A DNA stretch of 64,000 nt from Pleurocapsa sp. PCC 7319 (GTDB lineage Bacteria > Cyanobacteriota > Cyanobacteriia > Cyanobacteriales > Xenococcaceae). A model generated the notes under the pieces. That model was not told where the DNA came from, did no database searches, and saw nothing but the letters and a program-made list of their open reading frames with translations. Position numbers and translations under genes: made by a program. Below are positions 1-64,000 of the stretch, one piece after another; within the stretch, counting starts at the first letter, position 1; each line of letters starts with the position of its first letter. The stretch covers positions 992,001 to 1,056,000 of the forward strand of contig NZ_KB235922.1 of NCBI RefSeq assembly GCF_000332195.1. Direction: 5' to 3'.

Positions 1-233
1 TTAAAAGGGCATATAGCTGCGATATTAAATGATTTTACAAGTTAGAACCAGAAGGGTTCACAAGTAACAAGTAGGAAGTAGCAAGTAATATAGCTGCCTT
101 CGGAGCGGGGTAATACAATCAAAGATATAAACAAGGCAACATTACTTTTTGTATTATCTAACTTTCAGCTTGTTGGTGAAAGTTAATGATCGTGACTAAT
201 TTCTAATTATATATTCTTTTAAGTCGACAAGGT

Positions 234-1565
234 TTAAAAAATGAACCTTAAATTCAACTTCCACAATTGAGAATTTTCACGAATAATCTCAACTTGTTTA
301 ATAAATTCCCGAAAATAAAAACGTCTTTCTGATTCTGATAAATCCAACCAAAATTGCGGTAGAGAAACATCCTTGGCGATCGCTTGTAAATTACCAGGAG
401 GAAGTTGAGCAATTTTTTTTTCTAATTGGGATATTTCAGTGCGCAATTTATAGTTACGAATAGCGGCGGTTTCTTGGTCTAAAATTCCAGTTTTAAGTAG
501 TGTTGGTAGCTGATTAATAATGTCCTGTTTCTGTTTTACTTTGGTTTTTAATGCACCTTCAAGAGCAGTTTTATCAGGTAAATTTAGTTGAGCAACAGCT
601 AGAGGAAGCTCTGCACAGATCTTTTCAATAGTCTGGGTTAAAACTTCAGGGTAAGCAATTGCTTTGCATTTAGGATTTTGAGGACAACTATGACAACGCA
701 AGTATAAATATTCAGTATTCTTTTTATATCTGGTTACACGAGTAATATTCATAGTTAACTGGCATTGTTGACAAATAACTAAACCTGCTAGAGAGCGTGG
801 AGCACTAGCCGTTCTCGGTGGTAGAAGACTATTGCGTCGTAACAGACGATCTATTTGTGCTGCTTCTTCTCGGTTAATAATCGGTGTGTGGGTATTAGAA
901 ATTAAGTCTTTATTTTTGTACTTTAAATCTCCTCGATATACAGGATTAATTAACCAATTACGACCAGTAGAAGGAGAGATTTTTTTCCCATATCGTTTCT
1001 CTAAATATCTGACTGCACCTCGTAAAGAACCAAACAATAAAAATCTTTCAAAAAAGTCTTTGACCACAGGAGCAGTACTTTTATCAATGATATATTTATC
1101 CTGACCCCTTCGATATCCATAAGGAGCTTTTCCTGGGGGGGGAAGGATCTTGAGACGATTGCGAGCATGTCCTTGTTTCAAACGAATACTCTGACTACTG
1201 ACTTGTATTTGCTGCAGTAATCTGCTTAAATTAAGCTTAAGATCGTTATTATAAGTAAAATCGAAGTTACTAGCTTGCTCCCATTGAAAAGAATTGTAAT
1301 CTTGTTCTGTGGCGATAATTTTAATTCCTAAAGACTCTAGTTGAGCAAGGCGATCGCTAATTATACTAATATTTTTACCCAATTCATCTAAACGACGAAT
1401 TAATAAAAAATCGGGCTTGTCTTGTTGGCAGTCTGCAATCAATTGTTCCAACTGTTCATGCTTACCAAAATCTTGATAAACCTGGTTTATTTCTAAGCCC
1501 CATATTTCCTGATTTGGGGCTACTTCTAATAAAGGATCACTATATAAGTAGGCAATGATTTTCAT
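234..1565 (-). CDS. Serine-recombinase-family protein with altered catalytic motif
   Basis: 443 residues. The order of parts is that of large serine recombinases: a resolvase-like N-terminal domain (about 1-130), a recombinase domain (about 140-245, with PPPGKAPYGYRRG at its start), a zinc ribbon near 262-300 (CQQC and later CHSC/CK), then a charged helical region (about 330-395). The catalytic region is unusual. Active enzymes carry Y-x-R-x-S, but here the N-terminus reads AYLYSDP, so the arginine is Tyr and the serine is displaced by one position. The usual DRLGR segment reads LDELGKN. This resembles the XisF-like proteins of cyanobacteria. I infer either a variant recombinase or a DNA-binding protein without normal strand-exchange chemistry. 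No attachment sites are visible nearby. Confidence 0.8.
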   Translation of the reverse strand: MKIIAYLYSDPLLEVAPNQEIWGLEINQVYQDFGKHEQLEQLIADCQQDKPDFLLIRRLDELGKNISIISDRLAQLESLGIKIIATEQDYNSFQWEQASNFDFTYNNDLKLNLSRLLQQIQVSSQSIRLKQGHARNRLKILPPPGKAPYGYRRGQDKYIIDKSTAPVVKDFFERFLLFGSLRGAVRYLEKRYGKKISPSTGRNWLINPVYRGDLKYKNKDLISNTHTPIINREEAAQIDRLLRRNSLLPPRTASAPRSLAGLVICQQCQLTMNITRVTRYKKNTEYLYLRCHSCPQNPKCKAIAYPEVLTQTIEKICAELPLAVAQLNLPDKTALEGALKTKVKQKQDIINQLPTLLKTGILDQETAAIRNYKLRTEISQLEKKIAQLPPGNLQAIAKDVSLPQFWLDLSESERRFYFREFIKQVEIIRENSQLWKLNLRFIF

Positions 1566-1581
1566 GTTTTTAAATATTGAT

Positions 1582-1601
1582 TTAATTAGTTGCCTAATTA
1601 A
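1582..1601. promoter_or_regulatory. Inverted repeat upstream of the recombinase-like gene
   Basis: TTAATTAG and CTAATTAA are perfect 8-base complements separated by 4 bases. They lie 17 bases upstream of the start codon of the leftward recombinase-like gene. The position suits an operator, perhaps autoregulatory, but AT-rich palindromes arise by chance, so this is weak. Confidence 0.3.
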
Positions 1602-1729
1602 GATGAAATAGATTCAAATCTATAATTTAATGATGTTTATCTGGAAATTATGGTTTTAAGTAATAATTAAATTTAATTTTTTGTGTTGATCTACTGTTAA
1701 ATTTAGTTGATAAACGAGGAGTACATCTA

Positions 1730-2305
1730 ATGGAATTACATCAAAGGACATTATTGGAAAAAAGAAGTTTTTTTCTATTACCTAATAAGATCAAACTTTA
1801 TCTCAAAGATCCTGAGGGCGAACATGAAAATCATATCTCCTACGAAAACCTCAGAGGAGAGGTACAAATTCACTCTCGTAGAAATCCTCAATTGCTTTTT
1901 CTCGCAATATCAGCAGCTAGCTTTGCTGTTGGTGTTTTTTTTCATTGCCTGCTAGTCAATCAAAGATGCGACTATGTTTTCATTCCGATGATCGCGGCAA
2001 CGTTATTGGCTACTTTCTACCAAATTAAGAAACAAAACTATATTATAGTAGAAACTTTCGACCGTAGAAAAGTTATTTTTCTCAAAGATCGACCAAATCG
2101 ACGAACATTAGAGGTATTTTTGAATCAGCTTTGGTTACATCGCAAAAAATACTTAAGAGATAAATACTTTTATATTAATCATAATCACGACCTTACCCAA
2201 CAAACAGAGCGACTCAAATGGTTATTGGAACAAAATGTGATTACTAAAGCTGAATTCAAGTCTGCTCAAGAAGACTGGATTATTGATAAATCATATCAAT
2301 CTTAA
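1730..2305 (+). CDS. Small membrane protein with a C-terminal short helical tail
   Basis: 191 residues, not a family I recognise. A polar N-terminal region of about 50 residues is followed by two hydrophobic helices (about 54-76 and 82-98). A basic cytoplasmic-type domain with many Lys, Arg and His residues follows. The last 25 residues (ERLKWLLEQNVITKAEFKS) look like the SHOCT-type tail, the short Leu-rich helix-turn-helix often found at the end of small membrane proteins. The start is preceded by ACGAGGAG, a good ribosome binding site. It lies 27 bp upstream of the epimerase-like gene on the same strand and may be cotranscribed with it. Confidence 0.7.
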   Translation: MELHQRTLLEKRSFFLLPNKIKLYLKDPEGEHENHISYENLRGEVQIHSRRNPQLLFLAISAASFAVGVFFHCLLVNQRCDYVFIPMIAATLLATFYQIKKQNYIIVETFDRRKVIFLKDRPNRRTLEVFLNQLWLHRKKYLRDKYFYINHNHDLTQQTERLKWLLEQNVITKAEFKSAQEDWIIDKSYQS

Positions 2306-2332
2306 GATGATTATAATAACTCCAAACAAACA

Positions 2333-3163
2333 ATGAAAATTACAATTATTGGCTGTGGATATGTTGGCAGCGCAGTTGCTCGTTTGTGGCACGAAGCAGG
2401 TGATGATGTCACCGTTACGACAACTAGTCCAGATAAAAAAGAACAGCTCAAGGCGATCGCTTCTGAAGTTGCTATATTAAGCGGAAACGATCTCGTTGGT
2501 TTAAAACAGGTGCTGGCAGACCGCGATCTAGTACTTCTAAGCGTTGGAGCCAAACAACGCACTCCAGAAGCTTATCGCCGAGCATATCTGGAAACTGCTC
2601 AAAATGTTGTGAGTGCTATTCGTGCTACTAATAGTGTTCAACAGCTGATATACACTAGTAGTTATGGCATTTTAGGCAATAAAAGTGGAGCAGTAATTGA
2701 TGAAACCACTTCGGTCAACCCCATTACTGAGGGTAGCAAAATTATGTATCAGACTGAGCAGGTTTTATTGTCGGTTCCAGAGTCAGAATTTAAGACCTGT
2801 GTTTTTCGCTTATCAGGTATTTATGGCAGAGGAAGAGAGCTAATTAAAATATTTAAGCGTAGAGCTGGAACAACCCAACCAGGAACAGGAGCAGATTATA
2901 CCAACTGGGTTAATTTAGATGATATTGTACAGGCGATCGCTTTTGCCCGAGAGCAGCAGCTACAAGGAATTTACAATCTGAATAGCGATCAAGTTCTAAC
3001 TACCAAAGAATTTTTCCAGAATTTATTTCAAGTTCATAATTTATCTCCGATTACATGGGATAGCTCTCAAGCTTCAACTCGCCCCTATAATATGATACTT
3101 TCTAACCAAAAACTAAAAGATGCTGGATTTAAACTAACTTATCCTCAAATTCAATTCCAATAA
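2333..3163 (+). CDS. NAD(P)-dependent epimerase/dehydratase-like protein (extended SDR)
   Basis: 276 residues. The N-terminal Rossmann motif is GCGYVGSAVARLW, followed by an acceptor strand ending in TTTSPDK, which suggests NADP use. The later segment IYTSSYGILGNKSG holds the serine/tyrosine region of extended short-chain dehydrogenases, and FRLSGIYGRGRELI is the usual strand and helix before the substrate loop. The length suits the atypical extended SDR group related to YeeZ. The substrate cannot be deduced. A GCGGC-AAA-GCCGC hairpin directly follows the stop codon. Confidence 0.8.
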   Translation: MKITIIGCGYVGSAVARLWHEAGDDVTVTTTSPDKKEQLKAIASEVAILSGNDLVGLKQVLADRDLVLLSVGAKQRTPEAYRRAYLETAQNVVSAIRATNSVQQLIYTSSYGILGNKSGAVIDETTSVNPITEGSKIMYQTEQVLLSVPESEFKTCVFRLSGIYGRGRELIKIFKRRAGTTQPGTGADYTNWVNLDDIVQAIAFAREQQLQGIYNLNSDQVLTTKEFFQNLFQVHNLSPITWDSSQASTRPYNMILSNQKLKDAGFKLTYPQIQFQ

Positions 3164-3164
3164 A

Positions 3165-3310
3165 GCGGCAAAGCCGCAGCTATAAGCTATTTATTTACTT
3201 AAATCCTGTACCATATCTGAAAGTGTCCCTAAGGGGATACACTTCGATATATCCTTTAGGACAAGGGCACAATGTAACATCAAGCGGTATAAGCCTTCGG
3301 CATGGCTTCG
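3165..3310. repeat. Cluster of small palindromic repeats
   Basis: Three hairpins lie in about 145 bases between genes. The first is GCGGC-AAA-GCCGC at 3165-3177. The second is a longer imperfect stem from GTCCCTAAGGGGATA to TATCCTTTAGGAC at 3225-3262. The third is AAGCC/GGCTT around 3290-3309. The CCCTAAGGG and CCTTCGGC cores recur elsewhere in the window near insertion elements. A direct repeat of CTTAGAGCT follows at 3330-3362, with a related array at 54962-55000. The first hairpin may also act as a 3' transcript stabiliser. Confidence 0.6.
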
Positions 3311-3386
3311 CTACGAGATAAATTTTAAAGCTTAGAGCTAAAGGCTTAGAGCTTAGAGCTTTTTTGAAAAATCCTCTTAATTATTT

Positions 3387-4172
3387 ATGAATTTAACATC
3401 GCCTAATATTTTGGCATTAGACTTTGATGGTGTAATTTGTGATGGCTTGATTGAGTATTTTGCCAGTACCAAAAGAGCTTATCAACAAATATGGCAACAA
3501 GAACAGATTGATGATCGCCTGGCGCCAATTTTTTATCGATTGCGTCCGGTAATTGAGACGGGCTGGGAAATGCCTATATTGCTGAGGGCATTGATTTTAG
3601 GGATTACTGAAACTGAAATCTTAAACGCTTGGAAGGCGATCGCTTTCCAGATATTGGAATCGGAAGGTTTAGATAAGTCTTTTGTAGTCCAGAAGCTTGA
3701 TGGAGTTAGAGATAGCTGGATCAATAATGATTTGGATGAATGGTTAAGCTTGCATCGTTTTTATCCTGGTGTAATTGAACGGCTACAACAAATTATTAAT
3801 TCTGTAGTAGAAATATATATCGTCACCACTAAAGAAGGTCGTTTTGTCAGACAACTACTGCAACAACAAGGAATCGATTTACCCATAGCTCAAATTATTG
3901 GCAAGGAAAGTAAACGGTCTAAATATGAAACTCTAAGAATTATTAGAGATAAACATCAAAAAATAGGAGCAGATCTGAGTATTTTCTTTGTTGAAGATCG
4001 CATTAAAGCTTTACAGCAGGTTGCCCAACAGACTGACTTAGAGTTGGTTAACTTGTTTTTAGCTGACTGGGGTTACAATCTAGAAGGCGATCGCAACCTA
4101 GCACGAAAAGACCAAAGAATACAGCTACTATCTTTGGAACAGTTTAGCCAAGGTTTTATAGCTTGGGGATAA
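3387..4172 (+). CDS. HAD-superfamily hydrolase
   Basis: 261 residues. The N-terminal motif ALDFDGVICDG contains the nucleophile and acid/base aspartates (DxD) of HAD phosphatases. Motif II is in IYIVTTKEGRF, a conserved Lys occurs in QIIGKESKRSKYE, and motif IV is FFVEDRIKAL. The long insertion after motif I is a C1-type helical cap (about residues 20-120). The substrate is not evident. Cyanobacterial relatives are usually annotated only as HAD hydrolases. It stands alone, with repeats upstream and the convergent cupin gene downstream. Confidence 0.8.
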   Translation: MNLTSPNILALDFDGVICDGLIEYFASTKRAYQQIWQQEQIDDRLAPIFYRLRPVIETGWEMPILLRALILGITETEILNAWKAIAFQILESEGLDKSFVVQKLDGVRDSWINNDLDEWLSLHRFYPGVIERLQQIINSVVEIYIVTTKEGRFVRQLLQQQGIDLPIAQIIGKESKRSKYETLRIIRDKHQKIGADLSIFFVEDRIKALQQVAQQTDLELVNLFLADWGYNLEGDRNLARKDQRIQLLSLEQFSQGFIAWG

Positions 4173-4195
4173 AAACAATAGATTAATCAAATAAT

Positions 4196-4669
4196 TTATT
4201 TAATTGCGATCGCTGCTGCTTTTTCTTCCAGATTTTTCAAACTTAATTTGGCTTTTTCCAGGTCATAGGGGAAAGGTTTACCTACTGGCTGATAATCTCT
4301 GGGATGAGGTTCGCCATGACGCAAGACAGCATTGACTAGCAAACAATCTTGGTCATCAAAATTGATTGAACCGTGTAAAACTCCTGGCGGAATAGTTGCA
4401 ACTTGAGGTACTTTCTCGCTCAGAGGAATATATTGATATTTTCTATCATATAAAACTACTAAAACAAAACTTCCCCTAACTATCAATAGTTGATCGGTCT
4501 GATGTTTGTGAACAAATAGATCGTCTACAGAGTGAGCTGGTACCTTGACTAACATAGTTTCATCACTGGATTGAGGCGTATAAAATTCTGCCATCCCTCC
4601 CTGAATAGATTCAATAGCTTTGAGAGTTACACCTTTGATGAGTCCCATAATTTTTCTAGCTATGTCCAA
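4196..4669 (-). CDS. RmlC-like cupin protein
   Basis: 157 residues, a single cupin barrel. HKHQTDQLLIVRG matches the first cupin motif, and IPPGVLHGSINF with the following strand forms the second. The C-terminal part (LRHGEPHPRDYQPV) resembles the dTDP-4-dehydrorhamnose 3,5-epimerase-like fold without its full catalytic set. No sugar-nucleotide genes are nearby, so the function is unknown. The internal Met of MGLIKG, 21 bases downstream, is an alternative start. Convergent with the HAD gene, 23 bp apart. Confidence 0.7.
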   Translation of the reverse strand: MDIARKIMGLIKGVTLKAIESIQGGMAEFYTPQSSDETMLVKVPAHSVDDLFVHKHQTDQLLIVRGSFVLVVLYDRKYQYIPLSEKVPQVATIPPGVLHGSINFDDQDCLLVNAVLRHGEPHPRDYQPVGKPFPYDLEKAKLSLKNLEEKAAAIAIK

Positions 4670-4956
4670 CTAAATGATTAATAATCAAAAGTCTATTTAC
4701 CGTTCTGTAAATAAAGGTAACGAATCTGGCTAATTATGGCAAATAAATATTGACAACAAAAAGATTTTAGTATCTAAATACACAAATATTTTTTGATGCC
4801 ATAGTGACCAGACAAAATATCCTGGATCTTGAAATATTTTAGTTACAACAAAAAATACTTAAAAACTAGTATGCTTTTATACAGCAAATACTATATCCAT
4901 TACGTCATGATAAATATTCTATGGCTGATGTCTTTTAAAACCCCGATGAAAGTTTT

Positions 4957-6678
4957 ATGCAATCCAAAATTATTGTTTGTGGCTTAGGACGCACTGGGGC
5001 AAAAATTTATAGCTTACTGAAACAACAGGGAGCAGAGGTAGTAGGAATTAGTCACTGTCCCTTAAATAATCTGCCAGCCAGTGAACAAATCATAATAGGC
5101 GATCCACGAGCAAATACAACATTAATTCAAGCCGGAATTAGACGTGCTAAAACCTTAGTTTTAGTTCATGATGATGATGCTCTAAACCTAGCTATTTTGA
5201 CTCAAGCAAGAATCTTAAATCCACGAATTAGAATTATTAACCGTTTGCTTAATCGAACCCTAGGTGAACGTCTAGATCTCACATTACCCGATCACTTTTC
5301 CATGAGCGTGGCAGCTCTTTCAGCGCCACTGTTTACCTTTGCAGCTTTGGGTAATAAAGCGATCGGGCAATTAGAACTATTTAATCGTACTTGGCCAATA
5401 CAGGAAGAAGTTATCGATTCTGAGCATCCCTGGATGGGCATGCGTCTTAAGGAATTATGGGACGATCCCAACCGAATGTTAATTTACTATCTGCCAGCTA
5501 CGGGTGAAATTGATCTGGTTTCAGCAATTGTGCAACACAGTTGTTTACAACTTGGAGACCGCCTCATTGTCGGAACTAAACCGAAGGTTTATACTAAGCG
5601 TCATTCTTGGCGACAGAAATTACTGAAAGCGATTTACAATATTCCGCGTTATCAGCGATATGCTCGTCCTGTAACTTTAGTCAGTCTGGCTTTATTAGGG
5701 GTCATCAGTCTGGCAACTCTCATTTATGTCAGTATTAATCTCCAGACTTCGATCGCCGATGCACTTTATTTTTCCGTGGGTATGATTACTGGTGCAGGCG
5801 GAAAAGAGGAGGTAGCAGAGGCAGCTCCCGATCAGATAAAGATATTTACTGCTGTAATGATGATCGTTGGCGCAGGGGTTATCGGTATTTGTTATGCACT
5901 AATCAATGACTTTGTACTAGGTAGTCGCTTTCGGCAAACAATAGACGCGGCTAGAATACCCAGACAGAATCATCATGTAGTTTGTGGTTTGGGTGGTGTT
6001 GGGATGCAAATAGCTCGACAGTTGCATTCTCAGGGCTACGAAGTAGTAGTTATTGAATCCGATCCCAATAATCGATTTTTGCACTCTACCCGTTCTCGGG
6101 GAATTCCTATTATTGTTGAAGATGCTAGTATGTCTTCTACCCTCAAAGCGGTAAATATTAAACGAGCTGCAAGTTTAATTGCCGTTACTAGTCAAGATAC
6201 AGCTAATCTAGAAATCACCTTAACTGCCAAGGCTTTGTCACCCTACTTAAAAACGATAGTTCGTAGTAGCGATCCCCAATTTGCTCAATCAATGCAAGAA
6301 GTATTTGAGTTTGATCGAGTTTTATCTCCAGTGGAATTAGCAACTCATTCTTTCGTTGCTGCTGCCTTGGGTGGTCGTATTTTGGGAAATGGTATGACTC
6401 AGGATTTATTGTGGGTCGCATTGGCAACCATGATTACTCCTAAGCATCCTTTTTGTGGTCATTCTGTTCAGAAAGCAGCTATCAAGGCAGATTTCGTTCC
6501 TCTCTATATCGAGAGACACAATCAAACTCTACACGGCTGGCAGTTACTAGAAACTCGGCTTCAGCCCCAAGATATTTTATATCTTACTATGCCTGCTAGT
6601 GGTTTAGAGCAGTTGTGGCGCAATTCTTCTCCAGATGATTTGATTCTAGATCGTTTAGAGGATAGTTTTACTACTTAA
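4957..6678 (+). CDS. RCK-pore-RCK ion channel/transport protein with non-canonical filter
   Basis: 573 residues. Two TrkA-N (RCK) Rossmann domains flank a two-helix pore. The first begins IIVCGLGRTGAKIY (residues 4-17), the second HVVCGLGGVGMQIA near residue 343, and a TrkA-C-like domain lies near 500-560. The membrane part is VTLVSLALLGVISLATLIYV, a re-entrant segment and IFTAVMMIVGAGVIGICYAL. The segment where potassium channels carry TVGYGD reads SVGMITGAGGKEE, so potassium selectivity is doubtful. The architecture is that of cytosolic NAD- or nucleotide-gated channels, with the pore between two regulatory domains. It converges on the response regulator gene with 7 bp between the stop codons. 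Confidence 0.8.
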   Translation: MQSKIIVCGLGRTGAKIYSLLKQQGAEVVGISHCPLNNLPASEQIIIGDPRANTTLIQAGIRRAKTLVLVHDDDALNLAILTQARILNPRIRIINRLLNRTLGERLDLTLPDHFSMSVAALSAPLFTFAALGNKAIGQLELFNRTWPIQEEVIDSEHPWMGMRLKELWDDPNRMLIYYLPATGEIDLVSAIVQHSCLQLGDRLIVGTKPKVYTKRHSWRQKLLKAIYNIPRYQRYARPVTLVSLALLGVISLATLIYVSINLQTSIADALYFSVGMITGAGGKEEVAEAAPDQIKIFTAVMMIVGAGVIGICYALINDFVLGSRFRQTIDAARIPRQNHHVVCGLGGVGMQIARQLHSQGYEVVVIESDPNNRFLHSTRSRGIPIIVEDASMSSTLKAVNIKRAASLIAVTSQDTANLEITLTAKALSPYLKTIVRSSDPQFAQSMQEVFEFDRVLSPVELATHSFVAAALGGRILGNGMTQDLLWVALATMITPKHPFCGHSVQKAAIKADFVPLYIERHNQTLHGWQLLETRLQPQDILYLTMPASGLEQLWRNSSPDDLILDRLEDSFTT

Positions 6679-6685
6679 TTATCAC

Positions 6686-7435
6686 TTATATTAATTTGGA
6701 AAAAGCAACGAAGATAATTATTCCTAATAAAACCAGAATACTAGCTAATTGAATTGTAAATAAGTATTGAACACTTTGCTCTAATCGCTCTTGATTATGT
6801 TTCATGCGATCAACTTTATACTGCAAATTGGAATCGTGTTCGCCTATTAATGTCATTTCCTTCTGTAATAATTGATCTACTTTTTGTATAATTTTTTCCT
6901 CAAGATCATCATCATTAATCTGAATGTTTTCCAGTTTATGCCCTAGCTTTTTATATGATTTATATAAATAATTAACTTTTTTACCTATCTCGAAAAGAGA
7001 ATTAGAATCTGGGTTGGATCTAATAATTTTTTGGAGATATTTTTCAGTTAACTCTATACTGAGTTGAAAATAGCCTTGGTTAACGTTGAAAATTGCATTT
7101 TTAAGTTCTTGAGCCGTAGTCGTTTTGAGCAAATATCCCTTAGCTCCATTTTTTAATGCTTGACTCAAATGATGTTCGTTATCATGAACAGTTAAAATTA
7201 AAACCTTAGTCGTCAGAAATTTTTCAGTGATAATTTTTGTGGCTGCTAAACCATCTATCTTAGGCATCTCAACGTCCATTAACACTATATCAGGCTGTAG
7301 ATTAGCAGTTTTCTCAATCGCTTCCTGACCATTTTCAGCAAAACCGACTATCTTAATTTCATTTTCAGGTTTCAAATATCCTTCTACCAATCTATGAATC
7401 AGATTTTGATCGTCAGCAACAAGAACGTTAATCAT
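6686..7435 (-). CDS. Response regulator with a C-terminal membrane anchor
   Basis: 249 residues. Residues 1-120 form a receiver domain of the NarL type: VLVADDQNLIHRL with the acidic pair, phospho-acceptor Asp in IVLMDVEMPKIDG, Thr in VLILTVHDN, and Lys in GYLLKTT. No LuxR-type DNA-binding helix follows. The rest is a helical, charged, probably coiled region (about 125-220) and a final hydrophobic helix (YLFTIQLASILVLLGIIIF) ending at the C-terminus, so the protein is probably tail-anchored. It is thus unlikely to be a transcription factor. The nearest kinase is the hybrid protein 380 bp upstream on the same strand. Confidence 0.8.
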   Translation of the reverse strand: MINVLVADDQNLIHRLVEGYLKPENEIKIVGFAENGQEAIEKTANLQPDIVLMDVEMPKIDGLAATKIITEKFLTTKVLILTVHDNEHHLSQALKNGAKGYLLKTTTAQELKNAIFNVNQGYFQLSIELTEKYLQKIIRSNPDSNSLFEIGKKVNYLYKSYKKLGHKLENIQINDDDLEEKIIQKVDQLLQKEMTLIGEHDSNLQYKVDRMKHNQERLEQSVQYLFTIQLASILVLLGIIIFVAFSKLI

Positions 7436-7817
7436 GCAAATTACGTCACAATATAATAATCGATATCGCTTAATTTAATTAGGTTTAATTTTATCCTGTG
7501 TGAGCGAGAAGACTCCTTCCTTCAGGTAGAGAAGTGTCAATGATTTAGTATACCTAAAAAAACCCTATCTCCCTATTTCCCTATCTCTCATGTATCTTTG
7601 ATCGGGATGAAATGGTCTTCTACTCATTGATAAGTGAAATCTTTAGTAACTGATGTTACGCACTAATTAATCTGTCAAGGCTGGGAAAAAGTTAAAGGGG
7701 AAGGGTTAAAGGGAACATTGTTCTGTATTTTATCGATTATTAAAATCATTGATTTCTCGTTGTACTGCGTAACGTCAGTTAGTAATTAAACTATCTTCCA
7801 TAGTAGGTTGAAAATAT
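7436..7817. other. Gene-free stretch with insertion-element relics
   Basis: 382 bp between two leftward two-component genes. Positions 7498-7511 (GTGTGAGCGAGAAG) resemble the start of an IS200/IS605 left end, compare GTGTGAGTGAGAA before the TnpB element at 45 kb. A 133-bp inverted-repeat element follows (listed separately). I see no small gene. Confidence 0.5.
7648..7780. repeat. MITE-like inverted-repeat element A
   Basis: AACTGATGTTACGCA (7648-7662) and TGCGTAACGTCAGTT (7766-7780) are complements with one mismatch and bound 133 bp without a coding frame. The internal part contains GCTGGGAAAAAGTTAAAGGG, echoed near 19.5 kb. The same termini (AACGTCAGTT) bound the 81-bp element at 58952-59032. 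This looks like a non-autonomous element family. No transposase with these ends is in the window. Confidence 0.6.
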
Positions 7818-8993
7818 CTATCGTTTCATTCCAGCATTTGTCTGTGGCGAGAAAGCATTAATAGGTATAGTGAAATAGAATGTAGAGCCTTTACCTAAAG
7901 TCGATTCTACCCAGATTTCCCCTCCATAACGTTCCACAATTTTCTGACATATCGATAAACCGATACCTGTACCCGAATAGATGTCTTCAGGGTGAAGTTT
8001 TTTGAAAACTTGAAAAATTTGTAATTGAAATTCTGCTGCAATACCAATGCCATTATCCGCTATAGCGAACAACCATTTTTGTTGCTGTTTACTTACAGAA
8101 ATAGCGATCTCCGGTGAGCGATCGCCACAAAACTTGATCGCATTTTCCAGTAAATTTTGCAACAACTGGGTAATTTCAGTGGGATTAATTAGTAATTCGG
8201 GTAAACTTCCTGCTGTTATCTTGGCGTGAGATTTGGCGATCGCCGAATGTAAGTTTTCAGTGACTTGATGCAACACTTGGTTGAGATCGACCATTACCCA
8301 GGTTTGTTCACTTTTACCTGCACGAGAATAAGCAAGTAAGTTGGCAATTAATGTTTGCATTCGTGATCCACTCTTGCTGATCCGCTCAAGATACTTTTTG
8401 GCACCTTCGTTTAAGTCATCTTGGTATTCTCGAACCAATAACTCCGTAAACATAGTCAAAGAGCGTAATGGTGCTTGTAGATCATGAGAGACTAATGCCG
8501 CAAAACTCTCTAAATCTCGCTCCGAGTCAGGTAGATGAGAATTTGCTACTTCTAACTGATAATTTGAGATGAGCGAATCTTGATTATTAGAACTTGTTGT
8601 CTCGGCTATTAATTGTGAACGTGTTTTAATAAGATTAATAACATCTGCTGGTTCACTAACTTGAGCAATACAGTCAACGTTTTTCCAATTCAATTGTGCC
8701 ACTTTATTGATAATATCTACTGAGGAATTGATTAAAATCAAAGATATTTGCTTTGTTTCGGGACTATTTTTTAATCTTTGACAAATTTCCCATCCTTTCA
8801 TTTTGGACATCATAATATCCAAAATAATAAAGCTTGGTTGAGTTGATTTGGCAAATGTCCAACTATCTAGCTCATTTTGAACTACTAAAACAATGTATTC
8901 TGCTAACTGGAGAGCATTTAATAACTTGGATAAATCTTGTCTAGCATCTTTGACAACTAAAATTAATTTATCGCTAATACTGCCATTATTCAT
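7818..8993 (-). CDS. Receiver-histidine kinase hybrid
   Basis: About 391 residues from the Met of MNNGSISDK. An upstream in-frame ATG at 9086 would add 31 residues that look non-conserved. Domain order: a receiver (KLILVVKDARQD, phospho-acceptor Asp in FIILDIMMSKMKG), then a HisKA dimerisation domain with the phospho-accepting His in FAALVSHDLQAPLRSL, then a HATPase domain with N box NLLENAIKF, G1 box ADNGIGI and G2 box GTGIGLSICQ. The ATPase resembles that of phytochrome-class kinases. No membrane segment or sensory domain is present, so it should be soluble and receive its input through the receiver. It may act with the membrane-anchored response regulator on the same strand. Confidence 0.85.
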   Translation of the reverse strand: MNNGSISDKLILVVKDARQDLSKLLNALQLAEYIVLVVQNELDSWTFAKSTQPSFIILDIMMSKMKGWEICQRLKNSPETKQISLILINSSVDIINKVAQLNWKNVDCIAQVSEPADVINLIKTRSQLIAETTSSNNQDSLISNYQLEVANSHLPDSERDLESFAALVSHDLQAPLRSLTMFTELLVREYQDDLNEGAKKYLERISKSGSRMQTLIANLLAYSRAGKSEQTWVMVDLNQVLHQVTENLHSAIAKSHAKITAGSLPELLINPTEITQLLQNLLENAIKFCGDRSPEIAISVSKQQQKWLFAIADNGIGIAAEFQLQIFQVFKKLHPEDIYSGTGIGLSICQKIVERYGGEIWVESTLGKGSTFYFTIPINAFSPQTNAGMKR

Positions 8994-9326
8994 AGTAGTT
9001 AGTAGTGAATAAAACTCTAAATACCGCTTAGAATTTTTTGATATCCATTTTGAACGACTTAGTCTAAGTAAAATATAAAATCCCAACTAGTATAATTAAC
9101 TTTGTACAATTCCAAATCAGTTATTATACTGATCTCAAGCAATTAACTTGCAACAAAAATAATTGTAATCAGATTTTTATCGGTAATAATACAGTAATTT
9201 TGCTGGTTTTTGTCGTTATAGTTGACTATAATTTCCAGAATTGACAATTAATTTTCCGTTTCTCTGCGTAAGTTTTAATAGTGTTGTATCTTGATTTGGG
9301 AAAAGAATAGCTGAAGAAAACTGAAG

Positions 9327-10733
9327 ATGGTCAACAATTATCGTATTGAACAAGATTCGATGGGATCAAAGGAGATTCCAGCCAGTGTATATTACGGGAT
9401 TCAAACCTTAAGAGCGACAGAAAATTTTCCGATTAGCGGTATCAAGCCTTTGGCAACTTATGTTGACGCTTGTATTCTCATCAAAAAAGCTACCGCGATC
9501 GCTAATAGAGAACTTGGTTGTATCAATCAAGATATTAGTCAGGCAATTGTTCAAGCCGCAGATGAAATTTTAGAGGGAAGTCTTCGAGATCAGTTTGTGG
9601 TCGATGTTTATCAGGCAGGGGCAGGCACATCCCACCACATGAACGTTAATGAAGTGTTGGCCAATCGGGCATTAGAAATTTTAGGGGAGGAAAAAGGTAA
9701 CTACAAAAGAGTTAGCCCTAACGACCATGTCAATTATGGTCAGTCTACTAATGATGTCATTCCCACTGCGATTCGGATTGGAGCTTTGTTAGCTTTAGAT
9801 CAAACTCTTTATCCCGCATTGGATAAGGCGATCGCTTCAGTACAGCAAAAAGCTGAGGAATTTCAAGACATTGTCAAATCTGGTCGAACCCATATGCAAG
9901 ATGCCGTTCCTGTTCGCCTAGGAGAAGGCTTTAAAGCTTGGTCGCAAATTTTAATGGAGCATAAACGGAGAATTGAAGCTGCTGCTCAAGATCTCTATCA
10001 ATTGGGTTTGGGTGGTAGTGCTACCGGGACTGGATTAAATACTCATCCTAACTATCGTCATCGGGTAGCAGAATTACTGGCAGAGTCAATCGGCAAACCT
10101 TTACAACCTGCACCCCATCTCATGGCAGCCATGCAGAGTATGAGTCCTTTTGTCAGCGTTTCTGGAAGCTTACGCAATTTAGCTCAAGACTTAGTTAAAA
10201 TTTCCCATGATTTACGTTTGATGGATTCAGGTCCTCAAACAGGATTTAAAGAAATACAGTTACCAGCAGTGCAACCAGGATCATCCATTATGCCTGGTAA
10301 ATACAACCCTGTAATGGCGGAAATGACCTCCATGGTCTGTTTTCAAGTTATGGGTTACGATACAGCGATCGCTTTTGCCGCACAAGCAGGACAGCTAGAG
10401 TTAAACGTGATGATGCCCTTGATTGCTTATGATCTGATCCATAGTATCGAGATCTTGGGAAATACTATTGATAGTCTCAGTAAACGCTGTTTGGCAGGAA
10501 TTACGGCTCGTCGCGATCGCTGTTTGGCTTATGCTGAAGGAAGTCTTGCTTTGGTCACAGCTCTCAATACTCATATTGGTTATCTTAAAGCAGCAGAGGT
10601 GGCGAAAAAGTCATTAGAAACAGACAAATCGATTAGAGCGATCGTTTTGGAAGAGGGTTTAATGGATGAAAATCAATTGGCAGCAGTTCTCGATCTCGAA
10701 AAAATGAGTAACCTGCCAGAATCCAATAATTAG
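9327..10733 (+). CDS. aspA: Aspartate ammonia-lyase (aspartase/fumarase superfamily)
   Basis: 468 residues, the usual length. The N-terminus YRIEQDSMGSKEIPASVYYG is typical of aspartases. SGRTHMQDAVPV contains the substrate-binding Thr-His pair, and GSSIMPGKYNPV (about residues 318-329) is the superfamily signature loop with the catalytic serine. Aspartases and class II fumarases are close. The N-terminal motif and the sequence after the signature (MTSMVCFQVMGYD) favour aspartase, which deaminates L-aspartate to fumarate and ammonia, but fumarase activity cannot be excluded. A transposase remnant follows 133 bp downstream. Confidence 0.8.
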   Translation: MVNNYRIEQDSMGSKEIPASVYYGIQTLRATENFPISGIKPLATYVDACILIKKATAIANRELGCINQDISQAIVQAADEILEGSLRDQFVVDVYQAGAGTSHHMNVNEVLANRALEILGEEKGNYKRVSPNDHVNYGQSTNDVIPTAIRIGALLALDQTLYPALDKAIASVQQKAEEFQDIVKSGRTHMQDAVPVRLGEGFKAWSQILMEHKRRIEAAAQDLYQLGLGGSATGTGLNTHPNYRHRVAELLAESIGKPLQPAPHLMAAMQSMSPFVSVSGSLRNLAQDLVKISHDLRLMDSGPQTGFKEIQLPAVQPGSSIMPGKYNPVMAEMTSMVCFQVMGYDTAIAFAAQAGQLELNVMMPLIAYDLIHSIEILGNTIDSLSKRCLAGITARRDRCLAYAEGSLALVTALNTHIGYLKAAEVAKKSLETDKSIRAIVLEEGLMDENQLAAVLDLEKMSNLPESNN

Positions 10734-10866
10734 ATATGATCTTATGAAGTCTCTCAGCCCTGATTGCCTGACACAAGCGCCTGAAAGTATTGAGATAGGG
10801 TAGAAAGAAAGAAAAGGTAGAGCATTCATGAGAAGCTGAAAATGAATAGTTTTAAGCTTCATATCC

Positions 10867-11530
10867 ATGTCAAAATCTACCCCTCTTTATGATCGGCTAA
10901 TGAGTTTGCTGAGTCAATACAGTAATTACCAAGATTTTCGTCATCTCAAAGCGTTAGCTTGGATGATAAATGCTCTCATCTGTAGCAGTAAGATCAACTT
11001 GAGTGAATGGGAATCTTATGTGATTAGTCGAGCCACTCAAGCACAGAGTACCGAACGGAGATGGCAGCGGTTTGTCCACAACAATCGAATCAAATTCAAA
11101 TCGATCTACATACCTTTGAATTATTTTTAGATTCTAAATCTGGAGTTTTTCAATTAGAAAGTTCAAAAATTCGCGATTGGCTACGCCAGTGCCGAAGGCA
11201 ATCGCAGAGCCCTTGAACGTCTGTATCTAGTTGTGGCACTAGCTCTTTTATTTGCTACCTCTCAGGGGATGGCGGTTCAACTAAAAGGACTTAGGACTCA
11301 AGTAGATCCTCATTGGAAGCGTGGAATTAGCTATTTAAAAATTGGTATTAGGTGGCTCAATGGAGTTTTGCATAAGGGTCGCGTTTTGCTGACTCCTGTT
11401 GCGTTATGTTCTCATATTCCTCAACTTTGCTTTGTGACGCGAAGCTAATCCTTTAGGGCTTCCAAAAAAGCTAAGAAGCAATACTATGATGCTATTTGGT
11501 TCAGTCGTATTCACGAAATTAAGTGCGCTA
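10867..11530 (+). pseudogene. Remnant of a DDE (IS4-like) transposase
   Basis: The N-terminal piece (10867-11130) reads LYDRLMSLLSQYSNYQDFRH through STERRWQRFVHNNRIKF, the start of a cyanobacterial IS4-type transposase. After about 30 codons of unrelated sequence, the C-terminal piece resumes in another frame (LERLYLVVALALLFATSQGM, then VDPHWKRGISYLKIGIRWL). The central catalytic region is missing. A small palindromic repeat (GGCTACGCCAGTGCCGAAGGC, around 11179-11199) lies at the joint. The element is dead. No terminal inverted repeats were found by eye. Confidence 0.75.
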
Positions 11531-11539
11531 CTAGTTAGT

Positions 11540-12294
11540 TTTTTGATAAATGTGTCAGGCAGTCAGCTCTCAGCCTTGTCTTGTGACGAGGACTGAGTAT
11601 CTGGTAAGACACTCTTCTCGATTGAGACAGCTACTCGTATCCCAGAAAACCGTGCTTCTCGGTGAACAGCAGGGACTTTAGCCATACTGTTCCTCTAACT
11701 CATTTCTGGCTAGAGCTATTGAAACAAAATTCTTGTATTTAAACGAGGGGCGCCCGTTGTAGGAACCTCCCTTCGGGTTCAGCAGTTCTTACGGTTGCTC
11801 ATGGGGCGGGGCTTATAAATGCCGCACCCACGGCAACAGCCCCTTGGAAACCCCCGCCCTCGACAGTTTGCTTATGCCGGGGAACCCCTTTGGGTTCAGC
11901 ACTTTGCTCAAGTCGGCGGCAGTCGCTATAACGGGGGAAACCCCCCCAACGCAACTACTTCACCGCAACGGACTGGCTTGCCAACGAACTGCTTCACCGC
12001 CAACGCTTTGCCGCATGAATCGTGGGTTGGCATTTTGTTTTGAGTAGTTAACTTGATATTCATGTAATCTTTATATAACAAGGATTTCGAGTGTTGTACA
12101 ATCGATTCAGAGCGTATGAATGGGATGCCAATATCCGAACATCGGTAGTAAAACAAAAACTGCGGAACGCAGCGGACGGCGCACAGCTTGAATGCATTCA
12201 AGCTTGCGTCCCGCCTAAAATTGGCAGAACCTTGACAATCAAATATAGGAAGTTGCAGCCAAGAAATAGTCTCAATTTGAAGTCTCGGTGGTTG
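11540..12294. repeat. Gene-free mosaic of short GC-rich repeats
   Basis: About 750 bp without a convincing gene. It holds fragments such as CCCTTCGGGTTCAGCAGTTC, GGCGGGGCTTATAAATGCCGC and CAACGAACTGCTTCACCGCC. Related strings recur at 13.6 kb and 47.5 kb. A hairpin-like stretch near 11641-11690 (CCGTGCTTCTCGG) could be an old IS200/IS605 end. Short open frames here have no start signals and repeat-derived composition. I read it as accumulated insertion-element debris beside the TnpB element. Confidence 0.6.
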
Positions 12295-12299
12295 CTTGA

Positions 12300-12500
12300 C
12301 ACTCCCCACGCATGAATGCGGGAGATTCTTGGTTCGTAGAAAAAACTTACCCTGACAAATTCTCATCAGCCAAGATAGAGGTTTCGTCTCCCCAAGCTTT
12401 AGATCCCGTGTGTCCCACGGTACTTAATCCTAAAGATAGGATGTTTCTAGCTGCATTTTCATCTCGGTCGAGAACACAGCCACACTTACACTTATGAGTT
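12300..12500 (-). ncRNA. Probable omega RNA region (3' end of tnpB and right end)
   Basis: In characterised TnpB systems the guide scaffold is transcribed from the 3' part of tnpB through the right-end hairpin, and the guide is the flanking DNA. The hairpin at about 12302-12325 lies on the correct side. Bounds are approximate and the assignment rests on family knowledge, not on a conserved sequence I can verify. Confidence 0.35.
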
Positions 12501-13522
12501 CTGGTGCTGAGAGTTTTAGTTACTTTAGCTCCGCAACCAGAGCAGTTAACAGAAGTATACTGCGGTGGTACGGCAACTGTTACTTTGCCAAACTTATAGC
12601 CAAAGTACTCTAACCACACTCTAAATTGATACCAGCCAGCGTCGGTTATCGACTTGGCAAGATTGTGATTTTTTACCATCTTGCCAATTCTTAAGTCTTC
12701 ATAAGCGACTACATCGTTAGATGTGATTACGCACCGTGCCAATTTCACGGCATGGTCTTTACGTTGCCTACTTATCTTAAGATGCTTTAGGGCGTATCTT
12801 TTTCTCGCTTGGTGATAGTTCTTAGACTGTGGTTTTTTACTTTTGACGTACTTTTTAGACTTGCTTCGGTTTAAGCGATTGAGTGCTTTTTCACCTCTTC
12901 GATAAAACCGAGGATTCTCAATCTGATTCCCTTTGTCGTCGGTATAGAAATAGTTCAAGCCAACGTCTAAACCAATTTCAGAATAAGATGGTTCTACTCT
13001 TTCTCGGTTGTCGGCATCGACTAAAAACTGACCATAATAACCATCAGCACGTCTAACTATTCGTACTCGTTTGAATTGTTTGATATCGTACCAATTCAAA
13101 TCTCTTGTACCTTTGAGCTTGACCCGACCGATATTATTCTGATCGGTGAAGGTTATCTGTTTTCTGTTTTCAGAAAGCTTCCAACCTGTAGTCTTATACT
13201 CGACCGAGCGAGAATGCTTCTGGAACTTAGGAAATCCCTTTTTTCCAGGAGTTTTATGTTTACAGTTTTGATAGAAACGAGATATTGCAGCCCAGGCTCG
13301 ATCTGCACTGCTTTGTCTGGCCATTGAATTTAGCTTGTGAGCAAAGGGGAATTCAGCAGCTAGTACTTTACAGTATGCCGATAGCTGGTATTTTCCTACT
13401 CCTTTATTGTCCATCCAATATCGCAATGCTTTGTTGCGTATGAATTGTGCCGTTCTGATGGCTTCATCCATCGCATCGTATTGAGTTGGCTTGGCTTGTA
13501 TCTTCATCTCTAGAACTAACAT
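12347..13522 (-). CDS. tnpB: TnpB, RNA-guided nuclease of an IS200/IS605 element
   Basis: 391 residues. RuvC motif I Asp in IGLDVGLNYFYTDD, motif II Glu in VAYEDLRIGKMVKN, motif III Asp in LDRDENAARNILSLGL. The zinc finger is complete: NCSGCG followed by CKCGC in the segment before motif III. All active-site residues expected of an active TnpB are therefore present. TnpB proteins cut DNA under guidance of an RNA made from the element's right end and help retain the element. Of the three TnpB lineages in this window it is the only one with a fully canonical zinc finger. Confidence 0.9.
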   Translation of the reverse strand: MLVLEMKIQAKPTQYDAMDEAIRTAQFIRNKALRYWMDNKGVGKYQLSAYCKVLAAEFPFAHKLNSMARQSSADRAWAAISRFYQNCKHKTPGKKGFPKFQKHSRSVEYKTTGWKLSENRKQITFTDQNNIGRVKLKGTRDLNWYDIKQFKRVRIVRRADGYYGQFLVDADNRERVEPSYSEIGLDVGLNYFYTDDKGNQIENPRFYRRGEKALNRLNRSKSKKYVKSKKPQSKNYHQARKRYALKHLKISRQRKDHAVKLARCVITSNDVVAYEDLRIGKMVKNHNLAKSITDAGWYQFRVWLEYFGYKFGKVTVAVPPQYTSVNCSGCGAKVTKTLSTRTHKCKCGCVLDRDENAARNILSLGLSTVGHTGSKAWGDETSILADENLSG

Positions 13523-13620
13523 ATTCTTATGCTATCATATAAGCATAAACTAACCCAGCAAGTGCTAGCCGTGCCTTATATCCCCATGTCTGAAGCCAGG
13601 GGCTTTACGGCACGAATCGG

Positions 13621-14043
13621 TAAAATGTTTCACCGCAACGCAACTGTCGAGGAAGGAATCATTTTGAAAACTGTACCCAGGGACGCTGGGGAACGGAAAC
13701 CGCCTGCTGACAAGTCCGCGTCGCCTGTGCTTTGCCAGGCGTTTATGTCGGACGCAGCTTGCTGTCGGGGATGTATGGTGCTTGCATTGTTCATCTAGAT
13801 AAGTACTACGCAGGAATACTTAGTCGCGAGTCTAGGGAAGCCCGCGTTGTAGGCTTTGTGTCAACGTCGGGAGAACGTCACACTTTAAAGTAAAGGTCCT
13901 AACCTGAATTTAACTGAGTTTTCCAAGTCATGAATTCTCCCGAAATATTGATTGAAACATTGAAAACGAAAGACAAAAAAAATTAAATTTTGTCTAAAGT
14001 CCAAAACAGCAACTAAAAAAGTAATTCGGGAGGAAAATCCAAA
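13621..14043. other. Gene-free repeat debris and leader of the acidic protein gene
   Basis: The first 250 bp continue the repeat mosaic seen at 11.5-12.3 kb (TTTCACCGCAACGCAACTG, GCCAGGCGTTTATGTCGG). From about 13900 the sequence becomes AT-rich and ordinary. The stretch ends in ATTCGGGAGGAAAATCC, a strong ribosome binding site for the gene at 14044. The promoter is not identifiable by eye. Confidence 0.5.
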
Positions 14044-14865
14044 ATGGAAGACCAAATTCAAGATTCATTAAGTCGTGAGAGCTCTGATTCGGTTAATCCC
14101 TTCACCAGTTCTACCAGTACCGAAAATGATAGCCTGGAAACCGGTATTGATAATGGTAGCTTTGAAACCGGAGATTTTATAAACTGGAGGACTATAGGTG
14201 ACACCAGTGTCGAAACAGAGGATCTCGGGATTTTTCCCAGTGATGGAACTTACCAAGCACTACTGACTAATGGCTATAGTGATTCTGGTGGTTCAGTAGT
14301 AGATTCAGATCTAGAAGAATATTTCGATTTAGCACCTGGTTCTCTAGACGGTCTTGTTGAGGGTGATGCTACTGAAGGTTCTGGTATAAAACAAACATTT
14401 ATCGCAGAAGCCGGTGATGTAATCAGTTTTGATTGGAACTTCTTGACTAATGAGTCCACACCAGATTTAACATTTAACGATACTGCATTTTTAACCGTCA
14501 ATGGTATTACCTTAGAACTAGCAGACACTGGATCAGATTTTGTTGATGCGCCTGGTGTAGAAGGATTTGCCGAACAAACTGAGACTCAAAATTTGACGTT
14601 TTCCGTTGCCGAAGCTGGGGAATACACCATAGGCTTTGGTGTGGTAGATGTTAAAGATAATATTGTTGACTCTAGATTGATAATTGATAATATTCAACAA
14701 ATTCCCCTCGCGCTCTTCGATAGTCCTCAGGGATTAGGCGTTGAGTCTGATGGGTCTGGCGTTAATTTAGTACTCGGACTAAATGGTTTTGAATCGGTCG
14801 ATAGCAGTCCTATATCTGATTCTGAAACTAGTTTGGAGCCAGTTGATAGTGGTGAAGTTGTCTAA
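14044..14865 (+). CDS. Acidic beta-rich, probably exported protein
   Basis: 273 residues, strongly acidic, rich in Gly, Ser, Thr and Asp, with no cysteine and no classical signal peptide. The section DNGSFETGDFINWRTIGD, later EAGDVISFDWNFLTNE and FLTVNGITLEL, resembles the jelly-roll-like region of secreted cyanobacterial proteins often carrying PEP-CTERM signals, but no such anchor is present. The Asp/Ser-rich low-complexity ends are typical of type I secretion substrates or leader-containing peptides. It is followed by a parvulin gene, a class often found with cyanobacterial type I secretion genes, so it may be that foldase's client. No transporter genes are here. A strong ribosome binding site (GGGAGGAAA) precedes the ATG. 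Confidence 0.7.
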   Translation: MEDQIQDSLSRESSDSVNPFTSSTSTENDSLETGIDNGSFETGDFINWRTIGDTSVETEDLGIFPSDGTYQALLTNGYSDSGGSVVDSDLEEYFDLAPGSLDGLVEGDATEGSGIKQTFIAEAGDVISFDWNFLTNESTPDLTFNDTAFLTVNGITLELADTGSDFVDAPGVEGFAEQTETQNLTFSVAEAGEYTIGFGVVDVKDNIVDSRLIIDNIQQIPLALFDSPQGLGVESDGSGVNLVLGLNGFESVDSSPISDSETSLEPVDSGEVV

Positions 14866-14921
14866 GATTGACACATTCTGCACTAAGCATTGAATTATTT
14901 GAGGAGGATAAACTAGCTAGA

Positions 14922-15002
14922 ATGCCTCAACAGCCTCAAAAAATTCAATGCACCCATCAAAACGGTAAGGGTTTCCTCAGAATGAGCAAAATCATCAGAT
15001 AA
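14922..15002 (+). CDS. Possible 26-residue leader peptide
   Basis: An ATG frame encoding a basic peptide (MPQQPQKIQCTHQNGKGFLR and six more residues) lies between the acidic protein and the parvulin gene. A GAGGAGG stretch is upstream, but about 14 bases away, which is too far for an ideal ribosome binding site. The frame overlaps the left arm of a stem-loop. It could be chance. Confidence 0.2.
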   Translation: MPQQPQKIQCTHQNGKGFLRMSKIIR

Positions 15003-15018
15003 GGTGGCAACCCTTACC
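14964..15018 (+). promoter_or_regulatory. Stem-loop in front of the parvulin gene
   Basis: GGTAAGGGTT (14964-14973) and AACCCTTACC (15009-15018) are perfect 10-base complements with a 35-base loop. The right arm ends 2 bases before CAGGAG, the ribosome binding site of the gene at 15034. The structure could limit translation or stop transcription from the upstream gene. No T-run follows, so it is not a standard terminator. Confidence 0.4.
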
Positions 15019-15540
15019 CAGGAGTTTTTATATATGACTACATGTTTACAAGTTGGCAACCAAACGATTACGGCTGACGCAATTATTTCTTTGTTAACAG
15101 ACTATCAAATGTTAGCTAAATTATCCCGTGAAGTCTTGATCGACCAAGCTATTGAATCAATAAACTGTACAACCTCTGAAAAAGCTCAGGTTGTAGAGCA
15201 GTTATATCTGCAAAATGGATTGGCTTTGGATTTAGACCGTAAAGCTTGGCTTAAAAAGCATTGCCTCTCGCCAGAGCAAATAGAAGCGTTAACTACTCGT
15301 AAATTAAAAATTGAAAAATTTAAGCAAGCAACCTGGGGAGCCAAAATAGGATCTTACTTTGTTAATCGTAAAAAGCAGTTAGATAGAGTTGTCTTTTCTC
15401 TTATCCAAACCAATGACTTAGATCTGGCTCAAGAACTCTATTTTCGACTTCAAGAAGGTGAACAGTCTTTTGCTGAATTAGCTCAAGAATATTCTCAGGG
15501 GCCAGAATCTTCAACTGGTGGTTTAGTCAGTCCCACTGAG

Positions 15541-16029
15541 TTAGCTAGTTGGCGAGAAGCCCCACATCTCTATTACGACAGCAATGAGTGTGGGATGAAT
15601 CGCCAGTAATAGACTAGCTATAGGAGAATCTTGATTTTCTATATATTTTCTCAGTGTTGAAATAGTAACTCCACCACATGACGCGAGAAAGTAGCTACTA
15701 TTCCAAACCACTTTCTTTTTATAGTATGTTTTCTCTAGTTCTGGTAAAAATTCTTGCCTCAGCTTACGACTAGAAATACTTTTAAGGCTATTAACCAGTT
15801 TGCTTAATTGTATTTCTGGGTGGTATTGAAAAAGCAAGTGTGCGTGGTCACTCTCTGCGTTGAACTCAACGATTTTGCCGTCAAATTTATCCAACAAAGA
15901 TTCCCAGATTTCATGAAGCCTATCTATCATTGGCGCAGTCAAAACTTTACGTCTGTATTTGGTTGTTAAAACTAAATGAGCTTTTAAATCAGATACAGAA
16001 CGCCCTCTTGATACAAAATCTTTCTTCAT
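15541..16029 (-). CDS. tnpA: TnpA, HUH/Y1 transposase of IS200/IS605 type
   Basis: 162 residues. The metal-binding His-x-His is in ESDHAHLLF, and the nucleophilic tyrosine is expected in TLRKYIENQ near residue 130. The N-terminal SDLKAHLVLTTKYRRKVL is the family's first strand and loop. The enzyme cuts and joins single-stranded element ends at hairpins. The frame runs through the left-end hairpin, and its stop codon (TAA, bases TTA on the plus strand) is built from the TTAG at the target junction. It diverges from tnpB with 56 bp between the starts. Confidence 0.9.
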   Translation of the reverse strand: MKKDFVSRGRSVSDLKAHLVLTTKYRRKVLTAPMIDRLHEIWESLLDKFDGKIVEFNAESDHAHLLFQYHPEIQLSKLVNSLKSISSRKLRQEFLPELEKTYYKKKVVWNSSYFLASCGGVTISTLRKYIENQDSPIASLLLAIHPTLIAVVIEMWGFSPTS

Positions 16030-17490
16030 GAATAGGTGGAGATAAATATGTTAATATCAGTGTATCAAAATAAACAACTCTAATTTTGCTATACAACTAC
16101 CAGTACCGACTAAGACCAACTACAGAACAAAAGCTTGTCCTTAATGACTGGCTTCGTATCTGTCGGTACTGGTACAACCGCCAACTGAGAGAAAGGTTTG
16201 ATTGGTGGTCGAAGAATCGTAGCTACACTGACCGATGCCCATTAATCTGTCATTTGCCACAGTTAAAAGAAAAACCTGAATATTATGGGCAAAAAAAGCA
16301 GCTACCAATAATCAAAAAAGATTTGGTTTCTGTTGGCTGGAGTGGTGAATTGTTGGACTTCAATTCTGTTCCCTCACAGACTCTGCAAGAGGTGTGCAAA
16401 CGGGTGAAACTAGCTTTCAGTCGTTTCGTATCGGGAGACAAAAACGGTAAGCGTTCGGGCAAACCAAGATTCAAAACAAGCGTACGTTTCAGATCGATGG
16501 TTATGAGCGGGGTAAAGCTTCATTCTTGCTCTGTTGGTGGTAAATGGCTGCATATTAATTTGCCAAAAATAGGTATGGTCAAGGTGCGACATCATAGACA
16601 ACTGGTTGATGGTGCAACATTAAAGCAAGCTCAGGTAATCAAGAAAGTCGATGGTTGGTACATCAACCTAAGATTACAAGACGATTCTGTTCCTGATTTC
16701 CAGCCCGATATTACTCCTACTTGGGATAACTCATTGGGCATGGACGCTGTTCTTCATGAAAATGACTATTTGGCTACGAGCGAAGGCGTTAAATTACCTA
16801 GTCTTAAGTCATTTCGGAAATCTCAAGGCAAACTAGCCAAGATTCAGGCGCGTAAATCTACAAAAAAACGAGGTAGTAAATCTCGTCGTAAGCTGGCGAA
16901 GCGCGAAGCCAAGCTACATCAGCAAATAGCGAGAGCTAGAAAAGATCATGCCTACAATACTGCCCAGGCTCTCCTTAATACTGGCAAAAAAGTTTTCTTT
17001 CATGAACAACTCAATCTTGCTGGGTTGAGTCGGAGGAATAAAGTTAAAACTGATGAGACGGGTAAGTTTTTACCTAATGGACAGTCAGCTAAATCAGGAC
17101 TAAATAAGTCTTGGGCTGATGCTGCCTTTGGTCAGTTTTTCAACATACTGAAGTTCAAAGCCGAGAAAGCTGGTGCTTTGGTAATACCTGTTAATCCACA
17201 ATACACATCTCAATTGCTGCCGTACAAAGATGAATTTGTTTTTACCGATTGCAGCATCAGAGAATATTGGGATGAAGAATATCAACTTTTGGTAGACCGA
17301 GACATCTCGGCTGGAATAAATACCAAGAGGGTTGGACTGGATGTGTTTCCAACTTTAAAACGGCGTAAAGGGAATCCAGTAATAGTCGCATCTACTACTA
17401 ATAGTACCTTGAAGCAAGTTCTCTCTGTCCTTCGGGATTTGGAGAAGCCTACATCTGTACCCGAAGGGTCAGTGTAGGTACATCACGAAA
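15545..17490 (+). mobile_element. IS200/IS605-type element, copy 1 (complete)
   Basis: It contains divergent tnpA and tnpB. The left-end hairpin is TGGCGA/TCGCCA (15550-15605) enclosing CCCACA/TGTGGG. The right-end hairpin is CCTACA/TGTAGG (17448-17478) enclosing ACCC-GAA-GGGT. Insertion was next to TTAG, shared with copy 2, and no target duplication is seen. Copy 2 at 31.6 kb is identical over the tnpA and tnpB sequence they share, as judged from the translated proteins and matching bases, which implies a very recent event. The right boundary is uncertain by about 15 bases. Confidence 0.85.
16086..17477 (+). CDS. tnpB: TnpB-family protein lacking zinc-finger cysteines (copy 1)
   Basis: 463 residues from a TTG start (LLYNYQYRLRPTTEQK). 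RuvC motif I Asp in LGMDAVLHENDYLATS, motif II Glu in VFFHEQLNLAGLSR, motif III Asp in LLVDRDISAGINTKR. The region that normally carries two Cys pairs reads YTSQLLPYKDEFVFTDCS, with a single cysteine. The C-terminus continues about 60 residues after motif III (VGLDVFPTLKRRKG onward). The RuvC triad is intact, so nuclease activity is possible, but the zinc-stabilised lobe must differ. The stop codon lies inside the right-end hairpin. Confidence 0.85.
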   Translation: MLYNYQYRLRPTTEQKLVLNDWLRICRYWYNRQLRERFDWWSKNRSYTDRCPLICHLPQLKEKPEYYGQKKQLPIIKKDLVSVGWSGELLDFNSVPSQTLQEVCKRVKLAFSRFVSGDKNGKRSGKPRFKTSVRFRSMVMSGVKLHSCSVGGKWLHINLPKIGMVKVRHHRQLVDGATLKQAQVIKKVDGWYINLRLQDDSVPDFQPDITPTWDNSLGMDAVLHENDYLATSEGVKLPSLKSFRKSQGKLAKIQARKSTKKRGSKSRRKLAKREAKLHQQIARARKDHAYNTAQALLNTGKKVFFHEQLNLAGLSRRNKVKTDETGKFLPNGQSAKSGLNKSWADAAFGQFFNILKFKAEKAGALVIPVNPQYTSQLLPYKDEFVFTDCSIREYWDEEYQLLVDRDISAGINTKRVGLDVFPTLKRRKGNPVIVASTTNSTLKQVLSVLRDLEKPTSVPEGSV

Positions 17491-17808
17491 TTTACCTCCA
17501 GCTTTGGCTGAAATTCTGGCTACGAGCCAAGTAGGTCAAATTCGTCCTGTTTCCCATGGAGAATGGCAGATGATTGTGCGACTGGAAAAAGCGATTCCCG
17601 CTCAGTTGGATCGAGCGATGCGCCAACGACTAATGAACGAACTATTTGAACTTTGGCTTTCTAAGCAACTTAGCCAACTTCCCTGCAAGGTCTAGATATT
17701 GAACTTAAGATGCAATAACTATCAAAATTAGCTTTTATATTCTTGTATAGATTTTACAGAGAAGAACTGAATGCGTTTGTAGAATTGAAATAATCTTATT
17801 TAACGTGA

Positions 17809-17979
17809 GCGTCCAACTCTCGCAAGGAAGATGGAGAAGAGATTGTTGAGGCTCAGGGATGGATGATTAACGATCGCGGAAATATAGAGTTAATTGCTGA
17901 TAAAACCGATTCCCATAGTTCTTCAGTACCACCAAAATATGACAAAATTTGCCATCAATCGAGCCTAAAATCAGACTAA
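17809..17979 (+). pseudogene. C-terminal fragment of a filamentous-haemagglutinin-type adhesin
   Basis: A 56-codon open stretch without a start codon reads GEEIVEAQGWMINDRGNIEL and then IADKTDSHSS, ending in KICHQSSLKSD and a stop. This matches the C-terminal tail typical of cyanobacterial two-partner-secretion adhesins. The rest of the gene is absent. Its last 9 bases overlap the stop region of the convergent GMC gene. Confidence 0.5.
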
Positions 17980-19434
17980 TATCTTGTCAGTCCCCTTATC
18001 AGCAATCATCATGGTTGCGGCTGCGGTATTTGCAGTTATTGGAAGTGGAAATACAGAAGCGTCAATTACGCGCAATCCTGAAGTGTTGCGCACCCTAAGT
18101 TCTGTATCCACTACAGAATTCTCGTCATTCCCCATTCTACAAGTCCCGCAATAGTGGTAGGTGGTATCGGCTGTTTCTTTGATGTAGCTTTCCAAATCTT
18201 CGTTGGGTTGGGGAGCAATTTGCCTCTCCCTCCATTGATTTAGCTTATTACCAATATCAATGCCTAACTGAAGTGCTATTTTACACTTCTGAAGATCCTC
18301 TGATACTGTCAGATACCCTGGGTCAATCAGAGGAGGATCAATAGGAACACTTGAGCGTAGGGTAACTTTCCCCTTACTTTTCAAGTGCATAATATTTGGC
18401 CATAACCAAAAAGAACGTTCTGGACCCAGAAAACCCTTCAGCGTACCAACTCCAACTGAGGATTCTATATCGATTATTGAACTACTATTTTCTGTAGAAC
18501 CGAAAATAACAGCTGGAGCTAAGCTATAAGGGTAAATTGGTACATCTTTGGTTTGGGGAATAGAGAATCCGGCACTGACAAAAAGATCGTCGTGTAAGTT
18601 CTGGCCTACCTCTGAAATATTCGCAACGATAGGAATACTAAATTTTGCCAATTCGTTCTCGTCACCTATACCCGAAAGCATCAAGATTTTTGGACTTGAA
18701 ATTGCACCTGCGCTTAAAATAATTTCATTTTGCACATAGGTACAATGTTTATTTTGGTCTTGGAAATATTCAATACCAATTGCTTTAGCATCTTGATCAA
18801 ATAAGATTCTGGTTACAAAAGCCTGACTTAATACAGTTATGTTATCAGGTGGATTTGATAGATAAGTATTAAACGTGGTTTCTCGAAGAAGGTCGGATGA
18901 ATTCTTAATATTGTTAAATTGAAATAAAGCGTATCCATATTGACTCTCACTATAATTGTAGTTGGGGTTTTCAGGCAAGCCGTACTCCTTAGCCGCAGCA
19001 AACAAGTCGTTGATGAAATTATCTGCTTCACCGATCAAAACTTTCATGGTTCGTTCTACATTTTCGAAGTATGGTAAAACATCACTCCATGACCAGCCGG
19101 ATGCTAACTTCCCCCATTCATTAAAGTCAGAGCGGCTACCCCTCACATAAGCTGTGGCATTGTGCAGCGCACATCCACCTAAAACTTTTGCTTGGTGTAG
19201 CTTGATAATGCGATTATTTAAATTTGGTTGAGGTATCGACTGATATCCCTCCCAACCAATTTCTGGATACTTTTGTAAGACTTCAAACCAATCGCTTGGA
19301 AAATACATTTGCTCTGAATAAGGTAATCCCCCAGCCTCTATCAGGAGAATACTCATAGCTGAGTCTGAAGCAGCAAGTTTTGAGGCTACTATACTCCCAG
19401 CAGAACCAGCACCAATAACAATGTAATCATACAT
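17971..19434 (-). CDS. GMC-family FAD-dependent oxidoreductase
   Basis: 487 residues. The N-terminal dinucleotide motif is DYIVIGAGSAGSIVASKLA, and the FAD-contacting stretch LGGCALHNATAYVRGSRSDF follows near residue 90. The C-terminal catalytic region YHYCGTCRMGN contains the conserved His, and VIDASVFPLPITANTAAA is the family's end motif. Members oxidise alcohols (choline, glucose, aryl alcohols). The substrate here is unknown, and the protein is about 50 residues shorter than choline dehydrogenase. No signal peptide, so it is cytoplasmic. The gene stands alone. Confidence 0.85.
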   Translation of the reverse strand: MYDYIVIGAGSAGSIVASKLAASDSAMSILLIEAGGLPYSEQMYFPSDWFEVLQKYPEIGWEGYQSIPQPNLNNRIIKLHQAKVLGGCALHNATAYVRGSRSDFNEWGKLASGWSWSDVLPYFENVERTMKVLIGEADNFINDLFAAAKEYGLPENPNYNYSESQYGYALFQFNNIKNSSDLLRETTFNTYLSNPPDNITVLSQAFVTRILFDQDAKAIGIEYFQDQNKHCTYVQNEIILSAGAISSPKILMLSGIGDENELAKFSIPIVANISEVGQNLHDDLFVSAGFSIPQTKDVPIYPYSLAPAVIFGSTENSSSIIDIESSVGVGTLKGFLGPERSFWLWPNIMHLKSKGKVTLRSSVPIDPPLIDPGYLTVSEDLQKCKIALQLGIDIGNKLNQWRERQIAPQPNEDLESYIKETADTTYHYCGTCRMGNDENSVVDTELRVRNTSGLRVIDASVFPLPITANTAAATMMIADKGTDKILV

Positions 19435-19476
19435 GGATTCAGCCTTATAATTTTGTGTTTTTGTTGTGCTTTTACC

Positions 19477-19600
19477 AACGTCAGTTTGATGAAGTCGAAA
19501 ATTATCTAGTAAGAGCTGGGTAAAAGTTAAAGGGTTTCTTTCAGGTTAAGGATAAAAAGGTTTACGCAAGTAGTCAATTCCCTGTTTCCCTTTTCCCATT
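19477..19600. repeat. Partial relative of the inverted-repeat element family
   Basis: AACGTCAGTTTGATG at 19477-19491 matches the complement of the right end of the 81-bp element at 59 kb. GCTGGGTAAAAGTTAAAGGG follows, close to the internal part of element A (7.7 kb). A clear matching right terminus is not visible, so this is a decayed copy. Confidence 0.45.
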
Positions 19601-19717
19601 CTCCTTTTTCCTTATCAAACACCATAACTTAATTATCATCAATTAAAGATTACAAGAAGTAGGATTCCCGCAAGGATGCTAGAATTCTCACTCGCAAGGT
19701 GTTGGAGCGTTTATATA

Positions 19718-21079
19718 ATGTCATACTTATTTTCTCTATTTTCTAGACAAGCTGGCAAAATCAGAATTTTTCGGAGATCTCGCTTTGGTTTGACAATTTT
19801 AGTGGCGATTACTTTCTCATTAAATATTGCACCTATTGCCTTAACACAAGATGAAGAGAGCATTCCTTTGTCTAGCGACCCTTCAGCAGTCGTTATTCCC
19901 GATGATGGACTATATTTTGCAGATGTCTTAGTGAGAAACCGCCCCATATTTCAAATTGGTAGTTTACCCCAAATTGATGCTAGCGCGAGAGCAGAGATTA
20001 TCAATCGCCGTATAGCCAGTTTATTGTCACAAAATGAAAACCCAGAGCAAGTAGAAATTACACCCGATAATCCCCGTAAAATTGCCACTTTAAGAGTGAG
20101 AAATCGCATCCTAATGACCGTTACCCATCAAGACGCGGAAGATTTCGGTTTGAGTACGCAAAAATTAGCTGAGAGGTGGGCAAAACAGCTAGATACGGCA
20201 TTTGAAAAACCACCGCTAGCGATCGATGTTACTCAACGTCTTTATACAACTACAAGGGAATTATTGCGCGATATCGTGGGTAATCTACCTTCTTTGGTAG
20301 GTGCGATTATTGTGATTGGAATTACTTGGGGAGTAGCGAAAGTTGTGCGCTATGGTGCATATACCTGGGCCAAACAAACAGAAGGGGATTCCAATACTGA
20401 GCTTTTAATCGGTAGACTTAGTTATGGTGGTGTTTGGATCATCGGTTTGGTAATTGCCTTGGGAGTCATGGGACTGGATTTTGGCGCGTTATTGGGGGCA
20501 TTGGGTCTAACTAGTGTGGCAATTGGTTTTAGTCTCAAAGATGTGTTGAGTAACTATATTTCTGGAGTTATTTTACTAGCCGCTCGCCCGTTCCGGATTA
20601 ACGATCAAGTTGTGATCGGAGAATATGAAGGCACAATTACGCAAATTCAACTTAGAGCGACAACCATGAAAACCTATGATGGGCGAGTAGTTTATATTCC
20701 CAATCAAGAAGTATTTCAAGCCAGCGTAATTAATAATACTGCTTCTCCACAAAGGAGAAGTTCCGTAATGGTAGGTATTGATTATGGAGAAGATCTTAGT
20801 CAGGCGATCGCTGTAATTATGCGGATACTAGAAAATATCGAAGAAGTTGAAAGCGAGCCCACACCAGATGTTTTAGTGAACGAACTTGCTGCTAGCACAG
20901 TAAATTTAGAAATTCGCTTTTGGGTAGACTCCCGTAGAGCGGGCTTTTTGGCTACTACTTCTAAAGTGGCTCAAGCAGTAAAAGAAGCTCTAGAAGCAGC
21001 TAATATTGATATGCCAACAGATATTTATACCCTTATTTTACGTGAAATGCCTACACAAATTCAGCTTAAAGAAAGCTAA
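19718..21079 (+). CDS. MscS-family mechanosensitive channel
   Basis: About 453 residues from MSYLFSLF; an upstream ATG at 19676 would add 14 residues. A signal-peptide-like segment (LTILVAITFSLNIAPIALTQ) precedes a periplasmic region of about 150 residues. Three membrane helices follow (starting LPSLVGAIIVIGITWG, YGGVWIIGLVIALGVMG, FGALLGALGLTSVAIG). The pore helix runs into FSLKDVLSNYISGVILLAARPF, and the beta domain has VVIGEYEGTITQIQLRAT and VVYIPNQEVF. This is the MscS core with a cyanobacterial periplasmic extension. The role is release of solutes on osmotic downshock or membrane tension sensing. Confidence 0.85.
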   Translation: MSYLFSLFSRQAGKIRIFRRSRFGLTILVAITFSLNIAPIALTQDEESIPLSSDPSAVVIPDDGLYFADVLVRNRPIFQIGSLPQIDASARAEIINRRIASLLSQNENPEQVEITPDNPRKIATLRVRNRILMTVTHQDAEDFGLSTQKLAERWAKQLDTAFEKPPLAIDVTQRLYTTTRELLRDIVGNLPSLVGAIIVIGITWGVAKVVRYGAYTWAKQTEGDSNTELLIGRLSYGGVWIIGLVIALGVMGLDFGALLGALGLTSVAIGFSLKDVLSNYISGVILLAARPFRINDQVVIGEYEGTITQIQLRATTMKTYDGRVVYIPNQEVFQASVINNTASPQRRSSVMVGIDYGEDLSQAIAVIMRILENIEEVESEPTPDVLVNELAASTVNLEIRFWVDSRRAGFLATTSKVAQAVKEALEAANIDMPTDIYTLILREMPTQIQLKES

Positions 21080-21081
21080 TA

Positions 21082-21165
21082 TAGCCGTACATAGTTAGAT
21101 TAAAACAAGTTTATTTGATTATTCGGTAAGTAATAAGTAATGAGTAACAAGTAATAAGTTTGTAT
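21082..21165. repeat. Dispersed repeat with tandem AAGTAAT-type units
   Basis: TATAGCCGTACATAGTTAGA followed by ACAAGTTTATTTGATT recurs at 47437 in slightly changed form. It runs into an array of short units (AAGTAAT, GAGTAAC, AAGTAAT) like the heptamer repeats known from cyanobacteria. It lies just after the MscS stop codon. Confidence 0.6.
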
Positions 21166-21215
21166 TGCTATATTTTTCGGAGGTGAATCATTTGGTCAAC
21201 AAGATTTAGCAAGGC

Positions 21216-22274
21216 TCAATATTGCCCAATCTTATATTTGATTAGAGAATCTGGTTCAATAGTTCCTTTTTCAGTGATAAGTCCCGTGATTAAATTGGCA
21301 GGGGTAACATCAAAAGCGGGATTATAGAATTCCGCTCCCTCCGCGCAAATAGAATTATGATTAAAATGAGATATTTCTCTACCATTACGCTCTTCGATGG
21401 GAATTTGGCTACCATCAGCTAAGTTAAAGTCAATTGTAGAGAAGGGGGCGGCAACATAAAAAGGAATCTGATGAGCTTGAGCAGCGATCGCCAAGGAATA
21501 AGTGCCAATCTTATTCGCCGTATCACCATTTCCCGCAATCCTATCCGCCCCGACTACAACGACGTCAATCATCTTCTGCTGCATACAATGAGCTGCCATA
21601 CTGTCAGTGATTATTGTGACTGGGATATTTTCCTGAACACATTCCCACGCAGTTAATCTGGCTCCTTGTAAACGAGGGCGAGTTTCATCAGCATATACTC
21701 TCGCTAAACGTTGTTCTCTCCAGGCAGAGCGAATTACGCCTAAAGCAGTGCCATAACCCGCAGTTGCTAGAGAACCAGCATTACAGTGAGTTAGAATTCT
21801 AAGTTTTTCTGGGGTGCGAGGTAAGATAGCTAAACCATGATCGCCGATTGCCTGACAAGTCGCTAAGTCTTCTGCTTGGATTGACTGAGCCTTTTTGAGC
21901 AGGGTAATTTTAATTTCTTCGATAGTTCCTGTTTCTTCGTATGCCGTCCTCAACATTCTGGCGATCGCCCAAAATAAGTTTACGGCAGTAGGACGAGTTT
22001 GACGCAATAAATCAGCCACTTTTTCTAAATGTTCAATGAATTGACTGCGATCGCTTGTTTGAATTTCTGTTGCCCCTAAGTACATTCCATAGGCAGCTGC
22101 AACTCCAATCGCTGGCGCACCTCGTACAATCATTGTCTTGATCGCTTGTGCCATATCAGTACTACGACTGATAATAACTTGATTATATTCTTCTGGAAGA
22201 CGAGTTTGGTCAATTAGATAAACATGATCATCTTGCCAAATAACAGGATAAATTTGATTAATAGTTGAATTCAT
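21216..22274 (-). CDS. mtnA: S-methyl-5-thioribose-1-phosphate isomerase
   Basis: 352 residues from [13 protein letters not shown]; a GTG at 22289 would add five. Family signatures: [16 protein letters not shown] near residue 50, the catalytic Cys in [15 protein letters not shown], and the catalytic Asp in [19 protein letters not shown]. The enzyme converts methylthioribose-1-phosphate to methylthioribulose-1-phosphate in the methionine salvage pathway. It follows the TetR gene with 18 bp between, so APH-like kinase, TetR and mtnA probably form one transcript. Other salvage genes are not in the window. Confidence 0.95.
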
Positions 22275-22292
22275 AAAGAGGCTGTACACTGT

Positions 22293-22880
22293 CTAATTGA
22301 CTTTTATATATTCTATTGCCTCAAGTAGGGCATCGAGCATTACTTCAAAACTATCATCTGTAGATCGAGGTAAAGTTAATAATCCAGATTGTTCTAAGGT
22401 AATAAAACCAAAAATTGCCGAATTGATCATCCGCATGATGTCTATTAATTTATTGTTGCTTAAGCCCTGAGAATTGAGGAAAACTTGAACTAAACTCTGA
22501 AATTCTTGAATTACTGAAGCTGATTCAGGATCTTCTGGCTGTAATTTAAACTGCATCATTACTTGAAATAGCCCAGGATGCGATCGCGCAAAATCTCGAC
22601 TAATCATGCCACCTGCCTTCAAAAAATTGCGAGGTTTTTTAAGATCCGCAGTTTTAGATTTTAGTTCGATAAAAAGAAGCTTATAAATCGCTAATGCTAC
22701 TGCTTTTTTTAATTCTGTATTTCCTTGAAGATGTTTATAAATCGCAGGAGGTTTTATACCCAATTCTCTGGCAACACGATTAACGCCAAGAGCCGATGCA
22801 CCCTCTTTTTCAATACAGGCGATCGCAGCTTCGATTACGTCTTGTCTGGTTAAGGAATTTTCTTTGGTTGGACGACCCAT
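22293..22880 (-). CDS. TetR-family transcriptional regulator
   Basis: 195 residues. The N-terminal DNA-binding domain (SLTRQDVIEAAIACIEKEGA, then ALGVNRVARELGIKPPAIYK) has the family's helix-turn-helix with Tyr-Lys-His at its end. The C-terminal ligand domain (about 80-190) resembles the WHG-type group. A perfect 21-base palindrome in the divergent promoter between the upstream APH-like gene and the amidase is its likely operator. It sits between the APH-like gene (24 bp upstream) and mtnA. Confidence 0.85.
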   Translation of the reverse strand: MGRPTKENSLTRQDVIEAAIACIEKEGASALGVNRVARELGIKPPAIYKHLQGNTELKKAVALAIYKLLFIELKSKTADLKKPRNFLKAGGMISRDFARSHPGLFQVMMQFKLQPEDPESASVIQEFQSLVQVFLNSQGLSNNKLIDIMRMINSAIFGFITLEQSGLLTLPRSTDDSFEVMLDALLEAIEYIKVN

Positions 22881-22904
22881 TATTTATTGAACATTTATTG
22901 AACG

Positions 22905-23816
22905 TTAAATATTAATCTCTGGATTAGCTGTTTCATCTTCGGCAACACAACGTAATGTTTGTTCTCCCACAATTGCCTGTCTTGGATTATCAATCAATCC
23001 TACTTCCAATAAGGTTACGGCAAAATATATTGCCCATCCCTTAGCCCGCTTTAAGGTTTGCTCAGACATTGAGTATTGGGCGATTGCTTTTTGACGAGCA
23101 TTTTGATTGTTGAACAGCATCCAGATAGAGGCAAGATCTGTGGCAATATCCCCAGAAGTAATATCTCCCCAATCAATGATCCCCACAATTTCACCGTTCT
23201 TAACTAAAATGTTGCCAGGGTGAAGATCTCCATGAAGCCATTTTGGTTGAACATCTATCGGTATATTTAAAGCTTCATGCCAAATATTTTTGATTGTTTT
23301 GCTAATTAGATTAGTTTGTGTCTCTAATCTTCGCATTCGTTTTTCTATAACTATTGCTCGCTCTTTCAATGGTACGCCCCGAACTGAGTTAGAAGGTGCA
23401 TTGGATGGTGCGGTTAGATGTAGCGATCGCAAGAATGAGGCGAACAGTTGTGCCTGATTTAGATTAGGTTTCTCGCGATCGGCAGTTAGCCCAGTTAGCC
23501 AAGGTAATATACTCCATCGCCAAGGATAGTTTGAAGTAGGTTTACCAAACCTATAAGGATTGGGAACAGGTATTGTTAACCTGTTAGCGATTATTGGTAG
23601 CCATGTTTGCTCATTATTGATCAGTGTAGCTGCCACTTTTCGACGGGGAAGTCTTACACAAAGGCGATCGCCCAATCGGAACATGGCATTGTCCCAACCA
23701 TTGTCAAACAGTTGAATTGGCAGATGCGATAAATCTGGATGTTGCTCCTTTAATAAATTGAAGACTAAAGCTGTATCTATCTCAAGTTCTGAGATTGGTG
23801 TCCCTATTAGATTCAT
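22905..23816 (-). CDS. Aminoglycoside-phosphotransferase-like small-molecule kinase
   Basis: 303 residues. The kinase catalytic loop is WLHGDLHPGNILV and the metal-binding aspartate is in VGIIDWGDITSGDIATDLA. The N-terminal part has NAMFRLGDRLCVRLPRR, the nucleotide-binding strands. Enzymes of this fold phosphorylate aminoglycosides, macrolides, homoserine, methylthioribose or choline. Linkage to mtnA makes a methylthioribose kinase-like role conceivable, but the sequence is closer to the general APH group. First gene of the leftward operon. Confidence 0.8.
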   Translation of the reverse strand: MNLIGTPISELEIDTALVFNLLKEQHPDLSHLPIQLFDNGWDNAMFRLGDRLCVRLPRRKVAATLINNEQTWLPIIANRLTIPVPNPYRFGKPTSNYPWRWSILPWLTGLTADREKPNLNQAQLFASFLRSLHLTAPSNAPSNSVRGVPLKERAIVIEKRMRRLETQTNLISKTIKNIWHEALNIPIDVQPKWLHGDLHPGNILVKNGEIVGIIDWGDITSGDIATDLASIWMLFNNQNARQKAIAQYSMSEQTLKRAKGWAIYFAVTLLEVGLIDNPRQAIVGEQTLRCVAEDETANPEINI

Positions 23817-23826
23817 TTTTAAAAAT

Positions 23827-23847
23827 TTAGTTAATAGTATTAACTAA
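23827..23847. promoter_or_regulatory. Perfect 21-base palindrome, probable TetR operator
   Basis: Arms TTAGTTAATA and TATTAACTAA flank a central G, without mismatch. The site is 10 bases upstream of the APH-like start and 49 bases upstream of the amidase start, inside an 80-bp divergent promoter region. The TetR gene is second in the leftward operon. Size, symmetry and position fit a TetR-family operator controlling both directions. Confidence 0.65.
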
Positions 23848-23896
23848 TAGTGAATATAATTAACTTAATTGCATATATTCTATTAGGTTGTCAGCT

Positions 23897-25369
23897 ATGG
23901 ATATTGTGTTTGCTACAGCAAGTCAACTGGCGCAGATGATTCGGAATAAAGAAGTTTCTGCGGTAGAAGTTTTAGAGGCTTATCTAGAACAGATAGACAA
24001 ACATAACGGCAAAATAAATGCGATCGCGACTCTAAATCAAGAAAAAGCCAAAAAAAGAGCAATTGAAGCTGATGAAGCAATAGCTAAGGGGGAAAACTGG
24101 GGAGTTTTACACGGTATACCAATTACCCTCAAAGATACTTTTGAAACAGCAGGATTGCTTACTACCGGAGGTTACAAGCCATTAAAAAATTATATTCCAT
24201 CCCAAGATGCAACAGTTGTGGCTCGCTTACGGCTAGCAGGAGCAATTATCTTAGGTAAAACCAATCTTGCTGAAATGGCAAGCGATTTTCAAAGTACTAA
24301 TGATCTGTTTGGACGGGTTAATAATCCTTGGAACTTAGATTATACTCCTGGAGGTAGTTCTGGTGGCAGTGCAGCAGCGATCGCTGCGGGGTTTTCGGCT
24401 TTAGAACTGGGTAATGATGCTTCTGGTTCAACTCGTCAACCAGCCCATTTTTGTGGCGTGTATGCCCTCAAACCAACAGATCGGCGTATATCCACAGCAG
24501 GACATATTCCCGAAGCACCAGGAATGCCTAAATGTATTCGTCAGTTAATGACAGTTGGCTCATTTGCCCGTTCAATTGAAGATTTACGATTGTGTTTATC
24601 TTTAACTGTAGGTCTAGATCCACGACAACCAGATGTTCCACCTGTTCCCTTAGATACAGTTGACGAAAAAGATTTACAAGATATAAGAATAGTTTGGTCA
24701 GATAGTTGGGATAAAATGACCCCTGCTTTAGAGATTAAAACGGCAATTAATATAGCTGTCGATCGACTTAAACCAGAGTGTGCAGAAATGGAACAATGGG
24801 CATCTCCACCATTTGATTTACCAGCAGCATTTAAAGTTTGCGATCGACTAACCGCATTAAATTTCGTCTATTCACAACCAGTAGATTTTGATGCTAGTAA
24901 AAAGAATTTGCCCGTTATGTTTCGAGAAGCAACTCAAGGGGATAAAGAACTAAGGGATTTAAGTAACTTAAGCCAATTTTTACCTGCGCTTTTGAACCCA
25001 ACTCTTAAGGGATACTTTGAACTCTTGACCAAACGCGATCGCTTTATTGCTCAGATGGATGAAGCATTAGAACCTTGGGATGTTTGGTTGTGTCCCGTTG
25101 CTATGACAACTGCGTTTACTCATCGCTCTAAAGGTGCAGTAATTGAAATAGAAGGACGCAAAGTTCCTTATTTTTTAGCTAATGGCGGATACACAATGTT
25201 ATTTAATCTTACAGGACATCCTGTAGTAGTAATTCCCATTGGGCAAAGCGAAGCTGGATTACCTATTGGTATGCAAATTATCGGGAAAAGATGGAGAGAA
25301 ATGGAATTATTGGCGATCGCTGAAAAGATAGATGAAATAGCTGGTGATTTTCAACATCCATCTTTATAA
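23897..25369 (+). CDS. Amidase-signature enzyme, copy 1
   Basis: 490 residues from MDIVFATASQ; an in-frame TTG nine bases upstream is less likely. Amidase-signature residues are visible: Lys in PITLKDTFETAG, the Gly/Ser loop TPGGSSGGSAAA, and the nucleophile Ser in GNDASGSTRQPAHFCG. Members hydrolyse amides or aryl amides. GatA is excluded by the isolated context and C-terminal differences. The N-terminus AQMIRNKEVSAVEVLEAYLE is typical. It starts just after the palindromic operator candidate, so TetR control is likely. A close paralogue follows 40 bp downstream. Confidence 0.85.
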   Translation: MDIVFATASQLAQMIRNKEVSAVEVLEAYLEQIDKHNGKINAIATLNQEKAKKRAIEADEAIAKGENWGVLHGIPITLKDTFETAGLLTTGGYKPLKNYIPSQDATVVARLRLAGAIILGKTNLAEMASDFQSTNDLFGRVNNPWNLDYTPGGSSGGSAAAIAAGFSALELGNDASGSTRQPAHFCGVYALKPTDRRISTAGHIPEAPGMPKCIRQLMTVGSFARSIEDLRLCLSLTVGLDPRQPDVPPVPLDTVDEKDLQDIRIVWSDSWDKMTPALEIKTAINIAVDRLKPECAEMEQWASPPFDLPAAFKVCDRLTALNFVYSQPVDFDASKKNLPVMFREATQGDKELRDLSNLSQFLPALLNPTLKGYFELLTKRDRFIAQMDEALEPWDVWLCPVAMTTAFTHRSKGAVIEIEGRKVPYFLANGGYTMLFNLTGHPVVVIPIGQSEAGLPIGMQIIGKRWREMELLAIAEKIDEIAGDFQHPSL

Positions 25370-25409
25370 ACAAATTCATATAAACAAAGTTATTAAACAA
25401 CCAATCAAT

Positions 25410-26897
25410 ATGAATATAGTCTTTGCTACAGCCAGCCAACTAGCGCAGATGATTCGCGATCGAGAAGTTTCGGCTGTTGAAGTTTTAAATGCTTATCTAG
25501 AACAGATTGAAAAGCATAACGGTAAGATAAATGCCGTTGTTACCTTAAATAAAGAAAAAGCCATAGAAAGAGCAATTGAAGCTGATGAAGCTTTAGCTAA
25601 AGGAGAAAATTGGGGAGTACTGCATGGTGTTCCTGTAACAGTTAAAGACCTTTTGGAAACGAGAGGTTTGGTTACTACTGCGGGCTATCCGCCTTTAAAA
25701 AATTATATACCTCAGCAAGATGCGACTACAGTAGCCAGATTAAAAGCAGCAGGGGCAATTATTTTGGGTAAAACTAATACTCCGCAATTTGGAGCTGACT
25801 ATCAAAGTAAAAATCCTGTCTTTGGACAAACAAACAATCCTTGGAATTTAAATTGCACAGTTGGCGGAAGTAGTGGTGGCTCGGCAAGTGCTGTTGCTGC
25901 GGGATTCTCAGCTTTAGATCTTGGTAGTGATATTGGAGGGTCGATTCGTCTTCCAGCCCATTTTTGTGGTGTCTATGGCTTTATGCCTACGGATAGTCGA
26001 GTTTCTGCTGCCGGGCATATTCCCCCCTTACCAAATCAAACTAGATACGTTCGTCAAATGTTGAGAATTGGTCCTTTAGCTCGTTCAGTGCCAGATTTAC
26101 AACTATGTTTTTCTTTAATTGCTGGTGCAGATAGCAGACAACCCGAAATTCCACCCCTATCTTTAGATCGAGCGACAGATAAGAAAATATCTGAATTGAA
26201 AATTGCTTGGACATATGGCTATGATTTCTTGCCCATAAGCCAGGATACACGCTCTTGTATCGAAGATTTGGTTAAGCGTTTAACGAATGCTGGTTGCCAT
26301 TTAACTGAATCTCAACCTACCGATTTAGACTGGTCAGAAACTTTAACTTACTATGGCATTTTGTCATTTTTTGAGCTGTTTGCTTCAACCTTTTCTTTTA
26401 GAGATCTAATTCAGGGATTTCAGTTTGCCATTAAAAATGAATTCTTAGCCCGGACTCAAACTACTTATAAATATAATAGTCCTTTCAGCAAAAAAACTAA
26501 TCTTGCCTTTCCTCCGAGTCTGGCTAAATACAAAGCTATCTTAGCTGAACGCGATCACGCTATGGCACAAATGGATAATTTTATGGCTCAATGGGATGCC
26601 TGGATCTGTCCTGTATCTCTTACTCCAGCATTTGCTCATTGCAATTTTGGTCAGCCAATTAAAGTTGATGGAGTCAAGTTTCCCTATCTTTTAGCTTGTG
26701 GCGGTTATACTATGCCTTTAAATTTTACAGGTAGTCCCGTAATAGTAATTCCGATTAGTCAAAGTAAATCAGGATTGCCCATCGGAGTCCAAATAGTTGG
26801 TAAGAGATGGCAAGATATGAATCTTCTGGCGATCGCGGAAAAGATAGATGAAATAGCGGGCGATTTTCAAGATCCTAACTTGGAGGAGACTCGCTAG
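25410..26897 (+). CDS. Amidase-signature enzyme, copy 2
   Basis: 495 residues from MNIVFATASQLAQMIRDREV. An upstream in-frame start overlaps the previous gene and is unlikely. Catalytic features: Lys in PVTVKDLLETRG, TVGGSSGGSASA, and nucleophile Ser in GSDIGGSIRLPAHFCG. It is strongly similar to copy 1 at both ends, diverges in the middle, and arose by tandem duplication. A segment from its central part (TYKYNSPFSKKTNLAFPP) reappears 2 kb downstream in front of an AraC gene, showing that a third copy once existed. Confidence 0.85.
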   Translation: MNIVFATASQLAQMIRDREVSAVEVLNAYLEQIEKHNGKINAVVTLNKEKAIERAIEADEALAKGENWGVLHGVPVTVKDLLETRGLVTTAGYPPLKNYIPQQDATTVARLKAAGAIILGKTNTPQFGADYQSKNPVFGQTNNPWNLNCTVGGSSGGSASAVAAGFSALDLGSDIGGSIRLPAHFCGVYGFMPTDSRVSAAGHIPPLPNQTRYVRQMLRIGPLARSVPDLQLCFSLIAGADSRQPEIPPLSLDRATDKKISELKIAWTYGYDFLPISQDTRSCIEDLVKRLTNAGCHLTESQPTDLDWSETLTYYGILSFFELFASTFSFRDLIQGFQFAIKNEFLARTQTTYKYNSPFSKKTNLAFPPSLAKYKAILAERDHAMAQMDNFMAQWDAWICPVSLTPAFAHCNFGQPIKVDGVKFPYLLACGGYTMPLNFTGSPVIVIPISQSKSGLPIGVQIVGKRWQDMNLLAIAEKIDEIAGDFQDPNLEETR

Positions 26898-27055
26898 TTT
26901 TCCCCCAGGTAATATATTTGCTGACATGGAAACCAAATAATCTGCTTCTTAATCTTATATGCTTATCTGTTTAGGACTACCAATTTTTCTAAACTGAACA
27001 TAGGGCAGGTTTGCTGAATTTGTCGTTATTTTCAGCTTACTACCTGCGCCTTTTC

Positions 27056-27472
27056 TTATCCCGAACTCACGTTAAATAAAAGGCGCGATGTTCTATGGAC
27101 AAGACTCGAAGAAGTATAGAAAAGCGAGAATCCAATTAGAGGATGAAATATCTCTAAGTGAAGTGGCGTTGTCAGATGAATAGTAGCAAACTGTAGTCCT
27201 AGTAGTATCGGTAAAGCAGCAGCAAGATGTCTGATTTTGCTGGGAAAGGAAGCTACTGCCGACCATACCCACAAGATAAATGACAATCCACCATAGCTTC
27301 GCACTAGCCAAACATGAATATTCCACCAGCTAGAGTCATTAAAATAGGCGATTCCAACCGTTAATAACTGAGCAATGAGGCAGAGATTAAAGACGATCGT
27401 CACAGCATAAAAGCTAATCTGAATCCAACTTGCAGGAGTGGGGTTGGAATCAATTTCGGAATTAGTAGTCAT
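27056..27472 (-). CDS. Four-helix membrane protein (DUF6220-like)
   Basis: 138 residues with about four membrane helices (starting WIQISFYAVTIVFNLCLIAQ, HVWLVRSYGGLSFILWVW, LAAALPILLGLQFATIH, FHPLIGFSLFYTSSSLV). The conserved-looking His and Trp residues at helix ends (WWNIHVW, TTPLHLEIFHPL) could bind haem or simply mark the family. The function is unknown. It follows the DJ-1/PfpI gene by 10 bp and is surely cotranscribed with it. Confidence 0.65.
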   Translation of the reverse strand: MTTNSEIDSNPTPASWIQISFYAVTIVFNLCLIAQLLTVGIAYFNDSSWWNIHVWLVRSYGGLSFILWVWSAVASFPSKIRHLAAALPILLGLQFATIHLTTPLHLEIFHPLIGFSLFYTSSSLVHRTSRLLFNVSSG

Positions 27473-27482
27473 ATTAGCTTGT

Positions 27483-28148
27483 TTATTGTGTTACTTTTAA
27501 ATTCGACATTTCTTGCACAAAAAACATTGCCTTATCAACCAACTCAGTCCCCGCTTTTTCAGGCGAACCAACATCGAATGGAGGAGCAGGGTTGTACTCT
27601 AGTATCAATTGAGTAATCTTAGCGATTTCCTCGCCGTAAATAATGCTGGCGATGGTTAAAGCAAAATCAATACCTGCGGTAACGCCACCACCTGTAATCC
27701 GATTGCGATCAACAACTACCCGCTCTGTGCCAACCTCAACCCCTAATTGAGCCAGATTTTCCCGTGCTGCCCAGTGAGTCGCTGCTCGATAGCCTTCAAG
27801 AAGTCCAGCCTTTGCCAAAAATATCGAACCACCACAGACAGAAGTAACAAATTTAGCTGTACTGCCCTGTTTGCTCAAAAATGCCAGCACCTCTGGATCG
27901 TCTTCTACCGCTCCTTGTCCTACGCCACCGCCAATACAAACAACATCTAGTTGGGGACAATCTTCAAAGGTAGTGTCGGGTACAACCATCATGCCGTCAT
28001 CGGTTTTAATCGGTTCTAGCGTCTTCCAAAGGCGATGAAGCTCGACACCAGGTAGTCCAATAAAAACTTGCTGTGGTCCTATAACATCTAGGGCAGTCAT
28101 GCCTGGGTAAAAAACTAAACCAATGATGCACTTTTGTGAATCAGTCAT
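27483..28148 (-). CDS. DJ-1/PfpI-family protein (isonitrile hydratase-like)
   Basis: 221 residues. The class I glutamine-amidotransferase-like fold of DJ-1/PfpI proteins is seen in IGLVFYPGMTALDVIGP (conserved Asp) and the nucleophile elbow VTSVCGGSIFLAKAG with the reactive Cys. THWAARENL follows, and ITGGGVTAGIDFALTIAS is the typical C-terminal signature. The sequence resembles isonitrile hydratases and the ThiJ-like domain of AraC regulators. No substrate can be deduced. First gene of a two-gene leftward operon, divergent from remnants upstream of the AraC gene. Confidence 0.8.
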   Translation of the reverse strand: MTDSQKCIIGLVFYPGMTALDVIGPQQVFIGLPGVELHRLWKTLEPIKTDDGMMVVPDTTFEDCPQLDVVCIGGGVGQGAVEDDPEVLAFLSKQGSTAKFVTSVCGGSIFLAKAGLLEGYRAATHWAARENLAQLGVEVGTERVVVDRNRITGGGVTAGIDFALTIASIIYGEEIAKITQLILEYNPAPPFDVGSPEKAGTELVDKAMFFVQEMSNLKVTQ

Positions 28149-28261
28149 AAATTTATCTCTCTAATTTATTTTTCTACAAACGATCGCAATTGAATCTATC
28201 CTTATACTAGAGATGGCAACCGATTTGGCATAGTCCTCGATCGGGTACTCTTTTTGACACT

Positions 28262-28414
28262 ATGACAATTTCCCTACAGTTTTTATTTGCAACCATCAAT
28301 CAAATAGAAAATGAATCCGAGCTGCAAGCACAGCTTGGAGCGAAAATTGGCGAGTACTTTGCTGCCCAGCGATCGGCAATCTTCTTTTTCAGCCCGAACT
28401 CAAACTACCTATAA
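28262..28414 (+). pseudogene. N-terminal fragment of a GAF/LuxR-type regulator
   Basis: An ATG frame of 50 codons reads MTISLQFLFATINQIENESE, then LGAKIGEYFAAQRSAIFFF, then stops after SPNSNYL. This is the start typical of cyanobacterial LuxR-type regulators with a GAF-like domain. The homology ends at the junction with an amidase-derived segment near 28391. The remainder of the regulator is not in the window. Confidence 0.55.
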
Positions 28415-28517
28415 TAAATCTAGTAGTCCTTTCAGCAAAAAAACTAATCTTGCCTTTCCTCCCAGTCTGGCTAAATACAAGGCTATCTTAGCCGAACGCG
28501 ATCGCGCTATGGCACAA
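28391..28517 (+). pseudogene. Internal fragment of a third amidase
   Basis: About 127 bases correspond closely to 26450-26572 of amidase copy 2. In the second frame they encode ARTQTTYNKSSSPFSKKTN and then LAFPPSLAKYKAILAERDRA. It is joined abruptly to the GAF-regulator fragment on the left and to the AraC gene on the right. It is a scar of recombination in an ancestral array of three amidases. Confidence 0.7.
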
Positions 28518-29459
28518 AAATATATTTTGATCGTGAATCAAATACCCAAAGATGTTAAAAACAATCAGCAGTTTGAAAATAGTTCTATTTCCCACCAGAA
28601 AAACCTACTTTCTCAACTGCCTCGTTTACCGATCAAATCTAGTTCTGAATTAGGCTGGAAAAATATTCAAATTACCCACTATCGTCAACCCGCTGCCGAA
28701 ATACCCGAACATAGTTTAGACTTTCATGGAATTTATCTTAATACAGGTAAAACCGTCAGGTTAAAGCAAAAAATTGCCGGTCAAACGATTACATCTAATT
28801 CTTTTCGGGAAGACTTAGGTATTTATCCGGCACACATCAGCCAGTCGTTTGCTTGGAACTCAGAAGCAGACTTTTTACTGATTTATTTGTCAGCAGATTT
28901 AATCACTAAGCTAGGCTACGAACTGTATCAGAGTAATAGTGTAGAACTAATACCTCAGATTGAAACTTGCTTCGATCCTTTGATTCTACAGATTGCCATA
29001 GCACTCAATAATGCTTTAGAAAATCAAGTTGACAACAATATATATGCCGATTCCATGGCAAATGCTTTAAGCGTACATTTATTGTCTCAATATTCTAATT
29101 GCAGTCGCGATCTTAAATCTAGTAAAAGTAAATTATCTCAGCCACAGCTAGAACAGGTAACCGATTATATCTACGGCAATCTAGATCAAAATTTAAGCTT
29201 GAAACAACTAGCAGCAGTAGTACAGTTAAGCGAATATCATTTTGCCCACTTGTTTAAACAAACTACTGGGAAAGCACCTCATCAATTTCAGCTTCAATGT
29301 CGTATAGATCGGGCTAAAGAATTATTATTGCAGGATATGGCGATCGCAAAAGTTGCGCAAACAATAGGATTTTCTAGCCAGAGTCATCTTAACTATCATT
29401 TTAAGCGTCGAGTAGGAGCAACCCCAAAGCAATTTTTGACAGGCAGCAAAAACTTGTAA
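28509..29459 (+). CDS. AraC-family transcriptional regulator
   Basis: 316 residues from MAQKYILIVNQIPKD. The frame extends upstream to 28311, but that part consists of GAF-gene and amidase-derived sequence, so the ATG used here comes from the amidase fragment and the original start may be lost. Two helix-turn-helix units fill the C-terminus: LSLKQLAAVVQLSEYHFAHL and the second around IAKVAQTIGFSSQSHLNYHF with the family motif GATPKQF. The N-terminal sensor (about 40-200) is not a clear known fold. Targets may include the neighbouring GNAT gene. Confidence 0.8.
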   Translation: MAQKYILIVNQIPKDVKNNQQFENSSISHQKNLLSQLPRLPIKSSSELGWKNIQITHYRQPAAEIPEHSLDFHGIYLNTGKTVRLKQKIAGQTITSNSFREDLGIYPAHISQSFAWNSEADFLLIYLSADLITKLGYELYQSNSVELIPQIETCFDPLILQIAIALNNALENQVDNNIYADSMANALSVHLLSQYSNCSRDLKSSKSKLSQPQLEQVTDYIYGNLDQNLSLKQLAAVVQLSEYHFAHLFKQTTGKAPHQFQLQCRIDRAKELLLQDMAIAKVAQTIGFSSQSHLNYHFKRRVGATPKQFLTGSKNL

Positions 29460-29543
29460 AAATACAGCAAGAAGTTTAAATACTATTAATGGAAACATTT
29501 TAGATACTGAGGAGGTAAAACTTTAGCAGTAGCTATTTACAAA

Positions 29544-30179
29544 ATGAACAACAATCAAGTAGTTCGCTTAGAGCGATCGCAAATTGAACAAGCTAGTACA
29601 ATTTCAGCACAGGCATTTGCAGATGATCCCGTATTTGGCTATCTCACACCCGAAGATCGACAATCACGCTTGAAGGCTTTAACTTGGCTGGCTGAAAAAG
29701 GCTTAGAGTATTGCTATGAGTACGGTCATATTTACACCACACCCGATCTTAAAGGTATTGCAGCTTGGCTACCACCAGAAAAATCTTCTTTTACAGGAAT
29801 ACAAGGGTTACAGCTAATTATGCAGCTACGTTTATACTTGTTGCCTTTTTACTGTGGTTGGAACAAACTTGGACGCTGGCTATCTTTTTTAGAAATTACT
29901 GAAGATAATCATCAGCGAGATATGGGAACTCAGTCTCACTGGTATTTAGCTTTAATGTTTGTCAATCCTAGCTATCAAGGACAAGGTGTTGGTAGCGCTT
30001 TACTTAAACCAATTCTCGATCAAGCTAGTGATGAGAAATTACCATGTTATTTGGTAACGTTTACCGAGCAAGCAGTAAAGTTTTATCAAAAAAATGGTTT
30101 TGAAATCATTAGAAAAAGTCAAGTTGCAAAAGATGTACCCTCATTTTGGAATTTGAAGCGAGATACTGTCAACAGCTAG
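29544..30179 (+). CDS. GNAT-family N-acetyltransferase
   Basis: 211 residues. The acetyl-CoA-binding motif A is MFVNPSYQGQGVGSALLKPI near residue 145, with the following helix and strand (LPCYLVTFTEQAVKFYQKNG). The N-terminal region (VVRLERSQIEQASTISAQAF, then DPVFGYLTPE) is usual for a GNAT group often seen beside AraC regulators. The acceptor is unknown. It is downstream of the AraC gene by 84 bp on the same strand. Confidence 0.8.
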   Translation: MNNNQVVRLERSQIEQASTISAQAFADDPVFGYLTPEDRQSRLKALTWLAEKGLEYCYEYGHIYTTPDLKGIAAWLPPEKSSFTGIQGLQLIMQLRLYLLPFYCGWNKLGRWLSFLEITEDNHQRDMGTQSHWYLALMFVNPSYQGQGVGSALLKPILDQASDEKLPCYLVTFTEQAVKFYQKNGFEIIRKSQVAKDVPSFWNLKRDTVNS

Positions 30180-30214
30180 GAAGACAAGATTGCGATTACG
30201 CCCACGGGTAGCTT

Positions 30215-30290
30215 TCGGATTGCCGAAAAGATTAACTAAGTAGCTGGCGATTTTCAGCATCCATCCATTACAAACAATTAGAATGTTAAA
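30215..30290 (+). pseudogene. 3' tail fragment of a third amidase
   Basis: GTAGCTGGCGATTTTCAGCATCC-like sequence followed by ATCCATTACAAACAATT parallels the last 45 bases of amidase copy 1 (AGCTGGTGATTTTCAACATC, then CATCTTTATAAACAAATT). The reading frame is broken. With the internal fragment at 28391 it brackets the AraC and GNAT genes, as if they lie inside the remains of one amidase gene. Confidence 0.55.
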
Positions 30291-30323
30291 GTCGAGAATC
30301 AGCCCATTATTCTAAAGATTGAG

Positions 30324-31643
30324 ATGAAAATCACTATCTTAACTGTCGGCACTCGTGGTGACGTTCAACCTTTCATAGCATTGGGTTTAGGTCTAAAGCA
30401 GATAGGTCATACAGTTACCATAGTGACTCATGCTATCTTTGAATCTTGGATTAGGAGTTATGGTTTTGACTTTGCGGAGATAGTAGGAGATCCTCAAGGA
30501 TTTATTGAATCAGAAGAAGGTCAAAAAATGCTGGAATCTGGCAGTAATCCGATTAAGTTTATCCGTTTGTTGAGCGATTCTATGAGTCCCTTTGTCGACA
30601 GTTTAATGTCGGATATATGGCAAGTTTGTCAATCTACAGATGCCATTATTGCTCATAGTATATTGTTTTGGACTTATGATTTAGCGTACAAGCTAGACAT
30701 TCCCTATTTTTTAGCTAGTTTTACGCCGCTTTCTTCAACAACGAAATACCCCGTATCGATGGGTTCGGGTAAATCTCAAGGAGGCTTATTTAATTATCTT
30801 AGTTATCCTCTATCTTTAATAATTTTTTGGCAGATATACAAAAAACCCGTTAATCAATGGCTAGAGTCTAATTTAAGTATGCCATCGCGATCGTTGTGGC
30901 GATCGCCTTTCTTGAGTATGAGAAAGCAAAAAGTTCCTTTTCTCTATGCTTATAGTAATTATGTTTTACCAAAACCCCAAAATGGGCGTAAAGATGATTA
31001 TGTTACGGGTTATTGGTTTTTAAACTCTGCAACAGATTGGACACCACCAGACGATTTAATCAATTTTCTTGGTGCAGGTTCTCCTCCAGTCTATATTGGC
31101 TTCGGCAGCATGAGTAATCGCGATCCAGAAGCTACAACAAAAATCGCTATAGCTGCGCTAGAAAAAACGAACCAAAGAGGCGTTATTTCAACTGGGTGGG
31201 GAGGAATTAGTAATATAGATTTGCCTGACAGTATCTTCAAAATAGATTCTGTGCCTCATGACTGGTTGTTTCCCAGATGTACTGCGTTGGTGCATCACGG
31301 TGGTGCGGGAACTACTGCGTCGGGCTTAAAAGCTGGTGTACCGACAATTATTGTGCCATTTTTTTCTGACCAACCTTTTTGGGGACACAGAGTAGCAGAT
31401 TTAGGTGTGGGTACAGAACCAATAGAACGAAAAAAACTAACTGTAGAAAATTTATCAGCAGCAATTGATCTGGCGATCGCCCAGGAGACTCTACGCGATC
31501 GCGCCAACTATTTGGGTCAAGAAATTCGCTCAGAAAATGGTGTTGATAATGCAGTCAAAGTAATTAATGAATATTTAGCTAGTTGGCGAGAAGCCCCACA
31601 TCTCTATTACGACAGCAATGAGTGTGGGATGAATCGCCAGTAA
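30324..31643 (+). CDS. UGT-type glycosyltransferase with insertion-altered C-terminus
   Basis: The first about 420 residues form a GT-B glycosyltransferase of the sterol/macrolide UGT type. The N-terminus MKITILTVGTRGDVQPFIAL is characteristic. The donor-binding motif VHHGGAGTTASGLKAGVPTI, then PFFSDQPFWGHRVADLGVG, is intact. Relatives glucosylate sterols, hopanoids, lipids or antibiotics. At VINEYLA the frame enters insertion-element copy 2, which adds about 17 foreign residues (SWREAPHLYYDSNECGMN). Only the last few native residues are lost, so the enzyme may still work. Confidence 0.85.
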   Translation: MKITILTVGTRGDVQPFIALGLGLKQIGHTVTIVTHAIFESWIRSYGFDFAEIVGDPQGFIESEEGQKMLESGSNPIKFIRLLSDSMSPFVDSLMSDIWQVCQSTDAIIAHSILFWTYDLAYKLDIPYFLASFTPLSSTTKYPVSMGSGKSQGGLFNYLSYPLSLIIFWQIYKKPVNQWLESNLSMPSRSLWRSPFLSMRKQKVPFLYAYSNYVLPKPQNGRKDDYVTGYWFLNSATDWTPPDDLINFLGAGSPPVYIGFGSMSNRDPEATTKIAIAALEKTNQRGVISTGWGGISNIDLPDSIFKIDSVPHDWLFPRCTALVHHGGAGTTASGLKAGVPTIIVPFFSDQPFWGHRVADLGVGTEPIERKKLTVENLSAAIDLAIAQETLRDRANYLGQEIRSENGVDNAVKVINEYLASWREAPHLYYDSNECGMNRQ

Positions 31644-32063
31644 TAGACTAGCTATAGGAGAATCTTGATTTTCTATATATTTTCTCAGTGTTGAAATAGT
31701 AACTCCACCACATGACGCGAGAAAGTAGCTACTATTCCAAACCACTTTCTTTTTATAGTATGTTTTCTCTAGTTCTGGTAAAAATTCTTGCCTCAGCTTA
31801 CGACTAGAAATACTTTTAAGGCTATTAACCAGTTTGCTTAATTGTATTTCTGGGTGGTATTGAAAAAGCAAGTGTGCGTGGTCACTCTCTGCGTTGAACT
31901 CAACGATTTTGCCGTCAAATTTATCCAACAAAGATTCCCAGATTTCATGAAGCCTATCTATCATTGGCGCAGTCAAAACTTTACGTCTGTATTTGGTTGT
32001 TAAAACTAAATGAGCTTTTAAATCAGATACAGAACGCCCTCTTGATACAAAATCTTTCTTCAT
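31575..32063 (-). CDS. tnpA: TnpA, HUH/Y1 transposase (copy 2)
   Basis: 162 residues, identical to the copy at 15541. The His-x-His (ESDHAHLLF) and nucleophile tyrosine region (LRKYIENQ) are intact, so it can probably act in trans on copy 1 and on other compatible ends. It overlaps the 3' end of the glycosyltransferase frame on the opposite strand. Confidence 0.9.
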   Translation of the reverse strand: MKKDFVSRGRSVSDLKAHLVLTTKYRRKVLTAPMIDRLHEIWESLLDKFDGKIVEFNAESDHAHLLFQYHPEIQLSKLVNSLKSISSRKLRQEFLPELEKTYYKKKVVWNSSYFLASCGGVTISTLRKYIENQDSPIASLLLAIHPTLIAVVIEMWGFSPTS

Positions 32064-33127
32064 GAATAGGTGGAGATAAATATGTTAATATCAGTGTATC
32101 AAAATAAACAACTCTAATTTTGCTATACAACTACCAGTACCGACTAAGACCAACTACAGAACAAAAGCTTGTCCTTAATGACTGGCTTCGTATCTGTCGG
32201 TACTGGTACAACCGCCAACTGAGAGAAAGGTTTGATTGGTGGTCGAAGAATCGTAGCTACACTGACCGATGCCCATTAATCTGTCATTTGCCACAGTTAA
32301 AAGAAAAACCTGAATATTATGGGCAAAAAAAGCAGCTACCAATAATCAAAAAAGATTTGGTTTCTGTTGGCTGGAGTGGTGAATTGTTGGACTTCAATTC
32401 TGTTCCCTCACAGACTCTGCAAGAGGTGTGCAAACGGGTGAAACTAGCTTTCAGTCGTTTCGTATCGGGAGACAAAAACGGTAAGCGTTCGGGCAAACCA
32501 AGATTCAAAACAAGCGTACGTTTCAGATCGATGGTTATGAGCGGGGTAAAGCTTCATTCTTGCTCTGTTGGTGGTAAATGGCTGCATATTAATTTGCCAA
32601 AAATAGGTATGGTCAAGGTGCGACATCATAGACAACTGGTTGATGGTGCAACATTAAAGCAAGCTCAGGTAATCAAGAAAGTCGATGGTTGGTACATCAA
32701 CCTAAGATTACAAGACGATTCTGTTCCTGATTTCCAGCCCGATATTACTCCTACTTGGGATAACTCATTGGGCATGGACGCTGTTCTTCATGAAAATGAC
32801 TATTTGGCTACGAGCGAAGGCGTTAAATTACCTAGTCTTAAGTCATTTCGGAAATCTCAAGGCAAACTAGCCAAGATTCAGGCGCGTAAATCTACAAAAA
32901 AACGAGGTAGTAAATCTCGTCGTAAGCTGGCGAAGCGCGAAGCCAAGCTACATCAGCAAATAGCGAGAGCTAGAAAAGATCATGCCTACAATACTGCCCA
33001 GGCTCTCCTTAATACTGGCAAAAAAGTTTTCTTTCATGAACAACTCAATCTTGCTGGGTTGAGTCGGAGGAATAAAGTTAAAACTGATGAGACGGGTAAG
33101 TTTTTACCTAATGGACAGTCAGTGTGA
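31579..33127 (+). mobile_element. IS200/IS605-type element, copy 2 (3' truncated)
   Basis: Offset by 16,034 bases, it repeats copy 1 from TTAGCTAGTTGGCGAG through the tnpB segment ending GGACAGTCAG, with identical encoded proteins. The left-end hairpin is kept (31584-31639). The right-end hairpin and the last third of tnpB are missing. The break is at GTCAG (33118-33122), a pentamer that also occurs in copy 1 at 17084 and 17468. Without its right end this copy should be immobile. Confidence 0.85.
32120..33127 (+). pseudogene. Truncated TnpB (copy 2)
   Basis: 335 codons. Residues 1-334 equal those of the copy at 16086. The frame then meets a stop (GQSV, TGA). RuvC motifs I and II are present, but motif III (VDRD) is lost, so the protein cannot be an active nuclease. 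Confidence 0.9.
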
Positions 33128-33354
33128 TTACAGATAGAGAAAGACAACTTTAGTCATAGGGGAAAATACTCAATAAGTCAGCGAAAGTTAGAGAGTCTTT
33201 ATCACTTTCGTAGAATGTAAATTCGAGACGTTTTTCAGATGTTTGTATGTGGTTAAATCCCTAAGATTAAGACAGTTTTGAAAGAGCTAACCAGCAATTG
33301 AGCACCATCATGCACTATCTCACCTTCAAAATAATCATTAACAGGTAAAAGAAA

Positions 33355-35748
33355 ATGAGAGATACGGAGCAACCGAGAGCTAGATCAACGCTGCTCAATT
33401 CGGGGGATATTTTACAATCCCGCTATCGAATTTTACATCAGTTGGGTCGTGGAGGCTTTAGCCGTACTTACTTGGCAGAAGATATTAATCGTTTTAAAGA
33501 ACGCTGCATGCTAAAAGAGTTTGCACCGCAACTTAAAGGAACGTTTGCCCTAGAAAAAGCGCAAGAGTTGTTTGCTAGAGAAGCTGGTGTTCTCTATCGG
33601 TTGCAACATGATCAAATCCCTCAATTTCGTCAATTATTTCGTTATAAGCACGAGAATAAGGAGGAGAGATTATTCCTCGTACAGGATTATGTTGAGGGTC
33701 AAACTTATCATGACCTGTTAAACAATCGTCTTAATGAAGGAAAGAAATTTAGTGAAGCTAAAATCAGTCAATTATTGAGACAAGTTCTACCTATTCTAGA
33801 ATATATCCACTCGATGGGAGTGATTCACCGCGATATTTCTCCTGATAATTTAATTTTACGTAGCGCAGATGAACTAACAGTCTTGATTGACTTTGGCTGT
33901 ATTAAAGAAGTGGAAAACAAGACTCAATTAGAATTACAGTCCCTAGTCGGCACGGCTATAGGCAAGACGGGATATGCTCCACCAGAGCAAATTGAACGAG
34001 GTATTGTCTTTGCTCATAGTGATTTATATGCTTTAGCAGCAACTGCGGTAGTGCTGCTGACAGGAAAAGAACCAAAACAATTAATTGATCTCAATGGTTA
34101 TCGGTGGAATTGGCAAGAAGAAGTGACTCTTAGTCCTAAGTTGGAGTGGATTTTAACTACTATGCTCTCTCCCAATCCTAGCGATCGCTTTGGTAGTGCT
34201 GTCGAAGTCAGTCAAATCCTGGACTCTATCTCAGTTGAAACTCCTACTCAAAAACGAATAGAACTTACTAAGACTGCTGTCCCCTCCGTCAGAAACAAAG
34301 CTGTCTCTAACTTATTCAAGCAAAAACCACCAAGCAAAATATATATTATGCCTGCTGCAATCTCCAAACCGGTTTTTTTTGGCTCTTTAGCTACAGTTTT
34401 ACTTTTAGGAGGATTGTTGTGTTTAAAATTACAAGACTTAGATCTTGTTGCTCCTGCGGTTTCCAATTTAGATAATTCTGTTCGGGTAGACTCCCAACTA
34501 CAAACGCGATTTAGTCAGGGAGAAAAGATTTTAATTTCTCAAACAAGTACGCCTGAGAAACAAATGGCTGTAGCAAGTTTTGTACAAGGTGATTATGAGC
34601 GCGCTGAGTCTTCACTTTTAGCATCTTTAGAAACTGTTGCTAATGACCCTGAAGCTCTAATTTATCTCAATAACTCTCGCATCGGTCAAGAAAAATCTTA
34701 TAGCATTGCTGTCTCTATTCCGATTGGTAGTGATGTCAATGCAGCCCAAGAAATTTTACGGGGTGTGGCTCAAGCTCAAGAGCGAGTAAATCAAGCCGGT
34801 GGAATTGATGGTATTCCTCTAAAAGTCCAAATTATTAATGACGATAATGATCCAGAGATAGCCCAACAGATAGCTAAAACCCTAAGTCAAGATCGAGAAA
34901 TTTTAGGGGTAGTTGGTCATTATGCCAGTGATGTGACTTTAGCTACCACCAAAATTTATCAAGCTGATCAATTAGTAGCAATTTCGCCGATTAGTACTTC
35001 AGTCAAGCTATCTAATCTCAGTCCTTATTTATTTCGGACTGTTCCGAGTGATTATCTTGCAGGAAGAGGTTTAGCAGAATATATGTTGGAGAATCTTCAG
35101 CAGAAAAATGTGGCGGTCTTTTACAATTCTCAAAGCAACTATAGTGAGTCTCTCAAATCTGAGTTTGACGCTGCGGTTGCTCTTGGTGGAGGAAGAGTGG
35201 TTAATACCTTCGATCTGTCTGATGCCAATTTTAATGCTGCCAACAGCTTTCAGCAAGCAGTGGCTGAAGGTGCAGAAGTAATTATGCTGGCTGCTAATAC
35301 TGGCACTCTCGACAAGGCTTTACAGGTGGTTCAAGTTAATCGTCAACAGCTCACCTTGCTGGGTGGTGATGATGTATATACTCCTAAAACTTTGCAGATC
35401 GCAGGAGAATTTGCCGAAGATATGGTGTTGGCAATTCCCTGGCATATCAAAAGTAATCCTGATACTGAGTTTGTTCAAGATGCTCGCCAACTTTGGGGAG
35501 GAGCAGTTAACTGGCGCACAGCAATGGCTTACGATGCAGCCCTAGCTTTGATTACTGCTATTGATCGCAGTCCCAATCCTACTCGCATCAGTATCCAAAA
35601 GACACTTTCTGATTCTGACTTTTCTACTGCTGGTGCTAATAGTCAAGTTAGCTTTCTACCTTCAGGCGATCGCTTAAGTAATATTCAGCTAGTAAAAATT
35701 CAGTCCAGTAATAACAATTTTGGTTACGAATTTGTACCGATTGATTAG
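33355..35748 (+). CDS. Membrane serine/threonine kinase with a periplasmic amino-acid-type binding domain
   Basis: 797 residues. The kinase (about 25-290) has the glycine loop LGRGGFSRTYLAED, ATP-binding Lys in CMLKEFAP, catalytic loop VIHRDISPDNLI, metal-binding VLIDFGCIKEV, and GYAPPEQIERG. A basic linker leads to one membrane helix (starting VFFGSLATVLLLGGLLCL, about 344-361). The outer part (about 445-795) is a type 1 periplasmic binding fold of the branched-chain amino acid receptor group: YSIAVSIPIGSDVNAAQEIL, then VVGHYASDVTLATTKIYQ and ISPISTSVKLS. It should sense an extracellular small molecule and phosphorylate cytoplasmic targets. The next gene starts 69 bp downstream and may be a partner. 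Confidence 0.9.
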   Translation: MRDTEQPRARSTLLNSGDILQSRYRILHQLGRGGFSRTYLAEDINRFKERCMLKEFAPQLKGTFALEKAQELFAREAGVLYRLQHDQIPQFRQLFRYKHENKEERLFLVQDYVEGQTYHDLLNNRLNEGKKFSEAKISQLLRQVLPILEYIHSMGVIHRDISPDNLILRSADELTVLIDFGCIKEVENKTQLELQSLVGTAIGKTGYAPPEQIERGIVFAHSDLYALAATAVVLLTGKEPKQLIDLNGYRWNWQEEVTLSPKLEWILTTMLSPNPSDRFGSAVEVSQILDSISVETPTQKRIELTKTAVPSVRNKAVSNLFKQKPPSKIYIMPAAISKPVFFGSLATVLLLGGLLCLKLQDLDLVAPAVSNLDNSVRVDSQLQTRFSQGEKILISQTSTPEKQMAVASFVQGDYERAESSLLASLETVANDPEALIYLNNSRIGQEKSYSIAVSIPIGSDVNAAQEILRGVAQAQERVNQAGGIDGIPLKVQIINDDNDPEIAQQIAKTLSQDREILGVVGHYASDVTLATTKIYQADQLVAISPISTSVKLSNLSPYLFRTVPSDYLAGRGLAEYMLENLQQKNVAVFYNSQSNYSESLKSEFDAAVALGGGRVVNTFDLSDANFNAANSFQQAVAEGAEVIMLAANTGTLDKALQVVQVNRQQLTLLGGDDVYTPKTLQIAGEFAEDMVLAIPWHIKSNPDTEFVQDARQLWGGAVNWRTAMAYDAALALITAIDRSPNPTRISIQKTLSDSDFSTAGANSQVSFLPSGDRLSNIQLVKIQSSNNNFGYEFVPID

Positions 35749-35749
35749 C

Positions 35750-35780
35750 AGTTTTTAGTTTTTAGTTTTCAGTTTTTAGA
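35750..35780. repeat. Short tandem repeat TTTTTAG/TTTTCAG
   Basis: Four units of AGTTTTT or AGTTTTC type follow the kinase stop codon. The complementary type (AAAAACT units) occurs at 54927-54950. They match the class of heptameric short tandem repeats of cyanobacteria. Confidence 0.6.
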
Positions 35781-35817
35781 TTCATTTCGAGAAAAATATT
35801 TAGATTGGGAGAAACAA

Positions 35818-38800
35818 ATGCAAAAGTTTGTTTGGTTATCAAGATTCGCAAATATAATTCCAGAGGCGATCGCTTTTTCGCTCGTTGCTAGCACCATAGA
35901 AACTCAGTCAGTATCTGTTACATGTTTATTGTGGCTCTTTTATACCCTGATACTTAGATTTATTTGGAATAGTGGAATTTTAATTCATGGACTAGGGCAT
36001 AGTATAGCGATCGCCTTAGTTGATCAGCAATTATCAGTTCTTAATTTAACCAACATTCTCGAACATCGAAGTCTAGCTGATGCGATCAAGTCCTTATTTC
36101 CTTTTAAGGGAATATTTATTCCCTGGCTAGAGTCTCAATCTGTTCTTTGGCTAGGAGTAGGTTCTACGAAAAAAGGTATACAAATCAAAGCTGTGGGAGG
36201 AATATTAGGCAATCTGTTACTGGTTACGATTATTCTGGTTTTTGCTCCCAGTAATATTGTCAGCCAAACCTTAATCGTTACCAATCTCATAATTGCTATA
36301 TCTTCTCTTTCAGACATAGATGCATTTATAACAGGAGTAGCAGATTCCTTTTATTGTGGTAACTTTGGCTTTATCGTCCAACGCCAACCCGATGATGGCG
36401 ATCGACTATTACCTGCCAGAATGCTAGAAATGGCTCAAAAAATGGGACGGGAAACCGAAATTCGTGGCGAGCAAGCTGGAGGTGGGCTAGTGATGGCGAG
36501 TGATGGCGAGCAGCCTGTTTTTGTCGGTAAAAAGATCGTTAATAAAAAAAGGGGTAATTTAACTAAATCTCTAGAAGCAGCCTTTGCACCTATACGAAAA
36601 AAAGCGCTTGCTTCTGGGATCAAACCTTCAGAATCATCGACAATGGGAATATGGCATTATCGCTATGGTACCAGTGGTTCTCCCCCTTCTGAACTAGAAA
36701 CCCATTGGCATGAATGGATGGGGGCAAGAGATGAAGCAGTGTGGCAGTTTACAGATAGAGAATGGAGCTGTAAAACTAAAAATGTCCATCACTGCATCAC
36801 TCACAATGGTGATTTTGACAGTTGGAAAATATTTGGTCAAGAGATTGATATTGCTAGGTTAGGTTTATGGTTAGAGCGAGTTTTGCATACCCCCAACGCT
36901 ACTCAAGGAGATTCTCCCAAGATTGCCGGGATGATGGATTTGTTAGTGACTAAAGGAATGTGGTTTCCTTCGCTACGACTGGCTTATCAACAGGCGATCG
37001 CAACTTCAATTGAGTCAGCCTTTGGCGGACAAGAACCCTCTCCCGATGCACCTAATACGGCACCTTCTATCGAAGAGCTAACTAGTTGGACAAAAATCTT
37101 TGAGAATGTTTTCTCTCAAGAAGGATTATGGTTTGACGAAACTGATTTCCTCTCTTATCCCAAATACTTAAGTTATCTAGAGAAAAATCTTTTATACGCG
37201 ACCGCTAAAGTCAAATCAATGGCACAATGGTCCAGGCAACAAAGAGTAGCTTTTATTCAAGTTGCAATCAAAGCTTTTGTCCAAAACGATTTATATCGTG
37301 CCACTCAAATATTCATGTCCAAGGCTCAAGGTAGTTTCGGTTTGGTTACAGTTTCTACCCTAGAAGATTCACAATTAATTCTCAGTGCTAAAGGGCAGCC
37401 CATAACCATTGGTTTTAATTGGCAGCAAGGTTATATGGTTTATGCTTCCGAACCCGTAGCCGTAGATCGAGTTTTATTAGGAACTTCTCAGTCTTTCCGT
37501 CTAGATCTAAATCAAAAAGAAGGAGAAATTGCCAAAGTCAGTGCTGTAGATATCAATGTCTACTCAATGAGTAAACACAAGGAATTGATAGGCTCAGAAT
37601 TACAAGATAGATGGATACCGATGGCAGATCATCCCCATTTACCACATATTCAGTTCGCCGATTCTAGCTCTCCAGATCCTATTGCCAACGATATCCGCTC
37701 AATTCCCCGCGTCCTAAATGACATTAAAACTTCATGGCAAAATCCAGCTTCTCTCAATCGTCAGAGTGCCAATTATATGGCATATCTCCTCACGGAAAAA
37801 GTACAACGCTTCGAGGGAAGACAACGAATGATGTTTCATGCCGGATTAATCAGTCAGATAAGACGACTATCAACTGTCGATTTATTAATTACTGGGGAAG
37901 AAAATAGTCTCTGGCTAGGAGAAAGATTTGCTCAGGATTTAAAGACTATTTTTCCCTTTTTGAATGTGGTCACTTTGTCTGCAAATGAAGTTTTACAGCA
38001 GCTAAGTCAAGACTTTAGTCAACTCTATGTAGGTAAAGACTCTTTAGTACTAGCTATAACTCAGTCTGGTCAAACTTTTTCTACCATACAGGTAATTAAT
38101 ACCTTTGACCATTTGTGCCGTCAAGGGATGATCGGCGAACTATTTATTCTCACCGGGGAGTTGAGCAGTTTTATGAATTCTACTCAGGGTAATGGTGGAC
38201 TTACGGCAATTGCTTCTTCCCCTTTTTTTGATAACTCCAAGAATAAAAATCATCGGATTTTTGTCAATGGTAGTGGTCGGAGGACAGCGGAATCTGGGAC
38301 TGTTTCAGTTGCTGCTGCCAATCAAACTTTAACAGAACTCCTGTTGTATCTTGCCAAGCAGATGAGGAAGAATTTTCCGCGTTCGGAGCCTTTTGGCATG
38401 ACCTTAACCCAGGAAAGTTTGATGGTTTTAGCCATGATCAAGGAAGATTTTCTGCATAAAAATGTCATCCAGATTATGGGCATTAATACCCAAGGAGAAC
38501 CGATTAAATCTACAATTAGGCAAAAACTGATTCAAGGCGGTCGCTATTGGGGACTTCATGTTACTGAAACTCCCCTAGCCTGGGCAATTCACGCTTTATA
38601 TGTGTTGATAACGGTAGGAGCAGTAATTCCTGTCGGTGACACCATTCCTTTGGTCAAGACATTATGGGCAATAATTTTGGCTGTGGCTAATTTACCCCAG
38701 AGTTTATGGGAATTAACTGCACCTATGGTAACTATTACCGATATTGCCATTTATATTTTTGGTCCCTGGCTGTGGACTTTATTAATACGTTATTTTCAAG

Positions 38801-39471
38801 GTAGGCAACTTCTCGCACGAATGGGTAAAAGAACTCTGGTAATTGGTGATGTGTCTTGGGTCAACCAGTTATTACAATCCTATGTCAGTAAACTCTTTTC
38901 CCTTAGCTATGGCATTGCCTCAATAGACGTACACGAAGGTAATCCTCAGAATCATTTTCTGCACACTTTTGGACATCGAATCGTACGAGGTACTTTAATC
39001 TGGTTAGGTGTACCCGATGGTAGGCGTAGTCAACAACTGCAAGCAGCAGAAAATGCGGTGCTAATGACTGGAAAACATGCTAACGGAGTGAGAAATATTA
39101 ATGTTGGACCAGAAATTATGGTGATGGGACATAATCCGGCGATCGCCCGTAAAGGTTTTCACAATGCCCTACTTTTAGGCAGCAATAATGACTCCATCTA
39201 CTTTAGAAATCTTGCTGTGGCGGAGCAAAAAGAGCAAATTGAAACATTGAGAGAATCCTGTTTTGGGGCTTTTGAAAGGTTGCTAGCTAGTTATGTTTTT
39301 TTCTGGGCGTTGGCGCAAAAAGTAGCTTCTTTTCCTCTGCTCAAGTATCAATATTGGAAATCTCAAAGTCGAACCAAAATTATGACCACTGCTTCACCTG
39401 TTTCCGGTTTAGACTCAAGTAAATTGACAGAGAAATTTCGCTCCCCATCCCTACTTAATACTTCTCGGTAA
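35818..39471 (+). CDS. Membrane protein fusing M50-like, class II glutamine amidotransferase and SIS domains
   Basis: 1217 residues; GGGAGAAACAA precedes the ATG. Residues 1-178: several membrane helices with HGLGH at 57-61 (the metalloprotease HExxH with Glu replaced by Gly), then GGILGNLLLVTIILVFAP and SLSDIDAF, a layout like site-2 proteases but probably inactive. From 180 a class II amidotransferase domain begins: CGNFGFIVQ (Cys180), RGEQAGGG (GlmS RGYDSAG), WHYRYGTSG (GlmS HTRWATHG), THNGDFD (GlmS HNG). An SIS-like domain follows (LLITGEENSLWLGERFAQDL, LAITQSGQTFSTIQVI). Two further membrane helices lie near 920-985, with a soluble C-terminal region after. By family logic it would move ammonia from glutamine to a sugar phosphate near the membrane. 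It is not ordinary GlmS, and Cys180 needs to be freed. Confidence 0.8.
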   Translation: MQKFVWLSRFANIIPEAIAFSLVASTIETQSVSVTCLLWLFYTLILRFIWNSGILIHGLGHSIAIALVDQQLSVLNLTNILEHRSLADAIKSLFPFKGIFIPWLESQSVLWLGVGSTKKGIQIKAVGGILGNLLLVTIILVFAPSNIVSQTLIVTNLIIAISSLSDIDAFITGVADSFYCGNFGFIVQRQPDDGDRLLPARMLEMAQKMGRETEIRGEQAGGGLVMASDGEQPVFVGKKIVNKKRGNLTKSLEAAFAPIRKKALASGIKPSESSTMGIWHYRYGTSGSPPSELETHWHEWMGARDEAVWQFTDREWSCKTKNVHHCITHNGDFDSWKIFGQEIDIARLGLWLERVLHTPNATQGDSPKIAGMMDLLVTKGMWFPSLRLAYQQAIATSIESAFGGQEPSPDAPNTAPSIEELTSWTKIFENVFSQEGLWFDETDFLSYPKYLSYLEKNLLYATAKVKSMAQWSRQQRVAFIQVAIKAFVQNDLYRATQIFMSKAQGSFGLVTVSTLEDSQLILSAKGQPITIGFNWQQGYMVYASEPVAVDRVLLGTSQSFRLDLNQKEGEIAKVSAVDINVYSMSKHKELIGSELQDRWIPMADHPHLPHIQFADSSSPDPIANDIRSIPRVLNDIKTSWQNPASLNRQSANYMAYLLTEKVQRFEGRQRMMFHAGLISQIRRLSTVDLLITGEENSLWLGERFAQDLKTIFPFLNVVTLSANEVLQQLSQDFSQLYVGKDSLVLAITQSGQTFSTIQVINTFDHLCRQGMIGELFILTGELSSFMNSTQGNGGLTAIASSPFFDNSKNKNHRIFVNGSGRRTAESGTVSVAAANQTLTELLLYLAKQMRKNFPRSEPFGMTLTQESLMVLAMIKEDFLHKNVIQIMGINTQGEPIKSTIRQKLIQGGRYWGLHVTETPLAWAIHALYVLITVGAVIPVGDTIPLVKTLWAIILAVANLPQSLWELTAPMVTITDIAIYIFGPWLWTLLIRYFQGRQLLARMGKRTLVIGDVSWVNQLLQSYVSKLFSLSYGIASIDVHEGNPQNHFLHTFGHRIVRGTLIWLGVPDGRRSQQLQAAENAVLMTGKHANGVRNINVGPEIMVMGHNPAIARKGFHNALLLGSNNDSIYFRNLAVAEQKEQIETLRESCFGAFERLLASYVFFWALAQKVASFPLLKYQYWKSQSRTKIMTTASPVSGLDSSKLTEKFRSPSLLNTSR

Positions 39472-39933
39472 AGCCATCAAAATGATTGACTGTATCTGGG
39501 AAAAGGCGCGGAATGCGGAGCTAGGTTCTCTTGAATGTCAAGTTTAATTTGTCAATTCAGGCGATTGCGCTTCGCGCACTGGCAGAGCTAATCGCTACGA
39601 ACAAAACCATGTATCAGAATTACCATTATTTCTTGCCTTTTAGTTTTGATTAGTTCTGAATATTTTTTCTGATGAGCTAGTACGCGAACGAGGAGAGTTT
39701 AATATTTCTAAAAGTACGGTTCAGGATATTAAATCTGGAAAAAGGTGGGGCCACTTGCTCAAATAGAGATGCCACCCGCGATACCGCAGGTAGAGATGCA
39801 GCTTAGTTTACATTTCTACAAGATATACCCTAAAGCTAGACGACTAACTTGGGGCATTTTTGGGGTAGCATATAAGAGAATACTTTATTCCTAAATCGCT
39901 TCAAAAATCTGAAACCTAGATTTCTGAAGATTA
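39472..39933. other. Gene-free stretch with small repeats and a homing-type relic
   Basis: 462 bp. A GCGATTGCGCTTCGCGCACT-type small repeat lies near 39560. Positions 39671-39766 encode, without a start, DELVRERGEFNISKSTVQDI and KSGKRWGHLLK before a stop. This resembles the helix-turn-helix end of HNH-type homing endonucleases. No other feature was recognised. Confidence 0.4.
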
Positions 39934-40005
39934 TGGGCGATACTGGATTTGAACCAGTGGCATCCTGCTTGTAAGGCAGGCGCTCTACCGCTGAGCTAAT
40001 CGCCC
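39934..40005 (-). tRNA. tRNA-Val (anticodon UAC)
   Basis: 72 nt. Acceptor arms GGGCGAT and ATCGCCC pair, with discriminator A. D arm is TAGCTCAGCGGTAGAGC. The anticodon stem CCTGC/GCAGG encloses CTTACAA, giving TAC. The T arm is CTGGTTCAAATCCAG. The 3' CCA is not encoded. Confidence 0.95.
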
Positions 40006-40233
40006 AAGTTCACTACCTAATTCTGGATAACATCTACAAAGCCAACCAATTATATATCCTAAATTAGTACTCAGTAAGTATAGCAGTCTTTTAGCTTTTT
40101 GTGCAAATATCCAGTCATTTATTGTTCGAGCAAACAAAATATTGCTTTAGCTAGATGTATTTCTTTTTTGGCTGATATTTAATGTATCCCATCATCAAAA
40201 AACTTTTACGATAGTGAATTCCGATAAATTTAT

Positions 40234-41121
40234 ATGTACAGAGGTAATCAAATCAAAACAGCAGCTCTTTTAGGACTACTGAGTGGGATATTAGTTCTGG
40301 GTGGATACTGGGCAACTGGTAATGAACAAGGGGCAATTATAGGTCTGATCTTTGCAGCAATAAGTAGTTTTGGCTCTTGGTTTTATTCTGATAAAGCAGC
40401 ACTTGCTGCTTACCGAGCACAACCCATCAGTCGCGATGATGCATCAGAATTGTACGACATGGTAGCAAATTTAACCAAGAAAGCTGATTTGCCCATGCCA
40501 AAATTATTTGTTGTTCCTACTCAAACTCCTAATGCTTTTGCTACTGGTAGAGATCCCAACCATGCTACCGTAGCAGTAACCCAAGGGATTATGCAAATAC
40601 TAGACAAAGATGAATTAGCAGGAGTAATTGCTCACGAATTAACCCATATCAAAAACCGTGATACGTTAACTCAAGCTGTAGCTGGTACTTTAGGTGGTGC
40701 GATAACATTTCTCGGTAGAATGTTAACTTTCGGTGCATTATATGGTCCTGTTAGCCGAGATAATCGTCAGGGTGGTAATCCTATTGGAGTATTGATATTA
40801 GTTGTTCTTGCTCCCATCTCTGCATCGATCATTCAGATGGCTATTTCCCGCACTCGTGAATTCTCCGCTGATCGTGGTGCTGCTGAAATTACTGGTAATC
40901 CTTTAGCTTTAGCTAGTGCTTTACAGAAGCTAGAATCCGTGGGAAAACAAGTACCGATGAATGGGAACCCCGCTTTTGAACCAGTATTAATCATGAATCC
41001 TTTCTCGACAAGTAGTTTACAATCTCTATTTCGTACCCATCCCCTAACTGAAGATCGTGTGAGTCAACTACAAGAAATAGCTAAACAACAAAAAAATTAT
41101 ACTACTATGACCTTGAACTAA
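40234..41121 (+). CDS. htpX: M48-family membrane metalloprotease HtpX
   Basis: 295 residues. Two N-terminal membrane helices (TAALLGLLSGILVLGGYW and IIGLIFAAISSFGSWF) precede the catalytic domain. The zinc motif HELTH is at 134-138, and the third ligand is in SRTREFSADRGAAEITG (Glu). A further hydrophobic hairpin (GVLILVVLAPISASIIQMAI) lies between. The enzyme degrades damaged membrane proteins in concert with FtsH, whose gene begins at 62.6 kb. The end (PLTEDRVSQLQEIA) is typical of HtpX. Confidence 0.95.
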   Translation: MYRGNQIKTAALLGLLSGILVLGGYWATGNEQGAIIGLIFAAISSFGSWFYSDKAALAAYRAQPISRDDASELYDMVANLTKKADLPMPKLFVVPTQTPNAFATGRDPNHATVAVTQGIMQILDKDELAGVIAHELTHIKNRDTLTQAVAGTLGGAITFLGRMLTFGALYGPVSRDNRQGGNPIGVLILVVLAPISASIIQMAISRTREFSADRGAAEITGNPLALASALQKLESVGKQVPMNGNPAFEPVLIMNPFSTSSLQSLFRTHPLTEDRVSQLQEIAKQQKNYTTMTLN

Positions 41122-41249
41122 TTTAAGAGCAGCCCTTTCAAGGGATCTGTTTTTGTATCTTAATTTTAGGATAGAATTTTTTTAAAATTCATCGCCCACG
41201 CTAAAGAAAATCATCGATTATATTCAAGCTAACTTGACGCGAGTTCGGT

Positions 41250-42005
41250 TTAAAAATAGTTATTCATTAGCGATCGCAAATTGGCAATATCTAAATAATC
41301 ACCATCAAAATTACCCTGAATAACTTTACAAGGTTGGTCAGGCTCTCCCAGATCGCTTACTACTAAAGCTGCCTGACTAAAATCCTGTTTTTCGGTGTAG
41401 TTATTGACCGTAATAATAGTTTTAAGTCCCGCTTTGATAGCTGCTTCTAAGCCATTATCAGAATCTTCTAATACCAAAAAGTTGCTCGCAGGAAGTTTCA
41501 TCTTCTCCAGAACATAATCATAAATATCAGGTGCTGGCTTTTTGAATGCCACTATATCCCCAGCAGCAATAACTTCAAACCAATCTAGATCGAGATATTT
41601 CTCTAGTAAAGCAACAACGTTCGGAAAAGAAGTGGTAGTGGCGATCGCCAGCCGAACACCTGCGTCTCTCGCTGATTCAATTAATCTTTTTGCTCCTGGA
41701 CGAAGCTGGATTGAACCACTACGGAGGAGTTGTAAGTAATGTTTGGTCTTAAGTTTATGTAAATAGGCGACAAAATCAGTAGTATCTTTGCTAGTTTCAA
41801 AGTTAGGCTGATATTGGCGAAGATAATATTTGAGCCTTTCTTTTCCCCCTGATACTGTCAGTAATTCACCATAAAAATCTACCGACCACTGCCAATCTAA
41901 TCCTGCCTCTTCAAAAGCACTATTAAAAGCTACTCGATGTCCATCTCTTTCAGTATTGGCAAGAGTACCGTCTACATCAAAGATTAAAGCCTGTAATTGA
42001 TTCAT
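41250..42005 (-). CDS. CbbY-like HAD phosphatase
   Basis: 251 residues. Motif I is LIFDVDGTLANTERDGHR, motif II IATTTSFP, a conserved Lys in VAFKKPAPDIYDYVL, and motif IV LVLEDSDNGLEAAIKAG. The C1 cap has the CbbY-type start (VAFNSAFEEAGLDWQW). Relatives hydrolyse xylulose-1,5-bisphosphate, an inhibitor of Rubisco, or act as beta-phosphoglucomutase-like enzymes. In a cyanobacterium the first role is plausible. No Calvin-cycle neighbour other than tkt, 6 kb away. Confidence 0.85.
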   Translation of the reverse strand: MNQLQALIFDVDGTLANTERDGHRVAFNSAFEEAGLDWQWSVDFYGELLTVSGGKERLKYYLRQYQPNFETSKDTTDFVAYLHKLKTKHYLQLLRSGSIQLRPGAKRLIESARDAGVRLAIATTTSFPNVVALLEKYLDLDWFEVIAAGDIVAFKKPAPDIYDYVLEKMKLPASNFLVLEDSDNGLEAAIKAGLKTIITVNNYTEKQDFSQAALVVSDLGEPDQPCKVIQGNFDGDYLDIANLRSLMNNYF

Positions 42006-42125
42006 GATCTTGATTTTTAATGCTGAAAAATAAAACTATGGAGACTAAACTTTAACCAATCATAATTTACAATCGTTTACAATTTATAACTGGAGTACGA
42101 TCTAGCAAAAATATAGTATAAACAC

Positions 42126-42890
42126 GTGTTAGCAGAAATTAATCATGCCAATGCTTTGGTAGTGGGGGCAAGTCAGGGGATTGGGTTAGGGTTTGTTCGA
42201 GCCTTGCTCCAAAAAGATAATTTTCAGCGTATTTTCGCTACTTATCGTAATCAGTCAAGTGCTGTTGAATTACTAACTTTACAAGAGCAGCATCGCGATC
42301 GCTTAGAATGTTTACAAGTTGATATCACTGACGAATCTCAGATTATCGCTGGAATCAAGCAAATCCAAGAATCTGTAAAGCAAATACATCTGGCTATTTA
42401 TTGTGTTGGCGTTCTCCACGAAGGCAATTTGAATCCCGAAAAAAGCCTCAGACAGATCAAATCAGAAAACTTAATTTATTCCTTCCAGGTTAATAGTATT
42501 GGCGCAGTTCTACTCGCTAAACATCTGATGCCCCTATTTAAAAAGAGCGATCGCAGTATTTTTGCCAGTATCTCCGCTAAAGTTGGTAGTATTGGCGATA
42601 ATCGTCTTGGGGGATGGTATGGCTATCGGGCTTCTAAAGCAGCATTAAATATGTTTCTTAAAACTACGGCGATCGAATATAGTCGCCGATGCCCTAAAAC
42701 TATTGTGGTCGCTCTACATCCAGGCACTACCGACACCAGACTTTCTCAACCATTTCAAAAAAATGTTCCTCCCGGTAAACTTTTTCCTGTGGAACATACA
42801 GTTAATCTCTTATCAAAAGTAATATCCAATTTAGAGATGAAAGATAGTGGAGAGTTTTTTGCTTGGGATGGCAGTAAGTTACCTTGGTAG
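42126..42890 (+). CDS. Short-chain dehydrogenase/reductase (C-factor-like)
   Basis: 254 residues from a GTG start (VLAEINHANALVVGASQGIG). The cofactor motif is GASQGIG, and the active-site pair is in YGYRASKAALNMF with Ser in FASISAKVGS. The C-terminus (PGTTDTRLSQPFQKNVPPGK, then DSGEFFAWDGSKLPW) is typical of the CsgA/C-factor-like subgroup. The substrate is unknown. It diverges from the CbbY-like gene, sharing a 120-bp intergenic region. Confidence 0.85.
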   Translation: MLAEINHANALVVGASQGIGLGFVRALLQKDNFQRIFATYRNQSSAVELLTLQEQHRDRLECLQVDITDESQIIAGIKQIQESVKQIHLAIYCVGVLHEGNLNPEKSLRQIKSENLIYSFQVNSIGAVLLAKHLMPLFKKSDRSIFASISAKVGSIGDNRLGGWYGYRASKAALNMFLKTTAIEYSRRCPKTIVVALHPGTTDTRLSQPFQKNVPPGKLFPVEHTVNLLSKVISNLEMKDSGEFFAWDGSKLPW

Positions 42891-43340
42891 ACTTAAGTTC
42901 TCCCTTCGGGTTCTCCCTCGCAATGTAACTTCTGGCTGCTCTCAATACTTCTTTTTTAGGGAGATAATTAATTCCCCAGTTCTCCAATTCCCCAACTCCA
43001 GATTTTTCCAGTTCCTAAATAAAATTCTTAAACGAGAAGTATTGGGGCTATTCTGACTGTTGCTCAGCGATCATCACCCAGATCATCATTGAGAGTGATC
43101 GTCATTACAGAGAATATCGGCTTGAGATCGCTGCTTCAGCATGTTGAGTAGTGGATAATCGGAGAATATAAAAACGAGTATAAAAAGCAGAGTCCTAGCA
43201 GAGATGTTGGGACTTATTTATTGAAACTAGTAGAAAAAAGCAGAAATCAGCGATTATTTCGTTACGAGTGTCGGTTTTTGAGGTCAATCGGCTAGGATGG
43301 GGTCGTTAGAGTTTAAATGTATTACTTGGACAACATCGTA
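42891..43340. other. Gene-free stretch, small repeats only
   Basis: About 450 bp. It contains TCCCTTCGGGTTCTCCC near the SDR stop codon and TTCCCCAGTTCTCCAATTCC further on, both simple repeat-like strings. No RNA gene, strong terminator or credible small coding frame is seen. Confidence 0.4.
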
Positions 43341-43694
43341 ATGATTAAAAAGTTTCTATTTACTATGATTGCAGTGTCAATCATGACACAAACACAGAAG
43401 TCTGCTCTAGGAGCTGATGCATTTTGTGTTATTAAAGGTGCCTCAAGGGAAATTCAGTTTAGGGGAAATTGTATCTTTAGACAATTTGGTGGAAATGGCA
43501 GTTTTTCTATTAAGTCACCATCTGGTCTTATTGTTGGGAGGTCGTCAATCAGCGTATCTATTATTCAACCAGGCATTGCGGAGGTAAGGGGACTCACCAC
43601 CAATGGAATTAACTCAAGGTGGGGCGAAGCAAGAAGGTCTGATTTAGATACAGCATGCTGGGTTGGTAGTGACTTCACAATATGTGCATACTAG
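43341..43694 (+). CDS. Small secreted protein
   Basis: About 117 residues from MIKKFLFTMIAVSIMTQTQ; an in-frame ATG at 43317 would add 8 residues. A basic start plus hydrophobic core and LGADAF give a probable signal peptide cut after Ala. The mature part has cysteines in AFCVIKG, GNCIFRQF, TACWVG and FTICAY, enough for two disulfides. The middle is rich in beta-forming residues. It is not a family I recognise. The next gene, larB, is convergent. Confidence 0.55.
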   Translation: MIKKFLFTMIAVSIMTQTQKSALGADAFCVIKGASREIQFRGNCIFRQFGGNGSFSIKSPSGLIVGRSSISVSIIQPGIAEVRGLTTNGINSRWGEARRSDLDTACWVGSDFTICAY

Positions 43695-43744
43695 TTTCTT
43701 AAGTAGTGCCACACTTTGCTGATTCACTATCGATTTTTATCTAA

Positions 43745-44533
43745 TTAACTATTTGCATCACTAACAGCACCAATTTTTTTGGCAGTACGTAATATCTGTC
43801 CAGCAAGGATTGCTGCTCCAAAGCCATTGTCAATATTGACGACTCCAATACCCGCAGCACAAGAATTAAGCATAGTTAGCAATGGTGCAACTCCACTAAA
43901 GCTTGCTCCATAGCCAATACTAGTGGGTACTCCAATAACTGGACAATCTGCCATACCTGCCACCACGCTGGGTAATGCCCCTTCCATACCTGCCACTACA
44001 ATTAAAACATCTGCATCATTAACAACATGTCGATGACTGAGCAGACGATGTATTCCTGCTACTCCTACATCCCAGAGGCGAGTGACGGCAAACCCAGACA
44101 ATTCGGCAGTAATCGCTGCTTCTTCGGCAACGGGAATATCGGCAGTACCCGCAGTGAGAATAGAAATAGTTCCGATTTGGGTTGGAGCTTCAGGTGCAGA
44201 TAAGGCGCAGATACGGGCAGTCGGATAATACTTTAAATCGGGAATGGCAATCTTAAGTTGCTGATAAACTTCTGCTTCGATACGAGTTGCCATAACTACT
44301 GTGTCACCTTGTCTCATAGCAGTTATGATCTTGATAATTTGTTCGGGAGTTTTATCTGCTCCCCAAATAACTTCTGGGAAGCCTGTTCTTAGTCTTCGAT
44401 GATGATCTATTTTGGCAAATTCGTCTACAGGTTCAAAAGGTAAGTGTTTAAGTTTCTCCAAAGCAGTTTCGGGGCTAATTTCGCCATTTGCGATCGCCTG
44501 GAGCAGATTCTGTAGTGCTTCGGGTTGAGTCAT
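43745..44533 (-). CDS. larB: Nickel pincer cofactor biosynthesis protein LarB
   Basis: 262 residues. The C-terminal two thirds are PurE-like (ISILTAGTADIPVAEEAAIT, VVAGMEGALPSVVAGMADC, VIGVPTSIGYGASFSG). The N-terminal segment (LLQAIANGEISPETALEKL) is typical of LarB. LarB carboxylates and hydrolyses nicotinic acid adenine dinucleotide as the first step to the nickel pincer cofactor of lactate racemase-type enzymes. LarC, LarE and LarA are not in the window, which is common in cyanobacteria where larB is often isolated. Confidence 0.9.
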   Translation of the reverse strand: MTQPEALQNLLQAIANGEISPETALEKLKHLPFEPVDEFAKIDHHRRLRTGFPEVIWGADKTPEQIIKIITAMRQGDTVVMATRIEAEVYQQLKIAIPDLKYYPTARICALSAPEAPTQIGTISILTAGTADIPVAEEAAITAELSGFAVTRLWDVGVAGIHRLLSHRHVVNDADVLIVVAGMEGALPSVVAGMADCPVIGVPTSIGYGASFSGVAPLLTMLNSCAAGIGVVNIDNGFGAAILAGQILRTAKKIGAVSDANS

Positions 44534-44824
44534 AAGTATCTAGATTTATTTCTCGGTGTAAATTTCTCAAACATTTCCTTGACGGGAAAAGTGTTTTTTT
44601 GTAACTTTAGATACAGAAAGTATATTTTTTGTCATTCTTGATACATAAATATAAAAACTGCCCATCAACAAGTGCTGTTTCGTTTCAAACTAGCTAGTGA
44701 ATTATTGTGGGAGGCAAAGATAAAGATACGACGGATAGAAACATAACATTAATAGCAATTTTATGAGATAAGTATCTAGCATCTTGTCGAAGGGTATTTT
44801 AATCACCTTAACCCTAAAAGAAAA

Positions 44825-45076
44825 ATGAGCAACACAATTCTAGATTCTAACTCCACAACTCCTCAGTGGTGTTCGGTAAAATCCAATTTATCTCTTGATA
44901 CAGCAATTGAGCTACATTTGCCCAATACCTGGGTAAAACTACTCAAATTGCCCAATCCCTATAGTCATGATGAAGCATTGATTCTGTGTAAGGAATCCGA
45001 ATCGTCATGGGTGGCTTGGGTTCCCGATCACGGAGAAGCAATTATTGATAATAGTCAATTTTGTATGTATTCTTAA
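44825..45076 (+). CDS. Small conserved-looking protein of unknown function
   Basis: 83 residues, acidic, with no signal peptide or membrane helix. The centre (AIELHLPNTWVKLLKLPNPY) and the Trp-rich end (SSWVAWVPDHGEAIIDNSQF) suggest a compact beta domain. The start has GAAAAATG close by and only a weak ribosome binding site. It is followed directly by the TnpB element, so a downstream partner may have been displaced. I do not recognise the family. Confidence 0.55.
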   Translation: MSNTILDSNSTTPQWCSVKSNLSLDTAIELHLPNTWVKLLKLPNPYSHDEALILCKESESSWVAWVPDHGEAIIDNSQFCMYS

Positions 45077-45099
45077 TCCAGATTTAGGAATTGGATTTA

Positions 45100-46475
45100 A
45101 CGTGTGAGTGAGAAATCCCCCTGTTCGACGTAGTAACTGGGGGATGAGAACGAACTGTACAACTTAGCCCTAAAAGGTTCAACAGTTAGCGACACATAGG
45201 CGTAATGTGTTATATTTTTATCAGATTCATTTTCTTCTGATAATGCTTAAAGCAGTAAAAGTGAGACTATATCCCAATAGCGAACAGAAACGGCACTTAG
45301 CACAAAGCTTTGGTTGCGCTCGTTGGTATTGGAACTATAGTCTTGCTCTTACTCAAAAAACATATCAAGAGACAGGAAAAGGTTTGAGTCGTGGTGCCAT
45401 ACAGTCGCTCTTACCAGGCTTGAAAAAAGAGTTTGAATGGCTAAGTGAACCCTATTCTCAGTGTCTTCAAGTAGTAGCACTTAATTTATCTAATGCTTTT
45501 ATCAATTTTTTTGAGGGCAGAGGTAGATTTCCTCGGTTCAAAGCCAAAGGGAATAAGCAATCTATCAGCTATCCTCAGAATGTAAAAGTGCTAGATGGAT
45601 ACATCAAATTTCCTAAACTCAAATTAGTTGAAGCCAAGATATCTCAACCAATCGAGGGCATAGTCAAAACGGTGACGATATCTCAAGTGCCAAGTGGTAA
45701 ATACTACGCCTCGATATTGGTTGATCATGAAATTGAAATTCCTCAAGCCAGTGACCAAGGTAAAGTTGTGGGTCTAGATGTGGGTATATCTGATATCTGT
45801 GTAACTAGCGATGGCTCTAAATATAACAATCCTCGCTGGTTCAAGAAGCATCAACAAAACCTGAAGCGTAAACAGCAAAAGTTAACTCGTAAACAACAAG
45901 ATTCTCATAGAAGATATAAAGCCAAAAAACTAGCAGCAAAGGTATATGAAAAAGTAAGTAATTGTCGGTTAGATTTTCTCCACAAGCTATCACGTAGGAT
46001 AGTTGACGAGAACCAAGTCATTGCGGTGGAAAATCTTAACGTCAAAGGCATGGTCAAAAATCCCAAGTTAGCATTAGCGATCAGCAATGTGGGTTGGGGA
46101 ATGCTCAATACCATGCTCAAGTACAAGGCTGAATGGTCAGGAAAAATCTACATGCAAGTAGACAGGTTTTTTCCCAGCAGCAAGCTACATAATAAATGTC
46201 TATATCACATAGACAAACTTCCTCTCGATGTACGATATTGGGATTGTCCCAACTGCGGTATAAAGCACATAGATAGGGATGTCAACGCAGCTCAGAACAT
46301 CAGAGACGAAGCACTACGATTATTAGCCTTGGGGCGCAAGGCTACTGCTCATGGAGGAATTGTCAGACTAGGGAGTGGACGTGAAAAATCTACGACTGAG
46401 CAAATTCTAAGGAAGTGAGAATCCACCTGTTCTAGCGACCGATAGGGAGCTAACTGGTGGAGTCGTCAATTTGAA
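45100..46475 (+). mobile_element. IS200/IS605-group TnpB-only element at the end of ispE
   Basis: The left-end hairpin is ATCCCCC/GGGGGAT (45115-45145) and the right-end hairpin is TCCACC/GGTGGA (46422-46461). The right hairpin overlaps the last codons and stop of ispE on the opposite strand. There is no TnpA. Outer limits are uncertain by some 15 bases. Confidence 0.75.
45243..46418 (+). CDS. tnpB: TnpB-family RNA-guided nuclease with His-substituted zinc finger
   Basis: 391 residues from MLKAVKVRLYPNSEQ; an upstream in-frame TTG at 45207 is unlikely. RuvC motif I Asp in VVGLDVGISDICVTSDG, motif II Glu in IAVENLNVKGMVKNPK, motif III Asp in KHIDRDVNAAQNIRDE. In the zinc finger the first Cys of the first pair is replaced by His (SSKLHNKCLYH), while the second pair CPNCG is present, so zinc binding is probably kept. 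A guide RNA is expected from the 3' end through the right-end hairpin. Confidence 0.9.
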   Translation: MLKAVKVRLYPNSEQKRHLAQSFGCARWYWNYSLALTQKTYQETGKGLSRGAIQSLLPGLKKEFEWLSEPYSQCLQVVALNLSNAFINFFEGRGRFPRFKAKGNKQSISYPQNVKVLDGYIKFPKLKLVEAKISQPIEGIVKTVTISQVPSGKYYASILVDHEIEIPQASDQGKVVGLDVGISDICVTSDGSKYNNPRWFKKHQQNLKRKQQKLTRKQQDSHRRYKAKKLAAKVYEKVSNCRLDFLHKLSRRIVDENQVIAVENLNVKGMVKNPKLALAISNVGWGMLNTMLKYKAEWSGKIYMQVDRFFPSSKLHNKCLYHIDKLPLDVRYWDCPNCGIKHIDRDVNAAQNIRDEALRLLALGRKATAHGGIVRLGSGREKSTTEQILRK

Positions 46476-47403
46476 TACCATTACTAGATAGTCTTGTTAC
46501 CCAAAAATTGAGTTGCGGGTCGGTGATTTGGTTTCTCACCTGCTGTTTGACAGCGATCGCTTTTGACTCTGATTCACACAACGCAAATACAGTAGGGCCA
46601 GAACCAGACATCATTGTCCCTAATACGTTTTGCTTGGCAAAAGCTGATTTTAATTCTGCCACCTGAGGATATTCGGGTAAAACTACTTTTTCTAAATCGT
46701 TAGATAGTAGTTTGCCAATTTCCTCAATATTTTTTTGCGCAATAGAACTAACTATTGGGCTAGAGTGTAATTCAGCAGTACGAGACTTAATTCCCGCGCG
46801 ATCAGAAATATAAGATTGACCATATTTCTGGCGATAGGTTTTGTATGCCCAGGGAGTAGAAACACTGGTATTGTCATATTTAGCTAAAATCAGCCACATA
46901 TTATCTAAATCTTTCAGAGCATCTAATTTTTCTCCTCTGCCAGTAGCGATCGCTGTACCTCCAGAGATACAAAAGGGGATATCGGAGCCTAATTTAGCGG
47001 CTAAATCTTGTAATTCAGGTTGAGTTAGCCCCAGCTCCCACATCAGATTAATTCCTACTAAAACTGCTGCTGCATTACTAGAACCGCCAGCCAATCCAGC
47101 AGCCACAGGAATATTTTTCTTGATTTTGATATTTACTCCACCGTAGTTAGCATAAAGATCGGGAAAAGTGTCGCACATTAACTTAGCTGCACGATAGGCA
47201 AGGTTACTCTCATCAGTAGGTACTTGAGGATGAGTACAGTAAATATAGATGTCTTGAGTATCGCTGGGTTTGATATCTATCCGATCTGCTAGTTCAATAC
47301 TTTGCAGAATCATCACTAACTCGTGAAACCCATCAGGGCGATCGCCAATAATCTCAAGATATAGATTGATTTTCGCTGGTGCAACTAAGGAATAGGAGTG
47401 CAT
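46450..47403 (-). CDS. ispE: 4-diphosphocytidyl-2-C-methyl-D-erythritol kinase
   Basis: 317 residues. The GHMP kinase motifs are present: the N-terminal [20 protein letters not shown], the ATP loop [20 protein letters not shown], and the C-terminal [17 protein letters not shown]. The enzyme performs the ATP-dependent fourth step of the MEP isoprenoid pathway. The last residues (DDSTS) and the TAG stop lie inside the right-end hairpin of the neighbouring TnpB element, so the C-terminus was rewritten by the insertion beyond the conserved core. Confidence 0.95.
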
Positions 47404-47740
47404 AACATCTTAAACAATTTATCCATCGTGAATACTATAGCCGTACAAAGTTGTATTAGGACAAGTTTATTTGATTGCTCGTCAGTAAAGGTGCGACCCC
47501 GCGTTATGCGGAGCGGTTCAGCAGTTCGTTGGCGGGGTACGATGCGGCCATACGCCTGGCCTTTGTCCCGCTTAAAGAAACTGCTGAACCCTTTAGGGTA
47601 TCCTTTAGGGCGACGTAAGGCGTTTACCCAGGAGCGTTATCTGGGCAAGGGAATGCGCGACCGAAGGAAGTCCTTTAGGGCACCTCCCGAAGGGTGAGTA
47701 ATAAGTGTCCTAATGTAAGAGTAGTACTATTACTATTGAA
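47404..47740. repeat. Dispersed repeat interrupted by a GC-rich mosaic
   Basis: TATAGCCGTACAAAGTTGTA and ACAAGTTTATTTGATT at 47439-47476 match the repeat at 21082. After GCTCGTCAGTAA about 215 bp of GC-rich sequence intervenes (GGTTCAGCAGTTCGTTGGCG, CCCTTTAGGGTATCC, TCCTTTAGGGCACC), then GTGAGTAATAAGTG continues the repeat. The insert shares its strings with the debris at 11.5-12.3 kb. The open frame across it is not a gene. Confidence 0.55.
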
Positions 47741-47743
47741 AAA

Positions 47744-47765
47744 AGCCCTGTAATAAGACAGGGCT
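47744..47765 (-). terminator. Rho-independent terminator of tkt
   Basis: On the minus strand AGCCCTG and CAGGGCT form a perfect 7-bp stem with an 8-base loop, followed by TTTTTT. It lies 75 bases after the tkt stop codon. Confidence 0.85.
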
Positions 47766-47839
47766 GCACAATTAACTACGATTGATTATTCTGTTGATTG
47801 GAGTTTGTTCTAAATCAAAGAATAAATTCAAGAAAAGAA

Positions 47840-49867
47840 TTAACCGATTAATTCTTTAGCTTTGGCAACTACATTATCAACATTAAAGCCAAATTCTGCC
47901 AGGCAAGTTCCGCCAGGAGCCGAGGCACCAAAAGTTTCGATACCAACAGATCCACCATCAGCACCGACATATCTTGACCAACCAAAATTTGTACCAGCTT
48001 CTACAGACAGGCGTTTGGCAGCAACTTTAGGTAATACAGAATCTCGGTAAGCTGCATCTTGAGATTCAAATAGCTCCCAAGAAGGCAGAGAAACTACTCG
48101 TACTTTCTTACCTTCAGCAATTAGTTTTTTGGCAGCACCAGCACAAAGCTGAAGTTCGCTACCAGTACCAATCAAGATTAGATCGAGTTCTTCAGGAGCA
48201 AAACCACAGGAAAGAACATAACCGCCTTTGGTAGTGTTTTCTAAAGAACTTCCTTCCAAGTTAGGTACTCCCTGACGAGAAAATGCCATTAAAGTTGGTT
48301 TACTTTGTTTGGAATTTTCAATCGCAACTTTATAGGCTCCAGAAACCTCATTACCATCCGCAGGACGAATTACAGTTAGATTAGGAATAGCTCTCAAAGA
48401 AGCCAAAGTTTCAATTGGTTGGTGAGTTGGACCATCTTCCCCTTGTCCGATGGAGTCGTGAGTCATGACCCAAATTGCTCCGACCTCAGAAAGAGCAGAT
48501 AGACGAATAGCAGCCCTCATGTAATCAGTGAAGATCAGGAAGGTTGCACCGTAAGGAATCAAACCCGAACCATGTAAAAATATTCCGTTGCATATCGCGC
48601 CCATACCATGTTCACGGACACCAAAGTGAACGTTACGGTTTTGGTGTGCACCTTTTTGGAAGTCACCAAAGCCTTTAAGCTCAGTAAGGTTAGAGTGAGT
48701 TAAATCCGCAGAACCACCAATTAATTCAGTAACTACAGGAGCTAATTTATTGAGACAAGCTTCAGAATATTTACGGGTTGCTAAAGCTTTATCTTCAGGG
48801 GTGTAGGTAGGTAATACTTTGTCCCAGCCATCAGGTAATTTACCACTAATGAAACGCTCAAATTCTGCTGCTTCTTTAGGATATTTAGATTTGTAGCTAG
48901 CTAAAATTTGATTCCATTCTTGTTCATAGCCATCACCACGTTCAACTGCTTTACCCATATAATCAATAGCTTCCTGAGGAACTTCAAAAGGCTCATAAGT
49001 CCAGCCTAAGTTCTCACGGGTTAGCTTGATTTCATCTGCACCTAAGGCAGAACCATGAATACCAGCAGTATCCTGTTTATTGGGTGCACCATAGCCGATG
49101 GTAGTTGTTACCTTAATCATGGTAGGTTTGTCGGTGACAGACTTCGCTTGTTCAATTGCTTTAGCTATGGCATCAAGGTCAGTATTGCCATTTTCTACAT
49201 GAAGTACATGCCAACCATAAGACTCAAATCTCTTGGATACATCTTCGGTAAAGGCTACATCAGTTGAACCATCAATAGAAATATGGTTATCGTCATAAAG
49301 TGCGATTAATTTACCTAATCCTTGGTGTCCAGCGAAAGAACAGGCTTCACCAGAAATGCCTTCCATGTTGCAACCGTCACCTAAAATTACGTAGGTGTAA
49401 TGATCGACAAGTTTAGTATCCGGTTTATTAAATTTAGCAGCCAAATGCGCTTCTGCTAGAGCCAAACCAACACCATTAGCAATACCTTGACCTAGAGGAC
49501 CAGTAGTAACCTCCACCCCAGCAGTCATAAAATTTTCGGGATGCCCAGGAGTAGCGGACTTCCACTGACGAAATTGTTTAATATCTTCAATTGTTACACT
49601 GTCATATCCGGCAAGATACAGTAGAGCATACTGTAGCATTGAACCATGACCAGCAGAGAGAACAAAGCGATCGCGATTAAACCATTTGGGGTTTTTGGGA
49701 TTGTAGCGCATGAACTTATCCCAAAGCACGAAAGCCATGGGAGCAGCACCCATAGGCAATCCTGGATGCCCAGATTTAGCTTTTTCTATTGCTTCTATTG
49801 CTAAAAAACGAATTGAATTAATACAAAGTTCTTCAACTGATTTACTTGATTGGGTGGCGACTACCAT
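47840..49867 (-). CDS. tkt: Transketolase
   Basis: 675 residues, full length. The thiamine-diphosphate motif runs [20 protein letters not shown] to NHISIDG near residues 157-190. The start [26 protein letters not shown] is typical, and the pyrimidine domain has [17 protein letters not shown]. The enzyme transfers two-carbon units in the Calvin cycle and pentose phosphate pathway. The gene is preceded by 450 bp without genes and followed by a clear terminator, so it is transcribed alone. Confidence 0.97.
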
Positions 49868-50321
49868 ATTCGTTATATAAATGAACTACGATAAAACAAA
49901 ATTAGAGCTAGCTCATTGCACCTCTAAATATAAGGAGCAAAAGTCTTTGATACTTAATCTTAAAAAAGTTGCATCAGGTCTTTTACCTATATTCTCATCC
50001 CAAAGGAACGGCTAGCAAGTTCTACCATTCCTATTTTGGTATGTAATTTCCTAATGATCATAATTTAATGATGTTTCAGACCTGTCGGGAAATCCCCTTT
50101 GTAAGCTACTATAAGCAGCTGAAACCATATACACTGTAATGGTTTTAAGTTTTGTAACAAGAAAAATCTTGAATAAGAGACTCTGCAAGTCTTCTGAGCA
50201 ATTTAGGTTTTTATTTTCAGCTAAGATTAATTGTTGACCAAGTACTAAAAAATTTCAATTCTATTTCTTGATTGTAATCGAACAATTTTTGAGAATCTAG
50301 AATTTATAAACAATTAGTCAA
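49868..50321. other. Gene-free stretch upstream of tkt and downstream of fabF
   Basis: 454 bp of AT-rich DNA. It should hold the tkt promoter and the fabF transcript end. No clear hairpin with T-run, RNA gene or repeat was recognised. Confidence 0.4.
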
Positions 50322-51572
50322 TTAGCTATATTTTTTAAAAGCTAAAGTAACATTATGACCACCAAAACCAAAAGAGTTAGATAAGGCAACATTTACTTGA
50401 TGTTCACGGCTAGTATTTGGTATGTAGTCTAAGTCACATTCAGGGTCGGGATTAGCTAAATTGATTGTTGGTGGAACTCGATCATTGGCGATCGCCATTA
50501 TTGTCGCCACAGCTTCAATTCCGCCTGAGCCTCCCAGCAAATGACCAGTCATGGATTTGGTCGAACTAATGACAACTTCTTCAGCACTTTTGCCTAAAGC
50601 TTTTTTAATCGCCTTAGTTTCATTGGAATCATTGGCAGGAGTACTTGTTCCGTGAGCATTGATGTAATCTACTTGTTCAGGAGTAAGATTGGCATCGAGA
50701 AGAGCTAATTCAATTGCTCTAGCTGCTCCTTGTCCTCCTGGTACGGGAGAAGTCATATGGTAAGCATCACAAGTCATCCCATAACCGACTATTTCGCCAT
50801 AAATTTTAGCTCCGCGAGCCTTGGCATGCTCTAACTCTTCTAAAAACAGAATGCCAGACCCCTCTCCCATAACAAACCCGTCGCGATCGCGATCAAAAGG
50901 TCGGCTGGCATGGGCTGGATCATCATTACGAGTAGATAATGCTTTAGCTGAACAAAAGCCAGCAACCGAAAAAGGGGTGACTGCTGCTTCGGCACCACCA
51001 CAAATCATTGCTGTGGCGTAACCTCTTTGAATGAGACGAAATGCATCTCCGATAGCGTGAGAACCTGCTGCACAGGCCGTCACAGTACAAGAATTTGGAC
51101 CTTTAGCCCCTGTATGGATTGCCGTCAAACCTGCTGCCATATTGGCGATCATCATGGGAATGGTAAAAGGACTGACTTTCCTGGGACCTTTGGTAATTAA
51201 ATTCTTGTTTTGGTCTTCTAAGACCTTGATACCACCTACCCCACTTCCAATTAGAACTCCTACTCGGTCGGCATTAAGATCGTCAATCACAAAATTAGCA
51301 TCAGCGAGCGCTTGTTTACTAGCTGATACTCCAAATTGAGCAAAGCGATCCATACGCTTAGCATCTTTTTTATCTAGATAGTTATGGGGGTCAAAATCTT
51401 TGACCTCAGCAGCAATTTGACAGGCATGTTTAGAGGCATCAAATAGAGTAATGGGACCAACTCCATTATGTCCCTGCAATAGACCATTCCAATATTCTGT
51501 TAAATTATTGCCAATGGGCGTAATCGCACCCAAGCCTGTAATTACGACTCGTTTATTCTGCCAGTTTGTCAT
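50322..51572 (-). CDS. fabF: 3-oxoacyl-ACP synthase II (KAS II)
   Basis: 416 residues. The catalytic triad is visible: Cys167 in SCTVTACAAGSHAIGD, His307 in YINAHGTSTPAND, His344 in STKSMTGHLLGGSGG. The enzyme condenses malonyl-ACP with acyl-ACP in fatty acid elongation. The acpP gene is 226 bp upstream on the same strand, the usual cyanobacterial acpP-fabF arrangement, followed by tkt as in many cyanobacteria. Confidence 0.97.
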   Translation of the reverse strand: MTNWQNKRVVITGLGAITPIGNNLTEYWNGLLQGHNGVGPITLFDASKHACQIAAEVKDFDPHNYLDKKDAKRMDRFAQFGVSASKQALADANFVIDDLNADRVGVLIGSGVGGIKVLEDQNKNLITKGPRKVSPFTIPMMIANMAAGLTAIHTGAKGPNSCTVTACAAGSHAIGDAFRLIQRGYATAMICGGAEAAVTPFSVAGFCSAKALSTRNDDPAHASRPFDRDRDGFVMGEGSGILFLEELEHAKARGAKIYGEIVGYGMTCDAYHMTSPVPGGQGAARAIELALLDANLTPEQVDYINAHGTSTPANDSNETKAIKKALGKSAEEVVISSTKSMTGHLLGGSGGIEAVATIMAIANDRVPPTINLANPDPECDLDYIPNTSREHQVNVALSNSFGFGGHNVTLAFKKYS

Positions 51573-51798
51573 CTTTGCTCTCTAACTCTCTAAATACTTT
51601 TTCTATAGCCAGTATTTTATTTTTGTGAGGCTGCTGTTTAGCTTGATCCCCCTACATACTATCTCTTGGCTAATGCAGGGTGATTAATACAGAATTTTGT
51701 ATGTTTGGGAAAGAGCAATCAGGCTTCACTATATTGTAAGCCAGCACTTAGCAGCCATCGTCAAACCTAATAAATTTAATTATTATGAAATGAATAAA

Positions 51799-52047
51799 CT
51801 AGGCAGCTGCTCCTGTTTCAGAACTGATATGTTCTACCGCTTTTCCTACTGTATCAATCTGTTCGGCTGCCTCATCAGGAATTTCAATATCAAACTCTTC
51901 TTCTAAAGCCATAACCAATTCCACCGTATCTAGTGAATCTGCACCCAAATCATTGGCGAAGCTAGCTTCAGGTGTAACTCGATCTGCCTCAACTTCTAGT
52001 TGCTCGACAACAATATTTTTAACCTTGTCAAAAATTTCTTGATTCAT
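51799..52047 (-). CDS. acpP: Acyl carrier protein
   Basis: 82 residues, acidic. The phosphopantetheine attachment site is Ser38 in [20 protein letters not shown]. The N-terminus [19 protein letters not shown] is typical. It carries acyl chains for fatty acid synthesis and lies just upstream of fabF, in order acpP then fabF. Confidence 0.97.
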
Positions 52048-52378
52048 TGATTTTCTCTCGCTAAATAACCCGTTTTAACACAATACAAATATAAATTTAT
52101 AATTCAGGAAAACTCGGCGGGCTTTACCATTTCCCAAATCAACACTGGCTTAAGTTTTAAGCAGCAATTCTCATCTTATCTGAAAGAGGGACAAAGTAGA
52201 ATTAATTATAATTCTATAATTTACTTTGCTTATCCTTTAATTATTTGAATATAATCTTTGTCCTAAAATTGTAAAGCGAAAGACAAAGACGGAAGGATAC
52301 TTTTAGCAAGATAATTCTTCCGTCTACTATGCTTTAAAAAAAGTTTTGATCTTAATTTTAAGAATCTAGTATTAGCAT
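52048..52378. other. Intergenic region upstream of acpP
   Basis: 331 bp. It contains the stem-loop at 52288-52324 that probably ends the upstream repeat-protein transcript. The remainder is AT-rich and should contain the acpP promoter. No gene seen. Confidence 0.4.
52288..52324 (-). terminator. Probable terminator of the 11-residue-repeat protein gene
   Basis: GACGGAAG and CTTCCGTC form a perfect 8-bp stem with a 21-base loop, 54 bases after the stop codon on the minus strand, followed by TTTGTCTTTC. The loop is long and the T-run interrupted, so strength is uncertain. Confidence 0.45.
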
Positions 52379-53056
52379 CTAACCCCTGCGAGTTCTAGTT
52401 TTACTAGCCATGTCTTTAAATTTGTTTAGGCTAGGACCTGGACGGCGACGATACTTGGTAATCGTGGGCATCAAATTATCGGTGGCAAAAGTTTGCCCTG
52501 CTTGGCTATTTGAGTTATTCTCGCCACTACTATTGTTGCTCTTATACATTGCAGCAACCCAAAATGGAGGTTCATAAGAAGAAGCACCAGAACTTTTAAG
52601 TGCAGCTGCAGATGGAGCTGCGGTTTCTTTTTGAGAGTCTTTGGCAGCTTTTTTACTGCTTCCTTTCTTGCTCTTGCCAGATGGAGCTTTAGCAGCTTTT
52701 TTCTCTGACCGTGATTCTTTCTCAGTAGCTGACTGTAATTTTTCTTGAGCCTCATCTATCACCTGCTCACCAGTTTCAACTGCTTCTTTTACAGGCTGAG
52801 AATCAGCTACTTCTGCTGCTTTATCTTGTGCTGCATCAGTTACTTCTGCTGCTTTATCTTGTGCTGCATCAGTTACTTCTGCTGCTTTATCTTGCACTGC
52901 ATCAGCTACTTCTGCTGCTTTATCTTGCACTGCATCAGCTACTTCTGCTGCTTTATCTTGCACTGCATCCACTACTTCCGATGCTTTATCTTGTACTGCA
53001 TCTAATTCCAGGTAGTATTTTTTATCAGACTTGAACAGTTTTTTGAGCATTTGCAT
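52379..53056 (-). CDS. LEA-like protein with six 11-residue repeats
   Basis: 225 residues. After a basic start (MLKKLFKSDKKYYLELD), six near-identical 11-residue units of the type DAVQDKAAEVA fill about residues 19-84. Such 11-mers form amphipathic helices in group 3 LEA proteins and apolipoprotein-like proteins. A Lys/Ser-rich low-complexity part follows (EKKAAKAPSGKSKKGSSKKA), then a Pro/Ser/Asn linker with the motif YEPPFWVAAMY, and a basic end (ITKYRRRPGPSLNKFKDMAS). The product may protect or coat membranes or other partners under stress. No signal peptide. The function is inferred from composition only. Confidence 0.7.
   Translation of the reverse strand: MQMLKKLFKSDKKYYLELDAVQDKASEVVDAVQDKAAEVADAVQDKAAEVADAVQDKAAEVTDAAQDKAAEVTDAAQDKAAEVADSQPVKEAVETGEQVIDEAQEKLQSATEKESRSEKKAAKAPSGKSKKGSSKKAAKDSQKETAAPSAAALKSSGASSYEPPFWVAAMYKSNNSSGENNSNSQAGQTFATDNLMPTITKYRRRPGPSLNKFKDMASKTRTRRG
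52805..53002. repeat. 33-bp tandem repeats inside the LEA-like gene
   Basis: Six 33-base units (core GCTGCTTTATCTTG on the plus strand) encode the 11-residue repeats. Units differ by a few bases, mostly silent or Ala/Val and Thr/Ala changes, so copy number may vary between strains. Confidence 0.85.
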
Positions 53057-53425
53057 GATTTTTAAGTTAACTCCTAAAAATGAAACTAAGGTATCTGAGC
53101 AGATGAAAATTACTATTGATAGCCTTTCTTGATGAAGAAAATCTAATAACTCACAATTTTAGTAATATATTTTCTTGGCTAAAGTTTCACTGTGATTACA
53201 TTCTATTTCGCAGAAATTAGAGTAAATCTGGCTATCTCTAATTTAACTAGCCATTCAGTTCAGTTAAGAACCAGAAAAATGCACGAAACAAAAGAAACTT
53301 ATTTGCTATTCTTAAATCAAGCCAGAAAATTAAAGCTATCGCAATCATACTTTACAAAAATTAATTATAATTGCGAGCTATAGACTAATTACAGCCAAAA
53401 TCAATGAAGTTATATTAATTTAATT
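53057..53425. other. Gene-free stretch
   Basis: 369 bp of AT-rich DNA between two leftward genes. A 63-codon frame on the plus strand (53192-53383) has a GTG start, no ribosome binding site and no recognisable features, so I do not call it. The promoter of the LEA-like gene should be here. Confidence 0.4.
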
Positions 53426-54793
53426 TCATTTAATCCAGACGGTTTTGATATTGACAAATTCATGAATTCCTTGACTACTCAATTCACGACCGTAACCCGA
53501 TCGCTTAATTCCACCAAAAGGCAATCGAGGATCTGATTTGACCATACCATTAATGAATACTGCTCCCGCTTCAATTTCAGAAATTAAACGTTCTTTTTCA
53601 GCAGGATTATTAGTCCAGGCACTCGCACCCAAGCCGAAGGGAATATCATTTGCCAGAGCGATCGCTCGATCAATATCCGGGACACGAAACAACATCGCCA
53701 CCGGTCCAAAAAATTCTTCCTTGGCGATCGCAGAATCTGGGGAAATATTGGTCAAAATAGTAGGTGGATAGAAGTTCCCAGGACGATCTGTCATGGACTC
53801 TCCTCCAATTAACACCTTGGCACCCTGTTTAACTGCTGATTGTACCTGATGGTCTAAGTCGGAGCGAATTGTCTCAGTTGCTAAAGGTCCAATATCTGTT
53901 CCCTCCTCCATTGGATCGCCAATAGTCAAAGCTTTAAACTTACTAAGTAATTGAGACTCAAACTTATCTGCAATACTATCGGCAACAATAAAACGTTTTG
54001 CCGCTATACAAGACTGCCCATTATTAAGCATTCGTGCTTTAATGCCCGTGGTCACCGCCTCTTCAATGTCAGCACTTTCTAGGACAATAAAAGGATCGCT
54101 TCCCCCTAGTTCCAAAACTACTTTTTTGATTTGTTGTCCCGCAGCCGAAGCTAAAGCTGCTCCTGCCGGCTCACTTCCGGTCAGAGTAGCTGCTTTCACG
54201 CGGTCATCTTCGACAATTGATTTAACTTGACTTGCTCCAATTAATAGAGTTTGAAATACTCTGGGAGGAAAACCAGCCCGAGAGATAATTTCCTCGATCG
54301 CCAAGGCACACTGAGGCACATTAGAAGCGTGTTTGAGAATGCCTACATTACCAGCCATTAATGCGGGAGCAGCAAAGCGAAATACCTGCCAGAAGGGAAA
54401 ATTCCAGGGCATTACCGCCAAGATGACTCCGAGAGGTTGATAAGCGATATAGCTATGACTAGCATCACTTTCAATGACAACATCTGCCAGAAATTCTGGG
54501 GCTTTCTCGGCGTAGAAACGGCAGACTAAAGCGCATTTTTTCGCTTCAGCGATCGCACTCGCTAACGGTTTCCCCATTTCCGTAGTCATGATCTGGGCAA
54601 ACTTAAGGTGATCTTGTTCTAAAATATCTGCTGCTTGCTTAAGCCATTGGCTTCGTTGAGCAAAAGTTGTTTGACGATACTGTTCAAAAGCCGATTGTGC
54701 CAGAGATAGTTTAGTTTCTATTTCAGTATCAGTTAGAGGAGTGAAAGTTTTAAGGGTTTCTCCTGTTGCCGGATTAATAGTTGCGATCGCCAT
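53426..54793 (-). CDS. gabD: NAD(P)-dependent succinate-semialdehyde dehydrogenase
   Basis: 455 residues from MAIATINPATGETLKTF, set by GGGAGG nine bases upstream; longer frames lack such a site. Aldehyde dehydrogenase motifs: catalytic Glu in LELGGSDPFIVLESAD, catalytic Cys in NNGQSCIAAKRFIV, and the cofactor loop LTGSEPAGAALASAAG. Length and sequence fit cyanobacterial succinate-semialdehyde dehydrogenase, which with 2-oxoglutarate decarboxylase or the GABA shunt closes the TCA cycle in these bacteria. The partner decarboxylase is not in the window. Confidence 0.9.
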   Translation of the reverse strand: MAIATINPATGETLKTFTPLTDTEIETKLSLAQSAFEQYRQTTFAQRSQWLKQAADILEQDHLKFAQIMTTEMGKPLASAIAEAKKCALVCRFYAEKAPEFLADVVIESDASHSYIAYQPLGVILAVMPWNFPFWQVFRFAAPALMAGNVGILKHASNVPQCALAIEEIISRAGFPPRVFQTLLIGASQVKSIVEDDRVKAATLTGSEPAGAALASAAGQQIKKVVLELGGSDPFIVLESADIEEAVTTGIKARMLNNGQSCIAAKRFIVADSIADKFESQLLSKFKALTIGDPMEEGTDIGPLATETIRSDLDHQVQSAVKQGAKVLIGGESMTDRPGNFYPPTILTNISPDSAIAKEEFFGPVAMLFRVPDIDRAIALANDIPFGLGASAWTNNPAEKERLISEIEAGAVFINGMVKSDPRLPFGGIKRSGYGRELSSQGIHEFVNIKTVWIK

Positions 54794-54917
54794 GATTAAC
54801 ATTTCCTCCCGAGCTATATATACTAGGCTAGCTTGCCGCTTATAGACGATGGCTATTCTTATAGAAAATGTAATTATTGTCGAGGATAAAGGAGTTACGT
54901 TACTAAATGTTTTCACC

Positions 54918-55005
54918 CCCTGAGACTAAAAACTAAAAACTAAAAACTTCAGATAAACTTTAGAGCTTATAGCTAAAGGCTTAGAGCTTATAGCTGTTAA
55001 AATCA
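54918..55005. repeat. Short tandem repeats upstream of the SSADH gene
   Basis: Units of AAAAACT (three copies, 54927-54950) are followed by AGAGCTTATAGCTAAAGGCT and AGAGCTTATAGCT. The second array matches the type at 3330-3362 (AGCTTAGAGCTAAAGGCTTA). Both are simple dispersed repeats of the cyanobacterial short tandem class. Confidence 0.6.
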
Positions 55006-55040
55006 CAATATCGCTCTAAAATTCAGTTATTACAATCACT

Positions 55041-55148
55041 ATGAATAACGATTTAATACCTTTTTTAGTAGGAGTTTGCTTCCTGATTATCTATTTGATT
55101 TTTTCTGCCGCCACGGAAATGGGAACAAAATTACCCTGGAAAAAATAA
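55041..55148 (+). CDS. 35-residue single-helix membrane protein
   Basis: MNNDLIPFLVGVCFLIIYLI begins the frame, giving one membrane helix (about residues 6-24), followed by FSAATEMGTKLPWKK with a basic end. The layout is like small subunits of photosynthetic or NDH complexes, but I do not recognise it as a known Psb, Pet or Ndh peptide. It stops 6 bases before the start of the cupin gene, so the two are probably cotranscribed. No good ribosome binding site is visible. Confidence 0.45.
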   Translation: MNNDLIPFLVGVCFLIIYLIFSAATEMGTKLPWKK

Positions 55149-55154
55149 CAAGTT

Positions 55155-55631
55155 ATGAACTACATCATACGCAGTAATGAAATCGAGGCAATGGAAGGTT
55201 TAGCCAAGACCCATTTCCTGAATGAGAATGCCAAAAGGACGAACAAGTCACTTGGGGATGTGGTTGGCTTAAAAAACTTGGGTTTCCATATCATTGAGGT
55301 CTTTCCTGGATACGAATCCACAGAGTATCATGTACATCATTTTGAGGAAGAATGCGTATACGTTCTTTCTGGTACTGCTACGGTAACAATTGATGAGGCT
55401 AATTACGAGGTACGCGCTGGTGATTTTATTGGCTATCCTGCTGGTGGTTTGCCTCACACAATGAAAAATACAGGCTCTGAAATCCTACGTTGCATTGTTG
55501 TTGGTCAAAGGCTTCAGCACGACGTCGCTGATTATCCGAGGCTGGGCAAAAGACTTTACCGTTACGGTCAATCAAATGATCTGGTCGATATTAGCGATAT
55601 TTCTCATCCCACTGTTGGTAGGAAAATTTGA
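55155..55631 (+). CDS. Cupin-domain protein
   Basis: 158 residues. A single cupin barrel: the first motif has EYHVHHFEEECVYVLSGTA (His, His, Glu metal ligands), the second YPAGGLPHTMKNTGSE (His). A C-terminal extension ends LVDISDISHPTVGRKI. The fold suits metal-dependent sugar-phosphate isomerases or oxygenases, but no substrate can be named. Convergent with the flotillin gene. Confidence 0.8.
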   Translation: MNYIIRSNEIEAMEGLAKTHFLNENAKRTNKSLGDVVGLKNLGFHIIEVFPGYESTEYHVHHFEEECVYVLSGTATVTIDEANYEVRAGDFIGYPAGGLPHTMKNTGSEILRCIVVGQRLQHDVADYPRLGKRLYRYGQSNDLVDISDISHPTVGRKI

Positions 55632-55767
55632 CTTGTCAAATAGCTATCAGCTATCAGAAGCTATGTACGAAAGACTGATTGTAAGGACTGACAACAGTTT
55701 GATCTCACGAAAATATTATTTGTCTAAGATATTTCCCAAATTGATATTAAAAGGCATTATCCATTGC

Positions 55768-57048
55768 TTACAGTTCATCCACTTCAGTTGCCTCTAGTTT
55801 TTTTATGGGTTTAACCGCACCATTACCAGCCAAATTCTGGGCAACTTCTGCCACATCAACTCCAGTGGTTTGGCGTAACTGTTCGACAAAAGAAGCAATT
55901 TGAGTAGCTTTACTACCGTCTTTGCCATCAACTACAGTCAGACTTTCTACCTGCACATCGGGAACACCCGCCGCCATCATTTTCATTAGGGTTTCTAATT
56001 TTTGGAACAGAAAAATATCTTTGGCGTTGGCTCCTGCTGCTTTCCAAGACTCCGCTAAACGTTGTGTCCCTTCGGCTTGGGCTTTCCCATCCTCAATAAT
56101 ACTAGCTGCATCCCCTTTCGCTTTGGCGATCGCCTGTTTGCATTGGGCTTCGGCTGGGGCAACTACATCAGCTTGTAACTGTTGTTTTACTTGTTTAATG
56201 CGTTCAGTTTGAACGGCAACTTCAGCTTCGGCTTTTGCCACTTCAGCGACAACTTCCGCTTCAGCTTCTGCGACTAAGGCTTCTCGTTTGGTTATGGCAT
56301 CACGGATTCTTTTTTCCGCTTCGGCTTTGGCAATTTCTAGATCTCGAGTAATTTGTCTGAGGGAAGTAGCTTTTTTATTCTCCGAGTCTTTAATTGTAGA
56401 TTCTGCTTTGGCTGAAGCCTCGGCTATACGAGCATCTCGTAACAGTTCTGCTTGCTGTTGTCGTCCGATAGAGTCTAAATAGTGAACTTCATCAGAAATA
56501 TTTTGGATTTGCAGATTATCCAAGACTAATCCTAGTTTTTCCAGGTCGTCTTCTGCTTCGTCCAATAAACTTTTAGCAAAGGCAATCTTGTCTTCGTTAA
56601 CTTGTTCGGGAGTTAAGCTAGCTAGTACCCCCCGCAGATTTCCTTCTAGAGTTTGTTTCGCTAACATCTCAATTTGTTGACGACTTTTTCCCAGTAACCT
56701 TTCGATCGCATTATGAATAGTTGGTTCTTCCCCAGCAATTTTGATATTGGCTACCCCTTCTACCGTTAAAGGAATACCTCCCTTACTGTAGGCGTTGGCT
56801 ACTTTTAACTCAATGATCATGTTGGTCAAATCCATGCGAAAGGCTTGTTCAATTAAAGGCATCCTGATACTGCTACCTCCTTTGACTAAGCGATAACCCA
56901 CTTCTTTCCCATCATGACTTCGAGTTTTTGTGCCTGCAAAAATCAAGATTTCACTGGGTTGGCAAATATAGTAAAGATTGCGAATCATAAACCAGCCCGC
57001 ACCCGTACCCAATCCAAAAATTCCTAATAAAGTTGCAATAATTTCCAT
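55768..57048 (-). CDS. SPFH/flotillin-family protein 1
   Basis: 426 residues. An N-terminal membrane helix (IIATLLGIFGLGTGAGWFMI) precedes YYICQPSEILIFAGTK, the usual flotillin start. The SPFH domain (about 30-190) includes RMDLTNMIIELKVANAYSKG and LLGKSRQQIEMLAKQTLEGN. A long Ala/Glu-rich coiled coil (about 205-345) and the C-terminal oligomerisation part follow. Flotillins assemble into membrane microdomain cages. Third in the order NfeD, flotillin 2, flotillin 1, with 36 bp between the flotillin genes. Confidence 0.9.
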   Translation of the reverse strand: MEIIATLLGIFGLGTGAGWFMIRNLYYICQPSEILIFAGTKTRSHDGKEVGYRLVKGGSSIRMPLIEQAFRMDLTNMIIELKVANAYSKGGIPLTVEGVANIKIAGEEPTIHNAIERLLGKSRQQIEMLAKQTLEGNLRGVLASLTPEQVNEDKIAFAKSLLDEAEDDLEKLGLVLDNLQIQNISDEVHYLDSIGRQQQAELLRDARIAEASAKAESTIKDSENKKATSLRQITRDLEIAKAEAEKRIRDAITKREALVAEAEAEVVAEVAKAEAEVAVQTERIKQVKQQLQADVVAPAEAQCKQAIAKAKGDAASIIEDGKAQAEGTQRLAESWKAAGANAKDIFLFQKLETLMKMMAAGVPDVQVESLTVVDGKDGSKATQIASFVEQLRQTTGVDVAEVAQNLAGNGAVKPIKKLEATEVDEL

Positions 57049-57053
57049 TGTCT

Positions 57054-57100
57054 TAATTACTGATTACTGATTACTGATTACTGATTACTGATTACTGATT
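57054..57100. repeat. Heptamer array TGATTAC between the flotillin genes
   Basis: Five exact TGATTAC units and partial units at both ends. The array starts in the gap after the flotillin 1 start codon region and runs into flotillin 2, where it supplies the codons for the final Ser-Asn-Gln and the TAA stop. Heptameric tandem repeats are well known in cyanobacteria. Confidence 0.85.
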
Positions 57101-58455
57101 GTTTTTCCAGTATCTTTAGCTTGAGGATTAAGAGTACCAATTACATCTATTCCCAAAGTGTCATTAACACTATTGAGGAATTGGGCAACAATTTCGGGAT
57201 AGACATTAACCAAGCTGGCAAGAGATTTTCCATCACCATTGTCAATCACATTTACTTTGTCTAATTTCAGTCTTTCGGGAATGGCTACAGCCTCTTCTAG
57301 CACTGTTTCTAACTGTTGAATTAAGAATAATTCCTTAGCATCTTTACCAGTTGACTGCCATACTTCCCCCAGCATCTCGTTGACTAAAGCTGCTGCTTCA
57401 GCATTTTCTTTTAGTGCTGCGGCTTCTCCCTTGGCTAATAATCCTTTAGCCACCTGCTCGGCTTCGGCAGGTAAAACTTGTTCCGCTTCTAAACGCAATC
57501 TTTCTAATTGCGCCCGAACTGTTTGTAACTGTTGTTGTGCCTTAGCTGTAGCTTCTAGGGCTGCGGCGGTAGTTCGTTCTTCTTCTGAGCGCGCTTTTTG
57601 TTCTAATTCGGCAGTAATTTTCCGTAGTTCGTTTTCTTGATCTTGAATCACAATCCGATCTTGGGTAATGGCAACTGCAGTTTCTTCTTCACACTTAGCT
57701 TCAATTTGTTCTGCTTCACTCAGGGCATTAGATTCTGCAATCTCAGCATTTTTAATCACTAAAGCAATTTGTCTACGCCCCAGAGAATTAAGATAGTCTA
57801 CGTTATCTGAGATGGTTTGAATTTTGAGAATATCTAACTGTAAACCTAGCTTGTTTAAATCACGACTGACATCAGACGCAATCCGCTGCGAAAATTGCAG
57901 ACGGTTTTCGTTTAATTCTTCTGGAGTAAGGGTAGCTACTACGCCCCGTAAATTACCTTCGAGGGTTTCCCTGGCGACGCGAATAATCTCTTTGCGATCT
58001 TGATCTAGAAAACGTTCGATCGCATTGCCCACAACTTGGGGATTGCTAGAAATTTTCACATTGGCGATCGCCTGAATATCTAAGGGGGTTCCACCTTTAG
58101 CATAGGCATTAGTTACTTTTACCGTTACTGGCATAGTAGTAACATCAATACGTTTAATGGTTTCCAGGATGGGGATGCGAATACCTCTCCCCCCAGCCAA
58201 AACCCGATAGCCGACCTCTTGTCCTCCTTTGGTTTTGCGTTTTCTTCCCGAAAGTATTACTACTTCATTGGGTTTGCAGACACATAAGAAGGAATTGAGA
58301 AACCAAATTAAAAGTATGGTGCCAAATATTCCTAAAGAAATGGGCAGAAAAGTATATAACAGGCTATTAGCATTATTGTCCTGTCTAACTTGAGGAATTT
58401 GGGCGATCAGAGTTTCTTGAACGTTTATAGTGGTTAGATTATTGTGTATTTCCAT
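57085..58455 (-). CDS. SPFH/flotillin-family protein 2
   Basis: 456 residues from MEIHNNLTTINVQ, chosen because AGGAAAG lies 5 bases upstream; an ATG at 58491 would add 12 residues. A membrane helix (LLYTFLPISLGIFGTILLIW, then FLNSFL) precedes VCKPNEVVILSGRKRK. The SPFH domain has RIDVTTMPVTVKVTNAYAKG, and a long coiled coil follows (Glu/Ala-rich, about 255-370). It is a paralogue of the next gene and likely forms mixed assemblies with it. The last three residues come from a heptamer repeat. Confidence 0.9.
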   Translation of the reverse strand: MEIHNNLTTINVQETLIAQIPQVRQDNNANSLLYTFLPISLGIFGTILLIWFLNSFLCVCKPNEVVILSGRKRKTKGGQEVGYRVLAGGRGIRIPILETIKRIDVTTMPVTVKVTNAYAKGGTPLDIQAIANVKISSNPQVVGNAIERFLDQDRKEIIRVARETLEGNLRGVVATLTPEELNENRLQFSQRIASDVSRDLNKLGLQLDILKIQTISDNVDYLNSLGRRQIALVIKNAEIAESNALSEAEQIEAKCEEETAVAITQDRIVIQDQENELRKITAELEQKARSEEERTTAAALEATAKAQQQLQTVRAQLERLRLEAEQVLPAEAEQVAKGLLAKGEAAALKENAEAAALVNEMLGEVWQSTGKDAKELFLIQQLETVLEEAVAIPERLKLDKVNVIDNGDGKSLASLVNVYPEIVAQFLNSVNDTLGIDVIGTLNPQAKDTGKTISNQ

Positions 58456-58507
58456 AATTACTTTCCTGAAATGCTTAATTAACTGTTCCATAATGTTTCC
58501 CCGTCGG

Positions 58508-58846
58508 TTACTGGGTATCGTGTCTTGCTACCCAAACCTTGTTCCCTTGCATTTGAATAATCAAAACGCGATCACCGACCTGAAATCCTTGTCGATCATC
58601 GGTGAGGGCAACCAAATCTACCATTGTTCCCTTAACTTCGACTCGTACCTTCCCCTTACTATCGGCATCAAATGGAAGTTCGACGATGCCACAAAGACCT
58701 ACTAAATCTTCTGGCTTCATGAGGCTATCAATAATTTCTCGCCGTCGCCAAAAATAAATAAACCAGACAATTAATGCACCAACAAAAATCCCAATGGCGA
58801 TCGATATACCTGCAATAGTTAAAATTAAATAATTCATTGGCTTCAA
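58508..58846 (-). CDS. NfeD-like membrane protein with OB domain
   Basis: 112 residues (or 109 from the second Met). One N-terminal membrane helix (NYLILTIAGISIAIGIFVGA) and a C-terminal OB-fold domain (LVGLCGIVELPFDADSKGKV, GDRVLIIQMQGNKVWV). NfeD short forms are cofactors of flotillins and are usually encoded beside them, as here: the flotillin 2 gene starts 53 bp downstream. It probably helps anchor or regulate flotillin assemblies. Confidence 0.85.
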   Translation of the reverse strand: MKPMNYLILTIAGISIAIGIFVGALIVWFIYFWRRREIIDSLMKPEDLVGLCGIVELPFDADSKGKVRVEVKGTMVDLVALTDDRQGFQVGDRVLIIQMQGNKVWVARHDTQ

Positions 58847-58951
58847 TAGCCTCGAAGATTTCTGATCCTAGCTAATACATTCGATCTTAAACTTTGAATT
58901 GAAATACTGGTACGTATTTAAAGTATTTTTTAAGACACTCATATTACTTGG

Positions 58952-59032
58952 TTTAACGTCAGTTAGACGAGTTGCGTAGGAGGATGAATAACTATAGGGA
59001 AAAGGGAACAAGTCCATCAAACTGACGTTAAA
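58952..59032. repeat. MITE-like inverted-repeat element B
   Basis: TTTAACGTCAGTT (58952-58964) and AACTGACGTTAAA (59020-59032) are perfect 13-base inverted repeats bounding 81 bp. The element ends exactly at the base before the GTPase stop codon. It shares its termini with element A at 7.7 kb and the fragment at 19.5 kb. Confidence 0.7.
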
Positions 59033-60640
59033 TTACCAATCATCTTCTAGTTGTGCAGCCATTTCTTCGACAACTTCTCTTTCCTCTAGTTCTTCTAGTT
59101 CCTCTAATTCTTCATCTCCCCAGGCTTCAGACAGAGGTTGAACCACTTTGGAAATGGCATCTTGTACAAAGGATTTAACAAATTCATCTCGCCGACTGAG
59201 TTGAAACTGTTGCTGCACAACTTCAGTTATGCCCCCATCTCCCCAATCTAAATTATGTTTAAAATATTCAACGAAACTTTTACCAGCTATGCGAGTTAAA
59301 TAGGCAGCAGAAACTGCTTGGATTACCTTACCGACAACATAAGTTGCCAGATTGAATTGCAGAGCTTTGGCAAGGATATCTACCGCACCTTTAACTATCC
59401 CTAAACTAACTAAAGTTTTACCCAGAGATAAGGCTAATTCTTTGCCTCGTTCCAAATCAAGTTCTACCCCATAAATCTTACCGATTTCAATTACCATTTG
59501 GGCATTTACTGCTGCTGTAGCTAACATATCAACCACTGGTACTGGGGTAACAGCAATTACACCTGCACCAATCCATTGATAACGATCAATTACTTTATCG
59601 GATTCTCTGCGTCGCTGAATCTCAATAATTTTGCGGGCTTCTTCACCTAGACGGTGAGATTGCAAGAGAATATTATCGGCAATTAAATCTTCTCCTTCTG
59701 CCCTCAGTACTGCCACTAGTCTTTTAATTAAAGGTAAAATTTCGACGGTGGGTTCAATGATCTCTCCACTAGGTAACTGAACTGGTTGCGGGTTAGCAGA
59801 AATTGCCGTTACGTCGCTAGGAGGAATGAAGGTTTTAACTCTCTCTTTGAGTCTCCCTAGAATTATGTCTCGATCTTCGTCAGTATAGAGATCAATTTTA
59901 TTAAAGACCAATAGCGATCGCTTGCCAATCTCAGCCAAAGTTTTCAAGGGTTCATACTCTGACTGTCTTAGATCATTATCTACCGTGAATACTAGTAAAT
60001 CTGCTTCTGTAGCCAGTTTACGGGCTATTTCTCCTCGTTCTGTCCCTGCTATTCCTGCTTCTAAGATCCCAGGTGTATCAATAATTAAAATTTCTCTTCC
60101 TACTCCCTTAAGTTTGAGGCTATAGGTTTCTCCTTGAGTAGTTGTCCCCATGATGGGGTTGACTTCGCCGACGATCTCCCCAATCAAAGCATTAACTAAA
60201 GAGGTTTTTCCTGCCGATCCTGTACCAAAGATAACTACCTTGACTTCCCCGCGCTGTAAATCTGCCTCAATCTGCTGCGATCTATTTAGTAGAGCTTTTT
60301 GAGCGATTGTATCTTGTATCTGTCCAACTTGTTTTCTTAAAGCCTTCAGATTTTGAGCTGCTACTTGAGTTTTTTCTTCGGGAACTCTGACGTTACCAAC
60401 TCGGCGTTTACGTCGTTTACTTCTAGGTTTTTTACCAGTGTATTTATTGACATAGTAAATATATCCTCCCATTATTGCCCCAATTAAGGTAATTACCAAT
60501 AGCAGCAGTAAATTAGCCAAAATAGGTGCAGTAAAGGAGATCTGCATATAGAGGTGAGACAAAGATGTCACCAACCAGATCGATAGTCCGAGAATAATAC
60601 TCAGACCAAGAAACAAAGCTACCAGTCGTAACAGAGGCAT
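59033..60640 (-). CDS. Membrane-associated Era-like GTPase with DUF697-type domain
   Basis: 535 residues. Two N-terminal membrane helices (LVALFLGLSIILGLSIWLVT and ILANLLLLLVITLIGAIMGG) and a very basic linker (PRSKRRKRRVGNVRV) precede the GTPase. Motifs: G1 GTGSAGKTSLVNAL near 139, G2 Thr in IMGTTTQGE, G3 IDTPGILEAG, G4 LVFNKIDLYT. The C-terminal half is a DUF697-like helical domain (about 350-490) with a hydrophobic patch. The end is strongly acidic (Glu-Leu-Glu-Glu repeats). Similar cyanobacterial and plastid proteins are thought to act at membranes. Upstream of NfeD and the flotillins on the same strand, 186 bp away. Confidence 0.85.
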   Translation of the reverse strand: MPLLRLVALFLGLSIILGLSIWLVTSLSHLYMQISFTAPILANLLLLLVITLIGAIMGGYIYYVNKYTGKKPRSKRRKRRVGNVRVPEEKTQVAAQNLKALRKQVGQIQDTIAQKALLNRSQQIEADLQRGEVKVVIFGTGSAGKTSLVNALIGEIVGEVNPIMGTTTQGETYSLKLKGVGREILIIDTPGILEAGIAGTERGEIARKLATEADLLVFTVDNDLRQSEYEPLKTLAEIGKRSLLVFNKIDLYTDEDRDIILGRLKERVKTFIPPSDVTAISANPQPVQLPSGEIIEPTVEILPLIKRLVAVLRAEGEDLIADNILLQSHRLGEEARKIIEIQRRRESDKVIDRYQWIGAGVIAVTPVPVVDMLATAAVNAQMVIEIGKIYGVELDLERGKELALSLGKTLVSLGIVKGAVDILAKALQFNLATYVVGKVIQAVSAAYLTRIAGKSFVEYFKHNLDWGDGGITEVVQQQFQLSRRDEFVKSFVQDAISKVVQPLSEAWGDEELEELEELEEREVVEEMAAQLEDDW

Positions 60641-60834
60641 GAGACAGTTATCAGAACTCAGGTAATTTACTCATATTAACGATTTTGACTAAATTTCACC
60701 TAAGACCAATAGCTATTTAGCGATTGGCGGGTGAGCAAAATTTACGGTAGCAAAAATTTTAATTGCCGTTACTCGTTACTTTTTACTCGTTACTTAAAGC
60801 GTCTCTATTATTTAACTCCCACACCTTTTTTCGT

Positions 60835-61845
60835 TCACCCGCGATTGGCTATTAATTCATCTCGATTATGGGGCTGTAAAAGATTAGTAATATCTGGTCC
60901 TAAGGGAATAATGCCTCCTGGATTTAAGGGGAATAAATTGCCGTAATAATCTCGTTTAACACTTTCTAAATCACAAGTATCCGCAACTCCTGGGAGCTGA
61001 TATAAATCTTGTAGATAAGCTCCTAGGTGATCGTAATCTTGGATACGACGACGATTGCATTTAAACAACCCGTAATAGACGATATCGAAGCGGAAGAGAG
61101 TAGTAAACAGACGCACATCTGCTAAAGTAGGGTGATCGCCACATAGATAACGACTTGTTTTTAAGACCCCATCAATCTCATCGAGGGTGGTAAAGAGTTC
61201 ATTACAAGCTTGATCATAGGCTGCCTGAGTTTGCGCAAAACCGCAACGATAAACTCCATTATTTACTGTGTGATAGATTTTTTCGTTCCACTGGTCTATT
61301 TTTTCTTTTAGGGACTCTGGATAGAGTTCAAAATCGGCATATTGAGCATATTGATTAAATTCCGAGTTGAGCATTTCGATAATCTCGGCACTTTCATTAT
61401 TAACGATGGTATTAGTCTGGCTATCCCATAAAATTGGCACTGTGGAACGTCCTTGATAGTTTGATTGGGAGAGCTGATATAGTTCGGGTACTGTTTGGCA
61501 ACCCATTTCAGGCTCAGATAAGACCCAAATTCCCGCATCGGGGGAAGGATAAACAATTGATACGGCGATCGCCTCTTGTAAGCCTTTCAAAGCTCTAGTG
61601 ACTAAAGTACGGTGCGCCCAAGGGCAACCCAGACCAACATATAAACGGTAGCGGTTGGCATCTGGTTGATAAGGGTTATCTGTTGCCGAACTAATGAAAT
61701 TTCTGAACTGACTTGAGGGACGAATATACTCTCCTTTCTGATTACGTGGTGCCAGTTGCGACATCATAATTTGCCACATTGTTGTCCAGACAAATTTACC
61801 CAGTTTAATAATCAACTTTCCTGGTAGGGACTTGTTTTTAGCCAT
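60835..61845 (-). CDS. Glutathionyl-hydroquinone reductase (Xi-class GST)
   Basis: 336 residues. The active-site motif GLGCPWAHRTLVTRALKG with catalytic Cys is diagnostic for Xi-class enzymes (YqjG/ECM4 type). QTNTIVNNESAEIIEMLN binds glutathione, and the C-terminal helical domain contains YLCGDHPTLADVRLFTTLFR. It reduces glutathionyl-hydroquinones, protecting against quinone adducts. The stop codon overlaps an 8-base inverted repeat (GCGGGTGA at 60727, TCACCCGC at 60835) bounding about 115 bp of repeat-like DNA. rsmD is 25 bp upstream. Confidence 0.9.
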   Translation of the reverse strand: MAKNKSLPGKLIIKLGKFVWTTMWQIMMSQLAPRNQKGEYIRPSSQFRNFISSATDNPYQPDANRYRLYVGLGCPWAHRTLVTRALKGLQEAIAVSIVYPSPDAGIWVLSEPEMGCQTVPELYQLSQSNYQGRSTVPILWDSQTNTIVNNESAEIIEMLNSEFNQYAQYADFELYPESLKEKIDQWNEKIYHTVNNGVYRCGFAQTQAAYDQACNELFTTLDEIDGVLKTSRYLCGDHPTLADVRLFTTLFRFDIVYYGLFKCNRRRIQDYDHLGAYLQDLYQLPGVADTCDLESVKRDYYGNLFPLNPGGIIPLGPDITNLLQPHNRDELIANRG

Positions 61846-61870
61846 CAGCTTAATCGTTAATTGTCAGTTG

Positions 61871-62410
61871 TTAGGAGGTTAACGCGTAAAAACTTAGAGT
61901 GGTATTGCCATAAGATTTAGTGCGATATATTTCCAATCCAGATACTTCTTTAGCTTGCCAGAGTTGAGGATTGTGTTCAACTGCGATCGCCCCTTCGGTG
62001 GTGACTAATTTTAAGGCGGCGATCGCTTTTAAAACGGGTAAATATAAATAACTATCGTAAGGAGGATCAAAATAAATCCAATCAAACTGTTGTCCTGCGA
62101 GACTTTTGAGCTTAACTAATACATCTCCTTGTAATACTTGGCAAGACTGTTCTGATTGGACTATTCGTTGCCAATTTTGCTCAATCATTTGGCAAGCCTT
62201 ACCATATTTTTCTATTCCCACTACTTTCCTAGCCCCTCGACATAGAGCTTCTGCTCCCATGGAACCATTTCCCGCACACAAATCTAACCAAGAACTGCCC
62301 TCAATTTGCTCGCGCCAGATATTAAATAAAGCCTCTCGAACTCTGGCAGAAGTAGGACGTGTCCTCTGCCCGGGAATTGTTTTTAATTGTCGATTGCCAT
62401 AAATTCTCAT
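61871..62410 (-). CDS. rsmD: 16S rRNA (guanine966-N2)-methyltransferase RsmD
   Basis: 179 residues. The start RIYGNRQLKTIPGQRTRPTS is typical, the SAM-binding motif is WLDLCAGNGSMGAEALCRGA, and the catalytic motif IV is YFDPPYDSY. It methylates G966 of 16S rRNA during 30S assembly. It lies 25 bp upstream of the hydroquinone reductase gene on the same strand and diverges from ftsH. Confidence 0.95.
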   Translation of the reverse strand: MRIYGNRQLKTIPGQRTRPTSARVREALFNIWREQIEGSSWLDLCAGNGSMGAEALCRGARKVVGIEKYGKACQMIEQNWQRIVQSEQSCQVLQGDVLVKLKSLAGQQFDWIYFDPPYDSYLYLPVLKAIAALKLVTTEGAIAVEHNPQLWQAKEVSGLEIYRTKSYGNTTLSFYALTS

Positions 62411-62656
62411 GATTTTTTTATAAACTGCTCACTAAAAGGGTGCCGATTACTTTCTCATTATTGTAAAATTCCTTAATATAATTAGAGTGTAGACAAAGTT
62501 AAGCATTTTTTGGCAATAAACTCTTGCACTACAAAAATATCAATTGAAAATAGAAATAGATTAACCAGCAATTTAATCTATCAAAAACAAAAGTTTTTTA
62601 GTTAGGCTGGTGTTAATATCAAAAAATTTATATATGTACCTAGTAAATATATAACT

Positions 62657-64000
62657 ATGAAAAAAAGTTGTCAGACTAAATCAGAAAAGGGATTGAATCT
62701 TATTCCTATGTCTCGGTTAAATAATCGTCGGCTAAGCCCAAAAAGAGTTACTTCAATAGGTCGATTAGCTGCTGGATGGATGATTCTCCAAACCTTTTTC
62801 CTGGCAACCCCCACCTTAGCTCAGCAAAAGCCCAAAAATGAGCTTAGCTATAGCCAGTTTTTAGAAAAGTTAGAAAAAGATCAAGTCACAAAAGTAGAAG
62901 TTGACGAAACCACTAACAAAGCCAGCGTAATTCTGAAAGGTCAATCTAAAGAAGATCCCCCAAAAGAGGTGGTTCTTTTTGAGCAAAATCAGGATCTATT
63001 TCCCAAAATACGCGAAAAAAACGTTGATTTTAGTATTAAAACGTCTATTGATCGCTCCCAAACCGTAGGCGTGTTGCTCAACTTGCTAATCTTCTTTATC
63101 CTGTTGTCAGGGCTGATTATGATTGTGCGTCGCTCTGCCAATGCTTCAGGTCAAGCTTTAAGCTTTGGTCGCTCCAAAGCCAAGTTTCAAATGGAGGCCA
63201 ATACGGGAATTCAATTTGATGATGTGGCGGGTATCGAAGAAGCCAAGGAAGAATTACAAGAAGTTGTGACTTTCCTCAAAGAGCCAGAAAAATTCACTGC
63301 TATAGGCGCGAAAATTCCCCGGGGAGTACTCTTAGTTGGTCCTCCAGGAACAGGCAAAACTTTACTGGCTAAGGCGATCGCTGGAGAAGCGGCAGTTCCA
63401 TTTTTTAGTATTTCAGGTTCAGAATTTGTCGAAATGTTTGTCGGTGTGGGCGCATCTCGTGTCCGTGATTTATTTAAGAAAGCCAAGGAAAATGCCCCCT
63501 GCCTAGTATTTATCGATGAGATTGATGCCGTTGGTCGCCAGAGAGGTACAGGTATAGGTGGAGGCAACGATGAGCGAGAACAGACTTTAAACCAGTTATT
63601 AACCGAAATGGATGGCTTTGAAGGAAACAGTGGCATTATTGTTATCGCTGCGACTAATCGTCCTGATGTCTTAGATCAGGCTTTATTGCGTCCTGGTCGT
63701 TTTGATCGTCAGGTAATAGTAGATTATCCTGATTTACAAGGCAGATTAGGTATTTTAGAAGTTCATGCCCGCGGCAAGAAAATTGATTCCGAAGTATCTT
63801 TAGAAGCGATCGCTCGACGTACTCCTGGGTTTAGTGGCGCAGATTTAGCTAATCTCCTCAACGAGGCTGCGATCCTCACTGCAAGAAGACATAAAGAAGC
63901 TGTCACTATGCAAGAAGTTAATGATGCTGTAGATCGCATTGTGGCAGGAATGGAGGGTATTCCCTTAGTAGATAGCAAGGCCAAAAAACTAACTGCTTAT
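62657..64000 (+). CDS. ftsH: ATP-dependent zinc metalloprotease FtsH (5' part, cut by window end)
   Basis: 448 codons are in the window, and the frame stays open at base 64000. An N-terminal hydrophobic segment ending AQQKP ([17 protein letters not shown]) is followed by a lumenal domain (about 55-130), a second helix ([20 protein letters not shown]), and the AAA domain: Walker [13 protein letters not shown] near 228, Walker [11 protein letters not shown] near 284, second region of homology [20 protein letters not shown]. The HEIGH zinc site lies beyond the window. The Met at 62708 (MSRLNNRR) is an alternative start. In cyanobacteria FtsH hexamers remove damaged photosystem and membrane proteins. 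Confidence 0.95.

What the first reader, a model, noticed from the sequence alone, without database searches (positions are those of the whole stretch)
35818..39471. Class II amidotransferase whose catalytic cysteine is buried behind a membrane protease-like domain
Cys180 begins CGNFGFIVQ and the other class II glutaminase motifs follow in order (RGEQAGGG, YRYGTSG, THNGD). Known enzymes of this class need that cysteine at the very N-terminus, sometimes after propeptide removal. Here about 180 residues with several membrane helices precede it, arranged like an M50 site-2 protease but with HGLGH in place of HExxH. I infer either processing between Tyr179 and Cys180 that frees an active glutaminase from its membrane leader, or a dead glutaminase used as a sensor. 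The downstream SIS domain with SQSG-like TQSGQTF suggests a sugar-phosphate substrate. I know of no described protein with this order of domains.
Basis: partly seen in the sequence, partly recalled or inferred. Interest (0 to 1): 0.85.

Follow-up and report, generated by a model that had tools for sequence, protein, structure and literature searches.

The report
Amidotransferase with removable membrane leader
A cyanobacterial enzyme related to the one that makes glucosamine phosphate carries a membrane-embedded front piece, and the eight relatives found without this piece begin exactly at the catalytic cysteine, which suggests the piece is normally cut off to switch the enzyme on.

Summary
The 1217-aa ORF has every motif where stated. 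It belongs to a patchily distributed cyanobacterial family that no Pfam or NCBIfam model claims at its cut-off. Predicted structures show a GlmS/GFAT plan. Residues 180-612 are the Ntn glutaminase, Cys180 on residue 1 of GlmS (Z 25.4). Residues 613-1182 are the double-SIS isomerase (Z 30.9), with a membrane insert. Residues 1-179 are an extra membrane leader.

The main new evidence is a natural experiment. Eight homologues lack the leader, and all eight start ATG-TGC/TGT, that is Met-Cys180, 2-6 codons after an in-frame stop. They need five losses on the tree (four forced by well-supported branches). No leader was found in the four such genomes searched. Glutaminase residues are kept in 42 of 43 rows.

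So Cys180 very probably works as an N-terminal nucleophile, and long forms must be cleaved before it. Autocatalysis is inferred. The leader keeps an S2P-like H..GH in 35 of 35 rows but lacks the catalytic Glu in 34, so an ordinary S2P cut in cis is unlikely; its kinship to S2Ps is not shown. The 'dead sensor' reading fails for all but one row. Substrate unknown.

The parts
35818..39471 (+). whole gene, 1217 aa
   Evidence: homologues
35818..36354 (+). membrane leader, residues 1-179, absent from 8 natural homologues
   Evidence: helices in model, hydropathy, leaderless forms
35986..36000 (+). HGLGH (res 57-61): like HExxH without the Glu; H57, G60, H61 in 35 of 35 rows, Glu in 1 of 35
36199..36213 (+). 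GILGN (res 128-132); G128 and N132 in 35 of 35 rows; comparison with the S2P AGP/GxxxN region is by eye and by one global alignment
36313..36315 (+). D166, 35 of 35 rows; candidate third metal ligand by spacing only (the profile alignment does not place it on the LDG Asp)
36352..36357 (+). proposed cleavage bond Tyr179-Cys180
   Evidence: Cys180 invariant; residues 176-178 are one of three stretches with pLDDT under 50
36355..37653 (+). Ntn class II glutaminase domain, res 180-612, with a variable insert about res 400-485
   Evidence: GlmS glutaminase 1xff_B Z 25.4, 2.3 A, 238 residues, 24% id, range 180..611 on 1..239
36463..36486 (+). RGEQAGGG motif (res 216-223)
36655..36678 (+). HYRYGTSG motif (res 280-287), counterpart of GlmS HTRWATHG
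36799..36813 (+). THNGD (res 328-332), oxyanion-hole Asn-Gly
   Evidence: assignment from family knowledge
36907..36921 (+). GDSPK (res 364-368), probable counterpart of the Gln-binding Asp loop of GlmS
   Evidence: D365 42 of 43; assignment inferred
37735..38397 (+). SIS domain 1 (about res 640-860, bounds mine) with TQSGQT at 748-753
   Evidence: fold; sequence, (with the glutaminase part) and 29 columns alone
38530..38802 (+). membrane insert between the two SIS domains (about res 905-995, bounds mine)
38803..39402 (+). SIS domain 2 (about res 996-1195, bounds mine)
   Evidence: 3tbf_D Z 30.9, 3.0 A, 343 residues over both SIS domains, model 14..583 = res 613-1182; by fold only, no sequence match

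Best explanation
The gene encodes a membrane-bound relative of glucosamine-6-phosphate synthase, made as a precursor. The leader (res 1-179) and the insert between the SIS domains sit in the membrane; the glutaminase and SIS domains are taken to lie in the cytosol. The precursor is cut between residues 179 and 180, most likely by the Ntn domain itself as in GPAT-type amidotransferases, so that Cys180 gets the free amino group it needs. The mature enzyme then releases ammonia from glutamine and passes it to the SIS pair, which aminates a sugar phosphate or similar ketose at the membrane. Shown: domain plan by predicted structure, invariance of the glutaminase site, absence of the leader with a start exactly at Met-Cys in eight homologues. 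Inferred: that cleavage occurs, that it is autocatalytic, the topology, and the substrate.
For: Eight of eight leaderless homologues start Met-Cys, 2-6 residues after an in-frame stop. The 42-row tree, rooted by me on the two Cyanobium rows, needs five changes, at least four forced by starred branches; 0% of 200 bootstrap trees have one. One clade of the first four leaderless genes is rejected, AU p 5.9e-94. The leader is absent at E<=1 from the four leaderless genomes searched; three control genomes gave it, though their own leaders were in the query. Cys180 29 of 29 and 43 of 43; R282, N330 and D365 42 of 43. Cys180 falls on GlmS residue 1, Z 25.4; the double SIS matches at Z 30.9. The codon before Cys180 in long forms is Tyr, Asn or Cys (His in L052), so no internal start can make Met-Cys there. 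Precedent: GPRATs remove a short N-terminal propeptide autocatalytically, and AtGPRAT2 exposes Cys87 (PMC7056826, passages); class II GATs are described as autocatalytically cleaved before the Cys (PMC9140057, passages).
Against: No direct evidence of cleavage; everything is sequence and prediction. H57, H61, N132 and D166 are invariant in 35 of 35 rows, more than a passive propeptide seems to need. A leader of about 180 residues with several helices is far larger than the short propeptides I know of in this class. SIS2 matches by fold only, SIS1 alone by 29 columns, and the Schiff-base lysine of GlmS cannot be placed (K1187 is Arg in 10 of 42; model confidence there is under 50), so the sugar chemistry is uncertain. 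One homologue (L052) has lost the glutaminase residues. The first glutaminase half taken alone aligns only weakly with GlmS by profile (prob 8.7 and 13.6).
Confidence: 0.78

Rival explanations
1. The leader is an active M50/S2P-type metalloprotease that cuts its own C-terminal linker before Cys180.
For: H57, H61, D166, G128 and N132 are invariant in 35 of 35 leader rows. Global profile alignment to SpoIVFB-type S2Ps gives E 2.9e-5, prob 47.6, against 0.64 / 0.1 for reversed leaders. One row has an intact HELGH (L012). SpoIVFB cuts a pro-sequence next to its HEXXH site (PMC11486902, passages).
Against: The water-activating Glu is Gly in 34 of 35, and E44Q abolishes SpoIVFB activity (PMC11486902, passages). 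The global alignment does not put D166 on the LDG Asp; against M50B the global alignment gives prob 0.1, like the reversed control. Pfam gives M50 for 1 of 17 leaders at E 1.1 and 1 of 23 longer rows at 0.098. Local matches are short or off the motifs. Confidence was lowered from 0.12 on rechecking these.
Confidence: 0.1
2. The leader is never removed: it is a permanent membrane anchor and the glutaminase is inactive or a glutamine sensor.
For: One degenerate homologue, L052, keeps a full ORF while losing R282, N330, D332 and D365.
Against: In 42 of 43 rows the glutaminase set is kept, in leader-bearing and leaderless forms alike; five losses on the tree all land on Met-Cys.
Confidence: 0.08
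3. The leader is removed by a host protease (signal peptidase-like or other), not by the protein itself.
For: The residue before Cys180 is limited to Tyr, Asn or Cys in rows with an intact glutaminase, and Gly173 is 35 of 35; residues 176-178 are low-confidence in the model. Leaderless forms need no such protease.
Against: Related class II enzymes process themselves (PMC7056826, PMC9140057, passages). The M48 gene beside the window copy is in none of the 40 shared neighbour clusters printed; neighbours were not annotated systematically.
Confidence: 0.2

Closest known systems
GlmS / GFAT (glutamine-fructose-6-phosphate amidotransferase)
   Same: Ntn glutaminase with Cys at structural residue 1, followed by a double-SIS isomerase domain; fold matches Z 25.4 and 30.9; TQSGQT/SQSGQT loop
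   Different: Membrane leader in 35 of 43 rows; membrane insert between the SIS domains; extra insert in the glutaminase; 26.3 bits against a 381-bit NCBIfam cut-off; SIS2 not alignable by sequence. The same genome has a canonical GlmS at 810 bits.
GPRAT/GPATase and GltB precursors (propeptide-processed class II amidotransferases)
   Same: Catalytic Cys exposed by removing an N-terminal extension (PMC7056826, passages; GltB from recall)
   Different: Known extensions are short propeptides or transit peptides (passages and recall), not a membrane domain
M50 site-2 proteases, SpoIVFB type
   Same: H..GH in a membrane helix, with later invariant Gly/Asn and Asp positions
   Different: No Glu in the HExxH position in 34 of 35 rows; the LDG Asp match is by spacing only; no Pfam call
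EGY3-type S2P pseudoproteases
   Same: S2P-like membrane domain without the full catalytic motif (PMC10978774, passages)
   Different: EGY3 is described there as lacking the zinc-binding motif; here both His positions are kept and only Glu is lost; I know of no EGY3 fused to an amidotransferase (recall)

Membership tests
Class II (Ntn, C44) glutamine amidotransferase | Ntn-hydrolase glutaminase fold with Cys at the first position of the domain | tested here: met
   aligned range 180..611 on GlmS 1..239; Z 25.4, 2.3 A, 238 residues
Class II (Ntn, C44) glutamine amidotransferase | conserved catalytic Cys, Arg, Asn-Gly | tested here: met
   C180 29/29; C180 43/43, R282 42/43, N330 42/43, G331 43/43
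Class II (Ntn, C44) glutamine amidotransferase | free N-terminal Cys in the mature protein | tested here: inconclusive
   8 of 8 leaderless homologues encode Met-Cys; for the window protein cleavage is inferred, not seen
GlmS / GFAT | glutaminase followed by two SIS domains | tested here: met
   predicted structures
GlmS / GFAT | score over the curated NCBIfam cut-off | tested here: not met
   26.3 of 381 bits (NF001484), 21.4 of 418 bits (TIGR01135)
GlmS / GFAT | isomerase catalytic residues (Lys603, Glu488, His504 of E. coli; recalled) | tested here: inconclusive
   SIS2 does not align by sequence; K1025, H1049 and H1053 43/43 but not assignable; K1187 Lys or Arg
GlmS / GFAT | glucosamine-6-phosphate synthesis | not testable with these tools
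   needs an enzyme assay
Peptidase M50 (site-2 protease) | HExxH with catalytic Glu | tested here: not met
   Glu in 1 of 35 rows, Gly in 34 of 35
Peptidase M50 (site-2 protease) | two His and the LDG Asp as metal ligands | tested here: inconclusive
   H57, H61, D166 35/35, but D166 is not on the LDG Asp in the profile alignment; metal binding not tested
Peptidase M50 (site-2 protease) | profile or fold match | tested here: inconclusive
   the leader was not folded alone and the fold search list was filled by the glutaminase

The most novel reading that the evidence does not exclude
The leader is a site-2-protease fold turned into a one-shot maturation device. It gave up the water-activating Glu because the nucleophile is now the substrate's own Cys180, while a kept metal site (H57, H61, perhaps D166) polarises the 179-180 peptide bond next to it. 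The membrane domain and the Ntn domain would together make a composite active site that frees the cysteine and leashes ammonia production to the membrane until processing.
Probability: 0.1. Interest if true: 0.9.

Novelty: new variant of a known kind. Interest (0 to 1): 0.68.

Why it matters
It gives a natural test of the rule that class II amidotransferases need an N-terminal cysteine: on our tree a membrane leader was lost five times, and each time the protein begins Met-Cys. It also points to a GlmS-like amidotransferase built into the membrane beside the ordinary GlmS of the same cell, and to an S2P-like leader with both His positions kept but no catalytic Glu. Leader-bearing and leaderless pairs, even two genes about 9 kb apart in one genome (G750), make the maturation mechanism directly testable.

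Tried and rejected
Dead-sensor reading: rejected for the family, because the catalytic set holds in 42 of 43 rows. Internal translation start at Cys180 in long forms: rejected, since the codon before is Tyr, Asn or Cys (His in L052), never a start codon. Stand-alone leader genes: none found in the 291 genomes, where every leader match with E below 1e-30 lay in an open frame of 345 aa or more. In one search one short leader ORF, L160, turned up, but it runs off a contig end inside CGNFG. Weak leader matches (L083 to L086 and others) were not resolved.

Rows dropped before the 43-row count: incomplete, contig-cut or broken copies (L014-L016, L020/L141, L021/L025/L044, L022/L047/L143, L024, L053/L056, L080/L132, L157/L160, L158) and repeats of the same gene under another locus id; one identical pair (L042/L149) stayed in, so 42 rows are distinct. 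Where these dropped rows reach the site (L044, L022, L047, L080, L158), they too have Cys180.

Pfam on the whole protein and its parts gave nothing. Pfam over members gave stray matches: M50 at E 1.1 in 1 of 17 and 0.098 in 1 of 23, SIS at best 0.094 in 2 of 23. PDB by sequence gave nothing usable: GlmS glutaminase at E 0.22, and FliQ helix matches to the membrane insert. Leader against S2Ps: single-protein hhalign matches were 17 and 11 columns. In one search the local match to the SpoIVFB type (prob 60.4) lay off the motifs, the local match to M50B was weak (prob 7.0) and the global one failed (prob 0.1); only the global alignment to the SpoIVFB type stood above its reversed control, and even that leaves D166 off the LDG Asp. 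So 'M50-like' is a lead, not a result. In that test 10 of 29 fetched M50 loci gave no usable ORF by my pattern and were dropped; L096 probably gave a wrong-frame ORF and stayed in the seven-row M50B set. The absence of an S2P from the fold-search lists is uninformative.

Mapping of the GlmS isomerase lysine: tried by profile and by alignment ends; abandoned as unreliable. SIS1 by sequence alone gave 29 columns. Gene neighbourhood: no shared operon seen; Pfam was run on seven neighbours only. Plasmids and phages: no match for residues 180-1217 at E 1e-5. Papers: searches returned none; two searches gave listings of background papers. I saw passages of PMC10202637, PMC11486902, PMC10978774, PMC7056826, PMC9140057 and PMC13421311 (the last not used), no whole text. 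The library is open-licence PMC only.
Full report
Observation. Cys180 is codon 36355-36357, preceded by Tyr179. The gene is real: the genome holds two further full-length copies at 73% and 60% identity, and a pattern scan of the 84,980-species collection gave 25 loci, all 25 titled as cyanobacteria. In sampled genomes a match was found in 15 of 60 relatives (one of the 15, G031, is ordinary GlmS), 23 of 388 genomes of the order, 18 of 388 of the class and 4 of 386 of the phylum (one of the four, G034, is ordinary GlmS). These counts include the own genome where it was searched, fragments and broken copies. No match was found in plasmid or phage records.

What it is. Pfam gives nothing for the protein or its parts, and NCBIfam gives only GlmS matches far below the cut-offs, 26.3 of 381 bits and 21.4 of 418 bits. 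Structure prediction from two 23-row alignments gave a good model for residues 1-612 (mean pLDDT 84.8, pTM 0.71; stretches 176-178, 216-218 and 285-289 under 50) and a fair one for 600-1210 (76.3, 0.80). The first superposes on the GlmS glutaminase domain: 1xff_B Z 25.4, 2.3 A, 238 residues, 24% identity, range 180..611 on 1..239. The second superposes on the GlmS double-SIS isomerase: 3tbf_D Z 30.9, 3.0 A, 343 residues, model 14..583, that is residues 613-1182. By sequence profile the C-terminal half of the glutaminase is clearly GlmS-like (prob 97), and an alignment that begins there runs on through SIS1 (prob 91.9). The first glutaminase half alone is weak (prob 8.7 and 13.6) though it sets Cys180 on the GlmS Cys; SIS1 alone gives 29 columns around TQSGQT; SIS2 gives nothing. 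So the protein is GlmS-like with three extras: a membrane leader (1-179), an insert in the glutaminase (about 400-485) and a membrane insert between the SIS domains (about 905-995; hydropathy). The host also has an ordinary GlmS (810 bits), so this is probably not the housekeeping enzyme.

The natural experiment. Four of the 25 loci matched only from residue 180 onward. Reading upstream, each begins ATG-TGC or ATG-TGT, that is Met-Cys180, with an in-frame stop just before. Wider searches raised this to eight distinct leaderless genes, eight of eight with Met directly before Cys180 and 2-6 residues between the upstream stop and the Cys. On a 42-row tree of residues 180 to the end, rooted by me on the two Cyanobium rows, the early branches carry the leader, and the leaderless state needs five changes; branches with strong support force four; none of 200 bootstrap trees has one, and the 5-95% range is 5-5. 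In an earlier 31-row tree, holding the four first-found leaderless genes together is rejected (AU p 5.9e-94). L133 has a long branch, so its placement is less sure. The leader profile was not found at E<=1 in the four leaderless genomes searched (L032, L038, L040, L041), while three control genomes gave it; the controls' own leaders were part of the query, so they show only that the search works. The other leaderless genomes were not searched this way. One genome, G750, has a leader-bearing and a leaderless copy about 9 kb apart. The leader is therefore dispensable, and when it goes the protein begins at this cysteine. That is what an N-terminal nucleophile demands once methionine aminopeptidase has acted (established knowledge).

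Active-site conservation. Cys180 is invariant in 29 of 29 rows picked without regard to it. In 43 aligned rows (42 distinct) Cys180 and Gly181 are invariant, with the caveat that 15 of these rows were picked with a pattern holding the Cys; a pattern free at that position found no complete member without it. R282, N330, D332 and D365 are kept in 42 of 43. The exception, L052, keeps the Cys but has lost the others, has His at position 179 and Ser at 1181, and looks like a decaying copy. SIS1 loop residues S697, S750, T753 and S784 are kept in 42, 43, 41 and 42 of 43. In long forms the residue before Cys180 is Tyr 26, Asn 5, Cys 3, His 1 of 35, so no internal start can yield Met-Cys. A cut is needed if the enzyme is to work as its relatives do.

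The leader. Mean pairwise identity is 0.39 in the leader against 0.60 in the first glutaminase part and 0.63 in SIS2; the glutaminase insert is lower still, 0.32 (19 leader-bearing rows). Yet H57, G60, H61, G128, N132 and D166 are invariant in 35 of 35 rows, and the Glu of HExxH is present in one (L012, HELGH) and Gly in 34. S2Ps use HExxH and an LDG Asp to bind zinc and the Glu to activate water (PMC10202637, passages), and E44Q abolishes SpoIVFB activity (PMC11486902, passages). A global profile alignment with SpoIVFB-type S2Ps puts HGLGH on HELGH and gives E 2.9e-5 (prob 47.6) against 0.64 (prob 0.1) for reversed leaders, but it does not put D166 on the LDG Asp; against M50B the global alignment gives prob 0.1. 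Local alignments are weak or off the motifs, and Pfam reports M50 at E 1.1 for one of 17 leaders and 0.098 for one of 23 longer rows. I call the leader M50-like as a lead only. A conventional metalloprotease cut is unlikely without the Glu.

Mechanism. Related enzymes remove N-terminal propeptides autocatalytically, and AtGPRAT2 exposes Cys87 in this way (PMC7056826, passages; PMC9140057, passages). I therefore think the 179-180 bond is cut by the Ntn domain itself, after which glutamine-derived ammonia is used by the SIS pair on a ketose-phosphate-like substrate at the membrane. Shown: plan, conservation, repeated Met-Cys starts. Inferred: cleavage, autocatalysis, topology, substrate. The invariant leader residues are not explained by a passive propeptide; a metal-assisted version of the same cut is my boldest reading (probability lowered from 0.12 to 0.10 on rechecking the S2P alignment).

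Novelty. The searches, over open-licence PMC papers only, returned no paper; that is weak evidence of absence. I rate it a new variant of a known kind: a membrane-built GlmS relative with a removable leader.

Noticed in passing
window 31574-33122 and L059 10790-12338: An IS200/IS605-type element (OrfB_IS605 by Pfam) is 99.9% identical over 1549 bp beside the window gene and beside its 73%-identical paralogue: recent insertions next to both copies.
   Followed up: partly
window 33355-35748: Immediately upstream is a Ser/Thr protein kinase fused to a periplasmic-binding domain (Pkinase + Peripla_BP_6); similar kinase ORFs lie near the gene in five other loci, two of which are copies from one genome (L026, L027/L049, L030, L047).
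   Followed up: partly
L052 1336-5070: A homologue in a one-contig genome keeps a full ORF but has lost R282, N330, D332, D365 and K1181: a pseudoenzyme or a gene in decay.
   Followed up: partly
L053/L056, L044, L021/L025, L080/L132, L014-L016: Broken or partial copies of the gene in several genomes, suggesting frequent loss; some may be contig ends; described only.
   Followed up: no
L119, L120, L142: In one lineage the residue before Cys180 is also Cys (EIFC|CGNFG), so two candidate nucleophiles sit side by side.
   Followed up: no
L030 8584-9879, window 30282-31640, L027, L038: Glycosyltransferase genes in one blastp cluster near some copies; Pfam was run on the L030 one only (UDPGT), which starts about 50 bp downstream of the gene. 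By eye the window one looks like another subfamily.
   Followed up: partly
L028, L029, L044, L048, L060: These copies share a divergently oriented neighbour with repeated helices that looks like a PepSY-type membrane protein (by eye, not tested).
   Followed up: no
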